Shown here: piece after piece, positions 1-64,000 of the stretch
Numbering within the stretch: position 1 is the first letter of the stretch
Layout of the letters: each line of letters starts with the position of its first letter
Origin: a virus
Strand: one strand, 5' to 3'
IMG/VR virus record: IMGVR_UViG_3300020478_001903
Coordinates: 1 to 64,000 of that record
Length of the DNA stretch: 64,000 nt
Notes under the pieces: model-generated
Databases searched by the model: none
Told to the model about the DNA's origin: nothing
What the model saw: only the letters and a program-made list of their open reading frames with translations
Made by a program: the position numbers and the translations under genes

Positions 1-398
1 TCTGTTTTCCAAGATTTGGAAGAATCCGTGCCTTCTTTTTTATCCTTTTTTTGAATCCTAGACCCAAGGATGCCCCAGTTAGAAACCCCATTGGCATCCG
101 TGAGACTTTCACTTTCTTTGGCTTGATCAACTTGCACCGGAGTATTGTCTACCGGCGCATCTGATGCGTGAGCCGGCGGTGCCATGGCGCCCGTCGCAAC
201 ACTTAAAGCAACAGCAAGGGGAAGTGCTTTTTGTGTGACTTGCTTGCGAACCCAGGCCGCCTTTTTTGGCCCAACGAAGTTAACAATTCGATCCCACAGC
301 TCGCCTTCGGTAATCTGTCCGGACTCATAAAGCAGACAAATATCCTGTGCTTCGGTTAAAAGTTGGTACTTTCTCCAGCCTTCCATCATCAGCTTCAT
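1..398 (-). CDS. Putative head-associated protein with capsid-targeting-like N-terminus (3' end outside window)
   Basis: Open frame from the ATG at 398 to the left edge (132 codons, no stop); the C-terminus is missing. It begins MKLMMEGWRKYQLLTEAQ. A short basic/amphipathic start ending in LTE-A resembles the T4 capsid-targeting peptide, where internal proteins start with about ten residues and are cut by the prohead protease after (I/L)xE. Residues about 60-85 are hydrophobic (ALPLAVALSVATGAMA), followed by an acidic and Ser-rich stretch, then a Lys-rich one. It lies 8 bases after the preceding gene, in the operon carrying terminase and portal, which supports a head role. The gene is seen directly; the targeting function is inference. 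Alternatively it is a secreted or membrane protein. Confidence 0.75.
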   Translation of the reverse strand, partial: MKLMMEGWRKYQLLTEAQDICLLYESGQITEGELWDRIVNFVGPKKAAWVRKQVTQKALPLAVALSVATGAMAPPAHASDAPVDNTPVQVDQAKESESLTDANGVSNWGILGSRIQKKDKKEGTDSSKSWKT

Positions 399-406
399 CT
401 CGGACA

Positions 407-913
407 CTAGTATCGGTTCCTCAGTGGGTAGTAGTAGTAACCCGGTCGCATCGAGCCCTTCTCAGCAGACTGTGGAACTTCGCCGTACTCGGTGGAGTTG
501 CGGTCGGATGGGTGGGTGTACATGTCTTCGAGTTCTTTCTCGTACTGATCGGCAATACGCTCATGCTGTGCTTCAGTAGTAATAAATTCTGATATAACAT
601 ATACAGCAGCCTGGAGCGGATTAACTTGAGAGTTCTCATAAACCTCGCCCTCTAGAGAACGAAAAATATGACCTCCTTGGATACTCTGGCGATCCACAAC
701 TCCCCGATCGGATAAAAGCTCCAGTAATCTATTTTGATATTCATAGACATCTTCGGTGGTAGTACTCTTGGGAAACGTACTAATTTTCATCTTTTCAGGA
801 CGCACCACAATGTCAATTTTTTGGTGGTCCATGATCAACAAAGAGCCATCCAGCGCTTTGCGCGCATGCAGCTCAACAGTTGCCTGTGGACCGCCGATCT
901 TAATCTTAATCAT
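407..913 (-). CDS. Conserved-looking hypothetical protein of the head operon
   Basis: A 168-residue protein with no recognised family. I chose the ATG at 913 over a TTG at 922 because it overlaps the preceding stop by 8 bases, the usual spacing here. The N-terminal half is mixed alpha/beta with short strands (MIKIKIGG, ATVELHARKAL, SLLIMDHQKIDIVV); the middle is helical (VYEYQNRLLELL). The C-terminus is Tyr-rich (GYYYYPLRNRY). It is third after portal in the same operon, where T4-like phages keep prohead core and protease genes. I see no clear protease motif. A structural or assembly role is inferred from position only. Confidence 0.8.
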   Translation of the reverse strand: MIKIKIGGPQATVELHARKALDGSLLIMDHQKIDIVVRPEKMKISTFPKSTTTEDVYEYQNRLLELLSDRGVVDRQSIQGGHIFRSLEGEVYENSQVNPLQAAVYVISEFITTEAQHERIADQYEKELEDMYTHPSDRNSTEYGEVPQSAEKGSMRPGYYYYPLRNRY

Positions 914-1718
914 TGATCGCAACCTCTTGGGCCAACTCTTGAGTCTTCAGTACCTTGTTGAGATCTTCGTCAGAAAAATCCCTTTTCCGAAATTCTTCCA
1001 AGTATTCCAGGACACTATTCAGCTTTTCTTCTAAAAGCGGGGCGTCGGATGTCTCTGCGGCGGCGCCAATCTTTCCCTTTAGGCGCGCCAATTCCTCATT
1101 AAGATAAGCGCGCAGTTCAAGACCCTCGTCAGCAAAGCTTGTAATATAACGATTGAGAAGGTCCTTTTGTTCCTGCAAAAGCGCTTCATACTTATTATTA
1201 AACTTCTTGATAAACGAGTTATAAGTGATATTGTCTATGGGCGCCATGTGGAGTGTTTCGTTTATTGATTGTTTTGAACTCATGCCATCGACAATAGATT
1301 GTTCGAATAAAACCTTTTTCTTTACTGGGGTGTTCTTGCTGAAGATAGCATTCACCGAGGCAAGACTCTTAAAGTTGGGAACAAAATTAGCCCAGACCGT
1401 CTTGCCTAAGTTCTTATTAATAACTGCGATGGCCTCAGATTGTGCCGCAAAAATATTGTCATGGTCTAGCCGTTGATGGCTAGCTTTCGTCTCTTGTAGT
1501 AGTCTTTCTGCCACCGGCGCATGCAAACGCTTTGTTTCTAGCAACACGCGATAAAGTTGTAGCTCTTCAGCCAACACACTTCCTTTATTAAAAAACTGTT
1601 TGATAATGGCTACAACTTTTTGTTTCCGAGATGAATCCTTTTTGATGATAGCTTGTGTCAGCTCGTGGGTAAGGGTTTCATAAATAAAAGCTGTGTTTCT
1701 TTTTTTGTTATGCTTCAT
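906..1718 (-). CDS. Hypothetical helical protein downstream of portal
   Basis: About 270 residues from the ATG at 1718, which overlaps the portal stop by 11 bases; an upstream TTG at 1751 is less likely. It starts MKHNKKRNTAFIYETLTHEL and is mostly helical and charged. Predicted coiled-coil-like segments lie around residues 180-225 (KKFNNKYEALLQEQKDLLNR) and near the acidic C-terminus. I recall similar proteins next to portal genes in environmental myophages, but no function is known to me. Position and helical content would fit a scaffold or prohead core protein. That is inference; no catalytic motif is visible. Confidence 0.85.
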   Translation of the reverse strand: MKHNKKRNTAFIYETLTHELTQAIIKKDSSRKQKVVAIIKQFFNKGSVLAEELQLYRVLLETKRLHAPVAERLLQETKASHQRLDHDNIFAAQSEAIAVINKNLGKTVWANFVPNFKSLASVNAIFSKNTPVKKKVLFEQSIVDGMSSKQSINETLHMAPIDNITYNSFIKKFNNKYEALLQEQKDLLNRYITSFADEGLELRAYLNEELARLKGKIGAAAETSDAPLLEEKLNSVLEYLEEFRKRDFSDEDLNKVLKTQELAQEVAIND

Positions 1719-3651
1719 CTTTGTCTGCCTCTTTTTTCTCCATTTGTTCAACTAAGCGTCGCACTTTTGTAGTGTTTTCAAACAAATTGGCCTCGTCTTT
1801 ATTATAAATAGATTCCTTATATTGTTTCGTGCCAAACGTTACATCCAAAATCTTGCCGGGCGGAGTGGTAGCGCGGCCGCGACCACGAGGTATCTCTGGG
1901 AGAGCCGTGCTGGTAATATGACGACGCGTTCCGCCTAGGTCTCGATTGTCGACGGCCACCGGCGTATAAGTGCCATGATCATAAACATGCTCTCCTTCTT
2001 CACTTAAGTGACCATCCTCCCGTCGTCCCGGAGTGGTGAGTAAAGGAGACTCTTCGCCGCCGAGGTCTTCGCCTCCAAGATCTTCACCGCCGAGGTCTCC
2101 CCCAAGGCCGCCAAGTTCTTCGGCACCAAGGTCGCCCCCAAGGTCGCCCCCAAGGTCGTCGCCCAAGCCGCCACCAAGTTCTTCAGCAGCTGCGTCTTCA
2201 GCAAGGGCTTCAAGTTCTTGTTGGTATTTACGATCATAAAACGTTTCGCGTTGGTTGCGCAAGAACTCAGAATCAGAAAGGCCCAAGATATTGGAGGCCA
2301 CCCAACGCTTGCTGAATGTCCCCTCCGGAACAGCTGTTGCCGTATCAAACTTGGTACGCATGTATTCTAGCTGCTGCAACTCCGCCAAACGAGAGGGATT
2401 GTTGAGTGTAATCTTAAACGACAAAAGATCCTCACCGCGATACCCCAAGGTATACAAATGAACAATCGCCATCTTCTCTAGCTCTGAAACTACCGACCTT
2501 TGCAGGCGGTGGATGGTGCGCGCAAAGCGAATATCTTTCTGGGCTAACGTTGTCTTATCTTCGTCGCCACCCTCCAAATTGGTAAGATAAGCTTGCGGAA
2601 TCTTAATTGCAGCGAAGAGTTTGTCGCGCAGATATTTAACATCGTCAATATCATTAAGACTGCTAGCGCCCTGGAGGGAGCTAATGTCAGAACCAACGCC
2701 GCCACGAATAGGAATAAAGTAGTCCTCTTCCAGCGAAAGAGGGTTATATCGCAGGTCGACTCGACCAGTTGTGGCATCAACCAACTGATTACGCTTCATC
2801 TCGGTTTTGACCTTTTCCATATACTGAGGAATTTCTTGAGGCGGGATATTCCCCACATCGATCTTAAAGATCCTGCGCTCGGGTGCACGAACGACACGGT
2901 AGGCAATCATCGCATCCTCTAAAAGAACCAGCTGGCGCCAAATGCGACGCGCTGGATCAAGAACCGAAGTGCCGTATGGGCTATACCTGTCATTACCAAG
3001 AATGCGGAAGTGGGCAACCTGCCAGTTTTCAAAGGTCATGCCGGCACCGTTCCACTGATACTGAACGTAGTTGGGATTGGTAGCGTCTTGACCCTCCAGC
3101 CTTTCAACTTCGTTATTAGGCATTCCGATCACTGACGTAATACCAAGATGCTCGTCGATGTCGAGATATAAAAAGAAGTCTCCATACTTGCACATGGAAC
3201 GAGCCCAGCCAAAAGCGTTAAACTCAATATTCAAAGCATCGTAAAAGAGCGCTTCGAGAATTGACTTGATCTCGTGATTCATGCAGTCAATATTTAGAAG
3301 ACGATCATACTCATTCGAGGTCGTCATTTCGTCGGCATAAATATCCAATGCTGAGGCAATCTCTGGCATGTATTCCATTTGCTCAAAATCGGTATACCGC
3401 TCGGCGCGGTTCTGGTTTCGAAACGCAGCAGAAGTATACAAGTTATAGTTCTGCGACATATTGTTGTCGGCGCGCTTAAACTCCTGGCCGCTTAGGGACC
3501 TGAATCTGTATCGATATTTATCTAAATTGCCGCGGCGCTCTTGACGTGCGACTTGCGTCCGATAGTTTACAATCGGACCTGACAGCATTCGAGTTAATCG
3601 TTTGAATAACGGTGAAGCTGGGTTTCTTGTGTTTCTCTCGTTCTTGGCCAT
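1708..3651 (-). CDS. Portal protein (T4 gp20-like)
   Basis: 647 residues. The portal forms the dodecameric ring at the head vertex through which DNA is packaged and to which the tail attaches. Support comes from gp20-like segments in order: a Tyr/Asn-rich start (NLYTSAAFRNQNRAERYTDF), EIASALDIYADE, SMCKYGDFFLYLDID, the long helical RDKLFAAIKIPQAYL region, and its place 3 bases after the terminase gene. The core family is about 500-560 residues. This one has an extra tail with an Asp/Glu/Gly/Leu low-complexity run at about residues 485-534, then a charged end. The tail may be flexible or bind another head protein; that is inference. The family call is firm, the tail's role unknown. Confidence 0.93.
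   Translation of the reverse strand: MAKNERNTRNPASPLFKRLTRMLSGPIVNYRTQVARQERRGNLDKYRYRFRSLSGQEFKRADNNMSQNYNLYTSAAFRNQNRAERYTDFEQMEYMPEIASALDIYADEMTTSNEYDRLLNIDCMNHEIKSILEALFYDALNIEFNAFGWARSMCKYGDFFLYLDIDEHLGITSVIGMPNNEVERLEGQDATNPNYVQYQWNGAGMTFENWQVAHFRILGNDRYSPYGTSVLDPARRIWRQLVLLEDAMIAYRVVRAPERRIFKIDVGNIPPQEIPQYMEKVKTEMKRNQLVDATTGRVDLRYNPLSLEEDYFIPIRGGVGSDISSLQGASSLNDIDDVKYLRDKLFAAIKIPQAYLTNLEGGDEDKTTLAQKDIRFARTIHRLQRSVVSELEKMAIVHLYTLGYRGEDLLSFKITLNNPSRLAELQQLEYMRTKFDTATAVPEGTFSKRWVASNILGLSDSEFLRNQRETFYDRKYQQELEALAEDAAAEELGGGLGDDLGGDLGGDLGAEELGGLGGDLGGEDLGGEDLGGEESPLLTTPGRREDGHLSEEGEHVYDHGTYTPVAVDNRDLGGTRRHITSTALPEIPRGRGRATTPPGKILDVTFGTKQYKESIYNKDEANLFENTTKVRRLVEQMEKKEADKDEA
2050..2195 (-). 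repeat. GGDLGGDLG-type low-complexity repeat inside portal gene
   Basis: Imperfect short repeats on the coding strand encode alternations of Gly-Gly-Asp-Leu, Gly-Gly-Glu-Asp-Leu and Glu-Leu-Gly near portal residues 485-534. The tract is acidic and without charged basic residues. Such repeats are prone to slippage and length change. The opposite strand is open and encodes a Pro/Ser/Arg-rich shadow that I do not consider a gene. Confidence 0.8.
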
Positions 3652-3654
3652 TTT

Positions 3655-5241
3655 TTATCCTTTTATCAAAGCAATATACTGCTCGTTAAATACTGCCGCT
3701 TCTTGGGAGCGCTGATTCTCTTTTGTTATTTTGTGTCCTTGCATGCCGGGAATGGTTGTTGAGATGTTTGTTTTTGATGTACTTATAGACGACAAGAACT
3801 GCTTGCTATATTCAACGCTTTGCTGACTTTCCACGATTACAGTATCCCTCACCCAACACCCGATAGCAAATGACATCACTAAATCATCATTATAACTGCG
3901 CATCGCCTGCGGTCTTCCTGCTTGCCAAATAAATGTTTTCATTTCAGAAAGCAAACGATTCGAGTTAATCTTAATTAGTTTGTTTCTCATAAACTCTTCC
4001 ATCTTAGCTACAATCAAAGGTCTCGTTTTTGAAGATGTAGTAAACCCTGGTATCACATTCGATTGCCACTGAGCCGAAACTGGGTCCACATAACTATGAT
4101 CTCCCTTTGCAGAGTGATATATATTAGGATACCCTTTATCTAATAACTTTTTAAGCACTGCATAGCCTATGTTGTTGTTTTCTATAACCAACATTGGGTT
4201 GCCATATTCGCCAGCAACATTAAATAAAACATCTGCGAAGTCGTCCGGGGTGGGCTTTCCAACATATTCGGCAACCACCTCCAGGCTCGCTAGCTCAAAA
4301 ACATGAAAGGCGCTGTTGTCCTTTCCGTCTCCTCGGGCAACATCAGCAACAATCAAATAGGGCTTTCCTTCTTCATGTCTTTTCCATATCCAATAATTTC
4401 TATCGAAACCGGTCCTATACTCCGGTGCTACGATCCTATCCAAATACCACTGAATGTCGTCGGGATGCACGACCGTTTCACCCGACACATTGAAGTTGCA
4501 CTCAAGCTCCTGTGCAATTTGTCGCTTTGACATGTTCTTGGTTTCTTTTTCAAACCAAGCCTTGTCGCGGTCAGGATGAGCATCCCACATCAACGTGGTC
4601 ATATGAAACGCATTTGTGCCAGCCTCAGCCTCTACACAATTTTGATGGAACCAGTTGCCTACGCCGTTGGGAGTAGAGAGAGCGATGCAGCGACCACCAG
4701 TAGAAAGTGTGGGATAAAGCGCAGTCCACAGATCAGCAAGCTTTTCAACGTGTGCGGCCTCGTCGACCACTAAAAGTGAAAGTGCCTCAGAACGACCAGC
4801 ATCGCCAGAAGTCGATGAGCCCTTAATTTGAGATCCGTTTGAGAGTTCAAATGAGGTCCTATTGTCAACAACAATCTCAGATATCCGCATCCATTCAGGC
4901 AGATGCTTAATAATAGCTTTAACTTTTTTTACAAGATTGGTTGCGGTTTGAAGTTTCGTCGCAACAACTAAAATGTTTTTGTCGCGGTGGAACAGCATGA
5001 GCCACGCAATATAAGCTGCCGTAATCGTAGAGATACCCAACTGACGAGCCTTCAAAATAATATTGAAACGATAGTCGCTGAAATCTTTTAATAGTTCTTT
5101 TTGATAGTCGTATGCACTAAACGGTATTAGTCCACGTTGTGGGTGCGAAATTCGACAATAACTTGTCGTGAAATAAACTGGGTCCTTGCCCGCTTTGACG
5201 ATCTCTTTTAATATCTCTTCTTTAGTGAGGGCATTCCCCAT
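3655..5241 (-). CDS. Terminase large subunit (T4 gp17-like)
   Basis: 528 residues. This is the motor ATPase and headful nuclease of DNA packaging. N-terminal ATPase: Walker A-like KARQLGIST at 64-72 (the Q-L-G-x-S-T form of large terminases), Walker B LLVVDEAAH at 156-164 with the catalytic Glu, and coupling motif ALSTP at about 187-191. C-terminal RNase H-like nuclease: Asp300 in IVADVARGDG, Glu354 in VIENNN and Asp452/453 in YNDDLVMS, giving the expected acidic triad. Length suits the family. It sits directly upstream of portal. I see no obvious small-terminase gene; one of the two small upstream genes may do that job. No inactivating change is visible. Confidence 0.96.
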   Translation of the reverse strand: MGNALTKEEILKEIVKAGKDPVYFTTSYCRISHPQRGLIPFSAYDYQKELLKDFSDYRFNIILKARQLGISTITAAYIAWLMLFHRDKNILVVATKLQTATNLVKKVKAIIKHLPEWMRISEIVVDNRTSFELSNGSQIKGSSTSGDAGRSEALSLLVVDEAAHVEKLADLWTALYPTLSTGGRCIALSTPNGVGNWFHQNCVEAEAGTNAFHMTTLMWDAHPDRDKAWFEKETKNMSKRQIAQELECNFNVSGETVVHPDDIQWYLDRIVAPEYRTGFDRNYWIWKRHEEGKPYLIVADVARGDGKDNSAFHVFELASLEVVAEYVGKPTPDDFADVLFNVAGEYGNPMLVIENNNIGYAVLKKLLDKGYPNIYHSAKGDHSYVDPVSAQWQSNVIPGFTTSSKTRPLIVAKMEEFMRNKLIKINSNRLLSEMKTFIWQAGRPQAMRSYNDDLVMSFAIGCWVRDTVIVESQQSVEYSKQFLSSISTSKTNISTTIPGMQGHKITKENQRSQEAAVFNEQYIALIKG

Positions 5242-5249
5242 GACATTTT

Positions 5250-5798
5250 TTACTTGCCTTTACGGGTATCGTTCGAAGGCCTCTTGTTCTTGGGTCCAAG
5301 CTCTAGCCATGCACGAACAGCCTTATTAAGCTTAACCTCGGCAGAACCGGCCTCGACCTCTCCCACGTCTTTAAGGCCACCAATGCGATAATCGCAATGA
5401 GCCTGGCAATCCGTCCGGTAGTTAGAGATTCTTTGAACCAAAATATGATGGTCGCCTTCTTTCGTCAACGTGAGGGTATCACCCGTGATGTTCTTATATT
5501 CGGCTTTCAAAAATTTAACGATATCAGCCAAGCGTTTTCCGATGTCATCCTCAAAGCCTGGGTCCTTGACATCTTTAATTCTAACCTCGGCCTGATACTT
5601 CACACGCAGAATGGGCCCGTGAAAATGAACCTTAAACCCATCCATAACCCGTCGGTCATTAATATAATGGCCGTCTTCACGTGCCAGTCCTACTTTCCGA
5701 GCTAATCCGTCGGCCTGCAGGGTCTCTTCGTGAGCGCCATCATACGCGTTTGCCGCCGCCTGGCTTATTCCTTTGATGATTTCATATACAGTTGCCAT
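5250..5798 (-). CDS. Conserved hypothetical protein upstream of terminase
   Basis: 182 residues from the ATG at 5798 (MATVYEIIKGISQAAANAYD), preceded by an AGGGAAC ribosome site at good spacing. A longer reading to a TTG at 5888 would overlap the upstream gene heavily and is rejected. It has an alpha/beta look: VKYQAEVRIKDV, then a long amphipathic helix RLADIVKFLKAEYKNITGD, then LVQRISNYRTD, and a Lys-rich tail. I recall relatives of this N-terminus next to terminase genes in marine phages, but none with a known role. Context suggests packaging or head assembly. It could be the small terminase, but no helix-turn-helix is obvious. Confidence 0.85.
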   Translation of the reverse strand: MATVYEIIKGISQAAANAYDGAHEETLQADGLARKVGLAREDGHYINDRRVMDGFKVHFHGPILRVKYQAEVRIKDVKDPGFEDDIGKRLADIVKFLKAEYKNITGDTLTLTKEGDHHILVQRISNYRTDCQAHCDYRIGGLKDVGEVEAGSAEVKLNKAVRAWLELGPKNKRPSNDTRKGK

Positions 5799-5799
5799 A

Positions 5800-6186
5800 T
5801 TATTGTTCCCTTGTTGGTCTCCACCCAGTCGCCCATCTTTCTTCGCGGTCCTCGATATATTGTATATAGCATTTGAAGCAGGCTTCAAACTTATTCATAT
5901 ACAAATCGTCTTCCGATCGAAAAGAATATTTTTCACAAACAGGACACGTCCTCTTGTGATCTCTATTAAGTAGTTTTTTGTTTATTAAAAATCCGTCTTG
6001 TTCTACTTTGTCTTGGGTTTCGGCTAGTTTTGCAAATTTCTTCTGCTCTGCCTGAGATTGCTGGATATACTGTTTTTCTTTTGTCTCGTCCCAAAACCGC
6101 TTCGGATTATCGATCGCCTCTCGTCCATACTTCTGAGTGATGGCGCGTTCTAGTTGAGCTATGTAATCTTGCTTTTCTTTATTCAT
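5800..6186 (-). CDS. Small zinc-ribbon-like protein in packaging operon
   Basis: 128 residues. The N-terminal 75 are helical and charged. A CPVC pair near residue 81 and a CFKC pair near residue 103 could bind one zinc ion, followed by an acidic/aromatic end (IEDREERWATGWRP). The ATG overlaps the stop of the upstream spanin-like gene by 4 bases, so the two are translationally linked. No function is known to me. Candidates are a small DNA-binding partner of terminase or a head assembly factor, both from position only. The Cys pairs are seen directly; metal binding is inferred from spacing. Confidence 0.82.
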   Translation of the reverse strand: MNKEKQDYIAQLERAITQKYGREAIDNPKRFWDETKEKQYIQQSQAEQKKFAKLAETQDKVEQDGFLINKKLLNRDHKRTCPVCEKYSFRSEDDLYMNKFEACFKCYIQYIEDREERWATGWRPTREQ

Positions 6187-6644
6187 TTAACTATTTCAGT
6201 CGACAGCGCAAATATCCCCAAAGAGGTGAGGGTTCCAATTCCAAAACCCAAAGCCACCAGGAAGGGGTCTTTACCAGGCTTTTGTTGTACGATGAGATCC
6301 ATCAGTCGATCATTCTCTGCAGCTTTAAGGATCATCATGGATTCATACTTGTCCTTCCACGAACCAATCTCAATATCTTTATAGTCTAGCTGCAATTGGA
6401 ACCTCTCTCCTTGGAGGTGAAGTTCATAACTGATTCGAAGGTCACACTCGGCGTCTTCAAACTTCTTTTCAGTTGCAATCTTGGCGGCCGCATCAAGAGA
6501 TAAAAGAACACCATCAAACGGCACTACGTCGCCCGCTTTAACGGGTAGGACCACATAGTCTGAGGTTGTTTCTTCCTCGGCCAAAACTATTGCAGGACAG
6601 GCTAAGAAGGCTACTAAGTAAAGGGATAATATCTTTTTAAGCAT
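6183..6644 (-). CDS. Exported protein with C-terminal membrane anchor; spanin-like candidate
   Basis: 153 residues. The N-terminus is a signal sequence (MLKKILSLYLVAFLAC), with either a weak lipobox ending at Cys16 or signal peptidase I cleavage after Ala22 (VLA-EE). The centre, about 60-125, is helical and charged. A hydrophobic segment at about 128-149 (FLVALGFGIGTLTSLGIF) ends the protein. A lipoprotein N-terminus plus a C-terminal membrane helix is the layout of unimolecular spanins, which fuse inner and outer membranes at lysis. It follows an Rz-like coiled-coil protein with an 8-base overlap, so it may instead be the outer partner of a two-part spanin. The lipobox has Phe at -3, which weakens the lipoprotein reading. 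Confidence 0.6.
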   Translation of the reverse strand: MLKKILSLYLVAFLACPAIVLAEEETTSDYVVLPVKAGDVVPFDGVLLSLDAAAKIATEKKFEDAECDLRISYELHLQGERFQLQLDYKDIEIGSWKDKYESMMILKAAENDRLMDLIVQQKPGKDPFLVALGFGIGTLTSLGIFALSTEIVK

Positions 6645-7053
6645 TGTTTAATCCGAAAGCTTCGGCCAATTCTTTCGCTAGCTTCTCTGGATCATTATAG
6701 CTTTTGTCGACTAATCTTTTAAGTTCTGCTTCTTTTTTTCTATCAAGGGTCTCGCCTCGTTTTTCAAATTCTTTCTCGATTTCTTCCCGTCTCTTTAGAT
6801 GTTCTGCCAACCTGGCGTTTTTCTCTGCGGTCTCGGTATTATGGATGTGCGCCAGGGTTTCCATCTCTTGGTCATGAGCATCTTGTTTGGATTCCATTAG
6901 ATCCAACACGGTAGCAAGAAATGCTCCGTTGCGCGTTAAAGCTCCAATCAATGCTGCGCATATAAAAAGTAGCGCTATGACGATAACCCACCAAAACTTT
7001 TTGGCCCAAAGCCAAGATTTTTTAGCTATCAATTTCAGCTTAAGTAAATTCAT
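6637..7053 (-). CDS. Rz-like inner-membrane spanin candidate
   Basis: 138 residues. A Lys/Trp-rich start is followed by one membrane helix at about 20-39 (FWWVIVIALLFICAALIGAL), then a long charged coiled coil at about 50-115 rich in Glu, Lys and Arg (HLKRREEIEKEFEKRGETLD). A single N-terminal anchor with a periplasmic coiled coil is the i-spanin (Rz) plan. It overlaps the next gene by 8 bases, and its start forms a TAATG with the stop of the next low-coordinate neighbour on the opposite side of the trio, at 7053. Many phage structural proteins are coiled coils, so the call rests on topology plus the neighbouring holin-like and spanin-like genes. Confidence 0.6.
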   Translation of the reverse strand: MNLLKLKLIAKKSWLWAKKFWWVIVIALLFICAALIGALTRNGAFLATVLDLMESKQDAHDQEMETLAHIHNTETAEKNARLAEHLKRREEIEKEFEKRGETLDRKKEAELKRLVDKSYNDPEKLAKELAEAFGLNNA

Positions 7054-7238
7054 TATTTAACACCTTTAAGTCGTGCAACCGTATCTACCACGGTCTGACT
7101 TCCAATGTAAACGCAAGTAATAATTACCCAATCGCTCGATGCAAGATCTGCGAAGGCCAAGAGGCCTGTAGCTGTAACCCAGGCCATCAGCTTACGCGAG
7201 ACCATCTTATCCAATCCTTTATCAATAATGTGTCGCAT
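7053..7238 (-). CDS. Small two-helix membrane protein, holin-like candidate
   Basis: 61 residues from the ATG at 7238, behind a GAGGAGAGGAG ribosome site about 9 bases upstream. Two hydrophobic segments, about 17-33 (LMAWVTATGLLAFADLA) and 36-55 (DWVIITCVYIGSQTVVD), flank a short polar turn; the ends are basic. Size, topology and its lead position in front of two spanin-like genes suit a holin that permeabilises the inner membrane. No sequence motif proves this. Its start is divergent from the plus-strand J-domain gene, with 42 bases between the two start codons. Confidence 0.5.
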   Translation of the reverse strand: MRHIIDKGLDKMVSRKLMAWVTATGLLAFADLASSDWVIITCVYIGSQTVVDTVARLKGVK

Positions 7239-7280
7239 GCTATTCAACTCCTCTCCTCTAATTAGGAGCGGGGAAAAAGG
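7239..7280. promoter_or_regulatory. 42-base divergent intergenic region with opposed ribosome sites
   Basis: This is the only divergent junction in the window. It holds purine-rich ribosome sites for both directions: GAGGAG on the minus strand for the holin-like gene and AGGAG at 7264-7268 for the J-domain gene. The CTCCT and AGGAG halves are complementary and could pair in a transcript crossing the region. I see no convincing -35/-10 pair here; a promoter for the plus-strand gene might lie inside the holin-like gene. Confidence 0.4.
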
Positions 7281-7955
7281 ATGTCTAAACAACTTAGCTT
7301 GAAATTCAAAAAAATGCTGAAACAAGCTGATTTTACGCATGCTGATTTAGAGTACCACAAAGAGCTGCTCCCCGAAGCCAAAACCACCTTTGGTGAGGCC
7401 ATCGCACAAATCATTAGCGAAATGGCCGAAGAAGACCAAGAAGCCATTAAAAGAGCAGATATTAAGCGCCAAGAAGAATTCGAAAAAAAGATGGATGCCA
7501 AGCGGGATGCAGAAAACATTAACCCCGAAGAATGGGAACCCATGCCAACTAGTAAAAAAGAGATCCCGCCTGAAAAGGAATCGGAGCTTAAAAGCATCTA
7601 CCGTCGCATAGCTGCCAAAACTCATCCAGACAAAGCGATAGCCAGCGGGACTTCGCAAGAGAAAAAAGCGCAGCTAGAGAAAACTTTCATACAAGCCAAA
7701 AAAGCATATGATGAGCATAACTGGTATGCGCTTTATCGTATTGCGGTAGCTCTCGATCTTCCTTTCGGAGAGCCGAGTCAAAATAAAATCGACTGGATCG
7801 AGGAAGATATCGAGGCAGCAATGGCTGAGATATCCAGGATCGCTGGTACCGTCGCGTGGGTATGGTATAACGGCGACGACACAGCCAAGCTGCATGCGTT
7901 AAAAAGCTATTTTCAACAAAATTATGGACTAGAGCTAGTACACACTAATGATTAA
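7281..7955 (+). CDS. J-domain (DnaJ-like) protein
   Basis: 224 residues, the only gene on the plus strand. The centre has a J-domain-like stretch at about 99-150: helix SELKSIYRRIAAK, the signature His115-Pro116-Asp117, then helix EKTFIQAKKAYDEHNW. The HPD loop of J-proteins stimulates Hsp70 (DnaK) ATPase, so the protein may recruit host DnaK. There is no Gly/Phe region and no zinc domain. The N-terminus is a charged helix; the C-terminus is helical and has a Trp-rich segment (GTVAWVWYNGD). Its 3' end overlaps the convergent nuclease gene by 11 bases. The opposite orientation suggests separate timing. Role in the phage is unknown. Confidence 0.85.
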   Translation: MSKQLSLKFKKMLKQADFTHADLEYHKELLPEAKTTFGEAIAQIISEMAEEDQEAIKRADIKRQEEFEKKMDAKRDAENINPEEWEPMPTSKKEIPPEKESELKSIYRRIAAKTHPDKAIASGTSQEKKAQLEKTFIQAKKAYDEHNWYALYRIAVALDLPFGEPSQNKIDWIEEDIEAAMAEISRIAGTVAWVWYNGDDTAKLHALKSYFQQNYGLELVHTND

Positions 7956-10900
7956 CTTTGGCATATCCGCCTGTTTTGTCAATCGTGACCTCTACATCCA
8001 CGATATCTTTAAGAGAATCTAGATGGGAAATAAGAATAACAGTTTTAAAATACATCTTTATAAGCTGTAGAATCCTAATAAAGCCTTCCATATTCTCCGC
8101 ATCTAAAGCAGTGCCTGGCTCGTCGAGAATAAAAATGTTTCCCTTGGGGAGGGATGATACAGACAGGAGCGCCAGGCGGATTGCCATAGCGGCCACAGTC
8201 TTCTCAGCGCCCGATCCCATCTCGATGGGGCGCGGATCGTGTTTGGGGTGCTTAATCAGAATATCAAGCTTGCGACCATCCTCCTGAAAGAAGACTTCAA
8301 ACTCAGCAATGTTGGAAAGCACCTTGGCTATCTCACCATTAATCACTGGGAGGCGCTTTTTAATGATGTCATAAGCGATTCCGTTAGAGTGGGTGCATCG
8401 CATAAACAAATCGTAGGATGCATACTCTTCACGAATATTGCGTAGATCTTCTTTCTTTTCTTGAAGAGTTTCGATCTTTTGCTCTAGCGAGCCGATTTGT
8501 CGGTGGTGATCATTTATTAATTCTTCTAGCGAAATGATCGATTCTTGAGTAGTCTCGATTGTTTTTTGAACTTGATTTCTCGAAGATAAAAGATTTTCAA
8601 TATTTTTTATTAAATCTTTCTTTTCTTCATACAAATCAATCTTAGTATTTACTTCGTTAAGGGTCGTTCTGTGGGCCTTTATCTTGGCATACAACCTCTC
8701 GATCGAAACCTTGTTGTCCCTCTTTTCGATCTCAATGTTGTTCTTGTTAATAATAATGTTATTATAGTTGTCAATCATTTCAATCATTTCGGCAGAATTA
8801 ACCAAAGCTATTTTAGTCTTATAAGATTTAGCATTTTCAATCTGATCAATGATGTCTACTTCTAAAGAGGGCAGTTCCACGGACGCCAAGTGCGCATCCT
8901 TAATGAATTGGCACATAGGAAAACTACTTCCACACGGCACTTCATCCAACAACTCTACTTTCTTACTCATCGCCTTATATTCATTATCAAGCAATCGAGC
9001 GTGACTCACGGTTTTATCATACTTCTTTTTAAAGTCATCGTATTCTTTCTTTTTTTCTAAAATATCTTCAATATCAATCGTCGTAAGAAAATCATCATAC
9101 TCACTTAGTTTACTATCATATTGTGCATTTTCGTCCTTAAGCTCAACAATATTAATATTAGTATCTTCAATTTTCTCTTGAAGAGATGTCTTAGTTTCTA
9201 AAAGCGCCTTAATATCCAGTCTCTCAGCTGGGATTGATTCGATTTGTTCCGTTAAATCAGCAAACCGTTGCCGGGCGGTGGCAAGGTCTTCTCTCGCCTG
9301 CGTGTGGTTGGCGGTTTCCTCATCTAGTTCCTGTTGGGCTTCTTGCCATTGAACCTCTGCTAGCGCAATATCATTATCGTAACTAACGTCTCCCACTCGT
9401 CGCATGACCGCCTTAAGCTCTGAGCTATCTTCGTGGGCCATTTTAAACTTTCTCTCGAAAATATCCAAATCCAAGAACTTTGCTAAAATCTCCTTTCGTC
9501 GCGTTGACCCCTCCTTAATAAAGGATAGGTTATCCAGCTGACTCGACATAGAGGTTAACAAGAAATCCTCTACGGTTCCAAATCGTTTGCGTATATGTGC
9601 ATCAGTTTCGTTGCGTGTTGTTCCATTGAGACTGATTTCGTCGCCTACAGCTGGATCCACACCACTAAAATCTAGAAAGGTTCGAGCCTCATTCGTGACC
9701 TCACCCTTCAGCTTCTTTACATATTTTTCTGACTGACGTTCGATAGTATAGGTTTTGTCGCCCACTTGAAGCTCAACAACGCCGCGGCAGTCTTTCTTGT
9801 TCTGGTTAATAATGTTGTAATTTTTTCTTTCATTTTTCGAAGTAGTATTAAACATGGTATAGAGCAAACCGTCGATGATACTAGATTTACCAGAATAGTT
9901 CTTACCAAAAATACCCACTATACCATTGAGGTTGGCGAAGTCGACGCTGTTGCCCTCACCATAATTGAACAGATTGTCCCACTCAAACCTATTGATGTTC
10001 CAGTTAATGTTGCGCGCGACTTCTTCCGTCTCTTCGATCTGTGAGTTATATCTTCGGTTTAGGTCGAAGACTCGTTGCAACATCTCTTCACTTGGTGCAT
10101 AGTCAGCTAAGTACTCTCGAATGAGATTCTCCTGGACGCCCTTGTCTCGCAGGTTTTCTACCTTAAAGCTCCCGCCAATATTCACTGTTCCTCGCTCCCC
10201 AGCGGCGCGATTTAGAAACGTAATACTCTCCGGCTTAAATCGATGTTTGGCCACATCAACTGCCTTGCGCATAACATCAAGCGGAAGGTTATTGTTACTC
10301 ACGAGACGCAAGCGCGAGGTCGGAGGAATCTTCGTACCCTTGGGCATTCGTCCTTTTGGCGTGAGTTCGATTGTTACGAATGGTTTTGGATTAAGCAAAA
10401 CATGGTGACTCACGCGAAATTCGTTTTTGTCTTCAATTTCCCAAATGAGAAATCCCTTGTCATTTGTCTCGCCGTGATTCTGCTGAACAGTTGAACCACA
10501 ATACCTCACGCGGCCTTCAGTGTCGAGAATCTGATTTGTCTTGTGGATATCGCCAAGCATTGCATAGTCGTGACCGGCGAAGACGCCGACGTCATGATCG
10601 CCGTGATCCATTACCCACCCCGTGTCGGTTTTAACTCCAGACACAGAACCATGATAAAGTGCGATGTTAATGCGCGAGTTGTCGCTTGGAGCAACCCAAT
10701 GATTTTCATCAAAAACCGACAACACATTGAGGGCGAGATTCGACTCCAGAACAGTTTCTCCGGAGTTCTTAAGCAAATGTAGGTTCGGTAGATCCAAAGC
10801 CTTCACAATGGGCGACAGCGCGTCCTGGCGGCTGCTGTTCTTTAGGTTGCCGTCGTGGTTCCCCAGAATGATGTAGGTTGGTGCGATTTTCGCTAGATTT

Positions 10901-11097
10901 GAAAAGAAATCGGAGCAAAGCTCAACGAACTCTGGTGAAATCTGTGTCTTGGTGTGGGCGATGTCGCCGCAATGAACGATGTAGTCTACGTTCTCTTTGC
11001 GAAGGATATCGTAAAGTTGTTCGAATACCTTCTTGTATTCATAATGAAATTTTAAGTTTTTTATATGCGTGTCCGCAAGGTGTGCTATTTTATACAC
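7945..11097 (-). CDS. Single-chain Mre11-Rad50 (SbcD-SbcC; T4 gp47-gp46) nuclease-ATPase fusion
   Basis: 1050 residues. The N-terminal 340 are an Mre11/SbcD phosphoesterase: DTH at 9-11, GD at 44-45, GNHD at 79-82, His149, and GH...GDIH around 175-185, all metal ligands of the family. After a linker near 350-385 comes a Rad50/SbcC ATPase: Walker A GKNYSGKSS near 396-404, long coiled coils at about 570-900, and signature plus Walker B (IFILDEPGTALD) near 986-997. At the coiled-coil apex a Cys pair spaced C-x6-C (about 721 and 728) replaces the usual CxxC zinc hook. In T4 the two parts are separate and resect DNA ends for recombination-dependent replication. Start is GTG with AGGGGA upstream. 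No frameshift is visible at the junction. Confidence 0.95.
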   Translation of the reverse strand: MYKIAHLADTHIKNLKFHYEYKKVFEQLYDILRKENVDYIVHCGDIAHTKTQISPEFVELCSDFFSNLAKIAPTYIILGNHDGNLKNSSRQDALSPIVKALDLPNLHLLKNSGETVLESNLALNVLSVFDENHWVAPSDNSRINIALYHGSVSGVKTDTGWVMDHGDHDVGVFAGHDYAMLGDIHKTNQILDTEGRVRYCGSTVQQNHGETNDKGFLIWEIEDKNEFRVSHHVLLNPKPFVTIELTPKGRMPKGTKIPPTSRLRLVSNNNLPLDVMRKAVDVAKHRFKPESITFLNRAAGERGTVNIGGSFKVENLRDKGVQENLIREYLADYAPSEEMLQRVFDLNRRYNSQIEETEEVARNINWNINRFEWDNLFNYGEGNSVDFANLNGIVGIFGKNYSGKSSIIDGLLYTMFNTTSKNERKNYNIINQNKKDCRGVVELQVGDKTYTIERQSEKYVKKLKGEVTNEARTFLDFSGVDPAVGDEISLNGTTRNETDAHIRKRFGTVEDFLLTSMSSQLDNLSFIKEGSTRRKEILAKFLDLDIFERKFKMAHEDSSELKAVMRRVGDVSYDNDIALAEVQWQEAQQELDEETANHTQAREDLATARQRFADLTEQIESIPAERLDIKALLETKTSLQEKIEDTNINIVELKDENAQYDSKLSEYDDFLTTIDIEDILEKKKEYDDFKKKYDKTVSHARLLDNEYKAMSKKVELLDEVPCGSSFPMCQFIKDAHLASVELPSLEVDIIDQIENAKSYKTKIALVNSAEMIEMIDNYNNIIINKNNIEIEKRDNKVSIERLYAKIKAHRTTLNEVNTKIDLYEEKKDLIKNIENLLSSRNQVQKTIETTQESIISLEELINDHHRQIGSLEQKIETLQEKKEDLRNIREEYASYDLFMRCTHSNGIAYDIIKKRLPVINGEIAKVLSNIAEFEVFFQEDGRKLDILIKHPKHDPRPIEMGSGAEKTVAAMAIRLALLSVSSLPKGNIFILDEPGTALDAENMEGFIRILQLIKMYFKTVILISHLDSLKDIVDVEVTIDKTGGYAKVNH

Positions 11098-11123
11098 GTA
11101 GTTATCCCCTAGGCTATGATACT

Positions 11124-11153
11124 AGTATACAAGATACGCAGAGGGTATGTCAA
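11124..11153 (-). promoter_or_regulatory. Sigma70-like promoter for the Mre11-Rad50 fusion gene
   Basis: On the minus strand TTGACA (11153-11148) is a perfect -35 box and TATACT (11129-11124) a 5/6 -10 box, with an 18-base spacer. It lies in the 65-base gap before the gene, with the GTG start about 27 bases downstream of the -10. The host housekeeping polymerase could therefore read this gene early, apart from the gp55-like late programme. Strength is inferred only from consensus match. Confidence 0.7.
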
Positions 11154-11162
11154 GGATTATTT

Positions 11163-11471
11163 TTATAATTCTAGCTCGTCGTCGGGGACACCAGCATGGA
11201 AGTCGGCGGAGGCAGCGCGGTCCTGGGCAGCATACAGCTCCTTTTTCAGCAGGTCCTCCAGATAGGCTTCGACCTCTTTATCTCCGGCCAAACCAAACAA
11301 TTCGGCAGCGTCGCGGCCAGATTTTGCTCCTTTGGATGCGGCAACAATCGTCAACTTATTAATAAACTTCTCTTCGGGTGTGCCGCCTTCATGGCGGGGT
11401 TCCGTCTGAAGATCTCCTAGTCCGATTTCTTCTCTAATAATTTCTTTTAGTCTTTGTTTGGTGATTTTCAT
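11163..11471 (-). CDS. Small protein with MKITKQRL N-terminal motif (copy 1)
   Basis: 102 residues starting MKITKQRLKEIIREEIG. The first 16 residues are nearly identical to the gene at 11887-12384, while the rest (helical, charged, ending DDELEL) is unrelated. Such a conserved N-terminal peptide on diverse bodies looks like a targeting or docking tag. It contains IRE-E, which fits the (I/L)xE rule for T4-type prohead protease cleavage. The gene has a strong GGAGG ribosome site 10 bases upstream, inside a palindrome. I recall this N-terminal motif in many environmental phage proteins of unknown role. Function of the body is unknown. Confidence 0.85.
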   Translation of the reverse strand: MKITKQRLKEIIREEIGLGDLQTEPRHEGGTPEEKFINKLTIVAASKGAKSGRDAAELFGLAGDKEVEAYLEDLLKKELYAAQDRAASADFHAGVPDDELEL

Positions 11472-11472
11472 T
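11434..11472 (-). repeat. 39-base repeat encoding the MKITKQRL tag, copy A
   Basis: Matches 12347-12385 at 38 of 39 bases, covering the ATG and about twelve codons of the tag. The sequences diverge immediately downstream. Near identity at the DNA level, not just protein, suggests recent duplication or recombination of the 5' module. Confidence 0.85.
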
Positions 11473-11481
11473 GTTAATCTT

Positions 11482-11504
11482 CCTCCGGAGGATCATCGCG
11501 ATCC
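11482..11504 (-). promoter_or_regulatory. Inverted repeats overlapping ribosome site
   Basis: Between two tag-bearing genes lie GGATC-ATCGC-GATCC (11490-11504) and the palindrome CCTCCGGAGG (11482-11491), which contains the GGAGG ribosome site of the gene at 11163-11471. A short hairpin could form beside or over the ribosome site and tune translation. The stems are only 5 base pairs, so this may be chance. Confidence 0.3.
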
Positions 11505-11506
11505 GG

Positions 11507-11887
11507 TCATTTCTCTCCCTCTTCCAGATCGTGCCAGCGACCTGTTTTAAGCCCTCGGCGAAGCCTGCCCACCGTTTTATCCGTGGGGGCGCTCACCTTT
11601 ACGGCTTCTACGGGCTCAACCTCAGCAAGACCAGCGCCATCGCGGTTGAGTGCGCTCTGGCGACTCATTGCTTTCTCGATACTACTGTATTCATAAGCGC
11701 CGTCGCGACCCCCAAACTTCGGTCGGCCACTTGAGTCGAGACCATGGAAGTGGGATTCTTTGGCTCCCTTTCCGGACATCCTTAAAACAAAAGGTGCATC
11801 CGCGTCATCAAGTTTGAGAGCGTCCCACTCATACTTCGTAAGCTCTTCTTTAATGATTTCTTCTAATCGGCGGCGAGTAATTTGCAC
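11507..11887 (-). CDS. Small protein with MQITRRRL N-terminal motif (copy 2)
   Basis: 126 residues starting MQITRRRLEEIIKEEL, a diverged form of the shared tag (consensus M[KQ]I[TS]xxRLxxIIxEE). The body is Asp/Gly/Ser-rich with little predicted helix (SHFHGLDSSGRPKFGGRDG), unlike the helical bodies of its neighbours, and ends acidic (LEEGEK). The ATG overlaps the preceding stop by one base. The body resembles no family I know. A small virion-packaged or regulatory protein is possible; this is inferred from the tag only. Confidence 0.82.
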   Translation of the reverse strand: MQITRRRLEEIIKEELTKYEWDALKLDDADAPFVLRMSGKGAKESHFHGLDSSGRPKFGGRDGAYEYSSIEKAMSRQSALNRDGAGLAEVEPVEAVKVSAPTDKTVGRLRRGLKTGRWHDLEEGEK

Positions 11888-12384
11888 TATTTAATGCTCT
11901 CCAACAAAATCTTCGTTTCCTCTAGTGACCTAATCGCCTCTCGAACTTGAGGGTGCTGTTCCAAATTACGAAATGCAGCTTTCTGTATCCTGGAACGAAG
12001 GCCGTCGGCCAAATCAGCAAGCGCCGTTATATCGTTCAGCAAAGCGCCCGGGCTGAGGTCATCCGCTTTTGACGCGGAAGCCTTAGAAGCCTCACCGGCA
12101 CGGAGAATCGCAGAAACTTCATCTTTTGTATATTCCTCAGTGATAGCATTAGCGGCATCAGCGAGCGCTTGTATGTGTTGTCTGATTTTTTCTTTCTTTT
12201 TTGGATCTTTTTCAGTCTTCCAAAGGTTAAATAATTCTTGAGTGACCTTTTTGGCGTTCTGTAAAGATGCAAGCTTCTCTTGGGCTGCGGCGTGGCGCGC
12301 CCGAGTTAGTCCAAAAGTTCCTTCCTCGACTGCTCCAACTTCTTCCCTAATAATCTCTTTTAGTCTTTGTTTGGTGATTTTCAT
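11887..12384 (-). CDS. Small helical protein with MKITKQRL N-terminal motif (copy 3)
   Basis: 165 residues starting MKITKQRLKEIIREEVG. The body is almost entirely helical: an Ala/Lys/Gln-rich helix (ARHAAAQEKLASLQNAKKVT), a Lys-rich KDPKKKEKIRQHIQAL stretch, and a C-terminal helix pair ending LLESIK. It overlaps the upstream tag gene by 4 bases (ATGA). Its first twelve codons match the gene at 11163-11471 almost base for base. No enzymatic motif. Function unknown; the basic helical body could bind DNA or another protein. Confidence 0.85.
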   Translation of the reverse strand: MKITKQRLKEIIREEVGAVEEGTFGLTRARHAAAQEKLASLQNAKKVTQELFNLWKTEKDPKKKEKIRQHIQALADAANAITEEYTKDEVSAILRAGEASKASASKADDLSPGALLNDITALADLADGLRSRIQKAAFRNLEQHPQVREAIRSLEETKILLESIK

Positions 12385-12385
12385 T
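12347..12385 (-). repeat. 39-base repeat encoding the MKITKQRL tag, copy B
   Basis: Partner of 11434-11472, with a single mismatch over 39 bases at the start of a different gene. Together they mark the tag as a movable 5' module. Confidence 0.85.
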
Positions 12386-12596
12386 CTAATTCTCCACGCT
12401 CTTCCATTGAGTGAGCAATTGCTGTCGCTTGTTTCGGATCTTTACCTTCCTTGTCAACCAAATAGGCGATCTTTCGAGAGATGCGCTCGTCCTTGGCTTT
12501 CTTGGCTTCTTCTAATTCCTGGGTTCCCCGATGAAACTCCCGATAAAAGAGTTCTTCGTGGATGATTTGCTTTAAGCGCGATGTTGAGATTTTCAT
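12381..12596 (-). CDS. Small protein with MKISTSRL N-terminal motif (copy 4)
   Basis: 71 residues from the ATG at 12596, giving MKISTSRLKQIIHEEL. A TTG 24 bases upstream would put extra residues before the tag and overlap the primase stop, so it is rejected. After the tag the chain is charged and helical (EEAKKAKDERISRKIAYLVD), then KDPKQATAIAHSMEERGEL, the smallest body of the set. It is the first of the four tag genes in transcription order, 7 bases after the primase gene. Function unknown. Confidence 0.82.
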   Translation of the reverse strand: MKISTSRLKQIIHEELFYREFHRGTQELEEAKKAKDERISRKIAYLVDKEGKDPKQATAIAHSMEERGELE

Positions 12597-12603
12597 TGGA
12601 CTC

Positions 12604-13539
12604 CTAGACGGACATTGCAAGCGTCAACAATAAATAGTTGTCTGGAGTGATAAGGGTCGCATTTTCCAAGCATTTCTGGAATTGCTCTTTGTTCATCGAG
12701 CCAACATCTTCATTGTCGCGAATATCAACCTTCCAAACCTCGATATCGAAATCCAACAAAGTCTTAATGATCTCAAGCTCTTTCTTCTTTGCGTCAGGAT
12801 CCAGAGCCACGTAAACTCCCGCATCTTCTTTCACGATCTTGCGAAGCAAAACAGAGTTCTGATTTAGCGTAGATCCCAAGATGGGCACAGCATTTCTGCC
12901 TGCCGTAATCGCATCGAATACGCCCTCTACCAGAATGATATCGGAACTCCAATCCACAAACAAATCATTGAAGACAATGTTCTTGCTCACTGGTGGGTTC
13001 TTGTACTTAGGATAGAACTTCTTGTCGTAGGAGCGTGACACAAAATAGGTCAAATCACCCTCGTCGTCAAACGACGGAATGATAATGCGGCCTTCGTATT
13101 CGCCACTGGCGCAATACCCCATCTTCCACCACACGATATCTTCTCGGTTGATACCTCGCTTACGAAGATAGTTGCGGGCCGCGAAGCCTGTCGGCGGCAC
13201 ATCCCGGGTGGTCAAGGACACAAACCCTTCAGGCATTTCTAAAATTTGTTTTTCTTCGACTTTTTCTTCGAATATATCTTCAAGCTTGTCATATTCAACA
13301 GCGTCTGTAAACTCTCGCCACTGCGCTTTGTCGTGGTTTGTGCCGAACCGACGAATAACTCGGTAAATGTTTTTGCCACGCGTATCGCAGACCCAACACT
13401 TGTAATAACCTTTGTCAATGTTGACAGAAAACTTGCGCTTATGATGATCGCAGTAAGGGCACTTAAATAAAAACTCATTGTTGGACCTATAAAAAGGCCC
13501 CAGTACATTAGTTAGAATCTTGAGTTTCTTGGTTTTCAC
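12604..13539 (-). CDS. DNA primase (DnaG-type, zinc finger plus Toprim)
   Basis: About 311 residues from the GTG at 13539 (a TTG at 13560 lacks a ribosome site). It makes RNA primers for lagging-strand synthesis. N-terminal zinc domain: CPYC at 27-30 and CWVC at 48-51, with basic residues between. Toprim core: VEGVFDA near 203-209 (catalytic Glu) and ALDPDA near 243-248 (DxD). Length is close to T4 gp61 and well below bacterial DnaG, with no helicase-binding C-terminal domain evident. It overlaps the resolvase gene by 32 bases, forming a two-gene replication/recombination unit. No helicase or polymerase gene is in the window. Confidence 0.92.
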   Translation of the reverse strand: MKTKKLKILTNVLGPFYRSNNEFLFKCPYCDHHKRKFSVNIDKGYYKCWVCDTRGKNIYRVIRRFGTNHDKAQWREFTDAVEYDKLEDIFEEKVEEKQILEMPEGFVSLTTRDVPPTGFAARNYLRKRGINREDIVWWKMGYCASGEYEGRIIIPSFDDEGDLTYFVSRSYDKKFYPKYKNPPVSKNIVFNDLFVDWSSDIILVEGVFDAITAGRNAVPILGSTLNQNSVLLRKIVKEDAGVYVALDPDAKKKELEIIKTLLDFDIEVWKVDIRDNEDVGSMNKEQFQKCLENATLITPDNYLLLTLAMSV

Positions 13540-14041
13540 GAACCCACCCTGCCCGAGCAATTACATAACTATCCGACCGGTCAGCATAACCAGCCTTTGG
13601 ATTTCCATGCCTAGTGTATTCTATCTCAAAACCAGGCACATTGTCAAGAACAAATTGCAACGAAACAGCCTTTGCTTTTTGTCCCTTGGGGACCTTTATA
13701 CCACAAAGCTTACGAGCGGAGGTGGCAGCAAGGTATTTAGGTTCACCATAAAACATATTATAACATAACCATGACACAATGCCATTAATTTTGGACAAAA
13801 GAGATAAGGTCTGCGCTGACGAAAACCCGGAGCGGAAGGATTGAAGCGACTGTTCGATATACACCCGCTCTATGGGATATTCCCCCTCTAACGCTTCTAG
13901 GCGCTTTCTCACAAGCTGCACTTTTTTGAAGAAGTTTTTTTCCTTGCGCAAGTCAATGTGGTCGCACACCAAAATATTGCCACCATAATCTAATACGGTA
14001 TAGCCAGTAATGCTGGTCGATATATCTAAACCCAAAATCAT
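13508..14041 (-). CDS. RuvC-like Holliday junction resolvase
   Basis: 177 residues, the usual RuvC size. RNase H-fold acidic residues are in the expected order: Asp6 in LGLDIS, Glu63 in VYIEQSL, and Asp154/Asp157 in YADRSDSYV. T4 uses the unrelated endonuclease VII (gp49) to resolve branches before packaging; here a RuvC-type enzyme probably fills that role. Coupling to primase by a 32-base overlap suggests joint expression. The ATG at 14041 sits 13 bases after the stop of the upstream tail gene. No missing catalytic residue. Confidence 0.92.
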   Translation of the reverse strand: MILGLDISTSITGYTVLDYGGNILVCDHIDLRKEKNFFKKVQLVRKRLEALEGEYPIERVYIEQSLQSFRSGFSSAQTLSLLSKINGIVSWLCYNMFYGEPKYLAATSARKLCGIKVPKGQKAKAVSLQFVLDNVPGFEIEYTRHGNPKAGYADRSDSYVIARAGWVRENQETQDSN

Positions 14042-14054
14042 ACAGTTTATAATA

Positions 14055-15293
14055 TCAGATGTCTAGCTTGATCTTAAATGTAAAGTCGCGATTGGCAGTC
14101 TTTCGAACAGGAGTGGCCATTTTGGCAATACCGATGAGATTCTTTTTCGAATCATAAATGCCAACCTTAGAAATATAGGTTGTCTTGTCAAAGGATGCGG
14201 TGGGATCTCCGTATGCTGAGCTGACAATGTTTTTAATAGCAATTTCGTCATTCTCGATATAAGCACGAGAACCGGAGGCTATAGAGTTGCCTGCGGAATA
14301 GGTCACAAAAGTGGGATTGTTAGACTGGTTGATTTGTCCTTTGGGACACGTGGCAAACATCGTAAGGGTTTGTGTATAAGTGGTACCGCTGAACTCCATA
14401 ATAAAGGACGAACTAGGTGCGATGACGCTTCCAGAAATTGATTGGCCAAAAAATACCCACGCGGGGTTGTCGCCAGCTGGGGTGTCGACGGAGCTTGTAT
14501 AGGCATCAGTTACGGTCGTAGAAAGGGCGTCGGATGCAGTTAACACTATGAACCCTTCATTATACAGAGCGAACCCTATGACGCTACCCGAGCCCACTCC
14601 ATAGGTGGAGTACAGAGCACCATCGCGATTTTTATCGGTAGCCTGCCCAACGAGAGTTCCGGTGATATAATATTTTAAATCAATAGTCCCTTTCTTAATC
14701 TCTGAGCCATAAAAAATACCGGGAATGTTGATCAATCCGACGGGTACTGAGCCCAGGTCTCTCGTTACAGGGCCGCTAGATGCGCTGAAAACCACATTGG
14801 GGTTTAAGTAACGATAATGATTTATGGTGTTCTTTAAAGCATATAAATGAGAAACATATGCTGAAGATGTACGAGTGGTAGTTGCACTATAATACTCCTT
14901 GGCAATACTGGATGTGTATGGATACGAACTGATCATCACGTCTCCATAATTGGAGGTGTTGAAGGATGCAGCGGCTTGGGTGCGATATCCAATACGCGAG
15001 CCAGTTTTCACAACAAATGAATAAATGAGGCCTGAATCGGGGGTCTCTTGTGCAGGGTCCGGGCTAGAAGGGCCTATCAGGCGCCCAGTAGAGGAGGAAA
15101 CTCTATCAACATTTAACTCATAAAGAGAAACAAACCCAGCATCGGTAAGCCTAATGGGGTCTGCAAACGCACCTGAAAGATTGGGGGTATTATTATAAAA
15201 AGCGGAGCCGCTATAAACTAAAAATTTAACGCTTGGATGTGTCTTTAATGTGTTTGAATAAACATCATTTTTGTTAAACTTATAATAAGGCAT
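14055..15293 (-). CDS. Tail structural protein, paralogue of the gene at 15314
   Basis: 412 residues, Ser/Thr/Gly/Tyr-rich and beta-strand-like throughout, typical of tail or fibre proteins; no catalytic motif. The C-terminal 50 residues (YISKVGIYDSKKNLIGIAKM, then a Pro/Lys turn and FTFKIKLDI) align with the end of the next gene, so the two share a C-terminal domain. It is last in the tail module, before the resolvase. A baseplate or fibre-attached role is inferred from position and composition. I do not recognise a named family. Confidence 0.82.
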   Translation of the reverse strand: MPYYKFNKNDVYSNTLKTHPSVKFLVYSGSAFYNNTPNLSGAFADPIRLTDAGFVSLYELNVDRVSSSTGRLIGPSSPDPAQETPDSGLIYSFVVKTGSRIGYRTQAAASFNTSNYGDVMISSYPYTSSIAKEYYSATTTRTSSAYVSHLYALKNTINHYRYLNPNVVFSASSGPVTRDLGSVPVGLINIPGIFYGSEIKKGTIDLKYYITGTLVGQATDKNRDGALYSTYGVGSGSVIGFALYNEGFIVLTASDALSTTVTDAYTSSVDTPAGDNPAWVFFGQSISGSVIAPSSSFIMEFSGTTYTQTLTMFATCPKGQINQSNNPTFVTYSAGNSIASGSRAYIENDEIAIKNIVSSAYGDPTASFDKTTYISKVGIYDSKKNLIGIAKMATPVRKTANRDFTFKIKLDI

Positions 15294-15313
15294 GCCATAA
15301 CCGCGTCTGCACT

Positions 15314-16453
15314 CTAATAATCTAATCGCACTCTGACGGTAAACTCAGTAGTGGGATCCTTCTTCAGAGGCTCCGACAGCTTGGCGACCGCCAAAAGTTC
15401 GTTATCTGGCGAATATAATCCGACTGTTGTCACATATGAAACTGGGAGATCTTGTGAGTTATTTTTCACAACCATCTTACTAGCACTAACATAGGTGGTA
15501 TTAGAGGAATAATTAAAGTCTGTATTATTTGCGCGGCAGAAATAGACCGTTGAATTAAGTTCGGTTGTATTGTTGAATGATATATTAGATATCCGTCGAC
15601 GGAGATTATCCGCATTCGTGTCAATAGTGGTGCCGCTCAAGGCCGTATTAAAAAACGAAGCACCATTAGTCGGAGTTACTTGAGTATTAGGCTCGCCGCC
15701 GCGTGAAGGTGAAGCAGCCGGATTACTAGTTGCGAGGAGGCCCGTAGTGGGGCTGCTACCAGTAAAGCTTCTAAAAAGAGAACACGTGAGGACCATGACC
15801 GCAGCCTGATAATATAGCAAGCCTACCTTGGCATATCCATTCTCATCAACGGCTCCCGCAGCAAGATTGGATCCAGTTGCATAAAGAATACCATATTCGC
15901 CGGCCGGAGAATTGATTTTATATCCATTCGAGCCGCTCTTGTCTGTTATCGTAACCGATTGCGATAATGGAGTTGTTGAGCCCACACCTTTTGACGTGAA
16001 GATCGAAAACTGAAAGCTTCCCTTCTTGATCTCATCTTTGGCCAGCAGTCTCGTAAAGTTAAAGAAAAAGGCTTCCTTGTTCTTGTTGCCGCCGGTCAAA
16101 TCGCCGTCTTCGTCGAACTCACGAATGGCGCCAGTTTCATCATATCCCACCAAAACCTGTGCCATTTCATTATAGATGTTAATTTTCTTGGCATTTTGGA
16201 CACGATCAGATGAACCAGACAGTCCCGAGTTCGCCGAATAACCGCAGGTTATATCTAAAAGATGATTAGCTGAGGAGCTTAAGTATGGGTAATCATAAAC
16301 TGATTGGAACATCCCGTGTCCATAGTTTTTAATATTAGCATCCGCGTATGTTCCTGAAATAATGGTTCCCGTGATTGGAATCGCCTCGTGTAATAGGTTT
16401 CTTGTTACAACCGAATCTTTGCCGGGTTCAAAAGTTTTAAATGAAGTAGCCAT
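15314..16453 (-). CDS. Tail structural protein, paralogue of the gene at 14055
   Basis: 379 residues. It starts MATSFKTFEPGKDSVVTRNL and is strand-rich, Ser/Asn/Thr-rich in the middle. Its C-terminus (YVTTVGLYSPDNELLAVAKL, then FTVRVRLDY) matches the paralogue's in pattern and spacing. A shared C-terminal fold with different upstream parts suggests both dock on the same baseplate site and expose different surfaces. The gap to the next gene is 20 bases. Function is inferred from context. Confidence 0.82.
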   Translation of the reverse strand: MATSFKTFEPGKDSVVTRNLLHEAIPITGTIISGTYADANIKNYGHGMFQSVYDYPYLSSSANHLLDITCGYSANSGLSGSSDRVQNAKKINIYNEMAQVLVGYDETGAIREFDEDGDLTGGNKNKEAFFFNFTRLLAKDEIKKGSFQFSIFTSKGVGSTTPLSQSVTITDKSGSNGYKINSPAGEYGILYATGSNLAAGAVDENGYAKVGLLYYQAAVMVLTCSLFRSFTGSSPTTGLLATSNPAASPSRGGEPNTQVTPTNGASFFNTALSGTTIDTNADNLRRRISNISFNNTTELNSTVYFCRANNTDFNYSSNTTYVSASKMVVKNNSQDLPVSYVTTVGLYSPDNELLAVAKLSEPLKKDPTTEFTVRVRLDY

Positions 16454-16468
16454 CTGTGTATCCTTATC

Positions 16469-17416
16469 TTAAGTAGTTTTCTTAACAAAACGCAACGGAA
16501 TATCTAAGGTATAGCCCGTTGACACTCCTGAGATTCTCAGAACCGTGTCGATAAACTGATAGTCTGCCGCGGCCAGTGTTTTAGTCCCGCTTACAATATC
16601 AACAGTTCCTCCGGATCCGAGCTGGCCAAATAGATAGGTACTTGTCTTAAGATCCAAACTAGAAGCCACCTTGAGAGACAGACGAGTGCCACGGGGCCCG
16701 GCGATTGCAGAAGAATCTCCGGGAGAGAGCCGCGTTACAGTTCCTGAATCATCAGTATCAGTAAAAATATAAGTAGCAATATCGTCGTCGTCGATAGACG
16801 TGGGAGTGAACCCCTCGTCGCCCTCACCTACATCAGGTGCTGTCAAAAACCCGAGACGATTATCAATCTGCACAAAATACTGCGTTTCTAAGAGCACCGG
16901 ATTTATAAAGTCTTCCGCCGAAAGCTCCGTAGTATTCAGTCCCTGATCACTAGTCACCCTCTTGCTGCCTTGATCGGGGCGGAAACCGTTCATAATTCCA
17001 TCGTCCAAGCTGTTGTTATCTGTAGTCAAGGCATTAACCGTGGTTTGGTCGACCAAAACTATATAACTAGATAACGCTGGGGATTGAGTTGAAGCAAACT
17101 TAGAATCGCCAGAATTCCTATGCTGTATTACAGGTAAATATAATAAATCATTTTCTGTATAAGACAAAAGTCGAGATTTCATGCTCGACATATTGTTGGT
17201 AAAAGCCTCAAAGACCGGAGTCTGGAGGATCGCGACGTCATAATAAGCTGACCCACTAGGATTGTTCTTTTCGTACAATCCATAATCTATCTCGTCGTCG
17301 CCAAAGGCAAACTTAGCCACCCTAAATTTACCATTGCCCTCAGACAGTCTTTTTCTACCCAAATCGGTTAAAACGGCATCTAATATAATATCGCCGGAGT
17401 TATCTAAAAATCCCAT
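16469..17416 (-). CDS. Tail/baseplate protein with MGF...LDxVLT N-terminal motif
   Basis: 315 residues. The start MGFLDNSGDIILDAVLTDLG and the following AFGDDEIDY form a pattern also seen at the start of the gene at 23710-24636. I recall this opening in environmental phage structural proteins. The rest is strand-rich, with an acidic Asp-rich loop (SIDDDDIATYIFTDTDD) near residues 205-225. The ribosome site AAGAGGAC lies in the 37-base gap upstream. Function is unproven; position among tail genes argues for a baseplate or tail-fibre component. Confidence 0.85.
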   Translation of the reverse strand: MGFLDNSGDIILDAVLTDLGRKRLSEGNGKFRVAKFAFGDDEIDYGLYEKNNPSGSAYYDVAILQTPVFEAFTNNMSSMKSRLLSYTENDLLYLPVIQHRNSGDSKFASTQSPALSSYIVLVDQTTVNALTTDNNSLDDGIMNGFRPDQGSKRVTSDQGLNTTELSAEDFINPVLLETQYFVQIDNRLGFLTAPDVGEGDEGFTPTSIDDDDIATYIFTDTDDSGTVTRLSPGDSSAIAGPRGTRLSLKVASSLDLKTSTYLFGQLGSGGTVDIVSGTKTLAAADYQFIDTVLRISGVSTGYTLDIPLRFVKKTT

Positions 17417-17453
17417 GTTTATGTCCTCTTCATATAAATAGTGCTAAATATCA

Positions 17454-20102
17454 TTATTCGCTAGGTTTTACTAACCCACTGTTCTTGAAAGTGATATTAA
17501 GATCTATTTTTCTTCCTGTTTTTTTGCTTGTCACGCGCAATCTAAACTTTTTGCCCCATACTCTATCAATATCGGGGGCGCCCAACAAGGTATTGGTGGG
17601 CGGCGCCACATTCAACGCCGGAGCGCCCGGATTTGCTATCTCTGGGTCATAAATTACCTGACGCATTGCCGGCTCTACATATAAAAAGCGGCGCCCAGAT
17701 TTATGAAAAGTTTGAGGTGTGCTCGGAAAATCGAAGATTTCTTGTGTGAAGAAAATCTTACCATTATTGTTGATCATTTCTATCTCATATATGTGCGTCG
17801 GATTAGATTTGTTTCCATGCATGTCGATAGAGCGCGCGCAATAGTAGTACTTTTGATTAGGCTTTATCTTGTCAATGTGCTCACCCGGAATACCATAAGT
17901 GGGATTTATGGTAGTCATTCGCCCCCCTAAAAAGTCCGTATATTTTTCTGGCGCCACGTCAAGTCTGAAAATCTCATACCAATCTACTGGGTCATCGCTC
18001 TTAAACGTCAGTTTCTCGGCGTCCGGTGATGTCATGATCTCCCCGTATGTAAGCGGCATGCCAGTTTGAGCCAGGTATTCTTCTTCAATGTAGGTCCTAT
18101 CTTCGTCCAAAATTGCCACTGGCTTGGAGCTAAGTTCGCCCGTGCTTGAGTTAAGCAGTATCCTAATCTGGTTGTCCACCCCCCGGGCGGCGTAAAACGA
18201 TACTTCAGGCGGTACCGGGGGCTTATCCATAATTGTTGTTGCCATTCCGCCCACCACGTAGGGCACGATCATGGCCTTAACGCTGGCATAATTGGATATC
18301 GAAACCGTTGCCGTATTCTTGCCCCACGTACCGGTCCGCTTTACGTTATCATATTCATATTCGTTTCCAAATACTAACATAACTCTATCAATATCATAAA
18401 CGTATTTTTGATTATATTTAACCTGTGAATCAAATAAAGTAGTAGGCATAAGTTGGGGAAACTGTTCAGAAATATAATAAGTCTGGATTGCTTCTTGAAG
18501 CAACCCGTTCACCACAGGGCGTTTGCGCACAATATACATCAACGTCTCTGTATGACAACGCACACCTTCCAATATTTGATTGAACGTCTTTATAACCTGC
18601 GCGATATCTGCACCGCCGCCTGGATCTTCCAATAGGTCCTTTTTAGCATTTAATACGTGTGAAGGGTTCACGATCATATCTTCTTCCGAACGCCTATAGT
18701 CTCGAAGGAGTCTAAATGGAGTCTCGGTAGCCGGAGGTGCCTGAGTGCTGGTAAAATCATTGAGCGACGCTGCCAAGTTGGCGGCAGAACTTGGCGAATT
18801 AGAGTCCAACATGTCTTCGATTACCTGTTCTAAATCATAAATAACAGGATATTCCTGCAAGCCGGTCTGCAACGTATTCTTTCCTCTATTGTCATTGAAC
18901 TTTTTCTTCCAGAACGTACGCTCGCAGGGAAGATTGTCTGCCACGCCTTCAGAAATCTTCATAATAGTATAATACTGAAGTATATCAATAAAGTCTTTGG
19001 TATCCGCGGACCGGGCTAGCTTCCTTAACAGGTTAACATCCTTATTTAAGCCTGTTCGCGAGTCGGCATCGTATCCCATAACAAGTTTGGTATAAAACGG
19101 CATTGTCAGTGTTTGGATTTCCTGTTCTTGAAGAACTCCTAGATCTGAATACAGCACAGCAAAATTTCTATTTGTCTCATTTAGTGCTGTGTCTATAGCA
19201 TTATATTCGGGTGTATTAAGAGTCATTTGAGATAGCTGCTGAGAATAAAGTTGATAATATTCTCCAACATTTGTTTCTGTCGCCGTCTGTGCATTCGACA
19301 CCACAAACCAATCTATTGTTTGATCTAATGTTAGGGCCGGGAGATGATAGGCCGCCAACAAGGTGCTGCTGGTATTGATTAATTCTGACTGAAGGTAATA
19401 AACATTGGGCAGGTGATACTCTTTGATCTTTGGGGGCGCGATCGTTGTTTCGTAAACCGGTACCGAAGCATCATAATAATTATAAACAGGCTCAATATAC
19501 AAATTCATGCCCGATTCTGCGCGCATCTTTGCATCAGCAGAGGGAAGCCAAAACTGTGCGGTGTGGTCGCTGAGCGGTATGTCCATAAGATGGGTCAATA
19601 CTCCATCAAAAGTGGTATCAATCCCAGAAAAAGAATACTCTCCCGAAATAAAATCATAAAACCGATTTGTCCAGCCACTGCCAACAAGAAAACCATTAGC
19701 GGCCGAGGACTTCTCTTTATACCTATTCCAATTATCCCACTCGCGGCCCAGGACTAAGGTTTCTTTGGTTCCTGTGTCTATATATGTATAATTTAAAACA
19801 GGCTTGCTGATTTGAGTTCTCATGCGCCCGCCCTTGCGGGTATTGTAACGGCGGCCGTTCCATGCTTTTGATTTCATCGCCGTGGGAGATCCATAGTTAT
19901 ACAGTTTATCTCCTTTAGAACTATAATATGTGGTATAGTACTTTCCTAGTACGCCGCGTAGAGCATCAATGGTGCCCCAATCATTCCTTACCATTGGATG
20001 AGGGGACCCCGGGGGGAGGTCTAGTCTTCGATTTGGCCCTATTTGATCTGCGTCGACGATGAGAAGAAAGTCTTTATTTTCTGTTGGTTGTAATATGGCC
20101 AT
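17454..20102 (-). CDS. Large tail structural protein with FN3-like C-terminal part
   Basis: 882 residues, no close family recognised. The N-terminal 150 residues are Tyr/Gly/Arg-rich (KYYTTYYSSKGDKLYNYGSP). The central part is helical with long amphipathic segments. Near residues 720-800 a DWYEIFRLD strand, a PNQKYYYCARSIDMHGNKS stretch and IYEIEMI resemble a fibronectin type III-like sandwich, a frequent phage adhesin module. It starts at the TAATG that ends the preceding 1201-residue gene, so the two are translationally coupled. Probably a tail or fibre-base protein; that is inference. Confidence 0.82.
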   Translation of the reverse strand: MAILQPTENKDFLLIVDADQIGPNRRLDLPPGSPHPMVRNDWGTIDALRGVLGKYYTTYYSSKGDKLYNYGSPTAMKSKAWNGRRYNTRKGGRMRTQISKPVLNYTYIDTGTKETLVLGREWDNWNRYKEKSSAANGFLVGSGWTNRFYDFISGEYSFSGIDTTFDGVLTHLMDIPLSDHTAQFWLPSADAKMRAESGMNLYIEPVYNYYDASVPVYETTIAPPKIKEYHLPNVYYLQSELINTSSTLLAAYHLPALTLDQTIDWFVVSNAQTATETNVGEYYQLYSQQLSQMTLNTPEYNAIDTALNETNRNFAVLYSDLGVLQEQEIQTLTMPFYTKLVMGYDADSRTGLNKDVNLLRKLARSADTKDFIDILQYYTIMKISEGVADNLPCERTFWKKKFNDNRGKNTLQTGLQEYPVIYDLEQVIEDMLDSNSPSSAANLAASLNDFTSTQAPPATETPFRLLRDYRRSEEDMIVNPSHVLNAKKDLLEDPGGGADIAQVIKTFNQILEGVRCHTETLMYIVRKRPVVNGLLQEAIQTYYISEQFPQLMPTTLFDSQVKYNQKYVYDIDRVMLVFGNEYEYDNVKRTGTWGKNTATVSISNYASVKAMIVPYVVGGMATTIMDKPPVPPEVSFYAARGVDNQIRILLNSSTGELSSKPVAILDEDRTYIEEEYLAQTGMPLTYGEIMTSPDAEKLTFKSDDPVDWYEIFRLDVAPEKYTDFLGGRMTTINPTYGIPGEHIDKIKPNQKYYYCARSIDMHGNKSNPTHIYEIEMINNNGKIFFTQEIFDFPSTPQTFHKSGRRFLYVEPAMRQVIYDPEIANPGAPALNVAPPTNTLLGAPDIDRVWGKKFRLRVTSKKTGRKIDLNITFKNSGLVKPSE

Positions 20103-23100
20103 TAGAATTTCCTACTCTTTTTGTTCTTCTTGTTGGAAGAGCCGTAACTCTGCTTATTGCTCTGCTTGTTGCTGGAGCCGCCGCTCTTTTGATCCTTCAA
20201 ACTCTGATTCTGCCAGGAGCCCTGCTTATTGCTCTGCTTGTTGCTGGAGCCGCCGCTCTTTTGATCCTTCAAGCTCTGATTCTGCCAGGAGTTGTCTTGC
20301 TTTTCTTGATATTTTTGCTGTCTTTGTTGCTGACCTAACTGATTTTGTTTATTTTTGTCATTTTGCTTTTGTTTGTTGTCCCGGTCGCGCTGTTGCTGGC
20401 GAGCGAGGTCTTCGGCCTCCTGGGCTGCGGCCTCTTCTTTGACCCTGGCTTCTTCTTTTTGTTGAGCGGCTATACGATCTCGTTCTCGTTTCGCAGCAAG
20501 GCGCCTTTGTCTGGCTTCCTCTTGCCTGGCGCGCTCTTTGCGCTCTGCCTCGGCTTTTCGTTCTGCTTCTTGCCGGGCCTTCTCTTTTCGCTCGCGGAGG
20601 ATCCTCAGGGCCTCTGCTTTAGCTGCCGCGGCTGCAGCGGCCTTGCGGGCGCGTTCTTCTCGTATAAGACAATCCTTATATTCTTTCTGAAGCCACTCAA
20701 GATCCGCTATCAGATTGGCACGCTCTATTTGCAAATCCTCAAGTTCGTCGAGAGATGCCTTATACATTGAATAGGGTATTGGACCAGAAACCTTAGCATT
20801 CGGTCGCTGCTTCAGAGGCACTTCAGACCAATAGCGTGGTGGGGGCTCCAGGGCATCGATCCTCCTGCTCAAAGTTCTAATTTGATCGTTTACGCTGTTC
20901 ATGTGCTTTTCTTGATCTTTGCAAGCTTCTTTTATCTTTCTCTGTTTGTCGGCCTTTGAAAATCGGGTTTTTCCCTTAGAAGGCGGAGGGAGTACTTCTT
21001 CTGGCATCGGATACAGGGGGGCTTTCACTGCATACAAAGAAAGCGGACCTTGCTGCTCTAAAAGATTAGAGCCCGGGACCATTCCTCTCACGTCATACTC
21101 GCTCTCTTTAAGTTTCCTATTATAATCTCCCCCGCCGCTATAACCTTCGCGGATAGGACCCAAAGCAAATAAAGTGGCCAAAGGACGCAATCCCAAATCG
21201 CCGCGGACATTGACCGTGTTGGTTATTTGAACCAGTCGACATACTAAAGTGTCTTCGTTAGCTTCCGCAGCTTTGTGGGCCTCTTCGGTCATCGGAACCC
21301 AATTGGGAGCAGAAATGCCATAGAGATGATCGAAGCCCTCTAGATATTCTACTCTTACTAAAGATCCAAAGTTAATAACATTAGATAATGAATTAATCTG
21401 TGTGGTGATTTCTTCATTATCTTGAAGTTTGGCGCCGGCCAAAGAGCCTGCGATAGAACCCAAATTTTGAGGTCTCACTTCCTTAAACCCCGCCGCTTGC
21501 TTGTTGACAATGGTATTAACAAGGGGCGAGTTGGCAAGTGTCGCACTAGTAAAAATTCCTTTAATATTAGACTGAATGGATCCTGTTTGTGCTGTTTTCG
21601 AAGTATTGGCTTCAGTAAATTTGGAGTCATTTGATAGCATATGTCGAGAGTCAGCTTCTTTGCTCTTTGTCAATCCTTTTGCGGCCACCAATTTACCTAA
21701 ACTAATAGGGTATGGTGTCGCCACAACTCCTATAGAATTTAAAATTGTCATTTTGTTCTTCTCGGAACTTAGAGACTTCTGAGGGTTCATAACTGATGTA
21801 TTGGTATTGGTCTTGTTTCTCTGCAGTGAAGAAAGACTATCTGTACTAGCTTCAATACAGGTAGTCGGCACGCGTGCGAAGTTGTTAGATAGACTAACAG
21901 CCGCCGGGCTTAGGAACCCAAAAGCATTAATGCCCACGGCGTTGGGGTTGCTGACGGAGTACTTCTGTTTCTCTTCTTCAACACGGTCGACCATAACCCC
22001 GTAAGCCAAAGTAGGCATAACACCGAATGTATTTGTGAGCTTGCTATCCAAATAATCAAGGCCAACATTCCTGTTCCCTTGAATTTGAAACTTTGTTTTA
22101 AACTCCTTTTCCATCATAAGATATGGGGACCTTTTAACAGCTCGGACGCGGGACTTCTTCGCTCCTGAACGGTTTGTCTTGGGGCCGGTTTTGGACACCA
22201 ATAAATCTGCTATTTGGCCGACAACGTTTCGAATATGTTGAACTAGCAACCCATATCCATCGCCGCCGACAAGTGATTGATTAAACTTTGATGTCAGCGC
22301 AAGCAAATTTCGCTTCCAGTAGGGAACAGTAAATCCTAAAATCTCTTCTTTTCCAAATATAAACATTAAAGCCGCCATATATTGACTTACAAGCTTATTC
22401 CACGGGCCCTTATGTTCCTTTTCGCGAGGCAGACCCTCGCATTGCTTGAGCGTAGTGTTCAGTTTTTCCAAAATGCCTTGCAGCGCATTCCGCGTTTCAT
22501 CAATAACCAGCACCTCTATTCTGTATTGCATGTGCCCTTCAGTATGGTTGATAGCGCTCCTATCCATGAAAGCAATATTTAAAACCTCTCCATCATTAGA
22601 GGTGCTAATAATATCTAAATTATCTCCCAAAGACGCTACTTTTTTATACTGGTCGGTCTTTCCGGTCCCGCAAGGAGATTCTCCTTGATTTCCGGGCGTG
22701 AGAGAGTTCCCCTTCATAGTTTGGCCGGCCAGTTTAGAATAGACTACAATATCTTTTATTCGACAAGTGGAACTCAAAGACTCTCCAACTCTAAGAAACC
22801 GCCCGAACTCGGTATTGTCGCGAGCATATTCAAACAAATCGAAAGAAAAGAAACCATGAATGAGGCCATCGCCATTTCTGGATAAAGTGGGCTCCGATAC
22901 ATACGCAGAAACAGCGTCTCTCAGGCTAACCGGAGGAAGAAAATCAAGCCTCAAACGATTGCTTGCATCAAGAATCCGCAGATCTATATTTTTGAAATTT
23001 GTAACATTCTGTGCCGTAACCATGGGATGCTTGGCTATTGTATGAACTGGGCCGGCCATAATTTTGTTATTCCCCAGGTACATATGGACTGCAGTAGGCC

Positions 23101-23707
23101 ACAGAGAACCCCGAACCCCGAAGCCTTCCATTGTTTCTGCTAAACGAAACAGCTGGGTTCTCGGCGGAACAAGACCATTTTGTAAGATAGTATCCTGAAG
23201 CATGCTCATTTTTTTAACATCGATAGACCCTTTGTACTCCGCATAAGAAACAACCAACACATACACATTGGGGTTGTAGTTAATGACAAACTCCGCATCA
23301 TAGGTCCAGTTCCATGTTGTTTGACCCGGGCGCGTGCCCAGGGGTGCTTTTTCTTTCCATTCTTTTTGCGGCAAACTCTTAGAGATAGTTGTTTTGAAGG
23401 ATGCACTGGATCTATAGATCTTGCCCGGGGACCATGGGCGGCGGCTTGGGGCGCCCTTTATAAATCTCACCAAATAGTCCTTATCATAACACAGCCTATT
23501 TAACATTTCAATATCAGGACTAACCATTACAAAGTTCTTAAAATTTCCTACTCGCTGATTTCCTAGCGCCTTCTCGTTGGATATTTCCATGCGGATGTGC
23601 ATGCGCCTAGGCACGCCGGCTGAGTAGCCAATGTCGCTAGAGATCGCCTGAATAGTGACAACCGGCGCAAACAAGCACGTTGAGTAGGGACCAAGTGAAA
23701 CAGCCAT
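20102..23707 (-). CDS. Large tail protein with coiled coil and basic repeat tail
   Basis: 1201 residues. The first 900 are mixed structural sequence without a recognised domain. About 930-1110 is a long charged coiled coil rich in Glu, Arg and Ala. The last 90 residues are Gln/Asn/Lys/Ser-rich and disordered, with a 24-residue unit (SWQNQSLKDQKSGG...) repeated twice, ending GSSNKKNKKSRKF. The 4325-residue neighbour ends in a related Lys/Ser/Asn tail, SSNKKSRK. The tail could bind DNA, membrane or glycan, or hold the two proteins together; none of this is shown. It lies between the MGF-motif gene and the 882-residue gene. Confidence 0.85.
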   Translation of the reverse strand: MAVSLGPYSTCLFAPVVTIQAISSDIGYSAGVPRRMHIRMEISNEKALGNQRVGNFKNFVMVSPDIEMLNRLCYDKDYLVRFIKGAPSRRPWSPGKIYRSSASFKTTISKSLPQKEWKEKAPLGTRPGQTTWNWTYDAEFVINYNPNVYVLVVSYAEYKGSIDVKKMSMLQDTILQNGLVPPRTQLFRLAETMEGFGVRGSLWPTAVHMYLGNNKIMAGPVHTIAKHPMVTAQNVTNFKNIDLRILDASNRLRLDFLPPVSLRDAVSAYVSEPTLSRNGDGLIHGFFSFDLFEYARDNTEFGRFLRVGESLSSTCRIKDIVVYSKLAGQTMKGNSLTPGNQGESPCGTGKTDQYKKVASLGDNLDIISTSNDGEVLNIAFMDRSAINHTEGHMQYRIEVLVIDETRNALQGILEKLNTTLKQCEGLPREKEHKGPWNKLVSQYMAALMFIFGKEEILGFTVPYWKRNLLALTSKFNQSLVGGDGYGLLVQHIRNVVGQIADLLVSKTGPKTNRSGAKKSRVRAVKRSPYLMMEKEFKTKFQIQGNRNVGLDYLDSKLTNTFGVMPTLAYGVMVDRVEEEKQKYSVSNPNAVGINAFGFLSPAAVSLSNNFARVPTTCIEASTDSLSSLQRNKTNTNTSVMNPQKSLSSEKNKMTILNSIGVVATPYPISLGKLVAAKGLTKSKEADSRHMLSNDSKFTEANTSKTAQTGSIQSNIKGIFTSATLANSPLVNTIVNKQAAGFKEVRPQNLGSIAGSLAGAKLQDNEEITTQINSLSNVINFGSLVRVEYLEGFDHLYGISAPNWVPMTEEAHKAAEANEDTLVCRLVQITNTVNVRGDLGLRPLATLFALGPIREGYSGGGDYNRKLKESEYDVRGMVPGSNLLEQQGPLSLYAVKAPLYPMPEEVLPPPSKGKTRFSKADKQRKIKEACKDQEKHMNSVNDQIRTLSRRIDALEPPPRYWSEVPLKQRPNAKVSGPIPYSMYKASLDELEDLQIERANLIADLEWLQKEYKDCLIREERARKAAAAAAAKAEALRILRERKEKARQEAERKAEAERKERARQEEARQRRLAAKRERDRIAAQQKEEARVKEEAAAQEAEDLARQQQRDRDNKQKQNDKNKQNQLGQQQRQQKYQEKQDNSWQNQSLKDQKSGGSSNKQSNKQGSWQNQSLKDQKSGGSSNKQSNKQSYGSSNKKNKKSRKF
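20151..20291 (-). repeat. 72-base direct repeat, two copies, in C-terminal tail
   Basis: 20151-20219 and 20223-20291 match at 68 of 69 bases with a 72-base period. They encode two 24-residue Gln/Ser/Lys/Asn-rich units in frame at the end of the 1201-residue tail protein. The near-perfect DNA identity points to a recent tandem duplication or ongoing slippage. It is too few copies, and in frame, so not a CRISPR array. Confidence 0.92.
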
Positions 23708-23709
23708 TG

Positions 23710-24636
23710 TTAGCAGGGCTCCTCATTTTCATCGCCGGGCGCGCCTGTGCCCGCGGAATAAAGATCTCGATTAAGCTTCAATCTAGAGGCCGAAGTGGAC
23801 AGGGCCTTCTCGCTTATATTTAGTTCCTCGATGACTTCTGGCGGAATTTCCTTATCTACTAAAACATTCATATAATACTCTACATTATCAGTAGTAGAAG
23901 CAGCAAAAGTCTGCACATCTTCAGGAGTATAAGCTTTCTGGATATACCCGGTCGAAGAAGAGTGAAAAACTTGAATATCGAAGTTCTCTTTAAGGAAATC
24001 AGTATTATTCTCATTTATTTCCATCATTAAATACTTCTCATTGAGGGCCAAAAAGATATCCGTATTGCCTATTCTCTCGCTAATGGAGATCGGTGAAAGT
24101 TGGGGATCCCCAGCTTTAAAATAAACCTCATAATCTACGGTGATATTCAACTGCGGGATGTTATTAATATACCCATCTTCATCCAAGTATGATACTGAAG
24201 ATGAGATCTCAGGCTGAGACAGTAGTTGAAGCTGCCATGCGGCACTATATTGCGACAATAATGAAGCATTCCCTAAGGGATATGCATCTATTTTGCCAGT
24301 TTCTGCGAATACAGGCTGTTTAAACGCCTCCACGTTTTCAGCGGGATCTGAATTAGTATTGCCGATTGCAGTCTGAAGATTGTTCAGGAACTTCGTTACA
24401 CGCGTTTCGGCGCCAGTACGAGTAGGAATTATCTTAAGTTTGGGAGTCTCCTCTTGAATGCGCCCTTCTGACTGGTTTTGGTTTTCCACGTATCCAGACG
24501 CGGCCACATCATACAGGATGTCGTCGTCAAAAAACGCATAATAGGCAGGGTCTAGTTTTCCTATTGCTAATGAATACTTGCCATATTCGGTAAGCACAAA
24601 ATCTAGCACCTCTTCTTTTTTATTAAAAAATCCCAT
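23710..24636 (-). CDS. Tail/baseplate protein with MGF...LDxVLT N-terminal motif
   Basis: 308 residues starting MGFFNKKEEVLDFVLTEYGK, then AFFDDDILYD. The pattern MGF..(8)..LDxVLTxxG...(15)..F.DD[DE]I.Y is shared with the gene at 16469-17416, while the rest has diverged. It is acidic and mixed alpha/beta. Its ATG overlaps the stop of the 4325-residue gene (TAATG). The shared opening may be an attachment module used by two parts of the tail. Role inferred from context. Confidence 0.84.
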   Translation of the reverse strand: MGFFNKKEEVLDFVLTEYGKYSLAIGKLDPAYYAFFDDDILYDVAASGYVENQNQSEGRIQEETPKLKIIPTRTGAETRVTKFLNNLQTAIGNTNSDPAENVEAFKQPVFAETGKIDAYPLGNASLLSQYSAAWQLQLLSQPEISSSVSYLDEDGYINNIPQLNITVDYEVYFKAGDPQLSPISISERIGNTDIFLALNEKYLMMEINENNTDFLKENFDIQVFHSSSTGYIQKAYTPEDVQTFAASTTDNVEYYMNVLVDKEIPPEVIEELNISEKALSTSASRLKLNRDLYSAGTGAPGDENEEPC

Positions 24637-27600
24637 TACTTCCTACTCTTCTTGTTACTTGAATAACTACCACCAGATTTATTTCGTGACTTATTTTGTG
24701 TATAAGTGCCAGAACGCCGCTTACTTTGTTGGCTTTTCTTGTTACTCTTTTGTAACTGGCCGCGGCTCTGCTTCTTGTTGCTCTTCTTTGACTGTGATTT
24801 ATCTTGTTTTTGATTCTTTCTAGATTTCCACGACTCGGTTGTTCGATCGACCTTATCTTGCTTCTGTTTCTGCTCTCTGTTCTGCGTTTTGGCGCCGGTC
24901 TTACTGCCAGACTTCGAAGATCTCTTATTTTGATATCTGCTGCCGCTCTTGCCACCTGACTTCGAAGGCCCCTTGTCTTGGTATTTGCCGCCGCTCTTTC
25001 CGCCGGTTCGACTCTTCCCGGTACCCTTATCATCAGTCCCACAATCAGCATCTGCCGTGCCCGGGGGTTGGTTGGGAGCTACACGACCAACAGGATCTGG
25101 CCTACGAATCGTAAGTTGTTCGCCCTCGCTAAGATCGAGGCCAATCTTCATATCTGCCGACACATACTGCACCTCTTCTTCAATCTTGGCAAGCTCAACT
25201 AAGGAGAAGTAATCATACGGCCAATTGTAACTATAAGGCGTCGTAATTCGAGGTGTCAGAGCACTCACATTATCCGTGACCAAAGAGCGCCGATAGACTT
25301 CGAAATCTTTCTTGGCCTTCCGCTTGACCTTAAATACCAGCCACTGAATGTCATCCCCCTTATCCAAAATAAGGTCAACAAGTTCTTTTTCTTCCACTTC
25401 AGTCTCGGCGTGCTCAAATCTGTCGTCCAAATCGGGGGGGAGATTCTGCCAGATATCGGTGATATCTTTCTCGGTAAGTTTTGTGGAGAATTCAAATACA
25501 TACATCAGAATTGCATCTACTGTATCAAAGTCGACGAAGTTAAATCTTGGTGGGAATACATATTTGTCCATTGCGGCGACCAAGTTTTTATAAGTCTGTG
25601 AACGAGGGTCTGGCTGAGTAAATGATTCTAGAAGCTTTCCGTCTTTCGAGACTGTGCGCACCTCTTGTTCGGGGAACTTAATAAATTCTCGTCGATTCTT
25701 GATAGACTTGAATGGAATGGCAACAATCGCTTCTTCAAGCTTGTACTCTTTCTTGGGTTTTCCAACGCGCTGGGGGGTTCCCACCTTGAATCCAACAACA
25801 TCAGCCAGGGACTCCCCGCTGCCATCTTCAAGCGTCACCCAGACGCCATCGCCGCCCGTACAGCGATTGCCATATTGGTGCCACATTCCGCGGGTTATCA
25901 TCTGAGTAGCGCTTGCGGTGGCGTCGGTCTGAACATAACTTTCCGCAGGCACCGATCCAGTAGAAACCCCAGCAAAGTTCAGAATAGGAGTCTCAAACTT
26001 AGACTGGATTAACCATCTGTCTTTCTGGGTGACGGTCTGATCCGGGACCTGTTGTAATCGTTCCAAAAGATTGAAAGAGTTATCTATTTGCATGCGGATG
26101 TCAGCGTTTGGATCGCCAGCGCCGATGCTAGCATTCGCTGCATTAAGGTTGGGAGTGTATTCTTCTCTAAAAAATTCCGTAGTGGTATTAGAAATAATAT
26201 CATTCAATGTAGGATAGCCACTTGAAGATGCACTATAAACAAACTTAACCGTCGCCGAACCATCATAGTAGGGAGGAGTAACGTGGGAAAAGCTTAAACT
26301 CCAGGGCCCGCCTTGCTTGTGGGGCAGACTGTTAACGGACGCGGCGCGGACTGACGCGCCTACAGGAGGACCAAAAGCACTACGTCGGGAATACATGTCA
26401 AATTTAACTTCGGCCGAAGAGCTTCGAGCGCACAAGGGATTTACATCGGAGCGATAGAGACGCATTACCATCGTATAGGTGGTTCCGTCTACAACCTTGC
26501 GGAAATTCTCTTCACGTGCAGACTGAAAATTTGTCAGCTCGCTCACAAACATATTGGTTGTTTCACATAAGAAATTATCAATAGCATGCTCATATAATGG
26601 ACCATGCAGGGCGCAGGCGGGGGCGGAAAAAATATTGCGTTCTGGGGCAGAGCTGGATGCCACGCTTCCGGTAAACAAGAGGCCAAAGGCAAAGGCACCA
26701 GTGCTGGAGACGCCCGGCGGGGTGCGCTCTTTTCTTAGCGATGCGGGGCCCCAGCTATAACTACTAGACGGGTGCCTATCAAGCAAGACGTTGAGGCGCC
26801 CATTTGGATAATTAGAGAGGGCCGTCACATCTACAGAGGCGTCACGAGCGCCCCACTTGGTAATCCTAGTCTTAAGCCACTCATTTGAAAAATATTGTGT
26901 TGGATTGTATAAAGCTTCAAAAGGAAGCTGGGTCATCATGGCGGCCCCCAGTGACATGCCAAACGAGCTCAAGTCCTCAGTTTGAGGGCCCGAGCCCGAG
27001 CTTTGCCACAGAACATTGGCATCTTGGCCGTACGCCTCGAACCAGTTGCCGGGGTTTCCGCGATGAGTGCCGTAATAATTTCCATCTTTATCAACCGCTC
27101 TCTGGTCGCCAGCGCAAGCGAACTCGGGGACGAGGTCAGGGATGGCGTTACCAATTTGGGTGCCCATGAGTATGAAGTCGCTGGTAGCTAGGCCGGACTT
27201 AATTGTATTAAATAAGATGCCCGGGGACATAAGAGGTTCCATAATTGGACGCAAAGGAAGACCTGGGGCAACCCGGGCAGTATGTGTAATATCAGCCGGG
27301 TCAGTAAATGTTCCTGTCATATAACATAATTGCGGCCCGTAGGACTGTGAGAAGATGCGAGCCAACTCCACCGTTCGTTCTGCTGGGTAAAACCCCCTAT
27401 AAGGCACAAACTTCAAAAGAGCGTCGCACTTTAAGGACACCTTGTCTCGCACAATCATGAGATCTCCAGATCGTTTTTCGTTTAAATCATCATCGACAAC
27501 TTTAAAATATTTCAAGAAATCAGAATTTGTATAGGTCCTATAGAACCCCTCTTCCAAGCTGCTGCTGACGGCCGCACCCGAAAGTTCAAAAATATTATCT

Positions 27601-30600
27601 ACCGGAGAAAGAAAGTCGCCTCCTTGATCTTCAAGAAGATACTTCATATGAGAGCTTATGCGGAATTCGGGCAAAATAGAATAATCTTTACCAACCGCGC
27701 GAATTCTGTCAGAGATCAATGTATAGTTTTTGTAAGGATCTTTTCCGGCTTGAGAAGGAGCCATCCATACGGTATCGCCCCCAAACGCTACTTCGCTCGC
27801 TGAAACGATTCGATTCGCAGCGCCTTCTGCAGCGCTGCCATCGCCCTGTGTATTTCCGGCAGGCACCCTAAGCGCATACGTTGGCGCGGCATGAGGAGAA
27901 GGATGCTCCCGTTCGTTCCAGGATGTGCCATACACACGGGGGAGGCCGTTCTTTTGCGTCCAGGTTCCATAAAGGTTCATAAGGAGTCCCGAACCGTCTG
28001 AGGACGTGGCAGATTGGGTGACACTATAGTTGAGGTGCGCGTCTAGAGGCCAAGTGCTCTGAGAGGCAATCATGTTGGCGGGCTGGCCCAGGGTTCCGGT
28101 GATTGCTGTCGAGGCGCCTCCATAACGAAGACTGCGGAACTGACGATTAGAGTTCCAGATATTGTCAACATTATAGGCAGTGCGGCCGCGAACAGTCGCC
28201 CTAAAGGCATTCTCGGCCGCTGGATAAATTCTCTGACTATAGTCCATCATCAGACTAAGATCGCTGTTTAGAGCGAACTCGACAATCGAATCGTAGACCT
28301 TCGGCTGAGTCAGGTCGATCTTTAGACCAAGCCTGTTATCCAGGGCTGTGTGTGAAAAATAATCAAATTGATTTGAAAAGGATGGTGCCTTCATCATAAT
28401 GTTATTTATGGGGTCGGCGTCTTCGGTATTGTCTTCGAAATAAAAGTAGAAGGGCGAAGCTTCTTGTGCTATCGGCGCTTCAATGAAATCCCTAAACTCA
28501 TTGGGGCGAGAGGGATGAGTATACCCTGTCACCTTTTCACCGACCCGATTGGGTATAGCGCGAGGATAAACAGTGGTGCCTATAAGGTTGTTCTTGCGCA
28601 GGAGTCGGGCAACTTTTGTTTCACCTCCGCGAATTTGTTTCCAGGTTGGCCAGCCGTAAGGGCCATTGCGGTTATTAAGAGTGATGTTTAAAGTGCTGCC
28701 GGCTGTCCAAACGCTTTCGCGCGAAAGGTTTACGTTGGTGGCTATCCCGGTAGATCCAGAGAGTGCAAAGGCGGAGCGGTTGTAAATGGTCGTAGTAGGA
28801 GTGCCATCGGTAGCGATACTCAAATGATCACCAAGCTGCTTAGTTGCCTCATAGTTAATGTTGTTATAATCGGGGAGAGTTTTCGAGGCAGGCTTGACAT
28901 ATGCTGCTGGCTTGCCGCCGGCGAAAGGATCAAAGCGCCACCATGCAACCATCGCACTGCCAGTGTTCCAATCTATACGACTAGGATCTAGGGGTGCTCC
29001 GACGCCATATAACGAACACCAATTCCACGACAAACCATAACAGTCCGTACCAATCGCCACACTTCGAGAAAGAATCAGAATATCAGCGATATTTCCATCC
29101 CAGCCGCGGGTTCCATCGCCCGAGTTACCAATTGTACATCTGTCTGTGGAAGTGGGCAGTTCTATTACATCATCGTTAACAAGAGACCCGGACACAAATC
29201 CATTAAAGCCTCGATACCTCGCGCCGGTATAAGCGAGGGGGTCGCCGCCGTCCATCCATACATAAAAGTAATTGGGGCGCATCGCGGGGAATCCCGGAGT
29301 AGCGGTATTGGAGCCTCCGCCATATGTCATAACAAAATGATGCCATTCCCCTGTGCTACCAGAGCGTCCAAAATAGTTCGTGGGAGTTACAATCTGATGG
29401 CGCCCCGTTGCTGTTTGAAGCTCAAAAGTTAAGCCGGAGCCGTTCCAAAAAATACGCCTTGCACCGTCGAAATCAATTACTCGACCGTATCCACCTCCTC
29501 CAGCGGCGCGAGGCTTAACCCAGCCGGCAATAGTGAACATATTAGCATTGGCTCCGGCGCCCCCGACGATTGGTTTCCAGATACTAGCGGGGCCAATGTC
29601 TACTTTGGAATCTACTCCGTTAAAATCGCCTGAGTAGGCGCCGGCGATGGGTCCTTCTTCTGACGGGCTTTTGTAGCTGCCAGATCCTATTATGTGAGCA
29701 TTTACTGAAATCGGGTCGATCAACGACGTACCCAATGATCCAACAAAGTTATTTGGTTGTTCCCAATGATAGAACATATGATCGGATCCAGTTATAACTT
29801 GGGCTAATGTAGAAGCACTAGCACAGGCGGGTGAATCATATCCATAAATGCGGCCGGCTGAAGAGGATACCACCTGGGCCACCGTGGCCAACGTCGATGG
29901 TGTTTTGACAACCAAAGAATCCGCAATCCATTTATACTGCTGCTTGGATTGTGGAATAGCGTGTTGCACAAAAAGATTATCATAAATTTTAAACTCTGAT
30001 ACGGGAGGCCACTGTGTCGGCGCCGTAGTCGCTGTTGTATAAGGAGGCTGTAATGCGCCGCCCCAGCTAGGAATAATCTCTACACTTCCAACACCAGTAT
30101 AATTTGTTGAGGCAAAAGGAGTTGGGGCGCGGTTCAGGCCGGAAGCTTTTGTGTCGCCGGCCGCAGCATCAAATGTGTAAAGCGCGCCGAGGCCATTAAT
30201 AAAGGTATCTTTCTTGAAGATAGCATCCCCATCGCCATGATAACCATCATACAGGTCCGATACTTCTCGGGCTGTGAGATCCCGATTCCAAACAGCCACG
30301 TTCGCTATTTGCATCGTCGCTGCCCCCAATGCCGCATAGCCCGAAACAAAGTTCGTAGGCGCGGTGCCACCCGAGGCGGTAAAGTTCAAGGGATACCGCA
30401 CCTGTCGATTCCAGAGAGAGTGAAAACCCCAGTTAGAAACCTCATAGGGCAGGTAGTCCTGGAAGCGTACGCGCTCTGCATCCATTTGTAACTCACCATT
30501 CAAATACATATAGCAATTCAGGACCGGGACGGCTTCGTCGAAAACAGAAGACCCAGACTGCGCAACGATTGTTAAGTGATGCCACTGGCCCCGTTTGAGT

Positions 30601-33600
30601 CTGCGGCTGCGAAGCGCTATTGAACCATTGAAGTAGCCGGAAGCACCGGCAATCTTACAATATAAACGATCTACATTGCCGTTGTTTCCAAGGGTGTCGG
30701 GATCTCCCAGCCACACGATCTCTAAACCAGAATAACGTCCGGAGTTATAGGGCCCATCGCCCACTCCGAAAATTCTCCGCAGGCCCGTCGTACCGTCGTC
30801 ATCGCGATTAATCCACATCGAAATGGTATAAGACTGTGCTTGATCGGCCGAGGACGTACTTAACGTTCCGATTGCATCTTGCCAAGCTGCAGTAGTTCCG
30901 AGGTTCACCCGTTGTGTCGTCATCGATCCCGCTGGGCCGGCCAAATAGCTTTTAAAGCCTGCTTCTCCAAGAGCCCATTTCGCATTCCTATTGGTTTTTG
31001 TCCACGAAGGTACGGTAACGTAACTGCCGGAAGTCACTGAGCCATAGGCTGCATCAGAACCAAATGGACCACAGTGCAGACTGGCGCGTTGATTGAGGCC
31101 ACGATTCTTGCCAATCTGATCGACAACACGGATAGAATTTTGTATAGAAGGATCAACAGAAGCACTTCCCTGGATTCCATAATCGATAACCTGGCGGTTA
31201 CGATACGGGGAAGCATTGTATACGGAAAGTTCTTCGTGGGCCGGGTCTAGGTATCCACGAGATAGCGTTCTATAGTCGCCCGGTGCACTAAAGCGGTTAA
31301 CGATAATAGATTGGTTTGAATTAGCGCCTTGTCGATCAGGAAGCGCATAATCTAGTTGTATGCCGTCTGATGATTCGAGAGAGCCCCAGCCGGCTGCAGA
31401 GCCTGTAAGGGTCGGAGCAAAGGTGGCTGGCTGGCCCAATCGTCCATTATTATTTCCCTTCTGGTCATATATATATTCACCGGAAATCCCCGAATCACGC
31501 GCGTCATCGCCCATTCTCCACCACGAAATGCACGAAGGGGCATAAGACAACAAGAAAGCCAGATTAAATGGTTTGCCATTATTATATAAAGTCTCCACCT
31601 CAGCCGCGCTAAACTCCTTGTTCCATATGCTAACCTCGTCCATATAGCCGTTGAAGGCCTTGTTTGTACCACCATTGGCACCAAGGGCGCCTATATTTGT
31701 TTCTATCGCAACCGGACTGTCGGTATTGGTGCTTCCGTCGTCATTAACGCCGTTAAGATAAATGTGGAGTGCGCCGGCAGCGCCGCCGGCATAAGTCACA
31801 ACAACGTGATACCATGTATCCGCAGCAATCGTTGTACTACTTTGTCTCCAAGCAGAAGGGGCGTTGGTCCATTGTAAAATATTAGAAGCGTCCGTACGTA
31901 TATATAGGTATCTATCCGAGGTGCCGAACTTCATCAAATAAGGCAGAGTATCTGTTATCGAGGTAAGATTAATCCACAGTGAAATAGTAAAGGGTTTTGC
32001 GTCTGCACCAGCGCCGCCAATGGCCGCATCCCAGGTGGCGGCCGTTCCAATATTGATATAATCTCGATATCCATCGCTGCCGCCATCAAAATACATTGAC
32101 TTTGTATTAGAATCCCCCTGATGATTGGCCAACGGAGAAAGCGTGCGAAGCGCCGCAGCCATCGGATTCAGCGCGAAACTAAAGGACTGATCGTTAAAGA
32201 ACGGATCATTAACCGTCCGGGCATTACTATTGATAACCTGATAATTCTTCTGATAGTTGCCGATCGGATTATGAAGAATGGTGCCGCTCAAGCGCGTTCC
32301 CACCGAAGCCGTTGTCATCAAGATGTTCTTGATATTAACTGGGCGCTTGGATGTCTCGTCCCGGAACCGATAAGCCATAGGCAGATCCGGCAGGTAACCA
32401 TACTCAGCACTGCCCGAAGGAGTATCTGCAAAGGGGTAGTTTGCCGGGACAATGCCTAGGGCGCCCGAGTAGCCGCTTGCAGCCATGCTGCCGGCATCTG
32501 CACCCAAAGCGAGGCGGAAGCCCTCAGCGCGGTTCTCACGCGTATCTGAGCCCTGATTCAACTCCGTGTGGCGATACTTGCGACCACCAACAAATTTCTC
32601 CGTGAAGGGCCCTTGCGCAGGAACATCATGATCATTCACAAAATCATTATGTAGATTGGTTATCATTGTTCCCGACTTCCACTGCTCTACTTGAATATTG
32701 TAGCCAGTTCTAACTGAGGAACTGTAAAGACTAAAGGGTGCAAAGATGTTTCCGTTTGCTTTCTTATCCGGGTCTGCGCCCCCATCAGCACCGAAAGTAT
32801 TAATGCTCGGATCTAAGGAGAAGCCCAATCGTTGTTTGAATGTGGGATGATATACGTCAACAGTTTCAATCAAGTCCTCGACATCTGTATCAAAGGACAG
32901 CATGATATTGATCGGAACGTTAGAAGCCGAAACTGTAGGTCCAAAGGGCTGAATTGCTGGGAACAAAGCATTTGGCCGGTTAATAGGAGGCCTGCCTACG
33001 CCGCCGAAAGTGACAGCTCCCTCTGCATCGAACCTAAAGGGGGCACCAATGCGCCGGTCATAAGATTGGCGGATTGCATTCAAAAGATCAGCGCGTACGG
33101 GATTGAGGCTACTCGAAAGCGGAAGATCGTCTCTCTCGGCAACATAACGCCACCAGTAAACATTCTTATTCTCCTGATAATTAGCGACAGTAGTATAAGT
33201 TCCGCCGCCGACCACTGCTGTATCTGCAGCGCTCATTGTTTCTATGGTAGCTCGGCTATTATTTAATATTTGCCAGCTTCCGGAAGCGTTATTCACTCCC
33301 TTTTGATCTTTGATTTCTGCGACTGCATCGTTGGCGGCCGAACCAAATCTCCACCAAGAAACTAAGTCCGAATAAGCCGAATGGGTTGTGAGATTCTGGG
33401 GGCCCGGATTAAAACCAGTTGCAGGAGCAAAACCAGTAGTCTTGTTATATATCTCTGCTACTTCGGAGGCACTCAGCTTCTTCCCCCACAAACTCATAGT
33501 AGCTATCTCGCCGGCCCGGAAAGTCTCATTTGCATTGCCCGCTGAAAATGCAGCATCAAGCATCGATCCTATGCGCGCACTGTTGTTAACTGTAGGCACC

Positions 33601-36600
33601 GTTCCTATAGGCTGATAGGTGACACTAATAGTTTGAGCCACCCCGTTAACATAAATGACCGGAACGTTTGCTGTGTCAGAGGCATCATATGCAACTGCAA
33701 TATGGCGCCAAGAATCACCAGAAATTCCAGCGCCGGATGTAATCCATTCACCATTCCTGCCGGTAAAATTGATACTAAAATACACTTCGCCACTGGAACG
33801 CAAAGATACTCGTCGGAATCCATTTTCGCCAAACATAAACCATTCACGGTGGCCATCCGAAGGATTATATTTAACCCAGCCGGCAAAAGTAGATGCCGAA
33901 GAACTCAAGCTTGTCCACGATGAGTCGAGGGCGATATCATATCCTACAGCAACCGCGGGGGCCGGTGCATCAGGCTGTGTCAGCGCAACATACCTGGTAT
34001 TATAGTAATCATAAGTGGTGGTGTATATTGGGTGCGCCGGAGCATGCACATGCTTCCAGTTACTTATCTGAGTGGGGTTGGATGATCCAATCTGTCTCTT
34101 TGTCGGGGAAGTATTTGAGAACAAGAGGGTACCAGCAGGAAGGTCATCCGGTGATCCTCCCGCAGTGCTGTCAATCACGTTCACACCGTTAAACGACGCT
34201 GTGATATCCAGGGCGCCGACTCGCTCCAAAAACGGGAATATTCTTCGATACTTGGGGCGCTCTAAAAGATGGTTCTCAATAATCGTGCGCACATTTGCAG
34301 AAAAGTCGGCGGAGGCCGGAACCAATTGTCCCAACATAAAGGACAGCGAGGAATCAAACCACTTATAAAACTCATAAAAGCGATCAAAATCCATAGTATC
34401 GTTAGACACTTTTTCGAAAAACTTTCTCCTCATGAATTGCAGCTGCTTATAATGCGGGCGATGCTTTTCGACAGAATCACCGATTAAGTTATGTAAATCC
34501 TTAAGATTTGCAAAAGAATTGATCATCTCTTCGGAAATAACCTGATACATGCTCTTTTCAAAAGCAAAATAGAAGTCGGTTGGCCTAGTTTCCGAAGTAA
34601 AAAGTTCTTGATCCTGGGTGCCGAGGACCTTAACCATGTCTTGAGAAACAATATTTTCTGGGAGATTAAGTTTCGATGAAACAACAAAGTCCTTGTCTAT
34701 AGCCTTAACTGAAGATGCCAAGAAGTTATTTCCGAGACCAGTGTACTGTCGATTAAGAAGGGGGCCCAAAACACCAAACGTGGTTGCAGTAGCGGAACCA
34801 GATGCCAAATCGTCCACCACAAACTGCTGACTTGCGTTCGAACCTGTGTTAGTTAAGAACTCCCAGTTAAAAGCCAGAGTATCGATCTTCGCGACGTCGC
34901 CATTGGAACCGCTTGTATCAAATTGGAATGCATAAAGGTGCGGCTGCAGCGCTCCATGATTCTCGGTATCTAAGATATGGCTATTAAGGGTTTCATCATT
35001 CAAATAATCGAGCCAGAAACGGCATGCGTTTACCTTAACATCGCTAGTTTGAAGGACGTTTCCGGTGAAATCTTCACGGTGGGCGCCGATATAGACACGT
35101 CGCGAACCAGTTATGAAGCCAGCTGGGGGCGCACTAACCGTTCCCGAAACAGTGAATTCCTGCATAATATCGCCAGCTTCGGCCTGAACACCATGAAGCT
35201 CCACGACATAGTTACCGTCGAGACCGCCATAGGCAGCCCCAGCGCTGTTTGAAAGCCCCGCAATTGGATATTTCGCGGGTCGAACTCGGACCGCCAGATT
35301 CCATCGTGTGTTGTCGTATACTCCTTCATAAAGTGGAGAGGTAAGATAGGGAACAAAACCGCCGGCGGTGCCAGTGAGGACAAACCTCGCATTATTTGAA
35401 GTCCTTTCATCCCTAACTGCATATACTTGGAAGTTAACCCTATCAGGCGACGGCCATGTGGTTGCGGCTGTCTCTGTAGTCCCATGCACACCAAACAAAG
35501 AAGAAGACACAACATTCGTGTCATAATATACAATGGACTCCGGATCCAGCTTTTTGGGCATGAGCACTTCTGTTTCAAGCGTATAGGAATACCCTCCTGT
35601 TAAAGAAGTAACCGAGGGAAGATATCCAACGGAGTTGGCATTCGAGGAGTCGGCATAGTTATAAACATTCGCATATTGATTTTCGGCAGTATTGAAATTA
35701 ACAAATCGATCCGTGACGATAACGTTTCTGCGACTATTTCGCATCTCATACTGAACGTTATCGGCATACATGTTGATCTTGACAAGCTCGTCGTCAATGC
35801 CAAAACATCGAATAAGGTTTCTAAAAGCTTTTTCAGTACCCTTAGACTTATAGATATAACTTAAGTTGTTATATATGTTCTGATAGATGGTATTTTTAAT
35901 GTCATGTAAGGACTTGTCGAAAATCTTATTTTCGCTACGATCAGCAAGCTTTTCTAAAACGTCCGCATCAACAAATAAATCTGGTGCCACAAAGCCATAC
36001 GTACCCAAGAACCTTTCAGAAAAAGGAATGGGCTTGTTGCTGCCGCTGGGATAGCTGATGTCTTTAATCTTATTGAGGCTACCGATCTGCAAGTGCAAAG
36101 TGTCAAAGTAGCTAGACAAGATTTGTGTTAGTTTCTTGAGGTCACCGCTTCCCTCGTCGTCCTCTTCGGTTATCCAAGACGGCACCGAACTGTACATGGA
36201 GGCATTGTTGTTAACATCGTGTTCGGAGCCACTAAGTTCCAGTTCAGTATTGAGCGCAACCACCTTAGGGTGGAAAGCATAAATAATCGGATCTTCAAAC
36301 TCTTTCGTAGCAGCCGAAGAAGAAATTATAGCAGAGCCAGTATTCCGGGAAGATGAGTTATATCCTGTCCACGCTCCGTTTGAAAATCGACCTGAGTAAT
36401 CCAGCACCGTACTATCGGTGGCTGACTGACCTGTAATCCCTTCGTTGAACTTAAAGTAAACGCCCAAATCAACATTGGCGGTCTCACTTGTATCTATAAA
36501 GGGTGTAGGATCACTGTTAACACCGCCGCCCACTTGGGTAAACCAAAAGCGCCCAATATCTTGCGAAGTTCGTTGAGTCTTCCAATACCTAAATTCGTCC

Positions 36601-37613
36601 AAGGAGCCAGATAATTTACCAGAGGCGGCGGCTGCAGTCGAACCAGATGGGCTGCCGATGAGAGCGCCGATATAAGCCTGTAAGCTAGTATTTTCAGCGT
36701 CGTTTAATCCTGCGGTACCGAGGGTCGTCTCGTTGCTGATGCGCCCATCAACATAAAAGCGCGTAGTTACGCCGGCAGCTGCAGAGAGCATGGTGACCGC
36801 ATAATGGTGCCAGCTTCCATCGGCTATCGACGCCGTTGTAACAGAAGCCGGGCAGATGTTTTGACTAAAGAACCCGGTAGAACCAGAGTATGCGGTCAGG
36901 CGAAATGGCCCCACTCCATCAGTAGCTCCCGTTAACTCAAGGCGCAGGCGTGTGTAGTCGGCAGATGAAGACACCACACCATTCCACATATCAAAAATAA
37001 CTTCTTTTTCTGTAGAGCCGGTAATGAACTCATCTTTTTTCAACCAAAATTCGATTGTTGAGCCACTGGAGGCTAAATCAAACTCAAGGTTAGAACCCCT
37101 ATTCTTGGTTGGTTCATAGTAATTGGAGCCTGTAAAGGTTAGCGCAAGAGGAGACATGCCGTCAGGATTGACGTTTGGTCCGCCCTTGACATGAATGTAT
37201 TCGTTATTGGCAGCTGCATTAGGAGCACCGTAGCCATCGGTCAAGGTCGAAGCGCCATAACCGTCTGCTGTTAATATGACATAACCTGTTGTACGCGGAT
37301 AGCGCTTATCAAAAATATAGAGATCCAAGTAAGTGGACTCATTCATCCACTCCAGCTTTTCTCTAAGGGACCCATCATAGGGATAAGTATTATAAATGCG
37401 CTCTAAAGATTGCTTGTAGTAAGAAACCGCAGAACCATATCGAGCGAAATTTCCGGGCTTGGAAAAATCGACGTGAGGTATAAACCGTTCTTCCTCAATA
37501 ATATCCTGTTCCTGATATCCAACAGATTCAACTTGATCTGCGATTTCGGCAGCAGTCTTATTAGAGAGAGACTGAATGTTTTCTGCAATCTCAAAATACT
37601 TCTTGATGCTCAT
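24636..37613 (-). CDS. Giant 4325-residue tail protein with five LamG-like domains
   Basis: The gene fills a fifth of the window. The N-terminal 160 residues are helical (MSIKKYFEIAENIQSLSNKT), probably the virion anchor. LamG/concanavalin-like domains lie at about 165-360, 1225-1400, 1838-2018, 2234-2460 and 2655-2855. Each has the F.I..W[IVL] strand, a W[HY]H..[VI][TA] segment and the closing D.[FVI]..[WL]...LS motif (e.g. GSWHHYAVTM, DTWYHVVVTY, EWHHFVMTYGG). Such domains bind glycans or surface proteins. A helical region at about 480-660 and others lie between. The last 130 residues are a Lys/Ser/Gly/Gln-rich tail ending SSNKKSRK. No interruption is seen. Likely an adhesin or host-recognition structure; whether it is a long fibre is inference. 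Confidence 0.9.
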   Translation of the reverse strand: MSIKKYFEIAENIQSLSNKTAAEIADQVESVGYQEQDIIEEERFIPHVDFSKPGNFARYGSAVSYYKQSLERIYNTYPYDGSLREKLEWMNESTYLDLYIFDKRYPRTTGYVILTADGYGASTLTDGYGAPNAAANNEYIHVKGGPNVNPDGMSPLALTFTGSNYYEPTKNRGSNLEFDLASSGSTIEFWLKKDEFITGSTEKEVIFDMWNGVVSSSADYTRLRLELTGATDGVGPFRLTAYSGSTGFFSQNICPASVTTASIADGSWHHYAVTMLSAAAGVTTRFYVDGRISNETTLGTAGLNDAENTSLQAYIGALIGSPSGSTAAAASGKLSGSLDEFRYWKTQRTSQDIGRFWFTQVGGGVNSDPTPFIDTSETANVDLGVYFKFNEGITGQSATDSTVLDYSGRFSNGAWTGYNSSSRNTGSAIISSSAATKEFEDPIIYAFHPKVVALNTELELSGSEHDVNNNASMYSSVPSWITEEDDEGSGDLKKLTQILSSYFDTLHLQIGSLNKIKDISYPSGSNKPIPFSERFLGTYGFVAPDLFVDADVLEKLADRSENKIFDKSLHDIKNTIYQNIYNNLSYIYKSKGTEKAFRNLIRCFGIDDELVKINMYADNVQYEMRNSRRNVIVTDRFVNFNTAENQYANVYNYADSSNANSVGYLPSVTSLTGGYSYTLETEVLMPKKLDPESIVYYDTNVVSSSLFGVHGTTETAATTWPSPDRVNFQVYAVRDERTSNNARFVLTGTAGGFVPYLTSPLYEGVYDNTRWNLAVRVRPAKYPIAGLSNSAGAAYGGLDGNYVVELHGVQAEAGDIMQEFTVSGTVSAPPAGFITGSRRVYIGAHREDFTGNVLQTSDVKVNACRFWLDYLNDETLNSHILDTENHGALQPHLYAFQFDTSGSNGDVAKIDTLAFNWEFLTNTGSNASQQFVVDDLASGSATATTFGVLGPLLNRQYTGLGNNFLASSVKAIDKDFVVSSKLNLPENIVSQDMVKVLGTQDQELFTSETRPTDFYFAFEKSMYQVISEEMINSFANLKDLHNLIGDSVEKHRPHYKQLQFMRRKFFEKVSNDTMDFDRFYEFYKWFDSSLSFMLGQLVPASADFSANVRTIIENHLLERPKYRRIFPFLERVGALDITASFNGVNVIDSTAGGSPDDLPAGTLLFSNTSPTKRQIGSSNPTQISNWKHVHAPAHPIYTTTYDYYNTRYVALTQPDAPAPAVAVGYDIALDSSWTSLSSSASTFAGWVKYNPSDGHREWFMFGENGFRRVSLRSSGEVYFSINFTGRNGEWITSGAGISGDSWRHIAVAYDASDTANVPVIYVNGVAQTISVTYQPIGTVPTVNNSARIGSMLDAAFSAGNANETFRAGEIATMSLWGKKLSASEVAEIYNKTTGFAPATGFNPGPQNLTTHSAYSDLVSWWRFGSAANDAVAEIKDQKGVNNASGSWQILNNSRATIETMSAADTAVVGGGTYTTVANYQENKNVYWWRYVAERDDLPLSSSLNPVRADLLNAIRQSYDRRIGAPFRFDAEGAVTFGGVGRPPINRPNALFPAIQPFGPTVSASNVPINIMLSFDTDVEDLIETVDVYHPTFKQRLGFSLDPSINTFGADGGADPDKKANGNIFAPFSLYSSSVRTGYNIQVEQWKSGTMITNLHNDFVNDHDVPAQGPFTEKFVGGRKYRHTELNQGSDTRENRAEGFRLALGADAGSMAASGYSGALGIVPANYPFADTPSGSAEYGYLPDLPMAYRFRDETSKRPVNIKNILMTTASVGTRLSGTILHNPIGNYQKNYQVINSNARTVNDPFFNDQSFSFALNPMAAALRTLSPLANHQGDSNTKSMYFDGGSDGYRDYINIGTAATWDAAIGGAGADAKPFTISLWINLTSITDTLPYLMKFGTSDRYLYIRTDASNILQWTNAPSAWRQSSTTIAADTWYHVVVTYAGGAAGALHIYLNGVNDDGSTNTDSPVAIETNIGALGANGGTNKAFNGYMDEVSIWNKEFSAAEVETLYNNGKPFNLAFLLSYAPSCISWWRMGDDARDSGISGEYIYDQKGNNNGRLGQPATFAPTLTGSAAGWGSLESSDGIQLDYALPDRQGANSNQSIIVNRFSAPGDYRTLSRGYLDPAHEELSVYNASPYRNRQVIDYGIQGSASVDPSIQNSIRVVDQIGKNRGLNQRASLHCGPFGSDAAYGSVTSGSYVTVPSWTKTNRNAKWALGEAGFKSYLAGPAGSMTTQRVNLGTTAAWQDAIGTLSTSSADQAQSYTISMWINRDDDGTTGLRRIFGVGDGPYNSGRYSGLEIVWLGDPDTLGNNGNVDRLYCKIAGASGYFNGSIALRSRRLKRGQWHHLTIVAQSGSSVFDEAVPVLNCYMYLNGELQMDAERVRFQDYLPYEVSNWGFHSLWNRQVRYPLNFTASGGTAPTNFVSGYAALGAATMQIANVAVWNRDLTAREVSDLYDGYHGDGDAIFKKDTFINGLGALYTFDAAAGDTKASGLNRAPTPFASTNYTGVGSVEIIPSWGGALQPPYTTATTAPTQWPPVSEFKIYDNLFVQHAIPQSKQQYKWIADSLVVKTPSTLATVAQVVSSSAGRIYGYDSPACASASTLAQVITGSDHMFYHWEQPNNFVGSLGTSLIDPISVNAHIIGSGSYKSPSEEGPIAGAYSGDFNGVDSKVDIGPASIWKPIVGGAGANANMFTIAGWVKPRAAGGGGYGRVIDFDGARRIFWNGSGLTFELQTATGRHQIVTPTNYFGRSGSTGEWHHFVMTYGGGSNTATPGFPAMRPNYFYVWMDGGDPLAYTGARYRGFNGFVSGSLVNDDVIELPTSTDRCTIGNSGDGTRGWDGNIADILILSRSVAIGTDCYGLSWNWCSLYGVGAPLDPSRIDWNTGSAMVAWWRFDPFAGGKPAAYVKPASKTLPDYNNINYEATKQLGDHLSIATDGTPTTTIYNRSAFALSGSTGIATNVNLSRESVWTAGSTLNITLNNRNGPYGWPTWKQIRGGETKVARLLRKNNLIGTTVYPRAIPNRVGEKVTGYTHPSRPNEFRDFIEAPIAQEASPFYFYFEDNTEDADPINNIMMKAPSFSNQFDYFSHTALDNRLGLKIDLTQPKVYDSIVEFALNSDLSLMMDYSQRIYPAAENAFRATVRGRTAYNVDNIWNSNRQFRSLRYGGASTAITGTLGQPANMIASQSTWPLDAHLNYSVTQSATSSDGSGLLMNLYGTWTQKNGLPRVYGTSWNEREHPSPHAAPTYALRVPAGNTQGDGSAAEGAANRIVSASEVAFGGDTVWMAPSQAGKDPYKNYTLISDRIRAVGKDYSILPEFRISSHMKYLLEDQGGDFLSPVDNIFELSGAAVSSSLEEGFYRTYTNSDFLKYFKVVDDDLNEKRSGDLMIVRDKVSLKCDALLKFVPYRGFYPAERTVELARIFSQSYGPQLCYMTGTFTDPADITHTARVAPGLPLRPIMEPLMSPGILFNTIKSGLATSDFILMGTQIGNAIPDLVPEFACAGDQRAVDKDGNYYGTHRGNPGNWFEAYGQDANVLWQSSGSGPQTEDLSSFGMSLGAAMMTQLPFEALYNPTQYFSNEWLKTRITKWGARDASVDVTALSNYPNGRLNVLLDRHPSSSYSWGPASLRKERTPPGVSSTGAFAFGLLFTGSVASSSAPERNIFSAPACALHGPLYEHAIDNFLCETTNMFVSELTNFQSAREENFRKVVDGTTYTMVMRLYRSDVNPLCARSSSAEVKFDMYSRRSAFGPPVGASVRAASVNSLPHKQGGPWSLSFSHVTPPYYDGSATVKFVYSASSSGYPTLNDIISNTTTEFFREEYTPNLNAANASIGAGDPNADIRMQIDNSFNLLERLQQVPDQTVTQKDRWLIQSKFETPILNFAGVSTGSVPAESYVQTDATASATQMITRGMWHQYGNRCTGGDGVWVTLEDGSGESLADVVGFKVGTPQRVGKPKKEYKLEEAIVAIPFKSIKNRREFIKFPEQEVRTVSKDGKLLESFTQPDPRSQTYKNLVAAMDKYVFPPRFNFVDFDTVDAILMYVFEFSTKLTEKDITDIWQNLPPDLDDRFEHAETEVEEKELVDLILDKGDDIQWLVFKVKRKAKKDFEVYRRSLVTDNVSALTPRITTPYSYNWPYDYFSLVELAKIEEEVQYVSADMKIGLDLSEGEQLTIRRPDPVGRVAPNQPPGTADADCGTDDKGTGKSRTGGKSGGKYQDKGPSKSGGKSGSRYQNKRSSKSGSKTGAKTQNREQKQKQDKVDRTTESWKSRKNQKQDKSQSKKSNKKQSRGQLQKSNKKSQQSKRRSGTYTQNKSRNKSGGSYSSNKKSRK

Positions 37614-37620
37614 ATTCTAA

Positions 37621-39165
37621 TTATTCTTCAACCCTAAATTTAAACGTCTGAGGTTGTTCCTCCCACGACCCTATACTGTCATTATAATAAGCGAGCTTTA
37701 TTTCATACATATAATCCGGCGCTAACATTGAAATATCAAGATCAAAATAGTTGCCCGCGTCGTCATATGAAAGATATGTACTAAGATCAGATCCTGTCCC
37801 AAATGGAATAGCTACATAGTTGTCCGTTACGCGTGTAACAGAAAAGGAGGCGCTTTCCATAATGTCAGTTGGATTATTGGCGGTCGATACAGTATAAACG
37901 GTAGGACTCCAATCCTTGTCTCTAATGAAAAACCTAAACCTAGATGTATCTGTTTGAGAATATTTTTTCTTCAAGTTAGTGCAAGAGGTGATTTTGTTAA
38001 AAGTGGGCGCCGAAGCATACGTGGGAAAAAGCTCCGGGTAGAAAGAGCCTGTGCGGAACTCTACGCCGCCGGAGTGCCAAACGTCATGCATGGCCAGCAC
38101 ACGCGTCGAGGCGGCCGTCAGGGCCACCTCACACTTATATATGCCCGGGCTTACATAGCTAGCCGTCGCATTAAGGTCGCCCGACGCTGCAACGCCACCG
38201 CCGACAGGGAGAACGAGTTTAGAAGCAGTGGGCGCACTGTTTGAGCTAGAATAAAAAGAAACCAGTAAGTTATTGGTGCCGACTGCTGGAATGTTCACGA
38301 GGCGCCCTCGAACATAATTGTACAAATATAAGGTATTAAGATTGTCCGCAGCGGGGGCGGCGGAGCTTGAATAATAAATGTTCTCCCTGTTATCCATTAT
38401 GCGGGAGTCCCACCGAGCTTCAATCAGCGGCCGCTTAAAAAAGAACTCAGTAGAACGAGCAAAAAACTTCTTAGTATAATAGGATTCTTGGGCCCCCTGG
38501 ATGTTGTTAATAAGAACTGACGTGTCTTGACCTGTAGAGCTTGAGAAATATGCCTCTTGGCTGGCAGTAAGTCGTACGCCAAACCCATAGTTGTTAATGA
38601 CCCCAATCGCAGGAGTGACTCCCTCAAACTTTAGCCACTCTTCGATTATGTGACTCACATCAAGCTCTATATCCTCATAGCCTTGCGGAAACGAAACATT
38701 ATAGTTAGATGCTGTTAGATAATCTCCACCAATGGAGGTCCAAAATGTAGAATTATCCGACTTACTCCAGTTGGCTGAACCAAAGTCTTGATAGTTGTCC
38801 ATATCTAAGCCGGTGCCTTCGGCCCAAGACCGTGAGACCGGGGCGATTACAAGATTAAATCCTTGTGGTAACGTCCAGGGATGGCGGGCGTTAAACATCC
38901 TTAAGTAAAATGAAACGCTTCCTGATGCAGGAATACTACCAGCCGTCCTCTGGGCTGCTATGGTTGAAACAGGAAACTGAATTAGGACCCGGGACAACTC
39001 TTGGGATTGTCCAGTTGTTGAGCCGGAACTCTGCCCATAAATAGAAAAGATTTCTAATGAATCGGCATAGCCCATATTAGAGCCGGTGCCCCTCAGGCGC
39101 AAGTTGTCTTCAAACGCATTCGTTATTGTTGTATCTGCGCTAGCTGTATATCTTACAATGGCCAT
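37621..39165 (-). CDS. Tail protein with DNRLRE-like beta-sandwich N-terminal part
   Basis: 514 residues. The opening (YTASADTTITNAFEDNLRLR...YADSLEIFSI), followed by SRVLIQFPVSTI and later DVSHIIEEWL and GFGVRL, resembles DNRLRE-type sandwich domains of bacterial surface proteins: a start with ADTTI, a strand with L..F, a W-containing V..W strand. The C-terminal half is also strand-rich. It is coupled by TAATG to the gp6-like gene and directly precedes the giant LamG protein, so it may link wedge and fibre. The domain call is tentative; the tail role comes from position. Confidence 0.75.
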   Translation of the reverse strand: MAIVRYTASADTTITNAFEDNLRLRGTGSNMGYADSLEIFSIYGQSSGSTTGQSQELSRVLIQFPVSTIAAQRTAGSIPASGSVSFYLRMFNARHPWTLPQGFNLVIAPVSRSWAEGTGLDMDNYQDFGSANWSKSDNSTFWTSIGGDYLTASNYNVSFPQGYEDIELDVSHIIEEWLKFEGVTPAIGVINNYGFGVRLTASQEAYFSSSTGQDTSVLINNIQGAQESYYTKKFFARSTEFFFKRPLIEARWDSRIMDNRENIYYSSSAAPAADNLNTLYLYNYVRGRLVNIPAVGTNNLLVSFYSSSNSAPTASKLVLPVGGGVAASGDLNATASYVSPGIYKCEVALTAASTRVLAMHDVWHSGGVEFRTGSFYPELFPTYASAPTFNKITSCTNLKKKYSQTDTSRFRFFIRDKDWSPTVYTVSTANNPTDIMESASFSVTRVTDNYVAIPFGTGSDLSTYLSYDDAGNYFDLDISMLAPDYMYEIKLAYYNDSIGSWEEQPQTFKFRVEE

Positions 39166-40964
39166 TATTGGACGGAGCCCCTAATGTCTATGTTTGGAAA
39201 CTTCATTTCAAAAACACTATTGATATCTGCTTCTATGCGGCGCCCATCTGCTGTAAGGGCCCCATTAAAATCGAACGAGGAGTTGGCATAGGCGCCGCCT
39301 TCCTTGCCCTCTATCTCTAAATCTATTACATCAATAATTCCCGGAACCTTCTGTAACACTTTATAGAACTCAGTTATCAAGATGGACTCTCCGATCTCGT
39401 ACTGGTTATTGGCCAGCCATGCACGGAGTGCAGCATTGGCCTTATTAAGCACCGTGAATCGATCGGCATTGAGGTCCAAAGCCACGACGTATTTGATTCC
39501 AAAGTTAACGATGACTGCATTTAGTATGTCTACGGTATCGTTGATCATTTTATATTGCAGAAGCCACGTTTTTAAATTATTTTTTAGTGTCTCATTAGGG
39601 ATAGTTAGCTTTCCGCTAGAATCTTCTGAGATTGTGTAGACATTAATATTCCTCTTCATGGCGCTGAAGTCTCTTTCTATTGCCACTCGCTTAAGGGAAC
39701 CAAATTTGCCAGGCATCCCATAACAGATGGCCTGATAGTCCTCTATCGTAACGGCCCTGTTTTGAGTTGCATAATAGCCGTACACGCGTTGCCTGATCTC
39801 GTCCGAGGATGGAAGAGAAATATCTCCTACGAACTGCTCTTCGTTTGTAACCTCTAGAGAGTTACGAATACTGGCACGAGTAGCAGCCGCCAAAGTTGAT
39901 TGTGCAACAAACTTAAATCTTGTTGATTCTACAGTGTTAATGGTACCAACCCCTGCATTAACATCATCTGTAGTATTAACTCGGAATCCCACTCGCACCG
40001 TCGTGTTAGCTGGCGCAATACCGAACTTATCGCTATTGATAAGGTTTGTGGGGTCAAAGTCTTCATCAGTAGTGTAGTCGCGCCCATTCATGTTTAACAC
40101 TAAACTAGACGGATCAACCACCGAATTGGATAAAAGCTCCGAATCCGAACCGTATCCGAACTGTAAATAAGTTGTAGTATCGGAGGGCTCTACCACAAAC
40201 CGACGAGCGACGGGAATAGCTTTCATAACATTTCTTACTGTGCCATTGGTAGCGGTGTTGGTATTGCGAATACCTTTGTATATAACGTTTTGAGACAAAT
40301 GATTTACTTGAATATACTCATGCCCTTCTGAATCAAAGCAGTCGATCACCTCGGCGACGTTCGTCAGCCCTAAATCTAGTCGACGGAAGCGCTCAAAGGC
40401 ACCTATAGTAAACTCTTTATAAGATGCGCGGCCGGAAACGGCGCGCCCTTGCGCTCTGATGACAAAATTAGTAGGATTGCCAGTAGTGGTGTCAACGGTA
40501 CCAACCACTATCTGATTGCCGGACTGGCCAAAGTCTACATCTTCTAATAAAGTATAAGAACCGCCGCCGGTGGATCCGAAGATTGCGCCAGCCTGTAAAA
40601 CCGGTGCGTAGTTAAGATCGGGGCCGGCGGCATTAGAATTGGCAGGGATTTGGATATAAAAGGTAAGCACCCCATAAGAAGAGGGGCTCCTATTGAGCTT
40701 GAAGCCCATTTGGCGGGCAAGGCGAATGACATTATTATACTCAACTGCAGTTTCTAGAAAGCTCTCGTTGGCCTGGTAATCTACATAGAAAGAGAGAATA
40801 TCCCCGATGTATGCTACCGTATCAAGCATGAGGGAGCCAAAAGAGGCTTTATTAAAGTCTTTATAGGTATTTGGATAATACCTTTTGGCATAATTTTCAA
40901 GATCTTGTCGAATCGAATCAAAATCTCTACTTGTATAATCTATGGGGAGTAATTTCTTAGACAT
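39165..40964 (-). CDS. Baseplate wedge protein (T4 gp6-like, baseplate J family)
   Basis: 599 residues. Family features: MSKKLLPIDYTSRDFDSIRQ start, FNKASFGSLMLDTVAYIGDI, then SFYVDYQANESFLETAVEYN and RLARQMGFKLNRS, all typical of gp6/J-type wedge proteins. The C-terminal region has the VTIEDYQAICYGMPG-type and VPGIIDVIDLEIEG segments of the family. In T4, gp6 dimers join wedges into the baseplate ring. It follows the gp25-like gene by 16 bases, the T4 order 25 then 6. It is close to T4 gp6 in length (about 660). Confidence 0.9.
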   Translation of the reverse strand: MSKKLLPIDYTSRDFDSIRQDLENYAKRYYPNTYKDFNKASFGSLMLDTVAYIGDILSFYVDYQANESFLETAVEYNNVIRLARQMGFKLNRSPSSYGVLTFYIQIPANSNAAGPDLNYAPVLQAGAIFGSTGGGSYTLLEDVDFGQSGNQIVVGTVDTTTGNPTNFVIRAQGRAVSGRASYKEFTIGAFERFRRLDLGLTNVAEVIDCFDSEGHEYIQVNHLSQNVIYKGIRNTNTATNGTVRNVMKAIPVARRFVVEPSDTTTYLQFGYGSDSELLSNSVVDPSSLVLNMNGRDYTTDEDFDPTNLINSDKFGIAPANTTVRVGFRVNTTDDVNAGVGTINTVESTRFKFVAQSTLAAATRASIRNSLEVTNEEQFVGDISLPSSDEIRQRVYGYYATQNRAVTIEDYQAICYGMPGKFGSLKRVAIERDFSAMKRNINVYTISEDSSGKLTIPNETLKNNLKTWLLQYKMINDTVDILNAVIVNFGIKYVVALDLNADRFTVLNKANAALRAWLANNQYEIGESILITEFYKVLQKVPGIIDVIDLEIEGKEGGAYANSSFDFNGALTADGRRIEADINSVFEMKFPNIDIRGSVQ

Positions 40965-40980
40965 AATGGTATCTCGTTAA

Positions 40981-41373
40981 TTAGTTATTTACCTTAATTT
41001 CTAATACCGTATTTTGCTGCAAAGGCACAATAGTAAAAGATATAGCTAGGTTTATGGTGTAGGGATGTAAGTTAGGATTTGATTCGGGTGTTTGGAAATC
41101 AATATTGTCAATTCTTATATAGGGCAGATGAATGGCCACCTGTTCCCGGATGCGTCCGGCGACATCAGAGTAGGTTACAACCGTATTTGGTTCAAACAAA
41201 TATTGTTTAAGACCCACTCCAAAAGTCGGATACATAATGCGTTCGCCTGGTACCGTAAGAATCAGCATCTTAAGGTTTTGTTTGGCCAAAGACTCAAAAG
41301 TCCTATTAAGGTCGTAGGGGCCAAAAACGTCATTGGTGCTTAGCGGTAACTTAACTGATAATCCTGCAGCCAT
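40981..41373 (-). CDS. Baseplate wedge protein (T4 gp25 / GPW family)
   Basis: 130 residues, matching T4 gp25 (132). Family hallmarks: FESLAKQNLKMLILTVPGER, then IMYPTFGVGLKQYLFEPN, the conserved glycine-turn and Phe/Pro segment, and IREQVAIHLPYIRIDNIDF. gp25 sits at the baseplate-sheath interface and seeds sheath assembly, so this phage should have a contractile tail. It is immediately after the 1781-residue gene and before gp6. The start ATG at 41373 overlaps no gene; spacing is 2 bases. No unusual residue changes. Confidence 0.94.
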   Translation of the reverse strand: MAAGLSVKLPLSTNDVFGPYDLNRTFESLAKQNLKMLILTVPGERIMYPTFGVGLKQYLFEPNTVVTYSDVAGRIREQVAIHLPYIRIDNIDFQTPESNPNLHPYTINLAISFTIVPLQQNTVLEIKVNN

Positions 41374-41375
41374 TT

Positions 41376-44300
41376 TTATTCTTCATCCTCCTCACAACGC
41401 GTAGCTTCGCCGCGGCCTGTAAGATCTGCATTTGCGTTTCCGCCAAAACCAAAGTCAGCAGCCACATTAGCATCTGGGCCTGGAAGCTCGATATTAATTA
41501 GTGAGAGTAGCAAATAAATCAGTCCCAAAGGAGTGGGAGGAATCATTAGCATGCCACTAATGGTACCTGTGAAGTCAACCCCATCCAGAGAGATGCGTGG
41601 AAAGAAGTTGGTGGGAGGATCTGGGGCGCCTTCAGGCTTGGGAAAATCTCCCATCGCTGCCGCAATCATACACAGGATAATCCCTAGCAAGTCTGAGCCA
41701 CTCAGGGGACTGTCGGGGAACTGGTCCAGTACCTTGTCTAATTCGGCCGCTAACGCATTAAAGGCTGCGCCTGTACCAGTTTTAATAATCTTTGTGACCA
41801 CAACATGAGGATCAATCATCTCAATGACACCCTTAAGAATATTAATAGGAGTCATGATGAGCATCTTCAAAATATAGTCGCGTGCCATCGTATCGGTATT
41901 CGGGGTATCCATACTGAGCGCTGTGTTGCGTGCGGCGCTGCGGCGGATTCGGGGACGAGTATCAAAATGATCTTGGTTTTGAATGGTTTGCGACAGAATA
42001 CTTATCACCCTATCCTTGGTGGTCTGCATCGCATCCTCGATATCACTAAAATAAAGATTAGTAAGATAAAAATTCTGGATGATTGGTATCAGTGTGATTA
42101 ATTCCTGGCTGAACACACTACTAAAATAATCTTTATATTCCGGCTGGGCCAGGATGTGGTCTATCTCTAGAGGGTTGAGCGGTACATCATCGAACATTGC
42201 CGAATATGATTTGTCGTGTTGTGCGCCATTATAGTCTCCAGCGCCAGGTACGAGCGGCGCTGCAGCGTCCGGTACCCTAAGTGGTTCTGAAATTTCCAAC
42301 AAAAGGACGGGACCCTTCTGGGTAGCTGTGCCGGCTGTAATATTTTGCCAAAGTCGGAACTCTACGTCGACCGTACCAGTGTTGTAGGCCACGTGGGTGC
42401 GTGTCCAAAATACACGATGAACTGAGCGGTCGGCCGGAGGGTTGAAATAGGAGGGCTGAGCAGGTCGGGTGAGATCATTTCCAAATGTCCTCACTATTTC
42501 TTCAGTTTTTAGTTTGAGTTGTTGTTTCCATCCAATTGTCCCTATAAAAGCTCGCCGGCGCTTGCCGGTCTGTTTCCCTTCCGGATCGATTGCTGTGATT
42601 TGCTGGTCGTTCAGGCCTGCGTACATCTCATCGAAAGATCGCGGTACCGTGTATGCTTTAAAAGAAGATAAGAAGAGGTCTTCCAGGGTCTTTTCACTCG
42701 TCATTGGGGTTGCTTCGGTTAAAGCATTTGAAACAGGACCTGGTGAATCCAGAGTACCCATAGAAAGTGTAATCCTCTGTTCGGTTAAGAAATCTACAAT
42801 CTGGTAAAAATCATCATCATTATATCTAAAGAGTGTCCCGGCCGGGAACACGATGTTGCCGTCCAGATCTTTAATCCCGGCAGATCCATCGGCCGAGACT
42901 CTTTTTACCTTGCGGTTAAAAATGTCTATAATCGCATTTCTAATCTTCTCAGATTCGGTGTATACCACGGCTTCTTCAAAGCGGCCACGAGTTTTAGGGC
43001 AGTCGCCTTCTACAGCTGCAGCAGCTTCTTGCTCTCTGGCATACTTGGCGGCAGCCCGGGCGTCGACGGAATCAAAATATCTATCGATAGAGCCCCTGAT
43101 TTGATCTCGCATATAAACAACAATGAATTCTTTACCAAAGAGATCATCGAGTTTGATCGCTGAAAATACAAAAATGTTTTTTATGATAAACTCGGCTATA
43201 TGAACTTGTATCAACAGCAAAAACATGCCTATCTTAATCGTGTCCCTCAGGCGATTGCGCGACGGAATGTCAGAGTCCTGGCACGCAGACTCTAAATATT
43301 CGTCTTGCATTTGGTCAAAAATACCCTGGACGTCTAAGAGGTCGGCCACATCACCAACTGCACAGTTGAGATTATCATGGAAAAAGTTAACTGCATTTAA
43401 AGACGCGGCATCAAAAATACCATTGGCGATAAAATAATCAAATACCTGATCAAGGATCTCGGCATAAGTGTAAGGAAAGTATTTTCGTTCTGCCGTGGCA
43501 AGACCATTCGCGCCGACTACATCCTTGATCGCATCGACATACGGTACCAAACTTAAGTTATTAAAATCTTCTACCACTTCCGATTTAAACTCGTCGATTT
43601 GATTGGAGGTGCCCAGAATGTCAGATAAACTCACGGTCAAAGGATCGGCTATCACCTTGTCATCTGTTGCATCAACATAGCCCACATAATTCAGCTGAAT
43701 GCTTTGTTCGGTTCCCCCGGTGCGGCGTGGAAACGAAAAAGTTATCTTCTCGCGCTCAATCCCGCTGTATAGTCTGTGCTGCGAGTCGAAATATTCCCCA
43801 ACGAAGTGATTCCTGACTGTATATTTCTGATTGTCATCATCCCATAACCTTGCCCGTGACATGTCGATATAATTGATAAACTTGTCATAAAACTGGCGCT
43901 TAAATACATATTGAGTTGTTACGGGGCCGCCTGGGTTGTTATTTACCGAAGTTGCTATCTCTGTGACAGCTTCTTGGACCTCATTAAGTTTAGCTTGAAA
44001 CGAGGGCAAGTCCAGGGCTGCTTGCAGCTGGATCCCGATTGAAGCTGCAGTTTGTCCTACAAGATCCGGATTTTCAGCGATGCAAGCTTGAAGCATGTCC
44101 GCGAACGGGGCGCCGGCGGCGTCAGTGTCTTGAAACATACTAATAACGCCCTCAAGAAATTCGAGGCTTCCTGAATTTGCTTGCGGAAGTTCTGGCCACT
44201 CAGAGGGGTCTATCCCTACTTCGTTATCTTCAAAATCTGTATTCGTAAGACCTGAGGTAGGGTTGGCGCTTAAACTAGTATCTAAAAGAATTCGTTTAAC

Positions 44301-46721
44301 AGCGTCTGCCGAATATAAAAACTGCAGCTCCACAAATTCGACCAAGTTACTAAACACTTCAGGAAGCATCCTGGTAACTGTAGGATCATTGACATAGTTG
44401 TCCAAGTCGGGACAATCAAAATTAAAAACAGGAGGCGGCAGTCCAAGGCCCCCGCCAGCAGGATCGCCAGGCGTGCCCGAACCATTGCCATACGGATCCA
44501 AACCATTCTCGATCAAATCCAAGAGGTCGTCTATGTTCTTCTGTTCTTCAATATCCAAGGACCGAAGATCATCTTCTGTTAAACAAATGTTGTCCTGATT
44601 GAGCAGCACAACTGCATTCGCGATTTCGTCGCACAAAGCCAACACTCGCTTTCGATCTGCTATGGAAGCCAGATACCCAAACAGCTCCAAAATACGCGAA
44701 GGAGTAGAAAAGTTATTGGCAATAGCCTCGTTATCCAAAGACTTGTTGTACTCGATAATGCGATCCATGAGGTCCTCAGAGATTGCATCGCGGTATAGAA
44801 GCAACGTACAAATATCAGTACCACTTAAGATATCCGACAGGCCGTCGAGATAATCCATTACCTCTGAAGGACTGAGGCCGTCTGGGCCTGGGGGTATTTG
44901 TCCTGCCTCATCTGGACCCCCGCCGGGGGGAAGGCCTGCGCCGCCGGGAGAGCCCGTGTCTCCTAAATCAAAAGGCGTTCCGCCAATCTTTGGTGCAGCC
45001 AAGTTTATGAAATCATTAAGATTGTTGTCTCCATAATTTGTGGCATAAGGATTCTTGCGGCGGCATGCTTGTCGCAGCATCTCGGCAAGCTGCAAAATTA
45101 TAGCCAATATGGTTTTCTGAAGTTCAGAGAGAATTATCTTGAGTATCTCGCGTCGTAAGTCACCCGTAATGAGGAACATTGAGAACATGCTTGGGTCCAT
45201 AACGGGGCGCGTATTGCCGCCAGCTGTAAGCTGACACTCTAATGAGGCCTCTAGCGCCAGCCTAATGCGTGCAATCTCGAAGTCGATGCCGAATCCCAAA
45301 CACAACATCGCTTCGCGTGCAAGCTGTTTGAGTCCAAAGTTCCTCAATACCTGATCCAGATTGCCACTTAAGCCGGCAGCATCTAATAGATCGTCTTGGC
45401 CTGCGGCCGCAAACGGAGTAATTTCGGATAAAGGCTTTAGTTTGGCATTAATATCAATTCCCGTCTTTAAGGTTCGAGTCACTCCCTTCTCATTTACTTT
45501 CTCATAAAGCTCAGCGTTTGCTGATATCTCATTTCTGAGGATGAGTAGTTCGGAGGCGGTATAAGCTGTGGCCGAGGCTTGAAGACCATTAGTATCTTCT
45601 ATCTCAATAATGCCTATCTCAATAGCGGCGTTCAACAAATCATTGTTTTCGCCATTATTCCCAGGTTGGGTTACCTGCGGCTTATACAAAGCGCCGGGAT
45701 CATAGCCCAATTCATCAAGCATCCGCGGTGCGGTGACCATCAAAAACTCCCATAATGAAAAGGGCGTTCCTTCTTGGGCCGTTTCGCGCTTTCTCTGCAG
45801 CACGCGCTTAGAATTTTGAAGACACTGCAAAGTCAGTTGGTCATTAAAATGCTTGTCATACTCAACCAGAGTAAAGTAGCCGACAACCATGAACTCACTA
45901 GCGATTGAAAAGTTAACGGATTGAAAAGTTATTTGAGAGAAAGTTAGATCAGGCACAGGCTTGTCGGCGCCCTTTTGCGCAAAATAAAAGGTAACAGTGT
46001 CTCCATCTAAAAATTTGTAGTAAGGATCGCCTGCTCGCAATTCATCCACAATCTCTCTAAAGGCGCTGGTAATGAGTGTTTTAACTGACTTGCTTAAAAA
46101 GTTAAAGTCAATATCCTTTACCACCGAGGGGATCTGGCCCTTCTTCTGTTGGTCGGCGAAAGTTTTAATTGTATTAGATAACTCGTTGGTAGTTTGATTC
46201 AGCGAAGAAATATTCACCTGACATTGATAGCGGGTGGGACCCACCTCTCGGGCCGCATTAAAATATTCTAAGTTGGGTAGATATTCAGGAAGCTGGTTTT
46301 GGACATCCGGATTTATATACGTGTTACATATTAGCAACTGTCGTATCTCAAACACAGGTAGTTCAAGTTTAAAAACTACTATACTTTGATTTGGCAGAGC
46401 GGTGAAGCTAGAGCCATAATCCTCTATTGTGAGCGCATCCAGAATCTCGGTTCGGAGGGCTGTATATACCTGATCGTTGCCTCCGTTTTGTACGAACAGA
46501 TCTGCATCATAAAGACGTATATAAAACTCCGGAAAATAATGAGTAATATAACGATCTGCCGCTATGTTCAAGAGATCCGCACTATCTGTTTTAATCGAGG
46601 CGTCAGATGTGTATTTTTTGGTCTTAAGCTTCAATCTATAAACGTCAGCAATCTCTTCCTTGAAAGGAATATTTACTGGATAAGAGAGATACTCTTTAAA
46701 ATAGTTGAAGTTGGTTGCCAT
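41376..46721 (-). CDS. Very large baseplate-region structural protein
   Basis: 1781 residues, no recognised family. It begins MATNFNYFKEYLSYPVNIPF and ends acidic (EATRCEEDEE). Visible features: a strand-rich start of about 300 residues, a Gly/Pro-rich linker near 590-620 (GSPGGAGLPPGGGPDE), a second near 740-760 (GSGTPGDPAGGGLGLPPP), a hydrophobic segment near 1160-1190 (IGMFLLLIQVHIAEFIIKNI) and another near the end (LGLIYLLLSLINIELPG). The hydrophobic parts suggest a partly membrane-active or buried role. It lies between the spike-like gene and gp25, so it is a hub or wedge candidate. Tape-measure function is unlikely given its place and linkers. Confidence 0.82.
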   Translation of the reverse strand: MATNFNYFKEYLSYPVNIPFKEEIADVYRLKLKTKKYTSDASIKTDSADLLNIAADRYITHYFPEFYIRLYDADLFVQNGGNDQVYTALRTEILDALTIEDYGSSFTALPNQSIVVFKLELPVFEIRQLLICNTYINPDVQNQLPEYLPNLEYFNAAREVGPTRYQCQVNISSLNQTTNELSNTIKTFADQQKKGQIPSVVKDIDFNFLSKSVKTLITSAFREIVDELRAGDPYYKFLDGDTVTFYFAQKGADKPVPDLTFSQITFQSVNFSIASEFMVVGYFTLVEYDKHFNDQLTLQCLQNSKRVLQRKRETAQEGTPFSLWEFLMVTAPRMLDELGYDPGALYKPQVTQPGNNGENNDLLNAAIEIGIIEIEDTNGLQASATAYTASELLILRNEISANAELYEKVNEKGVTRTLKTGIDINAKLKPLSEITPFAAAGQDDLLDAAGLSGNLDQVLRNFGLKQLAREAMLCLGFGIDFEIARIRLALEASLECQLTAGGNTRPVMDPSMFSMFLITGDLRREILKIILSELQKTILAIILQLAEMLRQACRRKNPYATNYGDNNLNDFINLAAPKIGGTPFDLGDTGSPGGAGLPPGGGPDEAGQIPPGPDGLSPSEVMDYLDGLSDILSGTDICTLLLYRDAISEDLMDRIIEYNKSLDNEAIANNFSTPSRILELFGYLASIADRKRVLALCDEIANAVVLLNQDNICLTEDDLRSLDIEEQKNIDDLLDLIENGLDPYGNGSGTPGDPAGGGLGLPPPVFNFDCPDLDNYVNDPTVTRMLPEVFSNLVEFVELQFLYSADAVKRILLDTSLSANPTSGLTNTDFEDNEVGIDPSEWPELPQANSGSLEFLEGVISMFQDTDAAGAPFADMLQACIAENPDLVGQTAASIGIQLQAALDLPSFQAKLNEVQEAVTEIATSVNNNPGGPVTTQYVFKRQFYDKFINYIDMSRARLWDDDNQKYTVRNHFVGEYFDSQHRLYSGIEREKITFSFPRRTGGTEQSIQLNYVGYVDATDDKVIADPLTVSLSDILGTSNQIDEFKSEVVEDFNNLSLVPYVDAIKDVVGANGLATAERKYFPYTYAEILDQVFDYFIANGIFDAASLNAVNFFHDNLNCAVGDVADLLDVQGIFDQMQDEYLESACQDSDIPSRNRLRDTIKIGMFLLLIQVHIAEFIIKNIFVFSAIKLDDLFGKEFIVVYMRDQIRGSIDRYFDSVDARAAAKYAREQEAAAAVEGDCPKTRGRFEEAVVYTESEKIRNAIIDIFNRKVKRVSADGSAGIKDLDGNIVFPAGTLFRYNDDDFYQIVDFLTEQRITLSMGTLDSPGPVSNALTEATPMTSEKTLEDLFLSSFKAYTVPRSFDEMYAGLNDQQITAIDPEGKQTGKRRRAFIGTIGWKQQLKLKTEEIVRTFGNDLTRPAQPSYFNPPADRSVHRVFWTRTHVAYNTGTVDVEFRLWQNITAGTATQKGPVLLLEISEPLRVPDAAAPLVPGAGDYNGAQHDKSYSAMFDDVPLNPLEIDHILAQPEYKDYFSSVFSQELITLIPIIQNFYLTNLYFSDIEDAMQTTKDRVISILSQTIQNQDHFDTRPRIRRSAARNTALSMDTPNTDTMARDYILKMLIMTPINILKGVIEMIDPHVVVTKIIKTGTGAAFNALAAELDKVLDQFPDSPLSGSDLLGIILCMIAAAMGDFPKPEGAPDPPTNFFPRISLDGVDFTGTISGMLMIPPTPLGLIYLLLSLINIELPGPDANVAADFGFGGNANADLTGRGEATRCEEDEE

Positions 46722-46722
46722 A

Positions 46723-47742
46723 TTAGTTGGTAATATTATATTTGCTTAATATAAACTTTCCTTTGCAGCCATCAGCCGCCTCAGAGCCTCCGGGCGTTTC
46801 CAAATAATTAAGTTGTACCGAGTTCATTTTTTGCATTTGAGTATTCAGCTGCAATTCAACATTTGTTAACTTGTTGATCATCGACTCAATACCGTCGGGC
46901 ATCAGACCCTCAAAGTCGGGTGAGGTTAGTTGGCCGTAGAAAGGGGAGCGATGAGTGTGTTTAATCAAGGCCTGAGTTAGGGCCCGATCTTCCACAACAA
47001 AGTTCTTAAACAGCTCCCTTAAATCATTGATGTTGTCTATTATCTCTTCCAAACAATCCTTAAGATTGCCACCCTTCACCATAGGCTGTAAGTCTGAATC
47101 ATCATTCATAGCCACCAGTTGTATACCATAATCGCCGGTATAAGCGCCCGTGAGGCTTCCCCCTTGAGAATTCTGGGCGTCGGTTCTGGTTATTAGTTTT
47201 ATGTTTTCGCGGCCGACGATACGGACCACGTCTGCTTTTAGGGCAACAGCACTTTTCGGTGAATCAATCGATGTTGATCGGATGCCTTCGGTTATATCGA
47301 GATAATCATCTATATCTGCTTTCTGAGATATATACACTCGCGCGGCGTCGTGGGTGAAACTGGGATCCACATTTATCTCTTCATTCTTTTTCGTGTGGCT
47401 TTTCCCGTACACACCCATTTGTCCTGCAACTAAATCAATTGCCGCAGCATGTGTCTGGTTGGTGCCCCCGGTACCGGAATATATATTGTCCTTACGGTCG
47501 CGCTGGAGTCTAATAAGACATCCCTGGCCTTCAATCTGCGCGTCGCCCGGGCGAGAGACGGGTTTAGGCGTATCGTACGGGTGGCCCACTCTCTGACTCG
47601 TTCCCAACCCATTGCTCTCGGCCTTTCCTTTCGCATCCTTAGAGTCGTACAATTTCTTATCAACATCCGACATAAGGTCAGTGTTAATCGCTTTACCGGT
47701 TCCTGCGCTAGATTTTTCGTCTTTTAAATCAATTTCAGACAC
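46723..47742 (-). CDS. Baseplate spike-like protein
   Basis: 339 residues from a GTG at 47742 with AAGGAGAG upstream. The N-terminal 110 residues are polar and Gly-rich. The middle has short alternating strands (ALKADVVRIVGRENIKLITR), a pattern like gp5/VgrG-type beta-helix spikes. The C-terminal part has helices (LRELFKNFVVEDRALTQALI) with HTHRS, then NKLTNVELQLNTQMQKMNS. Next to an M15 peptidase gene, it may form the membrane-piercing spike with it, as T4 gp5 joins lysozyme to spike. Family match is approximate. Confidence 0.7.
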   Translation of the reverse strand: MSEIDLKDEKSSAGTGKAINTDLMSDVDKKLYDSKDAKGKAESNGLGTSQRVGHPYDTPKPVSRPGDAQIEGQGCLIRLQRDRKDNIYSGTGGTNQTHAAAIDLVAGQMGVYGKSHTKKNEEINVDPSFTHDAARVYISQKADIDDYLDITEGIRSTSIDSPKSAVALKADVVRIVGRENIKLITRTDAQNSQGGSLTGAYTGDYGIQLVAMNDDSDLQPMVKGGNLKDCLEEIIDNINDLRELFKNFVVEDRALTQALIKHTHRSPFYGQLTSPDFEGLMPDGIESMINKLTNVELQLNTQMQKMNSVQLNYLETPGGSEAADGCKGKFILSKYNITN

Positions 47743-47770
47743 TTACTTTCTCTCCTTTCTCAACGGGCCC

Positions 47771-48937
47771 TTATACAGTAAAGGTATCCGCCGGTGATGT
47801 CCCAGAACGATTGGCCCCGAACCTATGATTGCGGGTATGATCAGTTTCTCCCACCGACCAATGCCAGTATTCATTTGAAATTCGTCGCAGGCCGGCATCA
47901 TATAACGCCTGATAAATAGGCCCGTGAGCCAATATATCTGCTCTTTGAGTTGGGTTCTGGGCGATATCGAGGGCTTGTCCGTGAGTATGATAGCCTTTAC
48001 ACGGATGTGCCAGGTCGCCTGCTTTAACTTGTCCTGGCTGACCCTTTGTCATGTAGGCCTGCTTTTGAACTTGATACGAGCGATAAGAATCACCAATGAT
48101 CAACTCTATGCCTTGTCTTTGCAAATCTAAATACGCAGTTTCAACTTTCCTAACAAACGACTCTTTTCCTCTAATATAGCCCCCATACGCATTCGGAACA
48201 ATCGCAGACTTCACAATAGGCTCATTAAGAATCCCCTGAGGCGGATTCATACCGGTTCTAGAGTCGGAGCACCCCTCTGCTGTAGCTGGGACTAGGCGCC
48301 CGCGGGAATCAATCTGATCATCCACATTGCTAGAGTCACGGCCTGGGGAAACCCACGGAGGGCCAGATGCATGAACCGAGGAAGCGTTTTCTTCATCTTG
48401 TGCGAGATCAATTACTTTACCAACTTTAACAATCAGAGGGTTGTGTAAAGTCTTGAAGTTTTCAAATACGACAGTCACAAGCTGTCCATAACTAAGTTGT
48501 TTTGGGCTTTGCTCGGGATGCCGGACAAGCTGATAAGTCTGGATCACGGGGTCGGTGGGGCTTCTTGGCGCGGGGCGAGGCTCTATCTCTGGAATAAACA
48601 CATAATATGCCGTCTCATTACCGTCACTTAACATGTTCTTAAAGATATCTGCCACGCGGCTGAACAGATTCATTTTGGCATAGCTGTCTAGCCAGGTTTC
48701 TTTATTGCCCAATACTATACTAGGAACCTCCTTAGATCCTACTACAATCCCATCATATTGATTAATTTTTTCCAGAGCGCTGGGGCTGACTGTGTGGTAT
48801 GTGGCGCGGCGCAACCATTCAATATTGGTTGTGCGGCGAACGTCGCCGGCGCCATCTATGGAGGTGTCGGCCGTATCGTTTAAGGTACCCTGCTTAAGTT
48901 TATCTAAGCTTAGTTTGGACCCCGAATCAGCAGACAT
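47771..48937 (-). CDS. M15-type peptidoglycan peptidase, tail-associated
   Basis: 388 residues. The C-terminal third is a peptidase M15 (VanY/L-alanyl-D-glutamate or D-Ala-D-Ala type) domain: zinc-binding SxHxxGxAxD-type motif at about 315-325 (GYHTHGQALDIA) and EYWHW near 354-358 with the third ligand. The N-terminal 240 residues show no known fold; they include a strand-rich segment (LSYGQLVTVVFENFKTLHNP). It would cut host peptide crosslinks during DNA entry, or act as the lysis endolysin, since no other is seen near the holin-like gene. Context with spike-like and gp25-like genes favours a tail role. Metal ligands look intact. Confidence 0.85.
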   Translation of the reverse strand: MSADSGSKLSLDKLKQGTLNDTADTSIDGAGDVRRTTNIEWLRRATYHTVSPSALEKINQYDGIVVGSKEVPSIVLGNKETWLDSYAKMNLFSRVADIFKNMLSDGNETAYYVFIPEIEPRPAPRSPTDPVIQTYQLVRHPEQSPKQLSYGQLVTVVFENFKTLHNPLIVKVGKVIDLAQDEENASSVHASGPPWVSPGRDSSNVDDQIDSRGRLVPATAEGCSDSRTGMNPPQGILNEPIVKSAIVPNAYGGYIRGKESFVRKVETAYLDLQRQGIELIIGDSYRSYQVQKQAYMTKGQPGQVKAGDLAHPCKGYHTHGQALDIAQNPTQRADILAHGPIYQALYDAGLRRISNEYWHWSVGETDHTRNHRFGANRSGTSPADTFTV

Positions 48938-48938
48938 A

Positions 48939-49244
48939 TCAGCCGTCTTCCTCGGTATTTAATAAATCATAAAGCTGTTCTTTATCATCAGCCGTGAGAC
49001 CAAACTTAGTGTTTGTCTGTTTTTGAAGCAGCCCGGTAAGCTTAACGAGTTGTTCGTTGGAACGCTGGAGGTTTTCGACGTATTTGGCTGCTATGGGGCC
49101 CAGCTCTTTGCGCGCGGCGTCCGACAGTTTCATGTCGTTGATAGCATCTAAAAGCAGAGCTTTGGCCATGGCACGGTCCTCGCGTATATTCGTTGTTGTT
49201 TCTTCTATGTAATCATCAAGATTTAAATTTCGCCGTTTTCCCAT
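48939..49244 (-). CDS. Small acidic hypothetical protein
   Basis: 101 residues (MGKRRNLNLDDYIEETTTNI), almost wholly helical: DRAMAKALLLDAINDM, then AARKELGPIAAKYVENLQRS, ending LYDLLNTEEDG. It overlaps the sigma-factor gene end by 22 bases and precedes the M15 gene by 1 base. No motif points to a function. It could be a chaperone for a tail protein or a sigma-factor partner (T4 gp33-like co-activator), but the only evidence is position and size. Confidence 0.8.
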   Translation of the reverse strand: MGKRRNLNLDDYIEETTTNIREDRAMAKALLLDAINDMKLSDAARKELGPIAAKYVENLQRSNEQLVKLTGLLQKQTNTKFGLTADDKEQLYDLLNTEEDG

Positions 49245-49918
49245 TTTCCTTTAAATACCCTATACCTTTTTCTGAGTTTGTTAAGATTATTGACAACCTG
49301 CTTAGTGTTTAGTCCTGTGATTTCTCTCAAGTATAAGTAAATAGCTTTTTTATTAAAAATTTCTATGGTATCGGCTGAGTCCATGAGTATTCGTACAGCC
49401 ATCAAAACCTTTTTTTCATTTTCTTTTAACATGAAAGAATCCCAGGTGTCAATTTCTCTGTATAGCGAACTCCAAAACTCGACTTCAGTTCTTTTCTGTT
49501 CATATGTGGGGTCCGCAGAAACCAAGTCTTCTTCGAGTTCGTTTAAAACGTCCTCCATAAAAACCTCTGTCTGGTTCCGTTTTTGAGTTTTTTTAACTTT
49601 ATGAATAAACCAGTTTTTGGTTACTACTGAAAAGTAGGAAAAGGCTTTTGATCCTTTGTCGGGATCATATTTGTTTAGAATAGTGGTGAGCCACACTTTG
49701 CAATCGTCTTTTAAATAATCTATGTTAGGCAGACTAGTAAATCTATATGTATAGATAATTTTGTCCACCATTTGATCGAAAGCTGGCTGTATATACTCTA
49801 TATAGAGTTTTGATCTTAACTCAAGATCGTTGCTACCGGCATATTTAACGATGGCATCTTCATGAATTTTAGTAAAATAATGATTTTTAGTAGATTTCTT
49901 CTTTTTCCGTTGCGCCAT
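49223..49918 (-). CDS. Late sigma factor (T4 gp55-like)
   Basis: 231 residues. Core is sigma70 region 2-like: IEYIQPAFDQMVDKIIYTY, DDCKVWLTTILNKYDPDKGS, AFSYFSVVTKNWFIHKVKK, about residues 40-125, where gp55 binds RNA polymerase beta' and the -10 DNA. Basic start (MAQRKKKKS) and helical C-terminal half ending KGKWENGEI. T4 gp55 is 185 residues and drives late genes at TATAAATA promoters. No clear TATAAATA in the right orientation was found in this window, so its -10 may differ. Overlaps the upstream membrane-protein gene by 32 bases. No region 4 seen, as in T4. Confidence 0.9.
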   Translation of the reverse strand: MAQRKKKKSTKNHYFTKIHEDAIVKYAGSNDLELRSKLYIEYIQPAFDQMVDKIIYTYRFTSLPNIDYLKDDCKVWLTTILNKYDPDKGSKAFSYFSVVTKNWFIHKVKKTQKRNQTEVFMEDVLNELEEDLVSADPTYEQKRTEVEFWSSLYREIDTWDSFMLKENEKKVLMAVRILMDSADTIEIFNKKAIYLYLREITGLNTKQVVNNLNKLRKRYRVFKGKWENGEI

Positions 49919-50216
49919 CCAGTTCGTCCTCTAGTTCGTTGTCTAATGTATATTGAAAAATCTCTCGAAAACCTTCTATCTCGTCTGTCACCTCTCGTGT
50001 ACGCACAACTAAGTTTTCTATCACAGGCTCGCCGTGGTAGCTGTCCATGCTGTACATGTCACTAACGAACACTTGAAATGCCTTCGTAGTTAAAAATAGG
50101 TCGGACAAGTTTTCAGATATAAAAAGAAACTTTCTTAACAGCTTAATCACATACCATATCAGCAGGCCATTCAAGATAAGAGAGGATGCCATAATAATAT
50201 AAACCCACATCATCAT
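49887..50216 (-). CDS. Small single-span membrane protein
   Basis: 109 residues. N-terminal membrane helix at about 4-28 (WVYIIMASSLILNGLLIWYV), then a cytoplasmic or periplasmic helical acidic region ending ELDGATEKEEIY. The start lies in an ATGATGATG run at 50216-50208 behind GAGGAAC; I used the first ATG. It overlaps the next gene by 32 bases and the previous by 4. No family recognised. Possible roles are membrane anchoring or superinfection immunity, without direct support. Confidence 0.78.
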   Translation of the reverse strand: MMMWVYIIMASSLILNGLLIWYVIKLLRKFLFISENLSDLFLTTKAFQVFVSDMYSMDSYHGEPVIENLVVRTREVTDEIEGFREIFQYTLDNELEDELDGATEKEEIY

Positions 50217-50461
50217 CGTTCCTCATTTATTTCTTGTTTTTGGCGCGCAAGATCGCCCCGAGCATCCTGAATAAATTCTTCTGTCAGGTCGCCCACGCGG
50301 CGTTTAGCTTCTTTTTTGACATTTGTACTAAACGTCGTTAGCAATTTAACGAGCGTGTCTTTTTCGTTACACTGTATGCAATCTGCCGCACTTTCGTGCG
50401 ACAGATGCTGAATTGTTAATATCTCATTGCAGTGGCCACATTTATATTGGTAGCGTGGCAC
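50213..50461 (-). CDS. FmdB-type zinc ribbon protein
   Basis: 82 residues from a GTG at 50461. It begins MPRYQYKCGHCNE with CxxC at 8-11 and a second CxxC at 28-31 (CIQC), the FmdB putative regulatory zinc-ribbon pattern (MPxYxYxCxxC). The C-terminus is helical and basic-acidic (EFIQDARGDLARQKQEINEE). FmdB-like proteins are small, of uncertain role, possibly transcription-related. Next to the late sigma factor, a regulatory role is plausible but inferred. Confidence 0.82.
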   Translation of the reverse strand: MPRYQYKCGHCNEILTIQHLSHESAADCIQCNEKDTLVKLLTTFSTNVKKEAKRRVGDLTEEFIQDARGDLARQKQEINEER

Positions 50462-50464
50462 GTG

Positions 50465-50638
50465 CTACCGCTTGGTCTCTAGCTGGACCAATCGCTCGTG
50501 AATACTGTTAAGGTGTGCTTCCAGGTCTCGTGCTTGTTGTTGCACAGCCTCGCGAACCATATCTTCTGCGATTTCGCGAGCGCGGCCTTCGGTCACCGAA
50601 CGCTTCTCATTCTTTGTAGTTTTTCTAGTCGGCATCAT
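50465..50638 (-). CDS. Short coiled-coil protein, 57 residues
   Basis: Short frame from ATG at 50638 (second ATG at 50635) to TAG at 50465. It has a strong GAGAGGAG ribosome site a few bases upstream and fills the otherwise empty 163 bases between neighbours. It starts with a basic segment (MPTRKTTKNEKRSVTEGRAR) and continues as a heptad-like helix (EDMVREAVQQQARDLEAHLN, then SIHERLVQLETKR). The long coding frame and strong ribosome site support it. Function unknown. Confidence 0.75.
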   Translation of the reverse strand: MMPTRKTTKNEKRSVTEGRAREIAEDMVREAVQQQARDLEAHLNSIHERLVQLETKR

Positions 50639-50855
50639 TATTCTCCTCTCTCAAAAATTCAACCTCTTCATCAAGAGTTACTCCCTCAAAAGAGACAACC
50701 GGCGGATTAGTAACCACCAGTGTGGAGTGACTTTGATCATCAGGGGCAACCTGAAAATTCATTTCTTTCAACATTGGAACAATGTCACTCTGCTCCATTA
50801 ATGACTTCTGAAGGGCCATCATTAGTGCCCCTACGGCTTGATCTGTTAATTTCAT
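50625..50855 (-). CDS. Small hypothetical protein
   Basis: 76 residues, starting MKLTDQAVGALMMALQKSLM, preceded by AAAGGAGAGGAA. N-terminal helix, then a strand pair (MNFQVAPDDQSHSTLVVTNP) and an acidic end (DEEVEFLREENNDAD). It overlaps the 57-residue gene by 14 bases and separates the glycan cassette from the sigma region. No family recognised. Confidence 0.82.
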   Translation of the reverse strand: MKLTDQAVGALMMALQKSLMEQSDIVPMLKEMNFQVAPDDQSHSTLVVTNPPVVSFEGVTLDEEVEFLREENNDAD

Positions 50856-50868
50856 AGTTTCCTCTCCT

Positions 50869-51819
50869 TTACCAATGAAAATTTTCCTTATAATAATCTA
50901 CAATTGCGCCAATTTCATCATCAAAAATCTTTTGCGGACTCCAACCTAAGCTTCGAAGTTTTTCATCATTTAATGAATATCTAACGTCTTGGCCCGGTCG
51001 GCGGTAGTCTAAGTTGGTAAACTGTTCCAATTCTACCTCTTTCTCAAAGAAATGTTTAAGGATTTTTTTTACTGTTTCGACGTTTTTTTGTTCAAAACTT
51101 CCTGCCACATTGTAAATTTCATTTCGTGCGCCGCTTTCAATAATAGTTGTTACGGCGGTTGCGGTATCCGAGGCATGAAGCCAGTTCCTCACTGGCTCGC
51201 CTCGATCATGAAGACGTATTTTCTTGCCTCGCTGTAGCAACTTAATGCTTAGCGGAACAAGTTTCTCTGCATGCTGATATACTCCATAATTATTGGTGGG
51301 ACGTAAAATAATATACTCTAAAGCATATGTTCTAGCCCATGCCTTGATTAGCATATCGGACGCGGCCTTAGACGCCGAATATGGATTGCTCGGCTTCAGT
51401 ACGTCTCTCTCAGTATGAGACCCCTCCGCAATATCTCCATACACCTCATCTGTACTGAAGTGGAAAAAGACCGGGGCCTCACAAACATTTGTAGGCTTAT
51501 ACCTAATGATATCTAATAAATTTTTTACCCCATTCACGTTCGTGTGAAGGAAGTCGTCACTGTCTATAATACTGTTTCCCACATGTGTTTCTGCGGCAAT
51601 ATTAATAACATAGTCACAATCGGGAAGACTCGTTAGGGTTGCAATGTCCTCGTTTTTAAAAGTGAAGCGAGGGTGCGCCTCAAAATCGGCCAATAAATGA
51701 AGGTTTGCGGCGTAGGTGCACTTATCGATTCCATAAACGCGCCAGCCCTTGTCCAAGCAAGCGCGAGTCACATAAGACCCGATAAACCCTAAACATCCCG
51801 TTATTACGACGAGCTTCAT
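50869..51819 (-). CDS. dTDP-glucose 4,6-dehydratase-like sugar-nucleotide dehydratase
   Basis: 316 residues. NAD-binding TGxxGxxGS at 7-15 (TGCLGFIGS), the RmlB signature STDEVYGD with Thr-Asp-Glu at 123-125, and Tyr147-xxx-Lys151 (YSASK). The family dehydrates and oxidises a nucleoside-diphosphate glucose to its 4-keto-6-deoxy form, the entry to most deoxy sugars. No glucose-1-phosphate nucleotidyltransferase is in the window, so the substrate nucleotide (dTDP or CDP) must come from the host or from outside it. It is last in transcription order of the glycan cassette, one base after the cupin. Length is slightly under the 350 typical of RmlB. Whether dTDP- or CDP-sugar is used cannot be told. 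Confidence 0.88.
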   Translation of the reverse strand: MKLVVITGCLGFIGSYVTRACLDKGWRVYGIDKCTYAANLHLLADFEAHPRFTFKNEDIATLTSLPDCDYVINIAAETHVGNSIIDSDDFLHTNVNGVKNLLDIIRYKPTNVCEAPVFFHFSTDEVYGDIAEGSHTERDVLKPSNPYSASKAASDMLIKAWARTYALEYIILRPTNNYGVYQHAEKLVPLSIKLLQRGKKIRLHDRGEPVRNWLHASDTATAVTTIIESGARNEIYNVAGSFEQKNVETVKKILKHFFEKEVELEQFTNLDYRRPGQDVRYSLNDEKLRSLGWSPQKIFDDEIGAIVDYYKENFHW

Positions 51820-52182
51820 CTAATCACCTTTAATAACTCTATGGCTATCGCTATCGAAATGCTGAGTTGAAAACTCGAACAACTCGGTGTCTTCTAGCGC
51901 AATCATCTGGTGCCTAAGGCCGCGTTGAACATGAAAATTGTCTCCGCGACTTAACACAATCTCATTAGCGTTGTCCAGATCGTCTTGGTCCGAATATTTA
52001 AGCAAGATTTTTCCCGACTGAATGTAAAATACTTCGTCTTTTATCACGTGATAATGCCATGAACATCTCTTGCCTTTTACAAAATACAGCAACTTCCCAC
52101 AATACTCACTGCAATTTACGATCCACTTTTCAAAGCCCCATCCTTTGGGCACAAATTTAATCGGTAAAGAACTCATTATCAT
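51820..52182 (-). CDS. Cupin protein
   Basis: 120 residues, single cupin barrel: motif 1 WHYHVIKDEVFYIQSGKI with two His and the Glu, motif 2 DNFHVQRGLRHQM. Metal ligands look complete. It resembles short cupins of the mannose-6-phosphate isomerase/polysaccharide kind. It could be a sugar isomerase, epimerase or sensor. It overlaps the HAD gene by 26 bases. Starts at 52182 or 52176 are both ATG; AAGGAA precedes the first. Specific reaction unknown. Confidence 0.8.
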   Translation of the reverse strand: MIMSSLPIKFVPKGWGFEKWIVNCSEYCGKLLYFVKGKRCSWHYHVIKDEVFYIQSGKILLKYSDQDDLDNANEIVLSRGDNFHVQRGLRHQMIALEDTELFEFSTQHFDSDSHRVIKGD

Positions 52183-52477
52183 TTATTCCTTTATCGTCAA
52201 CATACACATCTCCGGACGGCTTGCCCAAAAATAGGGAATGGTACTTGACACCCCATTCTGCTAGCTGCTTCTGTGTCACATCAAAGAACTTAGCATACGC
52301 GTAAGCTTCGGAGTTGCCGCTGCGTCCCATGCCTCGTGCCGTTTGAAATATAATTGTGTGCCCCTCGTCATAAAGTTGGTTAACCTTTTCGATCCTGTCA
52401 GTCAAAGGGGTAGAGTTCTCGTAGTCGCTGTTGGCATTATCACAGATTGTGCCGTCAATATCAAATACATATACCAT
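52157..52477 (-). CDS. Small HAD-family phosphatase
   Basis: 106 residues. Motif I DIDGTICDN at 6-14 with both Asp, then IIFQTARGMGRSG (motif II Thr), and motif III-like VYVDDKGIND near the end. Small HAD enzymes lacking a cap are used in sugar-phosphate steps. Neighbouring HldE-like kinase and nucleotidyltransferase domains suggest it may do the GmhB phosphatase step of heptose activation, although GmhB usually has DRDGT and about 190 residues. It shares one base with the nucleotidyltransferase gene. Sure of fold, unsure of substrate. Confidence 0.85.
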   Translation of the reverse strand: MVYVFDIDGTICDNANSDYENSTPLTDRIEKVNQLYDEGHTIIFQTARGMGRSGNSEAYAYAKFFDVTQKQLAEWGVKYHSLFLGKPSGDVYVDDKGINDNEFFTD

Positions 52478-52866
52478 TACATGGTCTCCAAAATGCGCGT
52501 GGTAGAATATCCCTCAACAAACTGAAATATCCTCACCGATGCTAGGTCGCTCCCAACCACTTGATCTGCTGTATAATCGCCACCTTTGACTATTATATCA
52601 GGTTCCACTTGCTTTATTAACTCGTACGGAGTATTCTCGTCGAACACCTCTACTCTGTCCACATAGCGACAGCCTTCAAGCATTACCTTACGGTCTTCAA
52701 CATTGAAGAAGGGTCGACTGGGGCCTTTAAGTCTTCGGACGCTGTCGTCACTATTTAAACCCACAACTACAGTCCCCAGTGATTTGCAATATTTAAGCAA
52801 CTCCATGTGTCCTCGGTGCAATATATCAAAACACCCATTCGTAAAGATTAGTTTAGTAGTTGGCAT
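52477..52866 (-). CDS. HldE C-terminal-like (RfaE domain II) nucleotidyltransferase
   Basis: 129 residues. Signature TNGCFDILHRGHMELL with HxGH at 17-20, then GLNSDDSVRRLKGPSRP and IVKGGDY, all found in the adenylyltransferase part of HldE, which makes ADP-heptose. It is a stand-alone domain; the matching kinase part is at 54061-54789. Split forms occur in bacteria (HldA and HldC). Overlaps the SDR gene by 14 bases. Nucleotide (ADP, GDP or CDP) cannot be told from sequence. Confidence 0.9.
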   Translation of the reverse strand: MPTTKLIFTNGCFDILHRGHMELLKYCKSLGTVVVGLNSDDSVRRLKGPSRPFFNVEDRKVMLEGCRYVDRVEVFDENTPYELIKQVEPDIIVKGGDYTADQVVGSDLASVRIFQFVEGYSTTRILETM

Positions 52867-53779
52867 ACCAGGGGCTCTCGATAATAGAATAGGTCGTTAT
52901 CAGCTGTTTGATACCGTCATCCAAATCAAAAGCACAAGTATATCCCCTCGAATAAATCTTCTCACTACTCACAATATAATCACGAGTATCAGGATCGCTA
53001 GTAAATTCCGCGCGAATTATTTCAAGTGGAAGGTGCTTCTGAATTGTCTCGGCGAGCTGCAACTTATTCATATTCAAAACATCATTGCCTACATTAAAGG
53101 TTTCCCCGGTACATGCATCCCAGTTATCGAGCACAAATTTGAACGCATTGCATACGTCATGAATATGCACATAATTCCTCATAAATTCGCACTCATAGAG
53201 CACCAGTACACGGTCTCGTAAAGTTCGTAACACAAAGTTATTAACGAGCAAATCGGTGCGCATGCGAGAAGATGGGCCGTAAACAGTCGCCAAACGGAAC
53301 GTTACGCAGTTCACAGCGCTCCTGTAGGCGTTTTCAGCGTCAACCTTGGTTCTACCATACAGAGACACGGGATTGAGCGGAGATTCCTCTGTGCGGACTG
53401 TACCGTCTTCGCTGGTGCCATACCCTGAGTTGGTGCATGGATAGATCACCTTTTGCTCCGGAAGCTTGTTGTCGGCGATCCACTGATTAATCTCGTAGTT
53501 AATTTCTACAGCTGCCCGGGGATCCCGGTCGCAAAGTGGGAACCCAACCAATGCGGCCAAAGGAATGATGACATCGCAACCTTCCATGAGCTTTCCCAAT
53601 AGCTCTCTATCACGGACGTCACCGCGCACAAAAGTAAAGTTGGGACTATTAGCGTACCTTAGTAAAGACGTGGCATCGTACATTAAGTTATCGATTACCA
53701 CCACTTCGTGATCATCAATAAAATAGTTCACCAATTCGCTACCAATATAGCCGGCTCCTCCAGTAATTAATATCTTCAT
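52853..53779 (-). CDS. NAD-dependent sugar epimerase/dehydratase (extended SDR)
   Basis: 308 residues. GGAGYIGS at 7-14, NSGYG, and Tyr141-xxx-Lys145 (YGRTK) form an intact extended-SDR active site. Similar enzymes interconvert nucleotide sugars (UDP-galactose-4-epimerase, HldD, GDP-mannose types). Position between the two HldE-like parts suggests an HldD-type heptose epimerase, but the sequence does not decide. Spacing to the DUF962 gene is 1 base. Length typical. Confidence 0.88.
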   Translation of the reverse strand: MKILITGGAGYIGSELVNYFIDDHEVVVIDNLMYDATSLLRYANSPNFTFVRGDVRDRELLGKLMEGCDVIIPLAALVGFPLCDRDPRAAVEINYEINQWIADNKLPEQKVIYPCTNSGYGTSEDGTVRTEESPLNPVSLYGRTKVDAENAYRSAVNCVTFRLATVYGPSSRMRTDLLVNNFVLRTLRDRVLVLYECEFMRNYVHIHDVCNAFKFVLDNWDACTGETFNVGNDVLNMNKLQLAETIQKHLPLEIIRAEFTSDPDTRDYIVSSEKIYSRGYTCAFDLDDGIKQLITTYSIIESPWYANY

Positions 53780-53780
53780 T

Positions 53781-54071
53781 TTACCACTCCAACTTTCCGG
53801 TTAATATATCTTTGAGCATTACCCAGTCGCATGCTTTTGCCCACAAAGGCTTAGAAAATGCGGCCGGCTCGTTCTTTTCAAAAAAGAAGTGTCCTGACCA
53901 TGCGAACGGATAAACCACAAAAGGTGTCAGCAACAAAAGCGGCCATGATTTAAAAATGATTGCTGCAACCAAAGTTAATAGTGTAACGCACTGGCCCACT
54001 ACATGCAATCGCCTACAAATAGGGTTTTGATGTAAAGTCAGATAATACTCGTAGTATTCTTTAAACGACAC
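53781..54071 (-). CDS. DUF962/Mpo1-like membrane protein
   Basis: 96 residues from a GTG at 54071, chosen because AAAGGAGG lies 7 bases upstream; a TTG at 54122 would add an unsupported 17 residues. Motifs of the family: HQNPICRRLHVVG with His14 and His23, and WSGHFFFEKNEPAAF with His61, in two short membrane helices. Yeast Mpo1 is an iron-dependent dioxygenase removing one carbon from 2-hydroxy fatty acids. A bacterial or phage role is unknown to me. It overlaps the kinase stop by 11 bases. Possible link to lipid or lipid-linked glycan changes is inference. Confidence 0.82.
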   Translation of the reverse strand: MSFKEYYEYYLTLHQNPICRRLHVVGQCVTLLTLVAAIIFKSWPLLLLTPFVVYPFAWSGHFFFEKNEPAAFSKPLWAKACDWVMLKDILTGKLEW

Positions 54072-54789
54072 CGACGCCCCTCCTTTGGACCACCTCTGTG
54101 GCACACTCGTTTGCAAAGACAATCGCTTGACGAATATCTTGGGTTTCCATATACTTGGCTACCAGGCCGGCCAAAAAAGTATCTCCTGCTCCTGACATAT
54201 CTTTCACCTCTACGTTTTCCACCGGGAACCTCTCGCCCTGGTATTCACACCCTTTCTCTCTCAAAGTAATAATCATGTTATCAGTGTTGTCAACCGTATG
54301 TTTCGTACGATTGAACTCATATTCATTAATTTTGATAAACTTGGCGCCGGTCGACCAGGGCCCTAGGATCTTTTTTGTGTCCATGAAAACAGTAGAATGA
54401 TTTTGGCAAATAAAAGCAATATCCTCTTCGATCAAAAAGCCCTTATTATAGTCGGATATAACAATAGCATCATATTTTGAAAGAAGTTCTTTCGTTAAGC
54501 CCTCAACGCGCCGAACATCTTCCTCGCCCGTGTCAACGCGTAAAAACATGTAATTGGTTTGCTGGTCCACATACCTAGTTTTTTCGGTTTTCTCAGCGTT
54601 ACTCATTAAATCACAGGCGGTCCCGAGTTGTTGGAGATTAGCTGCTACATTTGCCGCCATTCCTCCGTTGCTGCAGGTTTTCTTGGGAACGAAAACTGGT
54701 GCTGGGACGTCCGGACAAAGGCGCGTACACTCACCATATACAAATACATCAGTACATGCGTCCCCTATAACCAGCGTCTTGCTACTCAT
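54061..54789 (-). CDS. PfkB-family sugar kinase, HldE kinase-like
   Basis: 242 residues. Start VIGDACTDVFVYGECTRLCP resembles HldE domain I (the GDxxxDxxxxGxxxRxxPE opening). Glycine motif NGGMAANVAANL near 41-52 and PfkB signature DMSGAGDTFLAG at 198-209 with catalytic Asp203. HldE domain I is about 310 residues, so this form lacks some parts. It probably phosphorylates heptose-7-phosphate or a related sugar phosphate. The partner nucleotidyltransferase is at 52477. Overlaps the 136-residue gene by 8 bases. Confidence 0.88.
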   Translation of the reverse strand: MSSKTLVIGDACTDVFVYGECTRLCPDVPAPVFVPKKTCSNGGMAANVAANLQQLGTACDLMSNAEKTEKTRYVDQQTNYMFLRVDTGEEDVRRVEGLTKELLSKYDAIVISDYNKGFLIEEDIAFICQNHSTVFMDTKKILGPWSTGAKFIKINEYEFNRTKHTVDNTDNMIITLREKGCEYQGERFPVENVEVKDMSGAGDTFLAGLVAKYMETQDIRQAIVFANECATEVVQRRGVGVV

Positions 54790-55192
54790 CTTTCCAGCTA
54801 ACTTCCCAATCCTTAAAATCGGCAGCTAAGCAGTCTATCTTATAGTCCTTTCTGCCGCCAACTATCTCTTGAATTTTATTTTTGGCAACGTTGCGGATAC
54901 CATTTAGCCCATGGGTCAACTCTAGATTGTTGCCGTCTTTGATTCCTTTGCGGTAATTAGATTCATTGTGCCAAATATGAAGGTTCATTTGTGATAACAC
55001 AACAATAGCACGAATAGTTTCGCCCGTAATGTTTTCGGAAGAATCCAATATCAATTGAACATCATGAACAATGTCCTTGATTTCCTGGGAATATTCCTCT
55101 TTGTGCTCGGGAATGAAAACTTCTTTAAGCTGTGCGATAGAAAGTCTATCAATCAGCTCTGCTAATGTGGGCAAATATTTTCTTTGACTCAT
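54782..55192 (-). CDS. Hypothetical phage protein in glycan cassette
   Basis: 136 residues beginning MSQRKYLPTLAELIDRLSIA, mostly helical with QLKEVFIPEHKEEYSQEIKD and LSQMNLHIWHNES. I recall similar proteins in marine phages near sugar genes, with no known role. It overlaps the kinase gene by 8 bases, so it is co-translated. Structure-only or regulatory function cannot be judged. Confidence 0.8.
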   Translation of the reverse strand: MSQRKYLPTLAELIDRLSIAQLKEVFIPEHKEEYSQEIKDIVHDVQLILDSSENITGETIRAIVVLSQMNLHIWHNESNYRKGIKDGNNLELTHGLNGIRNVAKNKIQEIVGGRKDYKIDCLAADFKDWEVSWKDE

Positions 55193-55201
55193 AATCTACC
55201 T

Positions 55202-56347
55202 TCACCTAGGGGCACTACAGTTGGCTAAACCTTCTTTCAACGCAACAATGATTCGGGCGACGTCGTCGTCGCTCAAATACTGATGGCAGCCGATATGAAC
55301 ACCGTTGTCTCCCACCCATTCAGATTCAGGAAAATCACCCAATGAGTGACCCATGTCTGCAAAAGCCGCATGTTGTGTAGGAATACACCCAAAATTTCTC
55401 TTGTGATGAATATTGTGATGATCTAAGGCAGCCTTGATATGTTCAATATCTCCTTCTGTCTTGCACGTCACACTAAATCCATGAGGACAGTTTACATTTC
55501 CCTCGTCTTCCTCGGAAAACCACGCAACGTCTTCAAACCCCACAACGCCAGCGCGCATTTCTTTCATGAAACGATGACGTGTCCAAAATGTATCCCAGAA
55601 CACACTAAGTGCTTCGAGGCCGATAGATGCTTCTAGATCGTTCATCTTAGAGTTCAGCCCAGTTCTCAGATGATCAAAATAAATAGAATTGTGTGGGCGG
55701 CCGTGTGAGCGTGTAGAGGTCAGAAGATTGCCGATTTCTTCACTATTAGCCGACACCATACCTCCTTCGCCACAGCACACCAGGTGAGCAATGTAGAAAC
55801 TGTAAACCGACATGTCGCCCCACTGGCCGACGAGCTTGCCTTTATATCTTGCGCCATGAGCTTCGCACGCATCTTCAATGACGAGAAGATTGTGTCGAGA
55901 CGCGATATCACAGATAACATCCATTTCCGCCATGCGGCCCATCGTGTGCACCGGCATAATAGCTACCGTATTTTCGTTAATAGCCTCTTCAATTTTCGAC
56001 TCATCAATATTCAAAGTTTCTCTTTTGACGTCAACAAACTTCGGTACCAGGCCTGCAGCGCGGACTGCATTAGAGGTAGCAATAAACGACAACGCTGGGA
56101 CGATCACTTCACTAACATTTCTTTTGGCGCCCTTCAGATCATACAAAGCCAAGCAAGAGTTTAGTACACCATCCGTACCTGAACTTACAGCAACACTTTG
56201 GGTATATTCAAATAACTCGTTCCACTGCTTTTCTAAAGCCTTTACTTTCGGACCTCCGGATGCCCAGTTGGTATCGCAAACATCCATAAGATGCTCCCGA
56301 GCCAAATCGCCGATTACTAGTTCACCAAATTCAATTCTTTTTTTCAT
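55202..56347 (-). CDS. DegT-fold PLP enzyme with His at the Lys position (ColD/RfbH-like dehydratase candidate)
   Basis: 381 residues, normal for the family. N-terminal SSGTDG near 55-60, PLP-Asp in IEDACEAHGA (Asp159), and active-site segment SFYIAHLVCCGEGG at 183-196. In aminotransferases this position is Lys (as in SFxxxK...GEGG); here it is His188, the change seen in the 3-dehydratases ColD and RfbH (SFYPAHHITMGEGG in the latter, from memory). Such enzymes remove the C3 hydroxyl of a 4-keto-6-deoxy sugar with a PMP cofactor. RfbH also uses an iron-sulphur cluster; I see no clear Cys set. Function is inferred from one residue and context. ATGA overlap with the ThDP beta gene. Confidence 0.88.
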   Translation of the reverse strand: MKKRIEFGELVIGDLAREHLMDVCDTNWASGGPKVKALEKQWNELFEYTQSVAVSSGTDGVLNSCLALYDLKGAKRNVSEVIVPALSFIATSNAVRAAGLVPKFVDVKRETLNIDESKIEEAINENTVAIMPVHTMGRMAEMDVICDIASRHNLLVIEDACEAHGARYKGKLVGQWGDMSVYSFYIAHLVCCGEGGMVSANSEEIGNLLTSTRSHGRPHNSIYFDHLRTGLNSKMNDLEASIGLEALSVFWDTFWTRHRFMKEMRAGVVGFEDVAWFSEEDEGNVNCPHGFSVTCKTEGDIEHIKAALDHHNIHHKRNFGCIPTQHAAFADMGHSLGDFPESEWVGDNGVHIGCHQYLSDDDVARIIVALKEGLANCSAPR

Positions 56348-56868
56348 CTGTATAAATCTCCATGTTCAATTATTAAAGTAGATCGATCGCTGTTTAAAGC
56401 TCTCTCGTACGCAGGCACCACCTCAGGTCCGTACAGCAACTCAACTACATCAATATTGGTACAAGCGCTCCTGAAGCACTCTGTATAGTCCGCTTTATGT
56501 TGGTGACCCGGGTCGAGGGGGTACTGTGATCCCACAACAGCCTTCATGATAACCTTCGGCTTACTCTGACCCACAGACATGGCCTCCCACTTGTCTAGGT
56601 GATTTACGATTTGGTTCATTGCTAAAATGATGAAGTTCATTCTGGGATAAACAGAAACCGGAATGTATCCCTCGATGGCTAGACCTAGGGCGACTCCCGC
56701 TTGAAATTCTTCTGCAACTGGTAGTTCAAGAAGCTTCTCTGGAGGGAAATGCTTCACCTGATGAGTAAGGGCGGTTCCCTTATATTCTACGGCCTGTCCA
56801 ATAAAAATTGTTTTGGGATGCTGATTTAGCAATTCCATTCCTTTATACACTTCTTCTTTATAGTTCAT
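56344..56868 (-). CDS. ThDP-dependent enzyme, beta-type subunit (transketolase Pyr domain)
   Basis: 174 residues from the ATG at 56868, 2 bases after the alpha gene. It matches the pyrimidine-binding domain of E1-beta/transketolase: VAEEFQAGVALGLAIEGYIP with conserved Glu53 that activates the cofactor, then PRMNFIILAMNQIVNHLDKW. E1-beta proteins are about 325 residues with a C-terminal transketolase domain; here that domain is absent. The pair is thus minimal. Together with the alpha gene it should bind thiamine diphosphate and transfer a two-carbon or acyl unit. Substrate unknown. Confidence 0.86.
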   Translation of the reverse strand: MNYKEEVYKGMELLNQHPKTIFIGQAVEYKGTALTHQVKHFPPEKLLELPVAEEFQAGVALGLAIEGYIPVSVYPRMNFIILAMNQIVNHLDKWEAMSVGQSKPKVIMKAVVGSQYPLDPGHQHKADYTECFRSACTNIDVVELLYGPEVVPAYERALNSDRSTLIIEHGDLYR

Positions 56869-56869
56869 C

Positions 56870-57502
56870 CTAAAACTCCACAAATACGCCCGTACCCGAA
56901 TGGGGATAAGACATCTCATACGTATAATAAACAAGATCTGTACTAGTATCCGCAGACATAGTTTTATAGATCTGGTATAAAGACTCCGTGGGAACGGAGC
57001 CCCAGCACTCTTCAGTGATGGTCCCCACCGACTTGCCGTTGTCTTCGATTATGAAGGTGATTGGGAGGTCGTGGGATATTGCGTAAACAATAGATTCATG
57101 GGATATGCCTGTTCGAAAGCTCATATCTCCAAGAAAGCAGAATACACGATTAAGCTTATTCTGTTTCTTAAGCGCCAACGCGGTGCCGGTTGCAATCGGG
57201 GAGATTCCTCCAACGATAGCAGAACTATAGAAATTATAATCCGGGTAATGCAGGGTAATAGACCTTCCCTCTAAAATATCTTGCTTCACTCTTTCAGGAG
57301 GAACTCCCTGTAAAAGAGCGTGTAAATGGCTAGCCCAAGTTGAATAAACATAATGTTCATTGGAAATCTGAAGGTTTTTAAAGATGTCGACAAGTATCTG
57401 CTCATTACCATCTCGTAAATGCACAGGAGCGGTAATGTGGCCGGCTTCGTAGATGGCGGCGATATCTTTTTCAAACTCGATCAAATCACTGGCTTGTAAC
57501 AT
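56870..57502 (-). CDS. ThDP-dependent enzyme, alpha-type subunit (E1-alpha-like PP domain)
   Basis: 210 residues; family E1-alpha is about 320-370. ThDP/Mg motif: GD at 125-126 (FLGDMSFRTG) and ending IIEDNGKS with Asn155, 30 residues from the Gly, as in the GDG-x(24-27)-NN pattern. Also Gly-rich SSAIVGGISPIATGTALA. Two-subunit ThDP enzymes attach two-carbon branches in some antibiotic sugars (aldgarose), and YerE does so in yersiniose. Whether this pair does so is inference. The pyruvate dehydrogenase E2/E3 partners are absent, which makes an oxidative complex unlikely. It overlaps the cupin-like epimerase by 17 bases. Confidence 0.87.
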   Translation of the reverse strand: MLQASDLIEFEKDIAAIYEAGHITAPVHLRDGNEQILVDIFKNLQISNEHYVYSTWASHLHALLQGVPPERVKQDILEGRSITLHYPDYNFYSSAIVGGISPIATGTALALKKQNKLNRVFCFLGDMSFRTGISHESIVYAISHDLPITFIIEDNGKSVGTITEECWGSVPTESLYQIYKTMSADTSTDLVYYTYEMSYPHSGTGVFVEF

Positions 57503-57995
57503 TCTTTTTTAGCTCCTTTAAAGATTGTGAACGGCGATCCCTCTCTGAGACTATTTGACACAATGAGTCGTCCCATTCGGGCGATATATCAGAATCATCA
57601 TAGTGAACACTCCATTGGTCTTCCGGTGCTGTATAGTACTCGCTCCATTTATAATAGAAAATGCAAGTTGTACTCAAGCACTGATGCGCGTTTAACGTGC
57701 GTGGCGGCACTAGAACCGAAGTAGATTCAAGCGAATCACCATCTAGAATATAAACCTTTTTTTCGTCTGTGTCAATGTTATACGTAACTAATTTTATCTT
57801 TCCGTGTAAACAAGAGATAAGCTTCCACGTCTTATCGTCGCCATGAAATCCCCTAATCACTCCTTGGTTAGATTTTGAAACCTTATCTTGAACAAACGTA
57901 CAATCTACTGGGATTTTTCTTTCATCATAAATCGTATAGATATTACCGCGGGGCTCAAAATGCTTCTGATCCACCAACGTAATATCATTGTACAT
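57486..57995 (-). CDS. dTDP-4-dehydrorhamnose 3,5-epimerase-like (RmlC) cupin
   Basis: 169 residues, close to RmlC (about 180). Family signature FVQDKVSKSNQGVIRGFHG with catalytic-type His51, Lys58 in DDKTWKLI, a LHGKIKLVTYNI strand, and a later Tyr-rich part (FYYKWSEYYTAPEDQ). RmlC epimerises C3 and C5 of a 4-keto-6-deoxy sugar. Its place between the ThDP pair and an SDR, with the 4,6-dehydratase in the same cassette, fits a deoxy-sugar route. Overlap with the SDR gene is 11 bases. Single or double epimerisation cannot be told. Confidence 0.84.
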   Translation of the reverse strand: MYNDITLVDQKHFEPRGNIYTIYDERKIPVDCTFVQDKVSKSNQGVIRGFHGDDKTWKLISCLHGKIKLVTYNIDTDEKKVYILDGDSLESTSVLVPPRTLNAHQCLSTTCIFYYKWSEYYTAPEDQWSVHYDDSDISPEWDDSLCQIVSERDRRSQSLKELKKNVTSQ

Positions 57996-58941
57996 GGTTT
58001 TTATACCATTCGCAAGTCTTCCTCAAACCTTCCTCAATACTGGTGCTTACGGTCCATCCGAGATCTCGCTCGGCTTTATCGCAATTAAGTATAACAGTCG
58101 TAGGAATGTCCGGCTTGGTAAGGTCGAACTGAAGATCTAGCTCCTTGTCGTTTAGCTTCATGATTGTTTCGGCCAACTGAAGAATGGGATAAGCTTGTCC
58201 TCCTCCGCAATTGTATAGCTCATACATTCCCTTTTGGTTGTCGATGCACTTATGAATAAAATCAACCAAATCGTCAATGTAAATGATGTCTCGCGAGGCT
58301 TTACCTTCTCCCCAAATCTCTAACGTATCTTCCGCATTGATAATCTTATTTACAAAAGCGGGAACTACATGGCACTTGTCCAAGTCAAACTTGTCATAGG
58401 GTCCGTAAACATTAGAGTGACGGAAAGCCGTGAATTTCGTCGTACCAATACGTGAATAAAAGTCGCACATATTCTCATTAAAAACCTTCATATGGCCTAC
58501 GCCAAAATATGCACTGTATAACTCATCGCTGGCGCTCCAATCAGCCTCAGACTGAGGATGGTCTTTGGGCTGATACATTACCGTGCAACTGGGGAAGAGC
58601 ACATGACCTACACCAGCCGTCATTGCTTCTCGGAAGATCCAAGCATTCATGACCACATTGTCAGTCACATGAACATATGGCCTCTCTACCACGTCCTTTG
58701 CGCCGGTGGTGGTGGCAGCAGCCTGCAGTACCACATCAAAATGCTTGCTAGCAAACAGCCCCTTAACCTCGGATTCGTTGCGCAAGTCGATCGAAACATA
58801 GTCAACCCCTTCCACTCGGCCACGCTGAGGTTCTGTCTTATTAAATAACGTCGCCGTTATATCATAGCTGTCTTTAAAGTGGTCCAAACATGTTTTGCCG
58901 ATCAACCCATCAGCTCCACAAATCAGCATAGTCTTCGTCAT
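57985..58941 (-). CDS. GDP-fucose-synthase-like SDR lacking YxxxK
   Basis: 318 residues. N-terminal ICGADGLIGKT (GxxGxxG), then family segments RHSNVYGPYDKFD and HVVPAFVNKII that resemble GDP-L-fucose synthase. The catalytic YxxxK is not evident: the expected site reads AYFGVGHMK. The gene at 59593-60585 is a paralogue with a different change. NAD binding looks intact, so the enzyme may catalyse a variant reaction, or use another base. It may be inactive, but the long intact frame argues against decay. It overlaps the methyltransferase by 4 bases. Confidence 0.86.
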   Translation of the reverse strand: MTKTMLICGADGLIGKTCLDHFKDSYDITATLFNKTEPQRGRVEGVDYVSIDLRNESEVKGLFASKHFDVVLQAAATTTGAKDVVERPYVHVTDNVVMNAWIFREAMTAGVGHVLFPSCTVMYQPKDHPQSEADWSASDELYSAYFGVGHMKVFNENMCDFYSRIGTTKFTAFRHSNVYGPYDKFDLDKCHVVPAFVNKIINAEDTLEIWGEGKASRDIIYIDDLVDFIHKCIDNQKGMYELYNCGGGQAYPILQLAETIMKLNDKELDLQFDLTKPDIPTTVILNCDKAERDLGWTVSTSIEEGLRKTCEWYKNHVQ

Positions 58942-59600
58942 TCTGCTGTCTCCTTTATCAGATATGCGATCCCCACCTCCTTGGAGTGGGAAATAAATTG
59001 CCAGTTATAGTCGGTTTCTCGCAGAACTCGCGGAGTTCCGTACCTGTCTCCCTCAAAATTTGCATCATGAAGAGCCACGATTCCGCCGGCCTTAACCTTA
59101 GGATAATAGTTTTCCAAATCCTTTTTAACATACTCATAAGAGTGATTACCATCGATGAAGACAGCATCGTATTCTTTGTCGAGCGTCGCATGTAGGACCG
59201 TAGAATCCCCCTCTAAAATCGTCTCTAAAGTAGAATCCATTTCGGGCTTGTAGCGCTCAATAAACTGTGGGTCGTACTCAATCGTCGTGATATGATCCAG
59301 GAGCAGACTCAGTACAAAATGTGTAGAGGCCCAGTGGCCCAGCCCAATCTGTAGCATATCTTTAACATCGTTTTTTAACAATAATTTCAAGAAGTCCACC
59401 AACTCTGCTCTGACCTGTTGGGTTACCTGTGGGTGACTATTAACAATGTCTACATCTGGATTAATGTACAAATCTTTGTACCAATCGTTTTGTGCTAAGA
59501 TGTTCCGTGAACGTTGTTCCGAGAGAGACAAAACTAAATCTATTTTTGGGAGCAACTCCTGGTTATGGATATACTGTTTTATAAATTGCTTATTAATCAT
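58938..59600 (-). CDS. Class I SAM-dependent methyltransferase
   Basis: 220 residues from ATG 59600 behind GGAGGAG. Motif I LQIGLGHWAST near 83-93, followed by an acidic end of strand 2 (ITTIEYDPQF), then AVFIDGNHSYEYVKKDLENY and GGIVALHDANFEGD. The IDGNHxYxxxxxDL and HDAN patterns belong to the Methyltransf_24 group, often sugar O-methyltransferases. It is between two SDR paralogues, so it may O-methylate their sugar product. Substrate unknown. Overlaps the next gene by 8 bases. Confidence 0.84.
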   Translation of the reverse strand: MINKQFIKQYIHNQELLPKIDLVLSLSEQRSRNILAQNDWYKDLYINPDVDIVNSHPQVTQQVRAELVDFLKLLLKNDVKDMLQIGLGHWASTHFVLSLLLDHITTIEYDPQFIERYKPEMDSTLETILEGDSTVLHATLDKEYDAVFIDGNHSYEYVKKDLENYYPKVKAGGIVALHDANFEGDRYGTPRVLRETDYNWQFISHSKEVGIAYLIKETAE

Positions 59601-60585
59601 TGCTATTCTCCTCCACCTGAAAGGGGTTAAACCTACCAGTCGTCGGACCATTTGCCAGATACCACTCCATAGTCTCCTTCAGGCCTTCCTCTAAGCTCAC
59701 AGAGGGCTGGAATCCATATCCGTTAAGGCGCTCTGTGTTGGGTACCCTAAACTGATCTCCGGTAGGCTTACTAAGATCGTGGGTAATGGCTAGATCTTTT
59801 CCGGACACGGCCACTAGGGTCTCGATGACCTCCTTAATAGTAAAGGTCCTTCCATGACCAACATTTAGGGGTTTCGTAATTTGATTTTCTACGGCAAAGA
59901 TAGCGGCGCCAGCAATATCGCGGGCATGAATAATATCCCTACCGGCAGAACCATCACCCCAAATCTCAACGGAAGTCTCAGCCTCAGCCACCTTACGAAC
60001 CAACGAAGGAATAAGCGTCGAAGTACGCAAATCAAAATTATCAAATTTACCATAGATGTTGGCAGGCTTAATAATAGACATCTTCTTTTCCTCATACTGC
60101 TCGTCATAAGCATTAACCTGAACTTCGCCCATACGCTTCGCCCAGCCGGCAAACCAATCATTGGGGGAGGGGTTCTGAGTCCACAAATCGTCCTCCTTAA
60201 AGGTCCGAGCAGGACCATATGTGCCAATGGTGCTGGTATAAAGCCCCCACTTCACTGAGGGAGTGTTGTAGATGGCGTCGAGTATGTTGGTGTTCATCAT
60301 GATAAAGTCTCTAAATATTTGATATTGAAAGGTTTTCATAACAACAGGGGAACCTTTAACTCCGGCAATATGGAAAACATAATCCATACCTTCACACAAC
60401 TCATAACAGTTGGTCTTCGACCGCAAATCTTTCTTGACATACGTAGCGCCCCATGCAGGATCAAGATTGTTCTCGTCCAAAGATACGGACGTAACGACGG
60501 CTCCCTTCTTAACCAGCAGTTCTACTAGTTCACGACCTACAAGACCCGTGCCGCCAGTAACCAAGACTTTTTTATTCTCAAGCAT
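59593..60585 (-). CDS. GDP-fucose-synthase-like SDR with altered YxxxK
   Basis: 330 residues. GGTGLVGRE at 11-19 binds NAD(P). Segments PANIYGKFDNFD and TLIPSLVRKV match the paralogue at 57985. At the catalytic site the sequence is DWFAGWAKRMGE: Lys is kept but the Tyr four residues before it is Ala. Paralogy is supported by EIWGDGSAGRDII versus EIWGEGKASRDII. Both enzymes having altered Tyr suggests a shared, unusual chemistry rather than random loss. Overlaps the glycosyltransferase by 8 bases. Confidence 0.87.
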   Translation of the reverse strand: MLENKKVLVTGGTGLVGRELVELLVKKGAVVTSVSLDENNLDPAWGATYVKKDLRSKTNCYELCEGMDYVFHIAGVKGSPVVMKTFQYQIFRDFIMMNTNILDAIYNTPSVKWGLYTSTIGTYGPARTFKEDDLWTQNPSPNDWFAGWAKRMGEVQVNAYDEQYEEKKMSIIKPANIYGKFDNFDLRTSTLIPSLVRKVAEAETSVEIWGDGSAGRDIIHARDIAGAAIFAVENQITKPLNVGHGRTFTIKEVIETLVAVSGKDLAITHDLSKPTGDQFRVPNTERLNGYGFQPSVSLEEGLKETMEWYLANGPTTGRFNPFQVEENSND

Positions 60586-61531
60586 GTTTGTTCCTCCAAG
60601 TTATTAATGATTGATCGTCTGTTTGGATATAACGATAGATTTTCTCTACAGTATACTCTTGGCTTTTAAGATACGCTGCTTCAATTATATCCTGATATTT
60701 TTCAAAGTTGGTTGACACGTCGTGGATGATATCTCTCAACTCTTCGAAGTTTTCAAAGTAAAGAAACTCTGTACCGGGCTCATAAAAGTCTTCCACCAAG
60801 TCCCAGGGGTCCTTCTTAACCAGCATCAATGACTTTGAACTGGTAATCTCGTGGGTTCTTACTTTAAACTGTGGCATAATGCCCTCATCAAACCTCTCGA
60901 ATGCCTTGAACTTATTCTTAACTGAGGATGGGCTCATGTAAATCATGTTGAAGCTCAACGAAGACCGACAGCGACTTAGCTCGATCAGCTTCTGGTCGCC
61001 CGGGAGCATAACGTGAGTACACTTCGCGAACTCATATGGGTGCCTCATCCATGTATTCCTCTGGGATGTCATGAATTTATAGTTAAACTGCATGAGGGTT
61101 TCAACTGCAGATATATGGTCTTGTCCATGAATAGAGCCCATCCATGAGCAATCAGCATCATAGTTCCCGAATTCGGTCACCGTATAGTTGGTGAAAGGAT
61201 AGGGGATGTATTTAAACTTCTCATACCCATAGTGATCGTTCATAAACTCACACGTAAAAGGACAAACACAATAGACCTCAGTGAAAAAATCAAAATGATC
61301 AAAATGATAATAGTCGGCCTTAGCGGTGAACTCGCACGGACTCCATAACGCCAGCAAACAGCGGCGTTCATAGTCGCGATATGGCTCCTTTATTCCATGA
61401 TCATAAATCCAATGCGCGCCGTTCATCAAGACCGCGTTGGAGGTGTCGTCGTTGAAGGGCTCTAGGCTCTTATGCATGTAGGGTACAACCCCCCACAAGC
61501 AATCGCCCTGCCAATTACATACTATTTTCAT
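60578..61531 (-). CDS. CgeB-like glycosyltransferase
   Basis: 317 residues. C-terminal portion RTHEITSSKSLMLVKKDPWD, then EPGTEFLYFENFEELRDIIH, has the R.xEI...LL and GxE...F...EEL pattern of CgeB/YkvP and related GT-B glycosyltransferases. The N-terminus (MKIVCNWQGDCLWGVVPYMH) and a mid part rich in Tyr/Phe/His are less conserved. It would transfer a sugar from a nucleotide donor. No membrane helix. Overlap with the SDR gene is 8 bases. Confidence 0.72.
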   Translation of the reverse strand: MKIVCNWQGDCLWGVVPYMHKSLEPFNDDTSNAVLMNGAHWIYDHGIKEPYRDYERRCLLALWSPCEFTAKADYYHFDHFDFFTEVYCVCPFTCEFMNDHYGYEKFKYIPYPFTNYTVTEFGNYDADCSWMGSIHGQDHISAVETLMQFNYKFMTSQRNTWMRHPYEFAKCTHVMLPGDQKLIELSRCRSSLSFNMIYMSPSSVKNKFKAFERFDEGIMPQFKVRTHEITSSKSLMLVKKDPWDLVEDFYEPGTEFLYFENFEELRDIIHDVSTNFEKYQDIIEAAYLKSQEYTVEKIYRYIQTDDQSLITWRNKHA

Positions 61532-62245
61532 TTAACGGTATCCCCTTGTTTTATAGTTTATATCATATTCTCGGAACATTTCAAACATTTCATCATAATA
61601 TTCGGCAATATTCCACAATCCCTTGGTCACAGCAGTCGCAATACAGGGGTAAATGGTCGAATCGTAATGAAATATTCCTCTTTTCGGAGAGCCCGAGTAG
61701 TATTGGAGGCCCTTGAGGCCCAATTGGCGGCACAAGCTAGACCCTTGTGGTTCTTGCTGCATGCGTGTATTTCCCTCCGGTGCGGCTTCAAAAATGCTCT
61801 CAAAGGCGCGAGTATCCCACAAACTTGCCTGTTGTGCGAAAAAGTTAGGATCTTCTGGGTCGATAATATAGAGATTATCTCGATAAGGCGTTGTAGCTTC
61901 GGGCCCCTTAATAAATTTGCAAAAGCTGTATTCTGTTTCGTCCAACAGTCGTGTCAACTCTTCTATTTTAGCCTGCTGGATGTCTGCGTAAAGAATATAG
62001 TCTTCGCTCGTATACAAAATATATTTTTCTTCGACTTGATTTATGCAAGAAAGAAACTGATCCCGGTAAGCTGCCTCGTTATCATAAAGAATAGGAACAA
62101 TATCGTCCGGAAGACCATCGGCAGTGTCCGTGAACGCGTACTTTTTGATCCCCTTCGCATGGCGGGAGAGGCGGCCAAAACAAGGAGCCCATACATCTGA
62201 ATAGTTTGAGTTAGTATCTACAATTAAAGCTAGATTATCAGCCAT
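61532..62245 (-). CDS. Possible glycosyltransferase
   Basis: 237 residues from ATG 62245 (MADNLALIVDTNSNYSDVWA). The segment ILYTSEDYILYADIQQAKIE contains a DxD/ExD-like acidic motif with preceding strand, as in GT-A enzymes. I do not recognise the family otherwise. It ends basic/Tyr-rich (REYDINYKTRGYR) and abuts the CgeB-like gene with no gap. Glycosyltransferase is a guess from context and the acidic motif; it could be another sugar enzyme. Confidence 0.55.
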   Translation of the reverse strand: MADNLALIVDTNSNYSDVWAPCFGRLSRHAKGIKKYAFTDTADGLPDDIVPILYDNEAAYRDQFLSCINQVEEKYILYTSEDYILYADIQQAKIEELTRLLDETEYSFCKFIKGPEATTPYRDNLYIIDPEDPNFFAQQASLWDTRAFESIFEAAPEGNTRMQQEPQGSSLCRQLGLKGLQYYSGSPKRGIFHYDSTIYPCIATAVTKGLWNIAEYYDEMFEMFREYDINYKTRGYR

Positions 62246-62867
62246 GAGGACGAACCTCCACATCCTTAAAAATATCAAATTCAGTAAGATCTCGATACGG
62301 AGGATTCTCAGGAATATCCGGCACGTTTTGCGGGTAATTCTGCATCAATGTCAAGCCCCTGGCGGCTTGCTCTGGTGTCATATACATATTCCAGCCCTCC
62401 TCATCAATGTTGTCCTCGTGGTATTTCATGCCGGCAGTACGCCCCTCATAGCGTCGAGCCTTGAACCATTCAGCTGCCTCTGGATTATCTGTGAGTATCA
62501 TTCCACCTTTACCAATCTTAAGATGTTTTTTGATATGAAAGCTTAAGCACATAAACGTGCCCGGAATATACATATTGGAAGTAAACCTCTTGGCTGCGTC
62601 ATAAACCGGAAAAGGCTTAAGCTGATATATTCCCTCCCACGGGCGGTCATCAAATATCAGTTTGCCACCAGCTTGACGAACGGACTGTGGCGGAGATAAG
62701 TAGGTGCGCTTTGGTATTATAACTTCTTTGTCTTTGACTCCCACCCATTTACAAGCGAGAAACAGGGCATTCGTGCAACTATTCAGCGAGACCGCGCAAG
62801 GAGCGCCAGTATAGTGGGCCACTTCCTCTTCAAACATTTGAACTACTTTATAGGGACTATGTAGCAC
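62238..62867 (-). CDS. Short DegT-family aminotransferase
   Basis: 209 residues from a GTG at 62867 with GGAGAAATA upstream, in a TAGTG overlap with the acetyltransferase stop. It has the SLNSCTNALFLACKWVGV segment, PLP-Asp90 in PVYDAAKRF, and Lys114 in LSFHIKKHLKIGKGG, so the catalytic Lys is present, unlike in the gene at 55202. Family members are about 370 residues; the C-terminal small domain is mostly missing, with no frameshift in sight. It may be a natural short form. With the GNAT gene next door it suggests an amino sugar that is then acetylated. Confidence 0.83.
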   Translation of the reverse strand: MLHSPYKVVQMFEEEVAHYTGAPCAVSLNSCTNALFLACKWVGVKDKEVIIPKRTYLSPPQSVRQAGGKLIFDDRPWEGIYQLKPFPVYDAAKRFTSNMYIPGTFMCLSFHIKKHLKIGKGGMILTDNPEAAEWFKARRYEGRTAGMKYHEDNIDEEGWNMYMTPEQAARGLTLMQNYPQNVPDIPENPPYRDLTEFDIFKDVEVRPHG

Positions 62868-63247
62868 TATTTCTCCAATAAATAATATTTCTTTGTAAAG
62901 CCACAACTCTCAAACAAACGCACGCTAGCTTCGTTTTCAATTTTAACCTTCGCAACCCCATCAGGATGACGCTTCATCAACTCATTAATCATGAACTTTG
63001 CCACGCCTCTTTTCTGAAAGTCTGGATGTGTTGCAACACGAATATCATTATCAATAGCGCCCACAAAACCAGCAGGTTGACCCTCCACCAAACAAATATA
63101 GTACATCTTACCATACTTCTTCATGTATGTCACGTGATTATTAAAACTTATTTCACCTTGTTGGATAAACCCCTGTTTGACATCTTCGTGGGTTCGCAAC
63201 AATCGAATAAACTCCCAATATTCTTTTTCATTCTCTACTAATTCCAT
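62867..63247 (-). CDS. GNAT acetyltransferase
   Basis: 126 residues. Acetyl-CoA motif A: RVATHPDFQKRGVAKFMINE with Q/RxxG/A (QKRGVA), preceded by GFVGAIDNDI and followed by KVKIENEASVRLFESCGF, the usual GNAT C-terminal strand/helix. It probably acetylates the amino sugar made by the adjacent aminotransferase, as in Fuc3NAc or pseudaminic-acid routes, though other acceptors are possible. Overlaps its right-hand neighbour by 10 bases. Confidence 0.85.
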   Translation of the reverse strand: MELVENEKEYWEFIRLLRTHEDVKQGFIQQGEISFNNHVTYMKKYGKMYYICLVEGQPAGFVGAIDNDIRVATHPDFQKRGVAKFMINELMKRHPDGVAKVKIENEASVRLFESCGFTKKYYLLEK

Positions 63248-64000
63248 CGATCTACCTGATGTTGAAATGGGCTTCTTGAGTTAAGCCAATATCCGGTGAG
63301 ATATCCTCGCGTGTGCTTCCATCCTTCTAGGCCGAGCAACGGATTGAGGCAACTCCCGATATCTAAAAAGGTATTGTTAGGATTTGATTTAAACCCTTCA
63401 TAAATCACATAGTTGCTCAAAGTTGCAGCAGAACACAAAACAACACTATTCTCTAGTTTGTTCTCTTCAATATAGTCTGCAACTTTCTGAGCAGTGTCAT
63501 AGTTGTTAACCTGACAGTTGGATCCCACCAAGAACGCCTTTTTAATCTCAAAGGGCAGCAGCGAAAGATCGGCCAATTCATTGACCACATACAGCAAATC
63601 GCGGTCAGCAAGAACAGGCACCATTTCTTCTACAAATCTAGAATAATTTGCGTTGATAAGTAGATTGGCAAATGTAAGATTTTCATGGTCACCGCCATGG
63701 AAGTCTATCATCCAGTTAAAGTTGTCGCGACCGACGTGACCATCGGTTGCTGTACAGATACCCTTATAATAATGGTCTTGATTATGTTTATAACATTCGA
63801 TAAGCTTGTCGCGATATTTTTGATGTTTCTCTGGATGAAACTCTTTGTGTTCTTCCTGGGTATATCTGTTGGGGCCCTTTATATCGCCGGTGACGTAATG
63901 GTTGTCGGCTAAGACAACCGTCTTGTTTTGTAACATAAACAACTCGCCATCAGAAAATCTAGTAAAGGCAAAGTTCTCTACTTTCTTTAATTTATCCAAT
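63238..64000 (-). CDS. GT-D-like glycosyltransferase candidate (5' end outside window)
   Basis: At least 253 residues, open at the right edge. Near its start is FTRFSDGEL, like the RFGDGE motif of GT-D glycosyltransferases (DUF1792), then YVTGDIKGPNRYTQEEHKEF and an aromatic HDxx-type stretch (WMIDFHGGDHENLTFANLLI). C-terminal: SVVLCSAATLSNYVIYEGF and TFLDIGSCLNPLLGLEGWKH. I recall similar proteins in marine phages. A TTG at 63999 could start translation, but the frame remains open and the true start is likely upstream. Function moderately uncertain. Confidence 0.7.
   Translation of the reverse strand, partial: LDKLKKVENFAFTRFSDGELFMLQNKTVVLADNHYVTGDIKGPNRYTQEEHKEFHPEKHQKYRDKLIECYKHNQDHYYKGICTATDGHVGRDNFNWMIDFHGGDHENLTFANLLINANYSRFVEEMVPVLADRDLLYVVNELADLSLLPFEIKKAFLVGSNCQVNNYDTAQKVADYIEENKLENSVVLCSAATLSNYVIYEGFKSNPNNTFLDIGSCLNPLLGLEGWKHTRGYLTGYWLNSRSPFQHQVDRWN

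Follow-up and report, generated by a model that had tools for sequence, protein, structure and literature searches.

ColD is a GDP-4-keto-6-deoxymannose 3-dehydratase, and RfbH (E1) is a CDP-4-keto-6-deoxyglucose 3-dehydrase. The His-type DegT proteins of known reaction (ColD and the CDP-sugar 3-dehydrase, as named in the PDB) are, to our knowledge, 3-dehydratases. In Campylobacter jejuni, Cj1427 and a PLP-dependent C3-dehydratase together yield GDP-D-glycero-3-deoxy-4-keto-heptose in vitro; according to the accessible parts of the source, the HS:5 C3-dehydratase acts downstream of a 4,6-dehydratase and was combined with Cj1427 in vitro (PMC10680097). Two-carbon branches are attached to keto sugars by different ThDP enzymes, as described in the accessible portions of three papers. 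YerE, which acts in yersiniose synthesis, is a one-chain flavoprotein belonging to the decarboxylase superfamily (PMC4753412, PMC12247030). Two-subunit E1-type enzymes attach branches derived from pyruvate: AviB1/AviB2, Pau11/Pau12, KbDH, and the aldgamycin enzyme are E1-alpha/E1-beta pairs for which transfer of a two-carbon unit to a keto sugar or ketone has been proposed or shown (PMC12247030, PMC4425429).

Here, we describe a phage gene cassette that includes a His-type DegT enzyme, a minimal split ThDP enzyme, and a Cj1427-like dehydrogenase. We propose, at about even odds (probability roughly 0.5), that it encodes a nucleotide-sugar branch acting on a heptose, with C4 oxidation, 3-deoxygenation, and two-carbon branching, and that the resulting sugar has not been described before. 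Among the matches listed in our literature search, from whose coverage subscription journals were mostly absent, there was no account of the cassette or of a C-branched heptose route.

Gene content of the phage locus

The window, that is, the whole 64,000-nucleotide stretch of DNA analyzed, belongs to a phage contig, on which portal and large terminase proteins are present. The genes considered here lie in one run on the minus strand:

50869..51819 (-): RmlB-like 4,6-dehydratase with TDE motif; TIGR01181, 303.4 bits (below the cut-off of 365.1)
52157..52477 (-): small HAD phosphatase, EcbF/BcbF-like; TIGR01689, 44.8 bits (below the cut-off of 162)
52477..52866 (-): nucleotidyltransferase resembling HldE's heptose-1-phosphate adenylyltransferase domain; TIGR02199, 148.6 bits (below the cut-off of 181.5)
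52853..53779 (-): Cj1427-like NAD-dependent C4-dehydrogenase; PDB 6vo6, 300 bits (runner-up 74.8); TNS where dehydratases have TDE
54061..54789 (-): PfkB kinase resembling HldE's heptose-7-phosphate kinase domain; PF00294; TIGR02198, 118.9 bits (below the cut-off of 345)
54782..55192 (-): protein of no assigned family, between the DegT and kinase genes (cluster K11)
55202..56347 (-): His-type DegT-fold enzyme, predicted NDP-4-keto-heptose 3-dehydratase; 381 aa; His188; PF01041, 270.5 bits
56344..56868 (-): beta subunit of the ThDP enzyme, limited to the pyrimidine-binding domain; 174 aa; Glu53 of catalytic type; PF02779, 32.2 bits
56870..57502 (-): alpha subunit of the ThDP enzyme, with the diphosphate-binding domain; GDM...EDNGK motif; 210 aa; PF00676, 43.8 bits
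57486..57995 (-): RmlC-like 3/5-epimerase; PF00908, 80.6 bits; TIGR01221, 64.1 bits (below the cut-off of 155.75)
57985..58941 (-): GDP-fucose-synthase-like SDR, candidate reductase; NF047922, 128.2 bits (below the cut-off of 500)
59593..60585 (-): second GDP-fucose-synthase-like SDR; NF047922, 147 bits (below the cut-off of 500)

We classed the protein at 52853..53779 as Cj1427-type because 6vo6 and 6vo8, which we take to be Cj1427, are its closest solved structures, and because it has no dehydratase Asp-Glu pair. Relatives of the protein without an assigned family were found at 17 loci, none of them bacterial; among the loci examined, it is exclusively viral.

A histidine at the PLP lysine position

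In sequence alignment, His188 of the window DegT occupies the PLP lysine position of perosamine synthetase. The profile of the DegT family (alignment A2) has an invariant His column at ColD residue 188, and no Lys aligns in the PLP pocket of the window protein. At the ColD position, the profile alignments show His for 2gms and Lys for 2r0t; 3b8x has Asn there, as its title, “H188N mutant”, explains. A preliminary description of this DNA had reported a Lys-to-His change in a DegT protein at 55202-56347; both the coordinates and the change hold, and the residue lies at the position of the catalytic His of ColD.

Against solved structures, the family profile ranks ColD first (390.6 bits) and the CDP-sugar 3-dehydrase second (308.9 bits). 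As a single sequence, the window protein matches aminotransferases best (153.2 and 150.4 bits), followed by the CDP-sugar 3-dehydrase (E1; 124.0) and ColD (107.4), and its score with the RfbH equivalog NF011936 is 184.9 bits, where the cut-off is 423. Fold comparison does not separate dehydratases from aminotransferases: the AF2 model (pLDDT 89.3) lies close to GDP-perosamine synthase (VIA Z 47.6), the E1 dehydrase (3bcx, 46.6), aminotransferases, and ColD (3b8x, 44.6), among other DegT proteins. In a tree sampled from every second bacterial locus, with rows of unusual length dropped, a branch supported at 97% places the window type with the His proteins, opposite 27 Lys rows. Four window-type proteins stand alone there on a branch of length 2.4, so the tree is compatible with one or two Lys-to-His events. 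We predict that the window DegT is an NDP-4-keto-heptose 3-dehydratase, which would dehydrate C3 with release of ammonia.

A minimal E1-type ThDP pair

The ThDP genes encode E1-alpha- and E1-beta-type domains in adjacent genes. The beta open reading frame opens at a TTG (56934); its relatives start at the ATG at 56868, which has GGAG upstream, and we therefore set the protein at 174 aa. Its catalytic-type Glu53 (residue 75 of the longer frame) is present in 80 of 80 bacterial and 36 of 36 viral relatives. The alpha profile (A1) and AF2 model both match PDH E1-alpha, and the beta profile (A3) matches PDH E1-beta. E1 chains rank first by profile for both subunits and by fold for alpha. The nearest solved structures are ordinary PDH or branched-chain E1 chains, to which alpha is 13-20% identical when folds are compared; profile searches also place a split transketolase chain and DXS among the more distant relatives. 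Beta has PF02779 only and is without the C-terminal domain, while alpha has GDM instead of the canonical GDG and a TPP_enzyme_C match of 21.2 bits, under the cut-off of 21.9. We know of no enzyme with a known reaction in this minimal subfamily.

The preliminary description of a minimal alpha/beta pair beside the DegT gene is thus borne out, the pair being very short and PDH-E1-like, and by profile neither chain is of another ThDP type such as that of sulfopyruvate decarboxylase. We rejected a YerE-like or sulfopyruvate-decarboxylase-like enzyme on the grounds of two chains, E1 profiles first for both, and an E1 fold for alpha. An ordinary PDH E1 with a virus-encoded E2 was also rejected: the E2 acyltransferase domain PF00198 was detected in none of five viral records, which are possibly incomplete and whose host could supply E2, and in 10 of 14 control genomes. 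This, together with the missing C-terminal domain of beta, makes a PDH role unlikely. By analogy with the sugar-branching E1-type pairs, the window alpha/beta pair is a putative pyruvate-using carboligase acting on a keto sugar.

The cassette is conserved in viruses and bacteria

Relatives of alpha were found at 51 viral loci, all from viral metagenomes, and at 160 bacterial loci. Of these 160, 80 were retained, from 11 named phyla; the bacterial scan used two sequence patterns taken from the alignment and so favors near relatives. On the viral side, 55 alpha loci (the 51, three phage records, and L059) gave 38 with distinct alpha proteins, on which the counts are based. Only 8 of 50,697 annotated phage records match alpha; of these, several represent one phage more than once and two match through an ordinary acetoin gene. 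Thus, the earlier view that such genes are unusual in phages agrees with annotated records but not with viral metagenomes, and the genes are bacterial as well.

Gene neighborhoods reveal a stable set of partners. Beta lies within the stretch around alpha at all 80 bacterial and 36 of 38 distinct viral loci; in the remaining two (S-SM2 and P-TIM68), alpha and beta are fused. The DegT nearest alpha has His188 in all 72 bacterial and all 22 readable viral cases (two more viral proteins are cut short), and the stretch around alpha shows no DegT at 8 of the 80 bacterial loci and at 14 of the 38 viral ones. Four bacterial loci (L090, L124, L131, and L134) have an additional, Lys-type DegT at a greater distance from alpha. 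Neighbors were assigned by best hit at E 1e-9 rather than from greedy gene calls, which lost some beta and DegT genes to opposite-strand open reading frames in G+C-rich genomes. With related SDR families told apart by best score only, a Cj1427-like gene lies near alpha at 59/80 bacterial and 30/38 viral loci, an RmlB-type gene at 12/80 and 7/38, and a GDP-fucose-synthase-like relative at 36/80 bacterial loci. Of all the Cj1427-like neighbors, the window protein and one Nitrospira member were compared directly with 6vo6.

Heptose genes are frequent companions in Bacteria: an HddA-like GHMP kinase gene lies near 66/80 alpha genes and a GmhA-like gene near 25/80, and HddC-like and GmhB-like genes and an HddC-GmhB fusion also occur. 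A B12 radical-SAM gene is near alpha at 63/80 bacterial and 28/38 viral loci. Further ThDP enzymes adjoin the cassette in some Pelagibacter loci, and some loci of this genus have an acetolactate-synthase-like gene. The preliminary description had also placed the 4,6-dehydratase and the RmlC-like gene in one operon with the DegT gene. They do share its strand and run, but the counts above show that the 4,6-dehydratase is not a conserved cassette partner.

We examined other DegT genes as controls. From 71 matches in 14 of the same genomes, the top 30 by score gave 32 open reading frames, two duplicated pairs among them, and all 32 have Lys. One of these controls, L154, carries a motif identical to that of the additional Lys-type DegT in L131, a Pelagibacter locus with the cassette. 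Twenty control stretches around Lys-DegTs (4.9 to 17.1 kb, from 13 of the same genomes) contained no alpha, heptose kinase, or HddC-like gene. They gave two C4-dehydrogenase matches (68 and 132 bits), four RmlB-like matches, and one match each of the GDP-fucose-synthase-like, PfkB, and nucleotidyltransferase types. A chance neighborhood within polysaccharide clusters was rejected on this basis. The cassette is neither a product of chance nor peculiar to the window phage.

In a tree of joined alpha and beta sequences, made by a quick method with long branches flagged, virus and bacterial rows are mixed, and starred branches force at least five changes between them; the tree does not show the donors.

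A proposed heptose pathway and its alternatives

Gene content, catalytic residues, and conservation of the gene set are direct observations; from them we infer all of the reactions, as well as which nucleotide, donor, and branch position are used and what the end product is. The pathway would start from an activated heptose, probably of ADP type in the window phage, because its kinase and nucleotidyltransferase are HldE-like, and of GDP type in most bacterial relatives. The Cj1427-like enzyme would oxidize the NDP-heptose at C4, and the His-type DegT would then remove the C3 hydroxyl to give a 3-deoxy-4-keto-heptose. The short ThDP enzyme would decarboxylate pyruvate and use the acetyl unit to branch the sugar at its C4 ketone. 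The last steps could fall to a GDP-fucose-synthase-like reductase and the RmlC-like epimerase, and phage glycosyltransferases might transfer the sugar to a glycan of the surface, which is probably a host polysaccharide in modified form. The earlier logic of a 3-deoxy sugar with a two-carbon branch is supported, but its 4-keto-6-deoxyhexose substrate is not: a heptose is favored because the conserved neighbors are heptose enzymes and a Cj1427-type C4-dehydrogenase.

Several observations count against a heptose pathway in the window phage. Its HldE-like proteins score below the NCBIfam cut-offs, and no HddA or HddC (GHMP kinase and guanylyltransferase) was assigned in the window, where the HldE-like pair is found instead. 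The HldE route yields a beta-ADP sugar, and Cj1427 uses an alpha-GDP sugar. An RmlB-like 4,6-dehydratase lies in the run, and the DegT taken alone is closer to aminotransferases and sits on a very long branch. Most relatives have a B12 radical-SAM partner, to which neither the window's record nor its 165-kb twin gave a match, although these records may be incomplete. The resemblance of the ThDP pair to ordinary E1 chains and the loci that show no DegT near alpha also weigh against the proposal.

Four other readings bear on these points. The RmlB-like gene, with its intact TDE motif, could supply a dTDP- or CDP-4-keto-6-deoxyhexose for 3-deoxygenation by the DegT; once branched by the ThDP pair, the product would be a hexose resembling yersiniose or aldgarose. 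Such 4-keto-6-deoxyhexoses are substrates of YerE and of the two-subunit enzymes, as the accessible parts of the sources state (PMC4425429, PMC4753412, PMC12247030). Yet the RmlB-type gene is far rarer near alpha than the Cj1427-type gene, cassette relatives carry heptose genes, and none of the 20 Pfam-scanned proteins of the run matched an NTP transferase of the dTDP- or CDP-glucose synthetase type. We rejected such a hexose as the conserved substrate from the neighbor counts, and consider this route unlikely, if the least unlikely of the four. Less probable is a different modification by the ThDP pair and the radical-SAM enzyme, such as an acyl group transferred and then C-methylated, with the His-DegT in a parallel branch. 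The frequency of the radical-SAM gene near alpha and the additional ThDP enzymes of some Pelagibacter cassettes speak for it; the window's record and its twin both keep alpha, beta, DegT, and the C4-dehydrogenase but gave no match to a relative of that gene. For the same reason, and with the same caveat of incompleteness, the radical-SAM enzyme was rejected as an obligatory cassette part.

Improbable, and slightly more so, is an upstream role for the ThDP pair, in which a transketolase- or E1-like activity would build or supply the carbon skeleton (e.g., sedoheptulose phosphate or an unusual acyloin) and the link to the DegT would be a shared pathway only. The split transketolase chain and DXS are among its distant relatives, and some cassettes have GmhA-like enzymes, which use sedoheptulose 7-phosphate. 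However, E1 chains rank ahead of these, and alpha is linked far more tightly to DegT (72/80 bacterial loci) than to GmhA-like genes. We give the lowest standing to the idea that the window-type DegT belongs to a line of aminotransferases in which His arose independently and that no longer dehydrates, or that it performs another PLP reaction. The single-sequence matches and the isolated branch would fit, but the protein lies on the His side of a well-supported split, shares the cassette context, and has the residue of known 3-dehydratases.

More tentatively than the heptose branch itself, we suggest that the cassette might make a widespread nine-carbon surface sugar, a 3-deoxy-4-C-(two-carbon)-heptose, with ten carbons after radical-SAM methylation, and that phages repeatedly took and rebuilt this dedicated ThDP-carboligase/Cj1427-type/ColD-type cassette. 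If so, Pelagibacter, Nitrospira, Prochlorococcus, Verrucomicrobia, and beta-proteobacteria would share a cassette whose ThDP carboligase is split, minimal in size, and marked by GDM or GEM as its cofactor motif, and this cassette would be a genetic marker for branched heptose in environmental bacteria and their phages. Because phages carry it too, it would bear on how they change host surface sugars, and its phage use would probably be remodeling of the host surface during infection. It would also give a natural use to NDP-3-deoxy-4-keto-heptose, which, as far as the accessible text of that study describes, was obtained in vitro from a combination of C. jejuni enzymes. A very small split ThDP carboligase accepting ketones would be of interest for tertiary alcohol synthesis.

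Comparison with known systems

The window DegT shares with ColD and RfbH/E1 the DegT fold and a His at the PLP lysine position. It differs from them in sequence, at about one-quarter identity (25-28%), and in neighbors that point to a heptose substrate. With the C. jejuni capsular heptose pathway, the locus has in common a Cj1427-like enzyme, a candidate PLP C3-dehydratase (likened by role rather than by sequence comparison), an RmlC-like epimerase, a GDP-fucose-synthase-like reductase, and heptose activation genes. The C. jejuni pathway itself comprises C3/C5-epimerases and C4-reductases besides Cj1427 and the HS:5 C3-dehydratase; relative to it, the ThDP pair is an addition, and activation in the window phage is HldE-like.

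In isolated phages, the closest parallel is the “transketolase central region-containing protein” of cyanophages S-SM2 and P-TIM68, which corresponds to alpha plus beta and has a carbohydrate kinase and a nucleotidyltransferase annotated nearby. Unlike the window pair, it is one chain, keeps GDG, and adjoins a Zn alcohol dehydrogenase, and no DegT relative was found in the 20-kb stretches around it. The chemistry would be that of YerE, an acetyl branch on C4 of a 3-deoxy-4-keto sugar, carried out by a split E1-type enzyme rather than a single flavoprotein. In being of E1-alpha plus E1-beta type, the window pair resembles the alpha-keto acid dehydrogenase 2 sugar-branching enzymes. The group of AviB1/AviB2, Pau11/Pau12, KbDH, and the aldgamycin enzyme, set apart here by its description, serves antibiotics, and its members Pau11 and Pau12 have the full length of such chains, at 325 and 345 aa. 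The cassette pair, by contrast, has 210 plus 174 aa, a GDM or GEM motif, and a beta subunit without the C-terminal domain, and the clusters in which it occurs, in phages and in bacteria that are mostly Gram-negative, are of the surface-sugar type.

Results

We find that the window is phage DNA: portal and large terminase proteins are present. Its parent virus record is 100,350 bases long, and the alpha and DegT proteins are 100% identical to those of a 165,065-base contig. A run of sugar genes occupies the minus strand from ~50.9 to 64 kb. The DegT-fold gene and ThDP pair noted in the preliminary description were confirmed at their coordinates, and the features of interest are as follows:

52853-53779: SDR related to Cj1427, the Campylobacter jejuni GDP-heptose C4-dehydrogenase
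55202-56347, minus strand: DegT-fold protein, 381 aa
56344-56868, minus strand: ThDP beta chain, 174 aa
56870-57502, minus strand: ThDP alpha chain, 210 aa

The ATG at 56868 is the preferred start of beta: its relatives begin there, and GGAG lies just before. The run also encodes a small Mpo1-like protein (53781-54122; PF06127, 113.4 bits), whose relatives, by clustering, neighbor alpha in 10 viral and 0/80 bacterial loci. Clustering places relatives of a 136-aa protein (54782-55192) in 17 viral loci and 0/80 bacterial loci; thus, this protein may be a component of the module that is specific to phages. A short DegT-like protein (62238-62906, 222 aa) matches PF01041 in two stretches and, judged by eye, keeps the motif Lys.

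Used as a single query, the window DegT scored higher against aminotransferases (153.2 and 150.4 bits) than against the His-type 3-dehydratases E1 (124.0) and ColD (107.4), and so could not be placed alone. A family profile gave the order ColD (390.6 bits), CDP-sugar 3-dehydrase E1 (308.9), and perosamine synthetase (262.7). The PLP lysine of perosamine synthetase aligns with His188 of the window DegT, and the same invariant column in the profile of 22 relatives aligns with ColD residue 188. By structure, the ColD-188 column holds His in 2gms, Lys in 2r0t, and Asn in 3b8x (titled H188N). The DegT nearest alpha carries His in 72/72 bacterial and 22/22 readable viral cases; four bacterial loci have a second DegT with Lys, farther from alpha. 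Window-type DegTs share 21-29% identity with the other types and, in the DegT tree, join the His group at its edge through a long branch. Thus, the His of the window DegT may be either shared with that group or of independent origin.

Large parts of E1 are missing from both ThDP chains (alpha, 210 aa versus 365-400 aa in matched E1 chains; beta, 174 aa versus 324-369 aa). Beta retains the catalytic-type glutamate of E1-beta as Glu53 (80/80 bacterial, 36/36 viral). The alpha motif is G-D/E-M, with Met in 80/80 bacterial and 35/38 viral cases, compared with the usual GDG described for ThDP enzymes (PMC12247030). At alpha residue 126 (numbered as in the window protein), the metal-binding position of this motif, bacterial alphas have Asp (36), Glu (42), or Gly (2). 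No E2 acyltransferase (PF00198) was detected in five viral records, whereas the profile matched in 10 of 14 control genomes.

Alpha relatives occur in 8 of 50,697 phage records, 51 IMG/VR loci, and 160 loci in GTDB genomes. Bacterial counts rest on 80 kept GTDB loci, which span 11 named phyla by record title (three loci lack a phylum), most commonly Pseudomonadota (39), Nitrospirota (13), and Verrucomicrobiota (13). In the stretch around alpha, beta is present in 80/80 bacterial and 36/38 distinct viral loci; the remaining two, cyanophages S-SM2 and P-TIM68, have alpha-beta fusions. These fused proteins (L053 9971-11179; L054 10040-11185) carry GDG and adjoin a Zn alcohol dehydrogenase, and neither locus stretch contains a DegT relative. 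In the alpha/beta tree, the window pair groups with three other viral pairs, then a Thiotrichaceae bacterium; elsewhere, viruses and bacteria intermingle, and well-supported branches require at least five changes. The same tree places L095, a metagenome-assembled genome that carries the title Bordetella parapertussis, among other Burkholderiales assemblies, and its label may be wrong.

The stretch around alpha holds a recurrent gene set (loci were chosen by alpha, making its own count meaningless). Among the 80 bacterial loci, we counted DegT (72), heptose-kinase-like GHMP kinase (66), B12 radical SAM (63), Cj1427-like SDR (59), HddC-like nucleotidyltransferase (43), GDP-fucose-synthase-like SDR (36), GmhA-like SIS (25), and a second nucleotidyltransferase type (11). 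Where at least 6 kb was available on each side (n = 48), DegT, radical SAM, and the kinase each occur in 43 loci and the Cj1427-like SDR in 42. The 38 viral loci contain Cj1427-like SDR (30), radical SAM (28), DegT (24), RmlC-like (13), PfkB kinase (10), GHMP kinase (9), and RmlB-like (7) genes.

Some Pelagibacter loci have up to three ThDP enzymes per sugar cluster. In L131 (3039-7999; the one locus scanned for protein families), an acetolactate-synthase-like enzyme and another, longer E1-like pair lie beside the cassette; L124, L130, and L135 have similar extra genes, and L134 the pair only. Phage locus L172 (8493-12981 of its own record, outside the window) has three adjacent plus-strand genes resembling, by eye, a YeaH/VWA, SpoVR, and PrkA set.

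Control DegTs came from the 30 best-scoring places outside the nearest-alpha set in 14 of the bacterial genomes, and Lys was present in 32/32 ORFs. Neighborhoods of 20 Lys-DegTs from 13 of these genomes contained no alpha, heptose kinase, HddC-like, SIS, GmhB-like, or RmlC-like match. The matches obtained there were to C4-dehydrogenase (two, at 68 and 132 bits), beta (one, 58.9 bits), radical SAM (one, 61.2 bits), RmlB-like genes (four), and GDP-fucose-synthase-like, PfkB, and nucleotidyltransferase genes (one each). Thus, the cassette is not a general background of DegT-bearing sugar clusters.

The best NCBIfam matches of the Nitrospira and cyanobacterium examples are HddA, HddC, GmhA, and GmhB, all under curated cut-offs. 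The Nitrospira kinase best matches solved heptose kinases, and the second-type nucleotidyltransferase of L131 joins HddC-like and GmhB-like domains. The window HldE-like enzymes also score under cut-off (TIGR02198, 118.9 bits; TIGR02199, 148.6 bits). The Nitrospira SDR matches 6vo6/6vo8, which we take to be Cj1427 structures, at E = 4e-109, its sole match below 1e-25; that entry is also the best match of the window SDR (300 bits; next match, 74.8). A Cj1427 structure paper appears in the reference list of PMC10680097. Cj1427-like SDRs in the window and nearly all relatives have Thr-Asn-Ser at the Thr-Asp-Glu site of 4,6-dehydratases, a motif that fits oxidation without dehydration.

Discussion

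The cassette would couple a Cj1427-type C4-dehydrogenase with a C3-dehydratase of the PLP type. The short ThDP pair would then place an acetyl unit on C4 of the 3-deoxy-4-keto-heptose, and a reductase would reduce the branch. Acetyl addition at C4 followed by branch reduction is the simplest and probable reading, although we infer every reaction. In the window phage, HldE-like enzymes would activate the heptose, so the sugar nucleotide may be ADP. The product predicted for the cassette is clear and testable.

Among the literature matches listed, from a collection with few subscription journals, none described this combination, the minimal split ThDP enzyme, or the heptose setting. All cassette enzymes belong to known superfamilies, and precedents exist for each half of the chemistry. 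Cj1427 and the C. jejuni PLP C3-dehydratase together yield GDP-D-glycero-3-deoxy-4-keto-heptose in vitro (PMC10680097), and two-subunit E1-type enzymes are described as adding two-carbon branches from pyruvate onto keto sugars (PMC12247030), with AviB1/AviB2 and Pau11/Pau12 described in PMC4425429.
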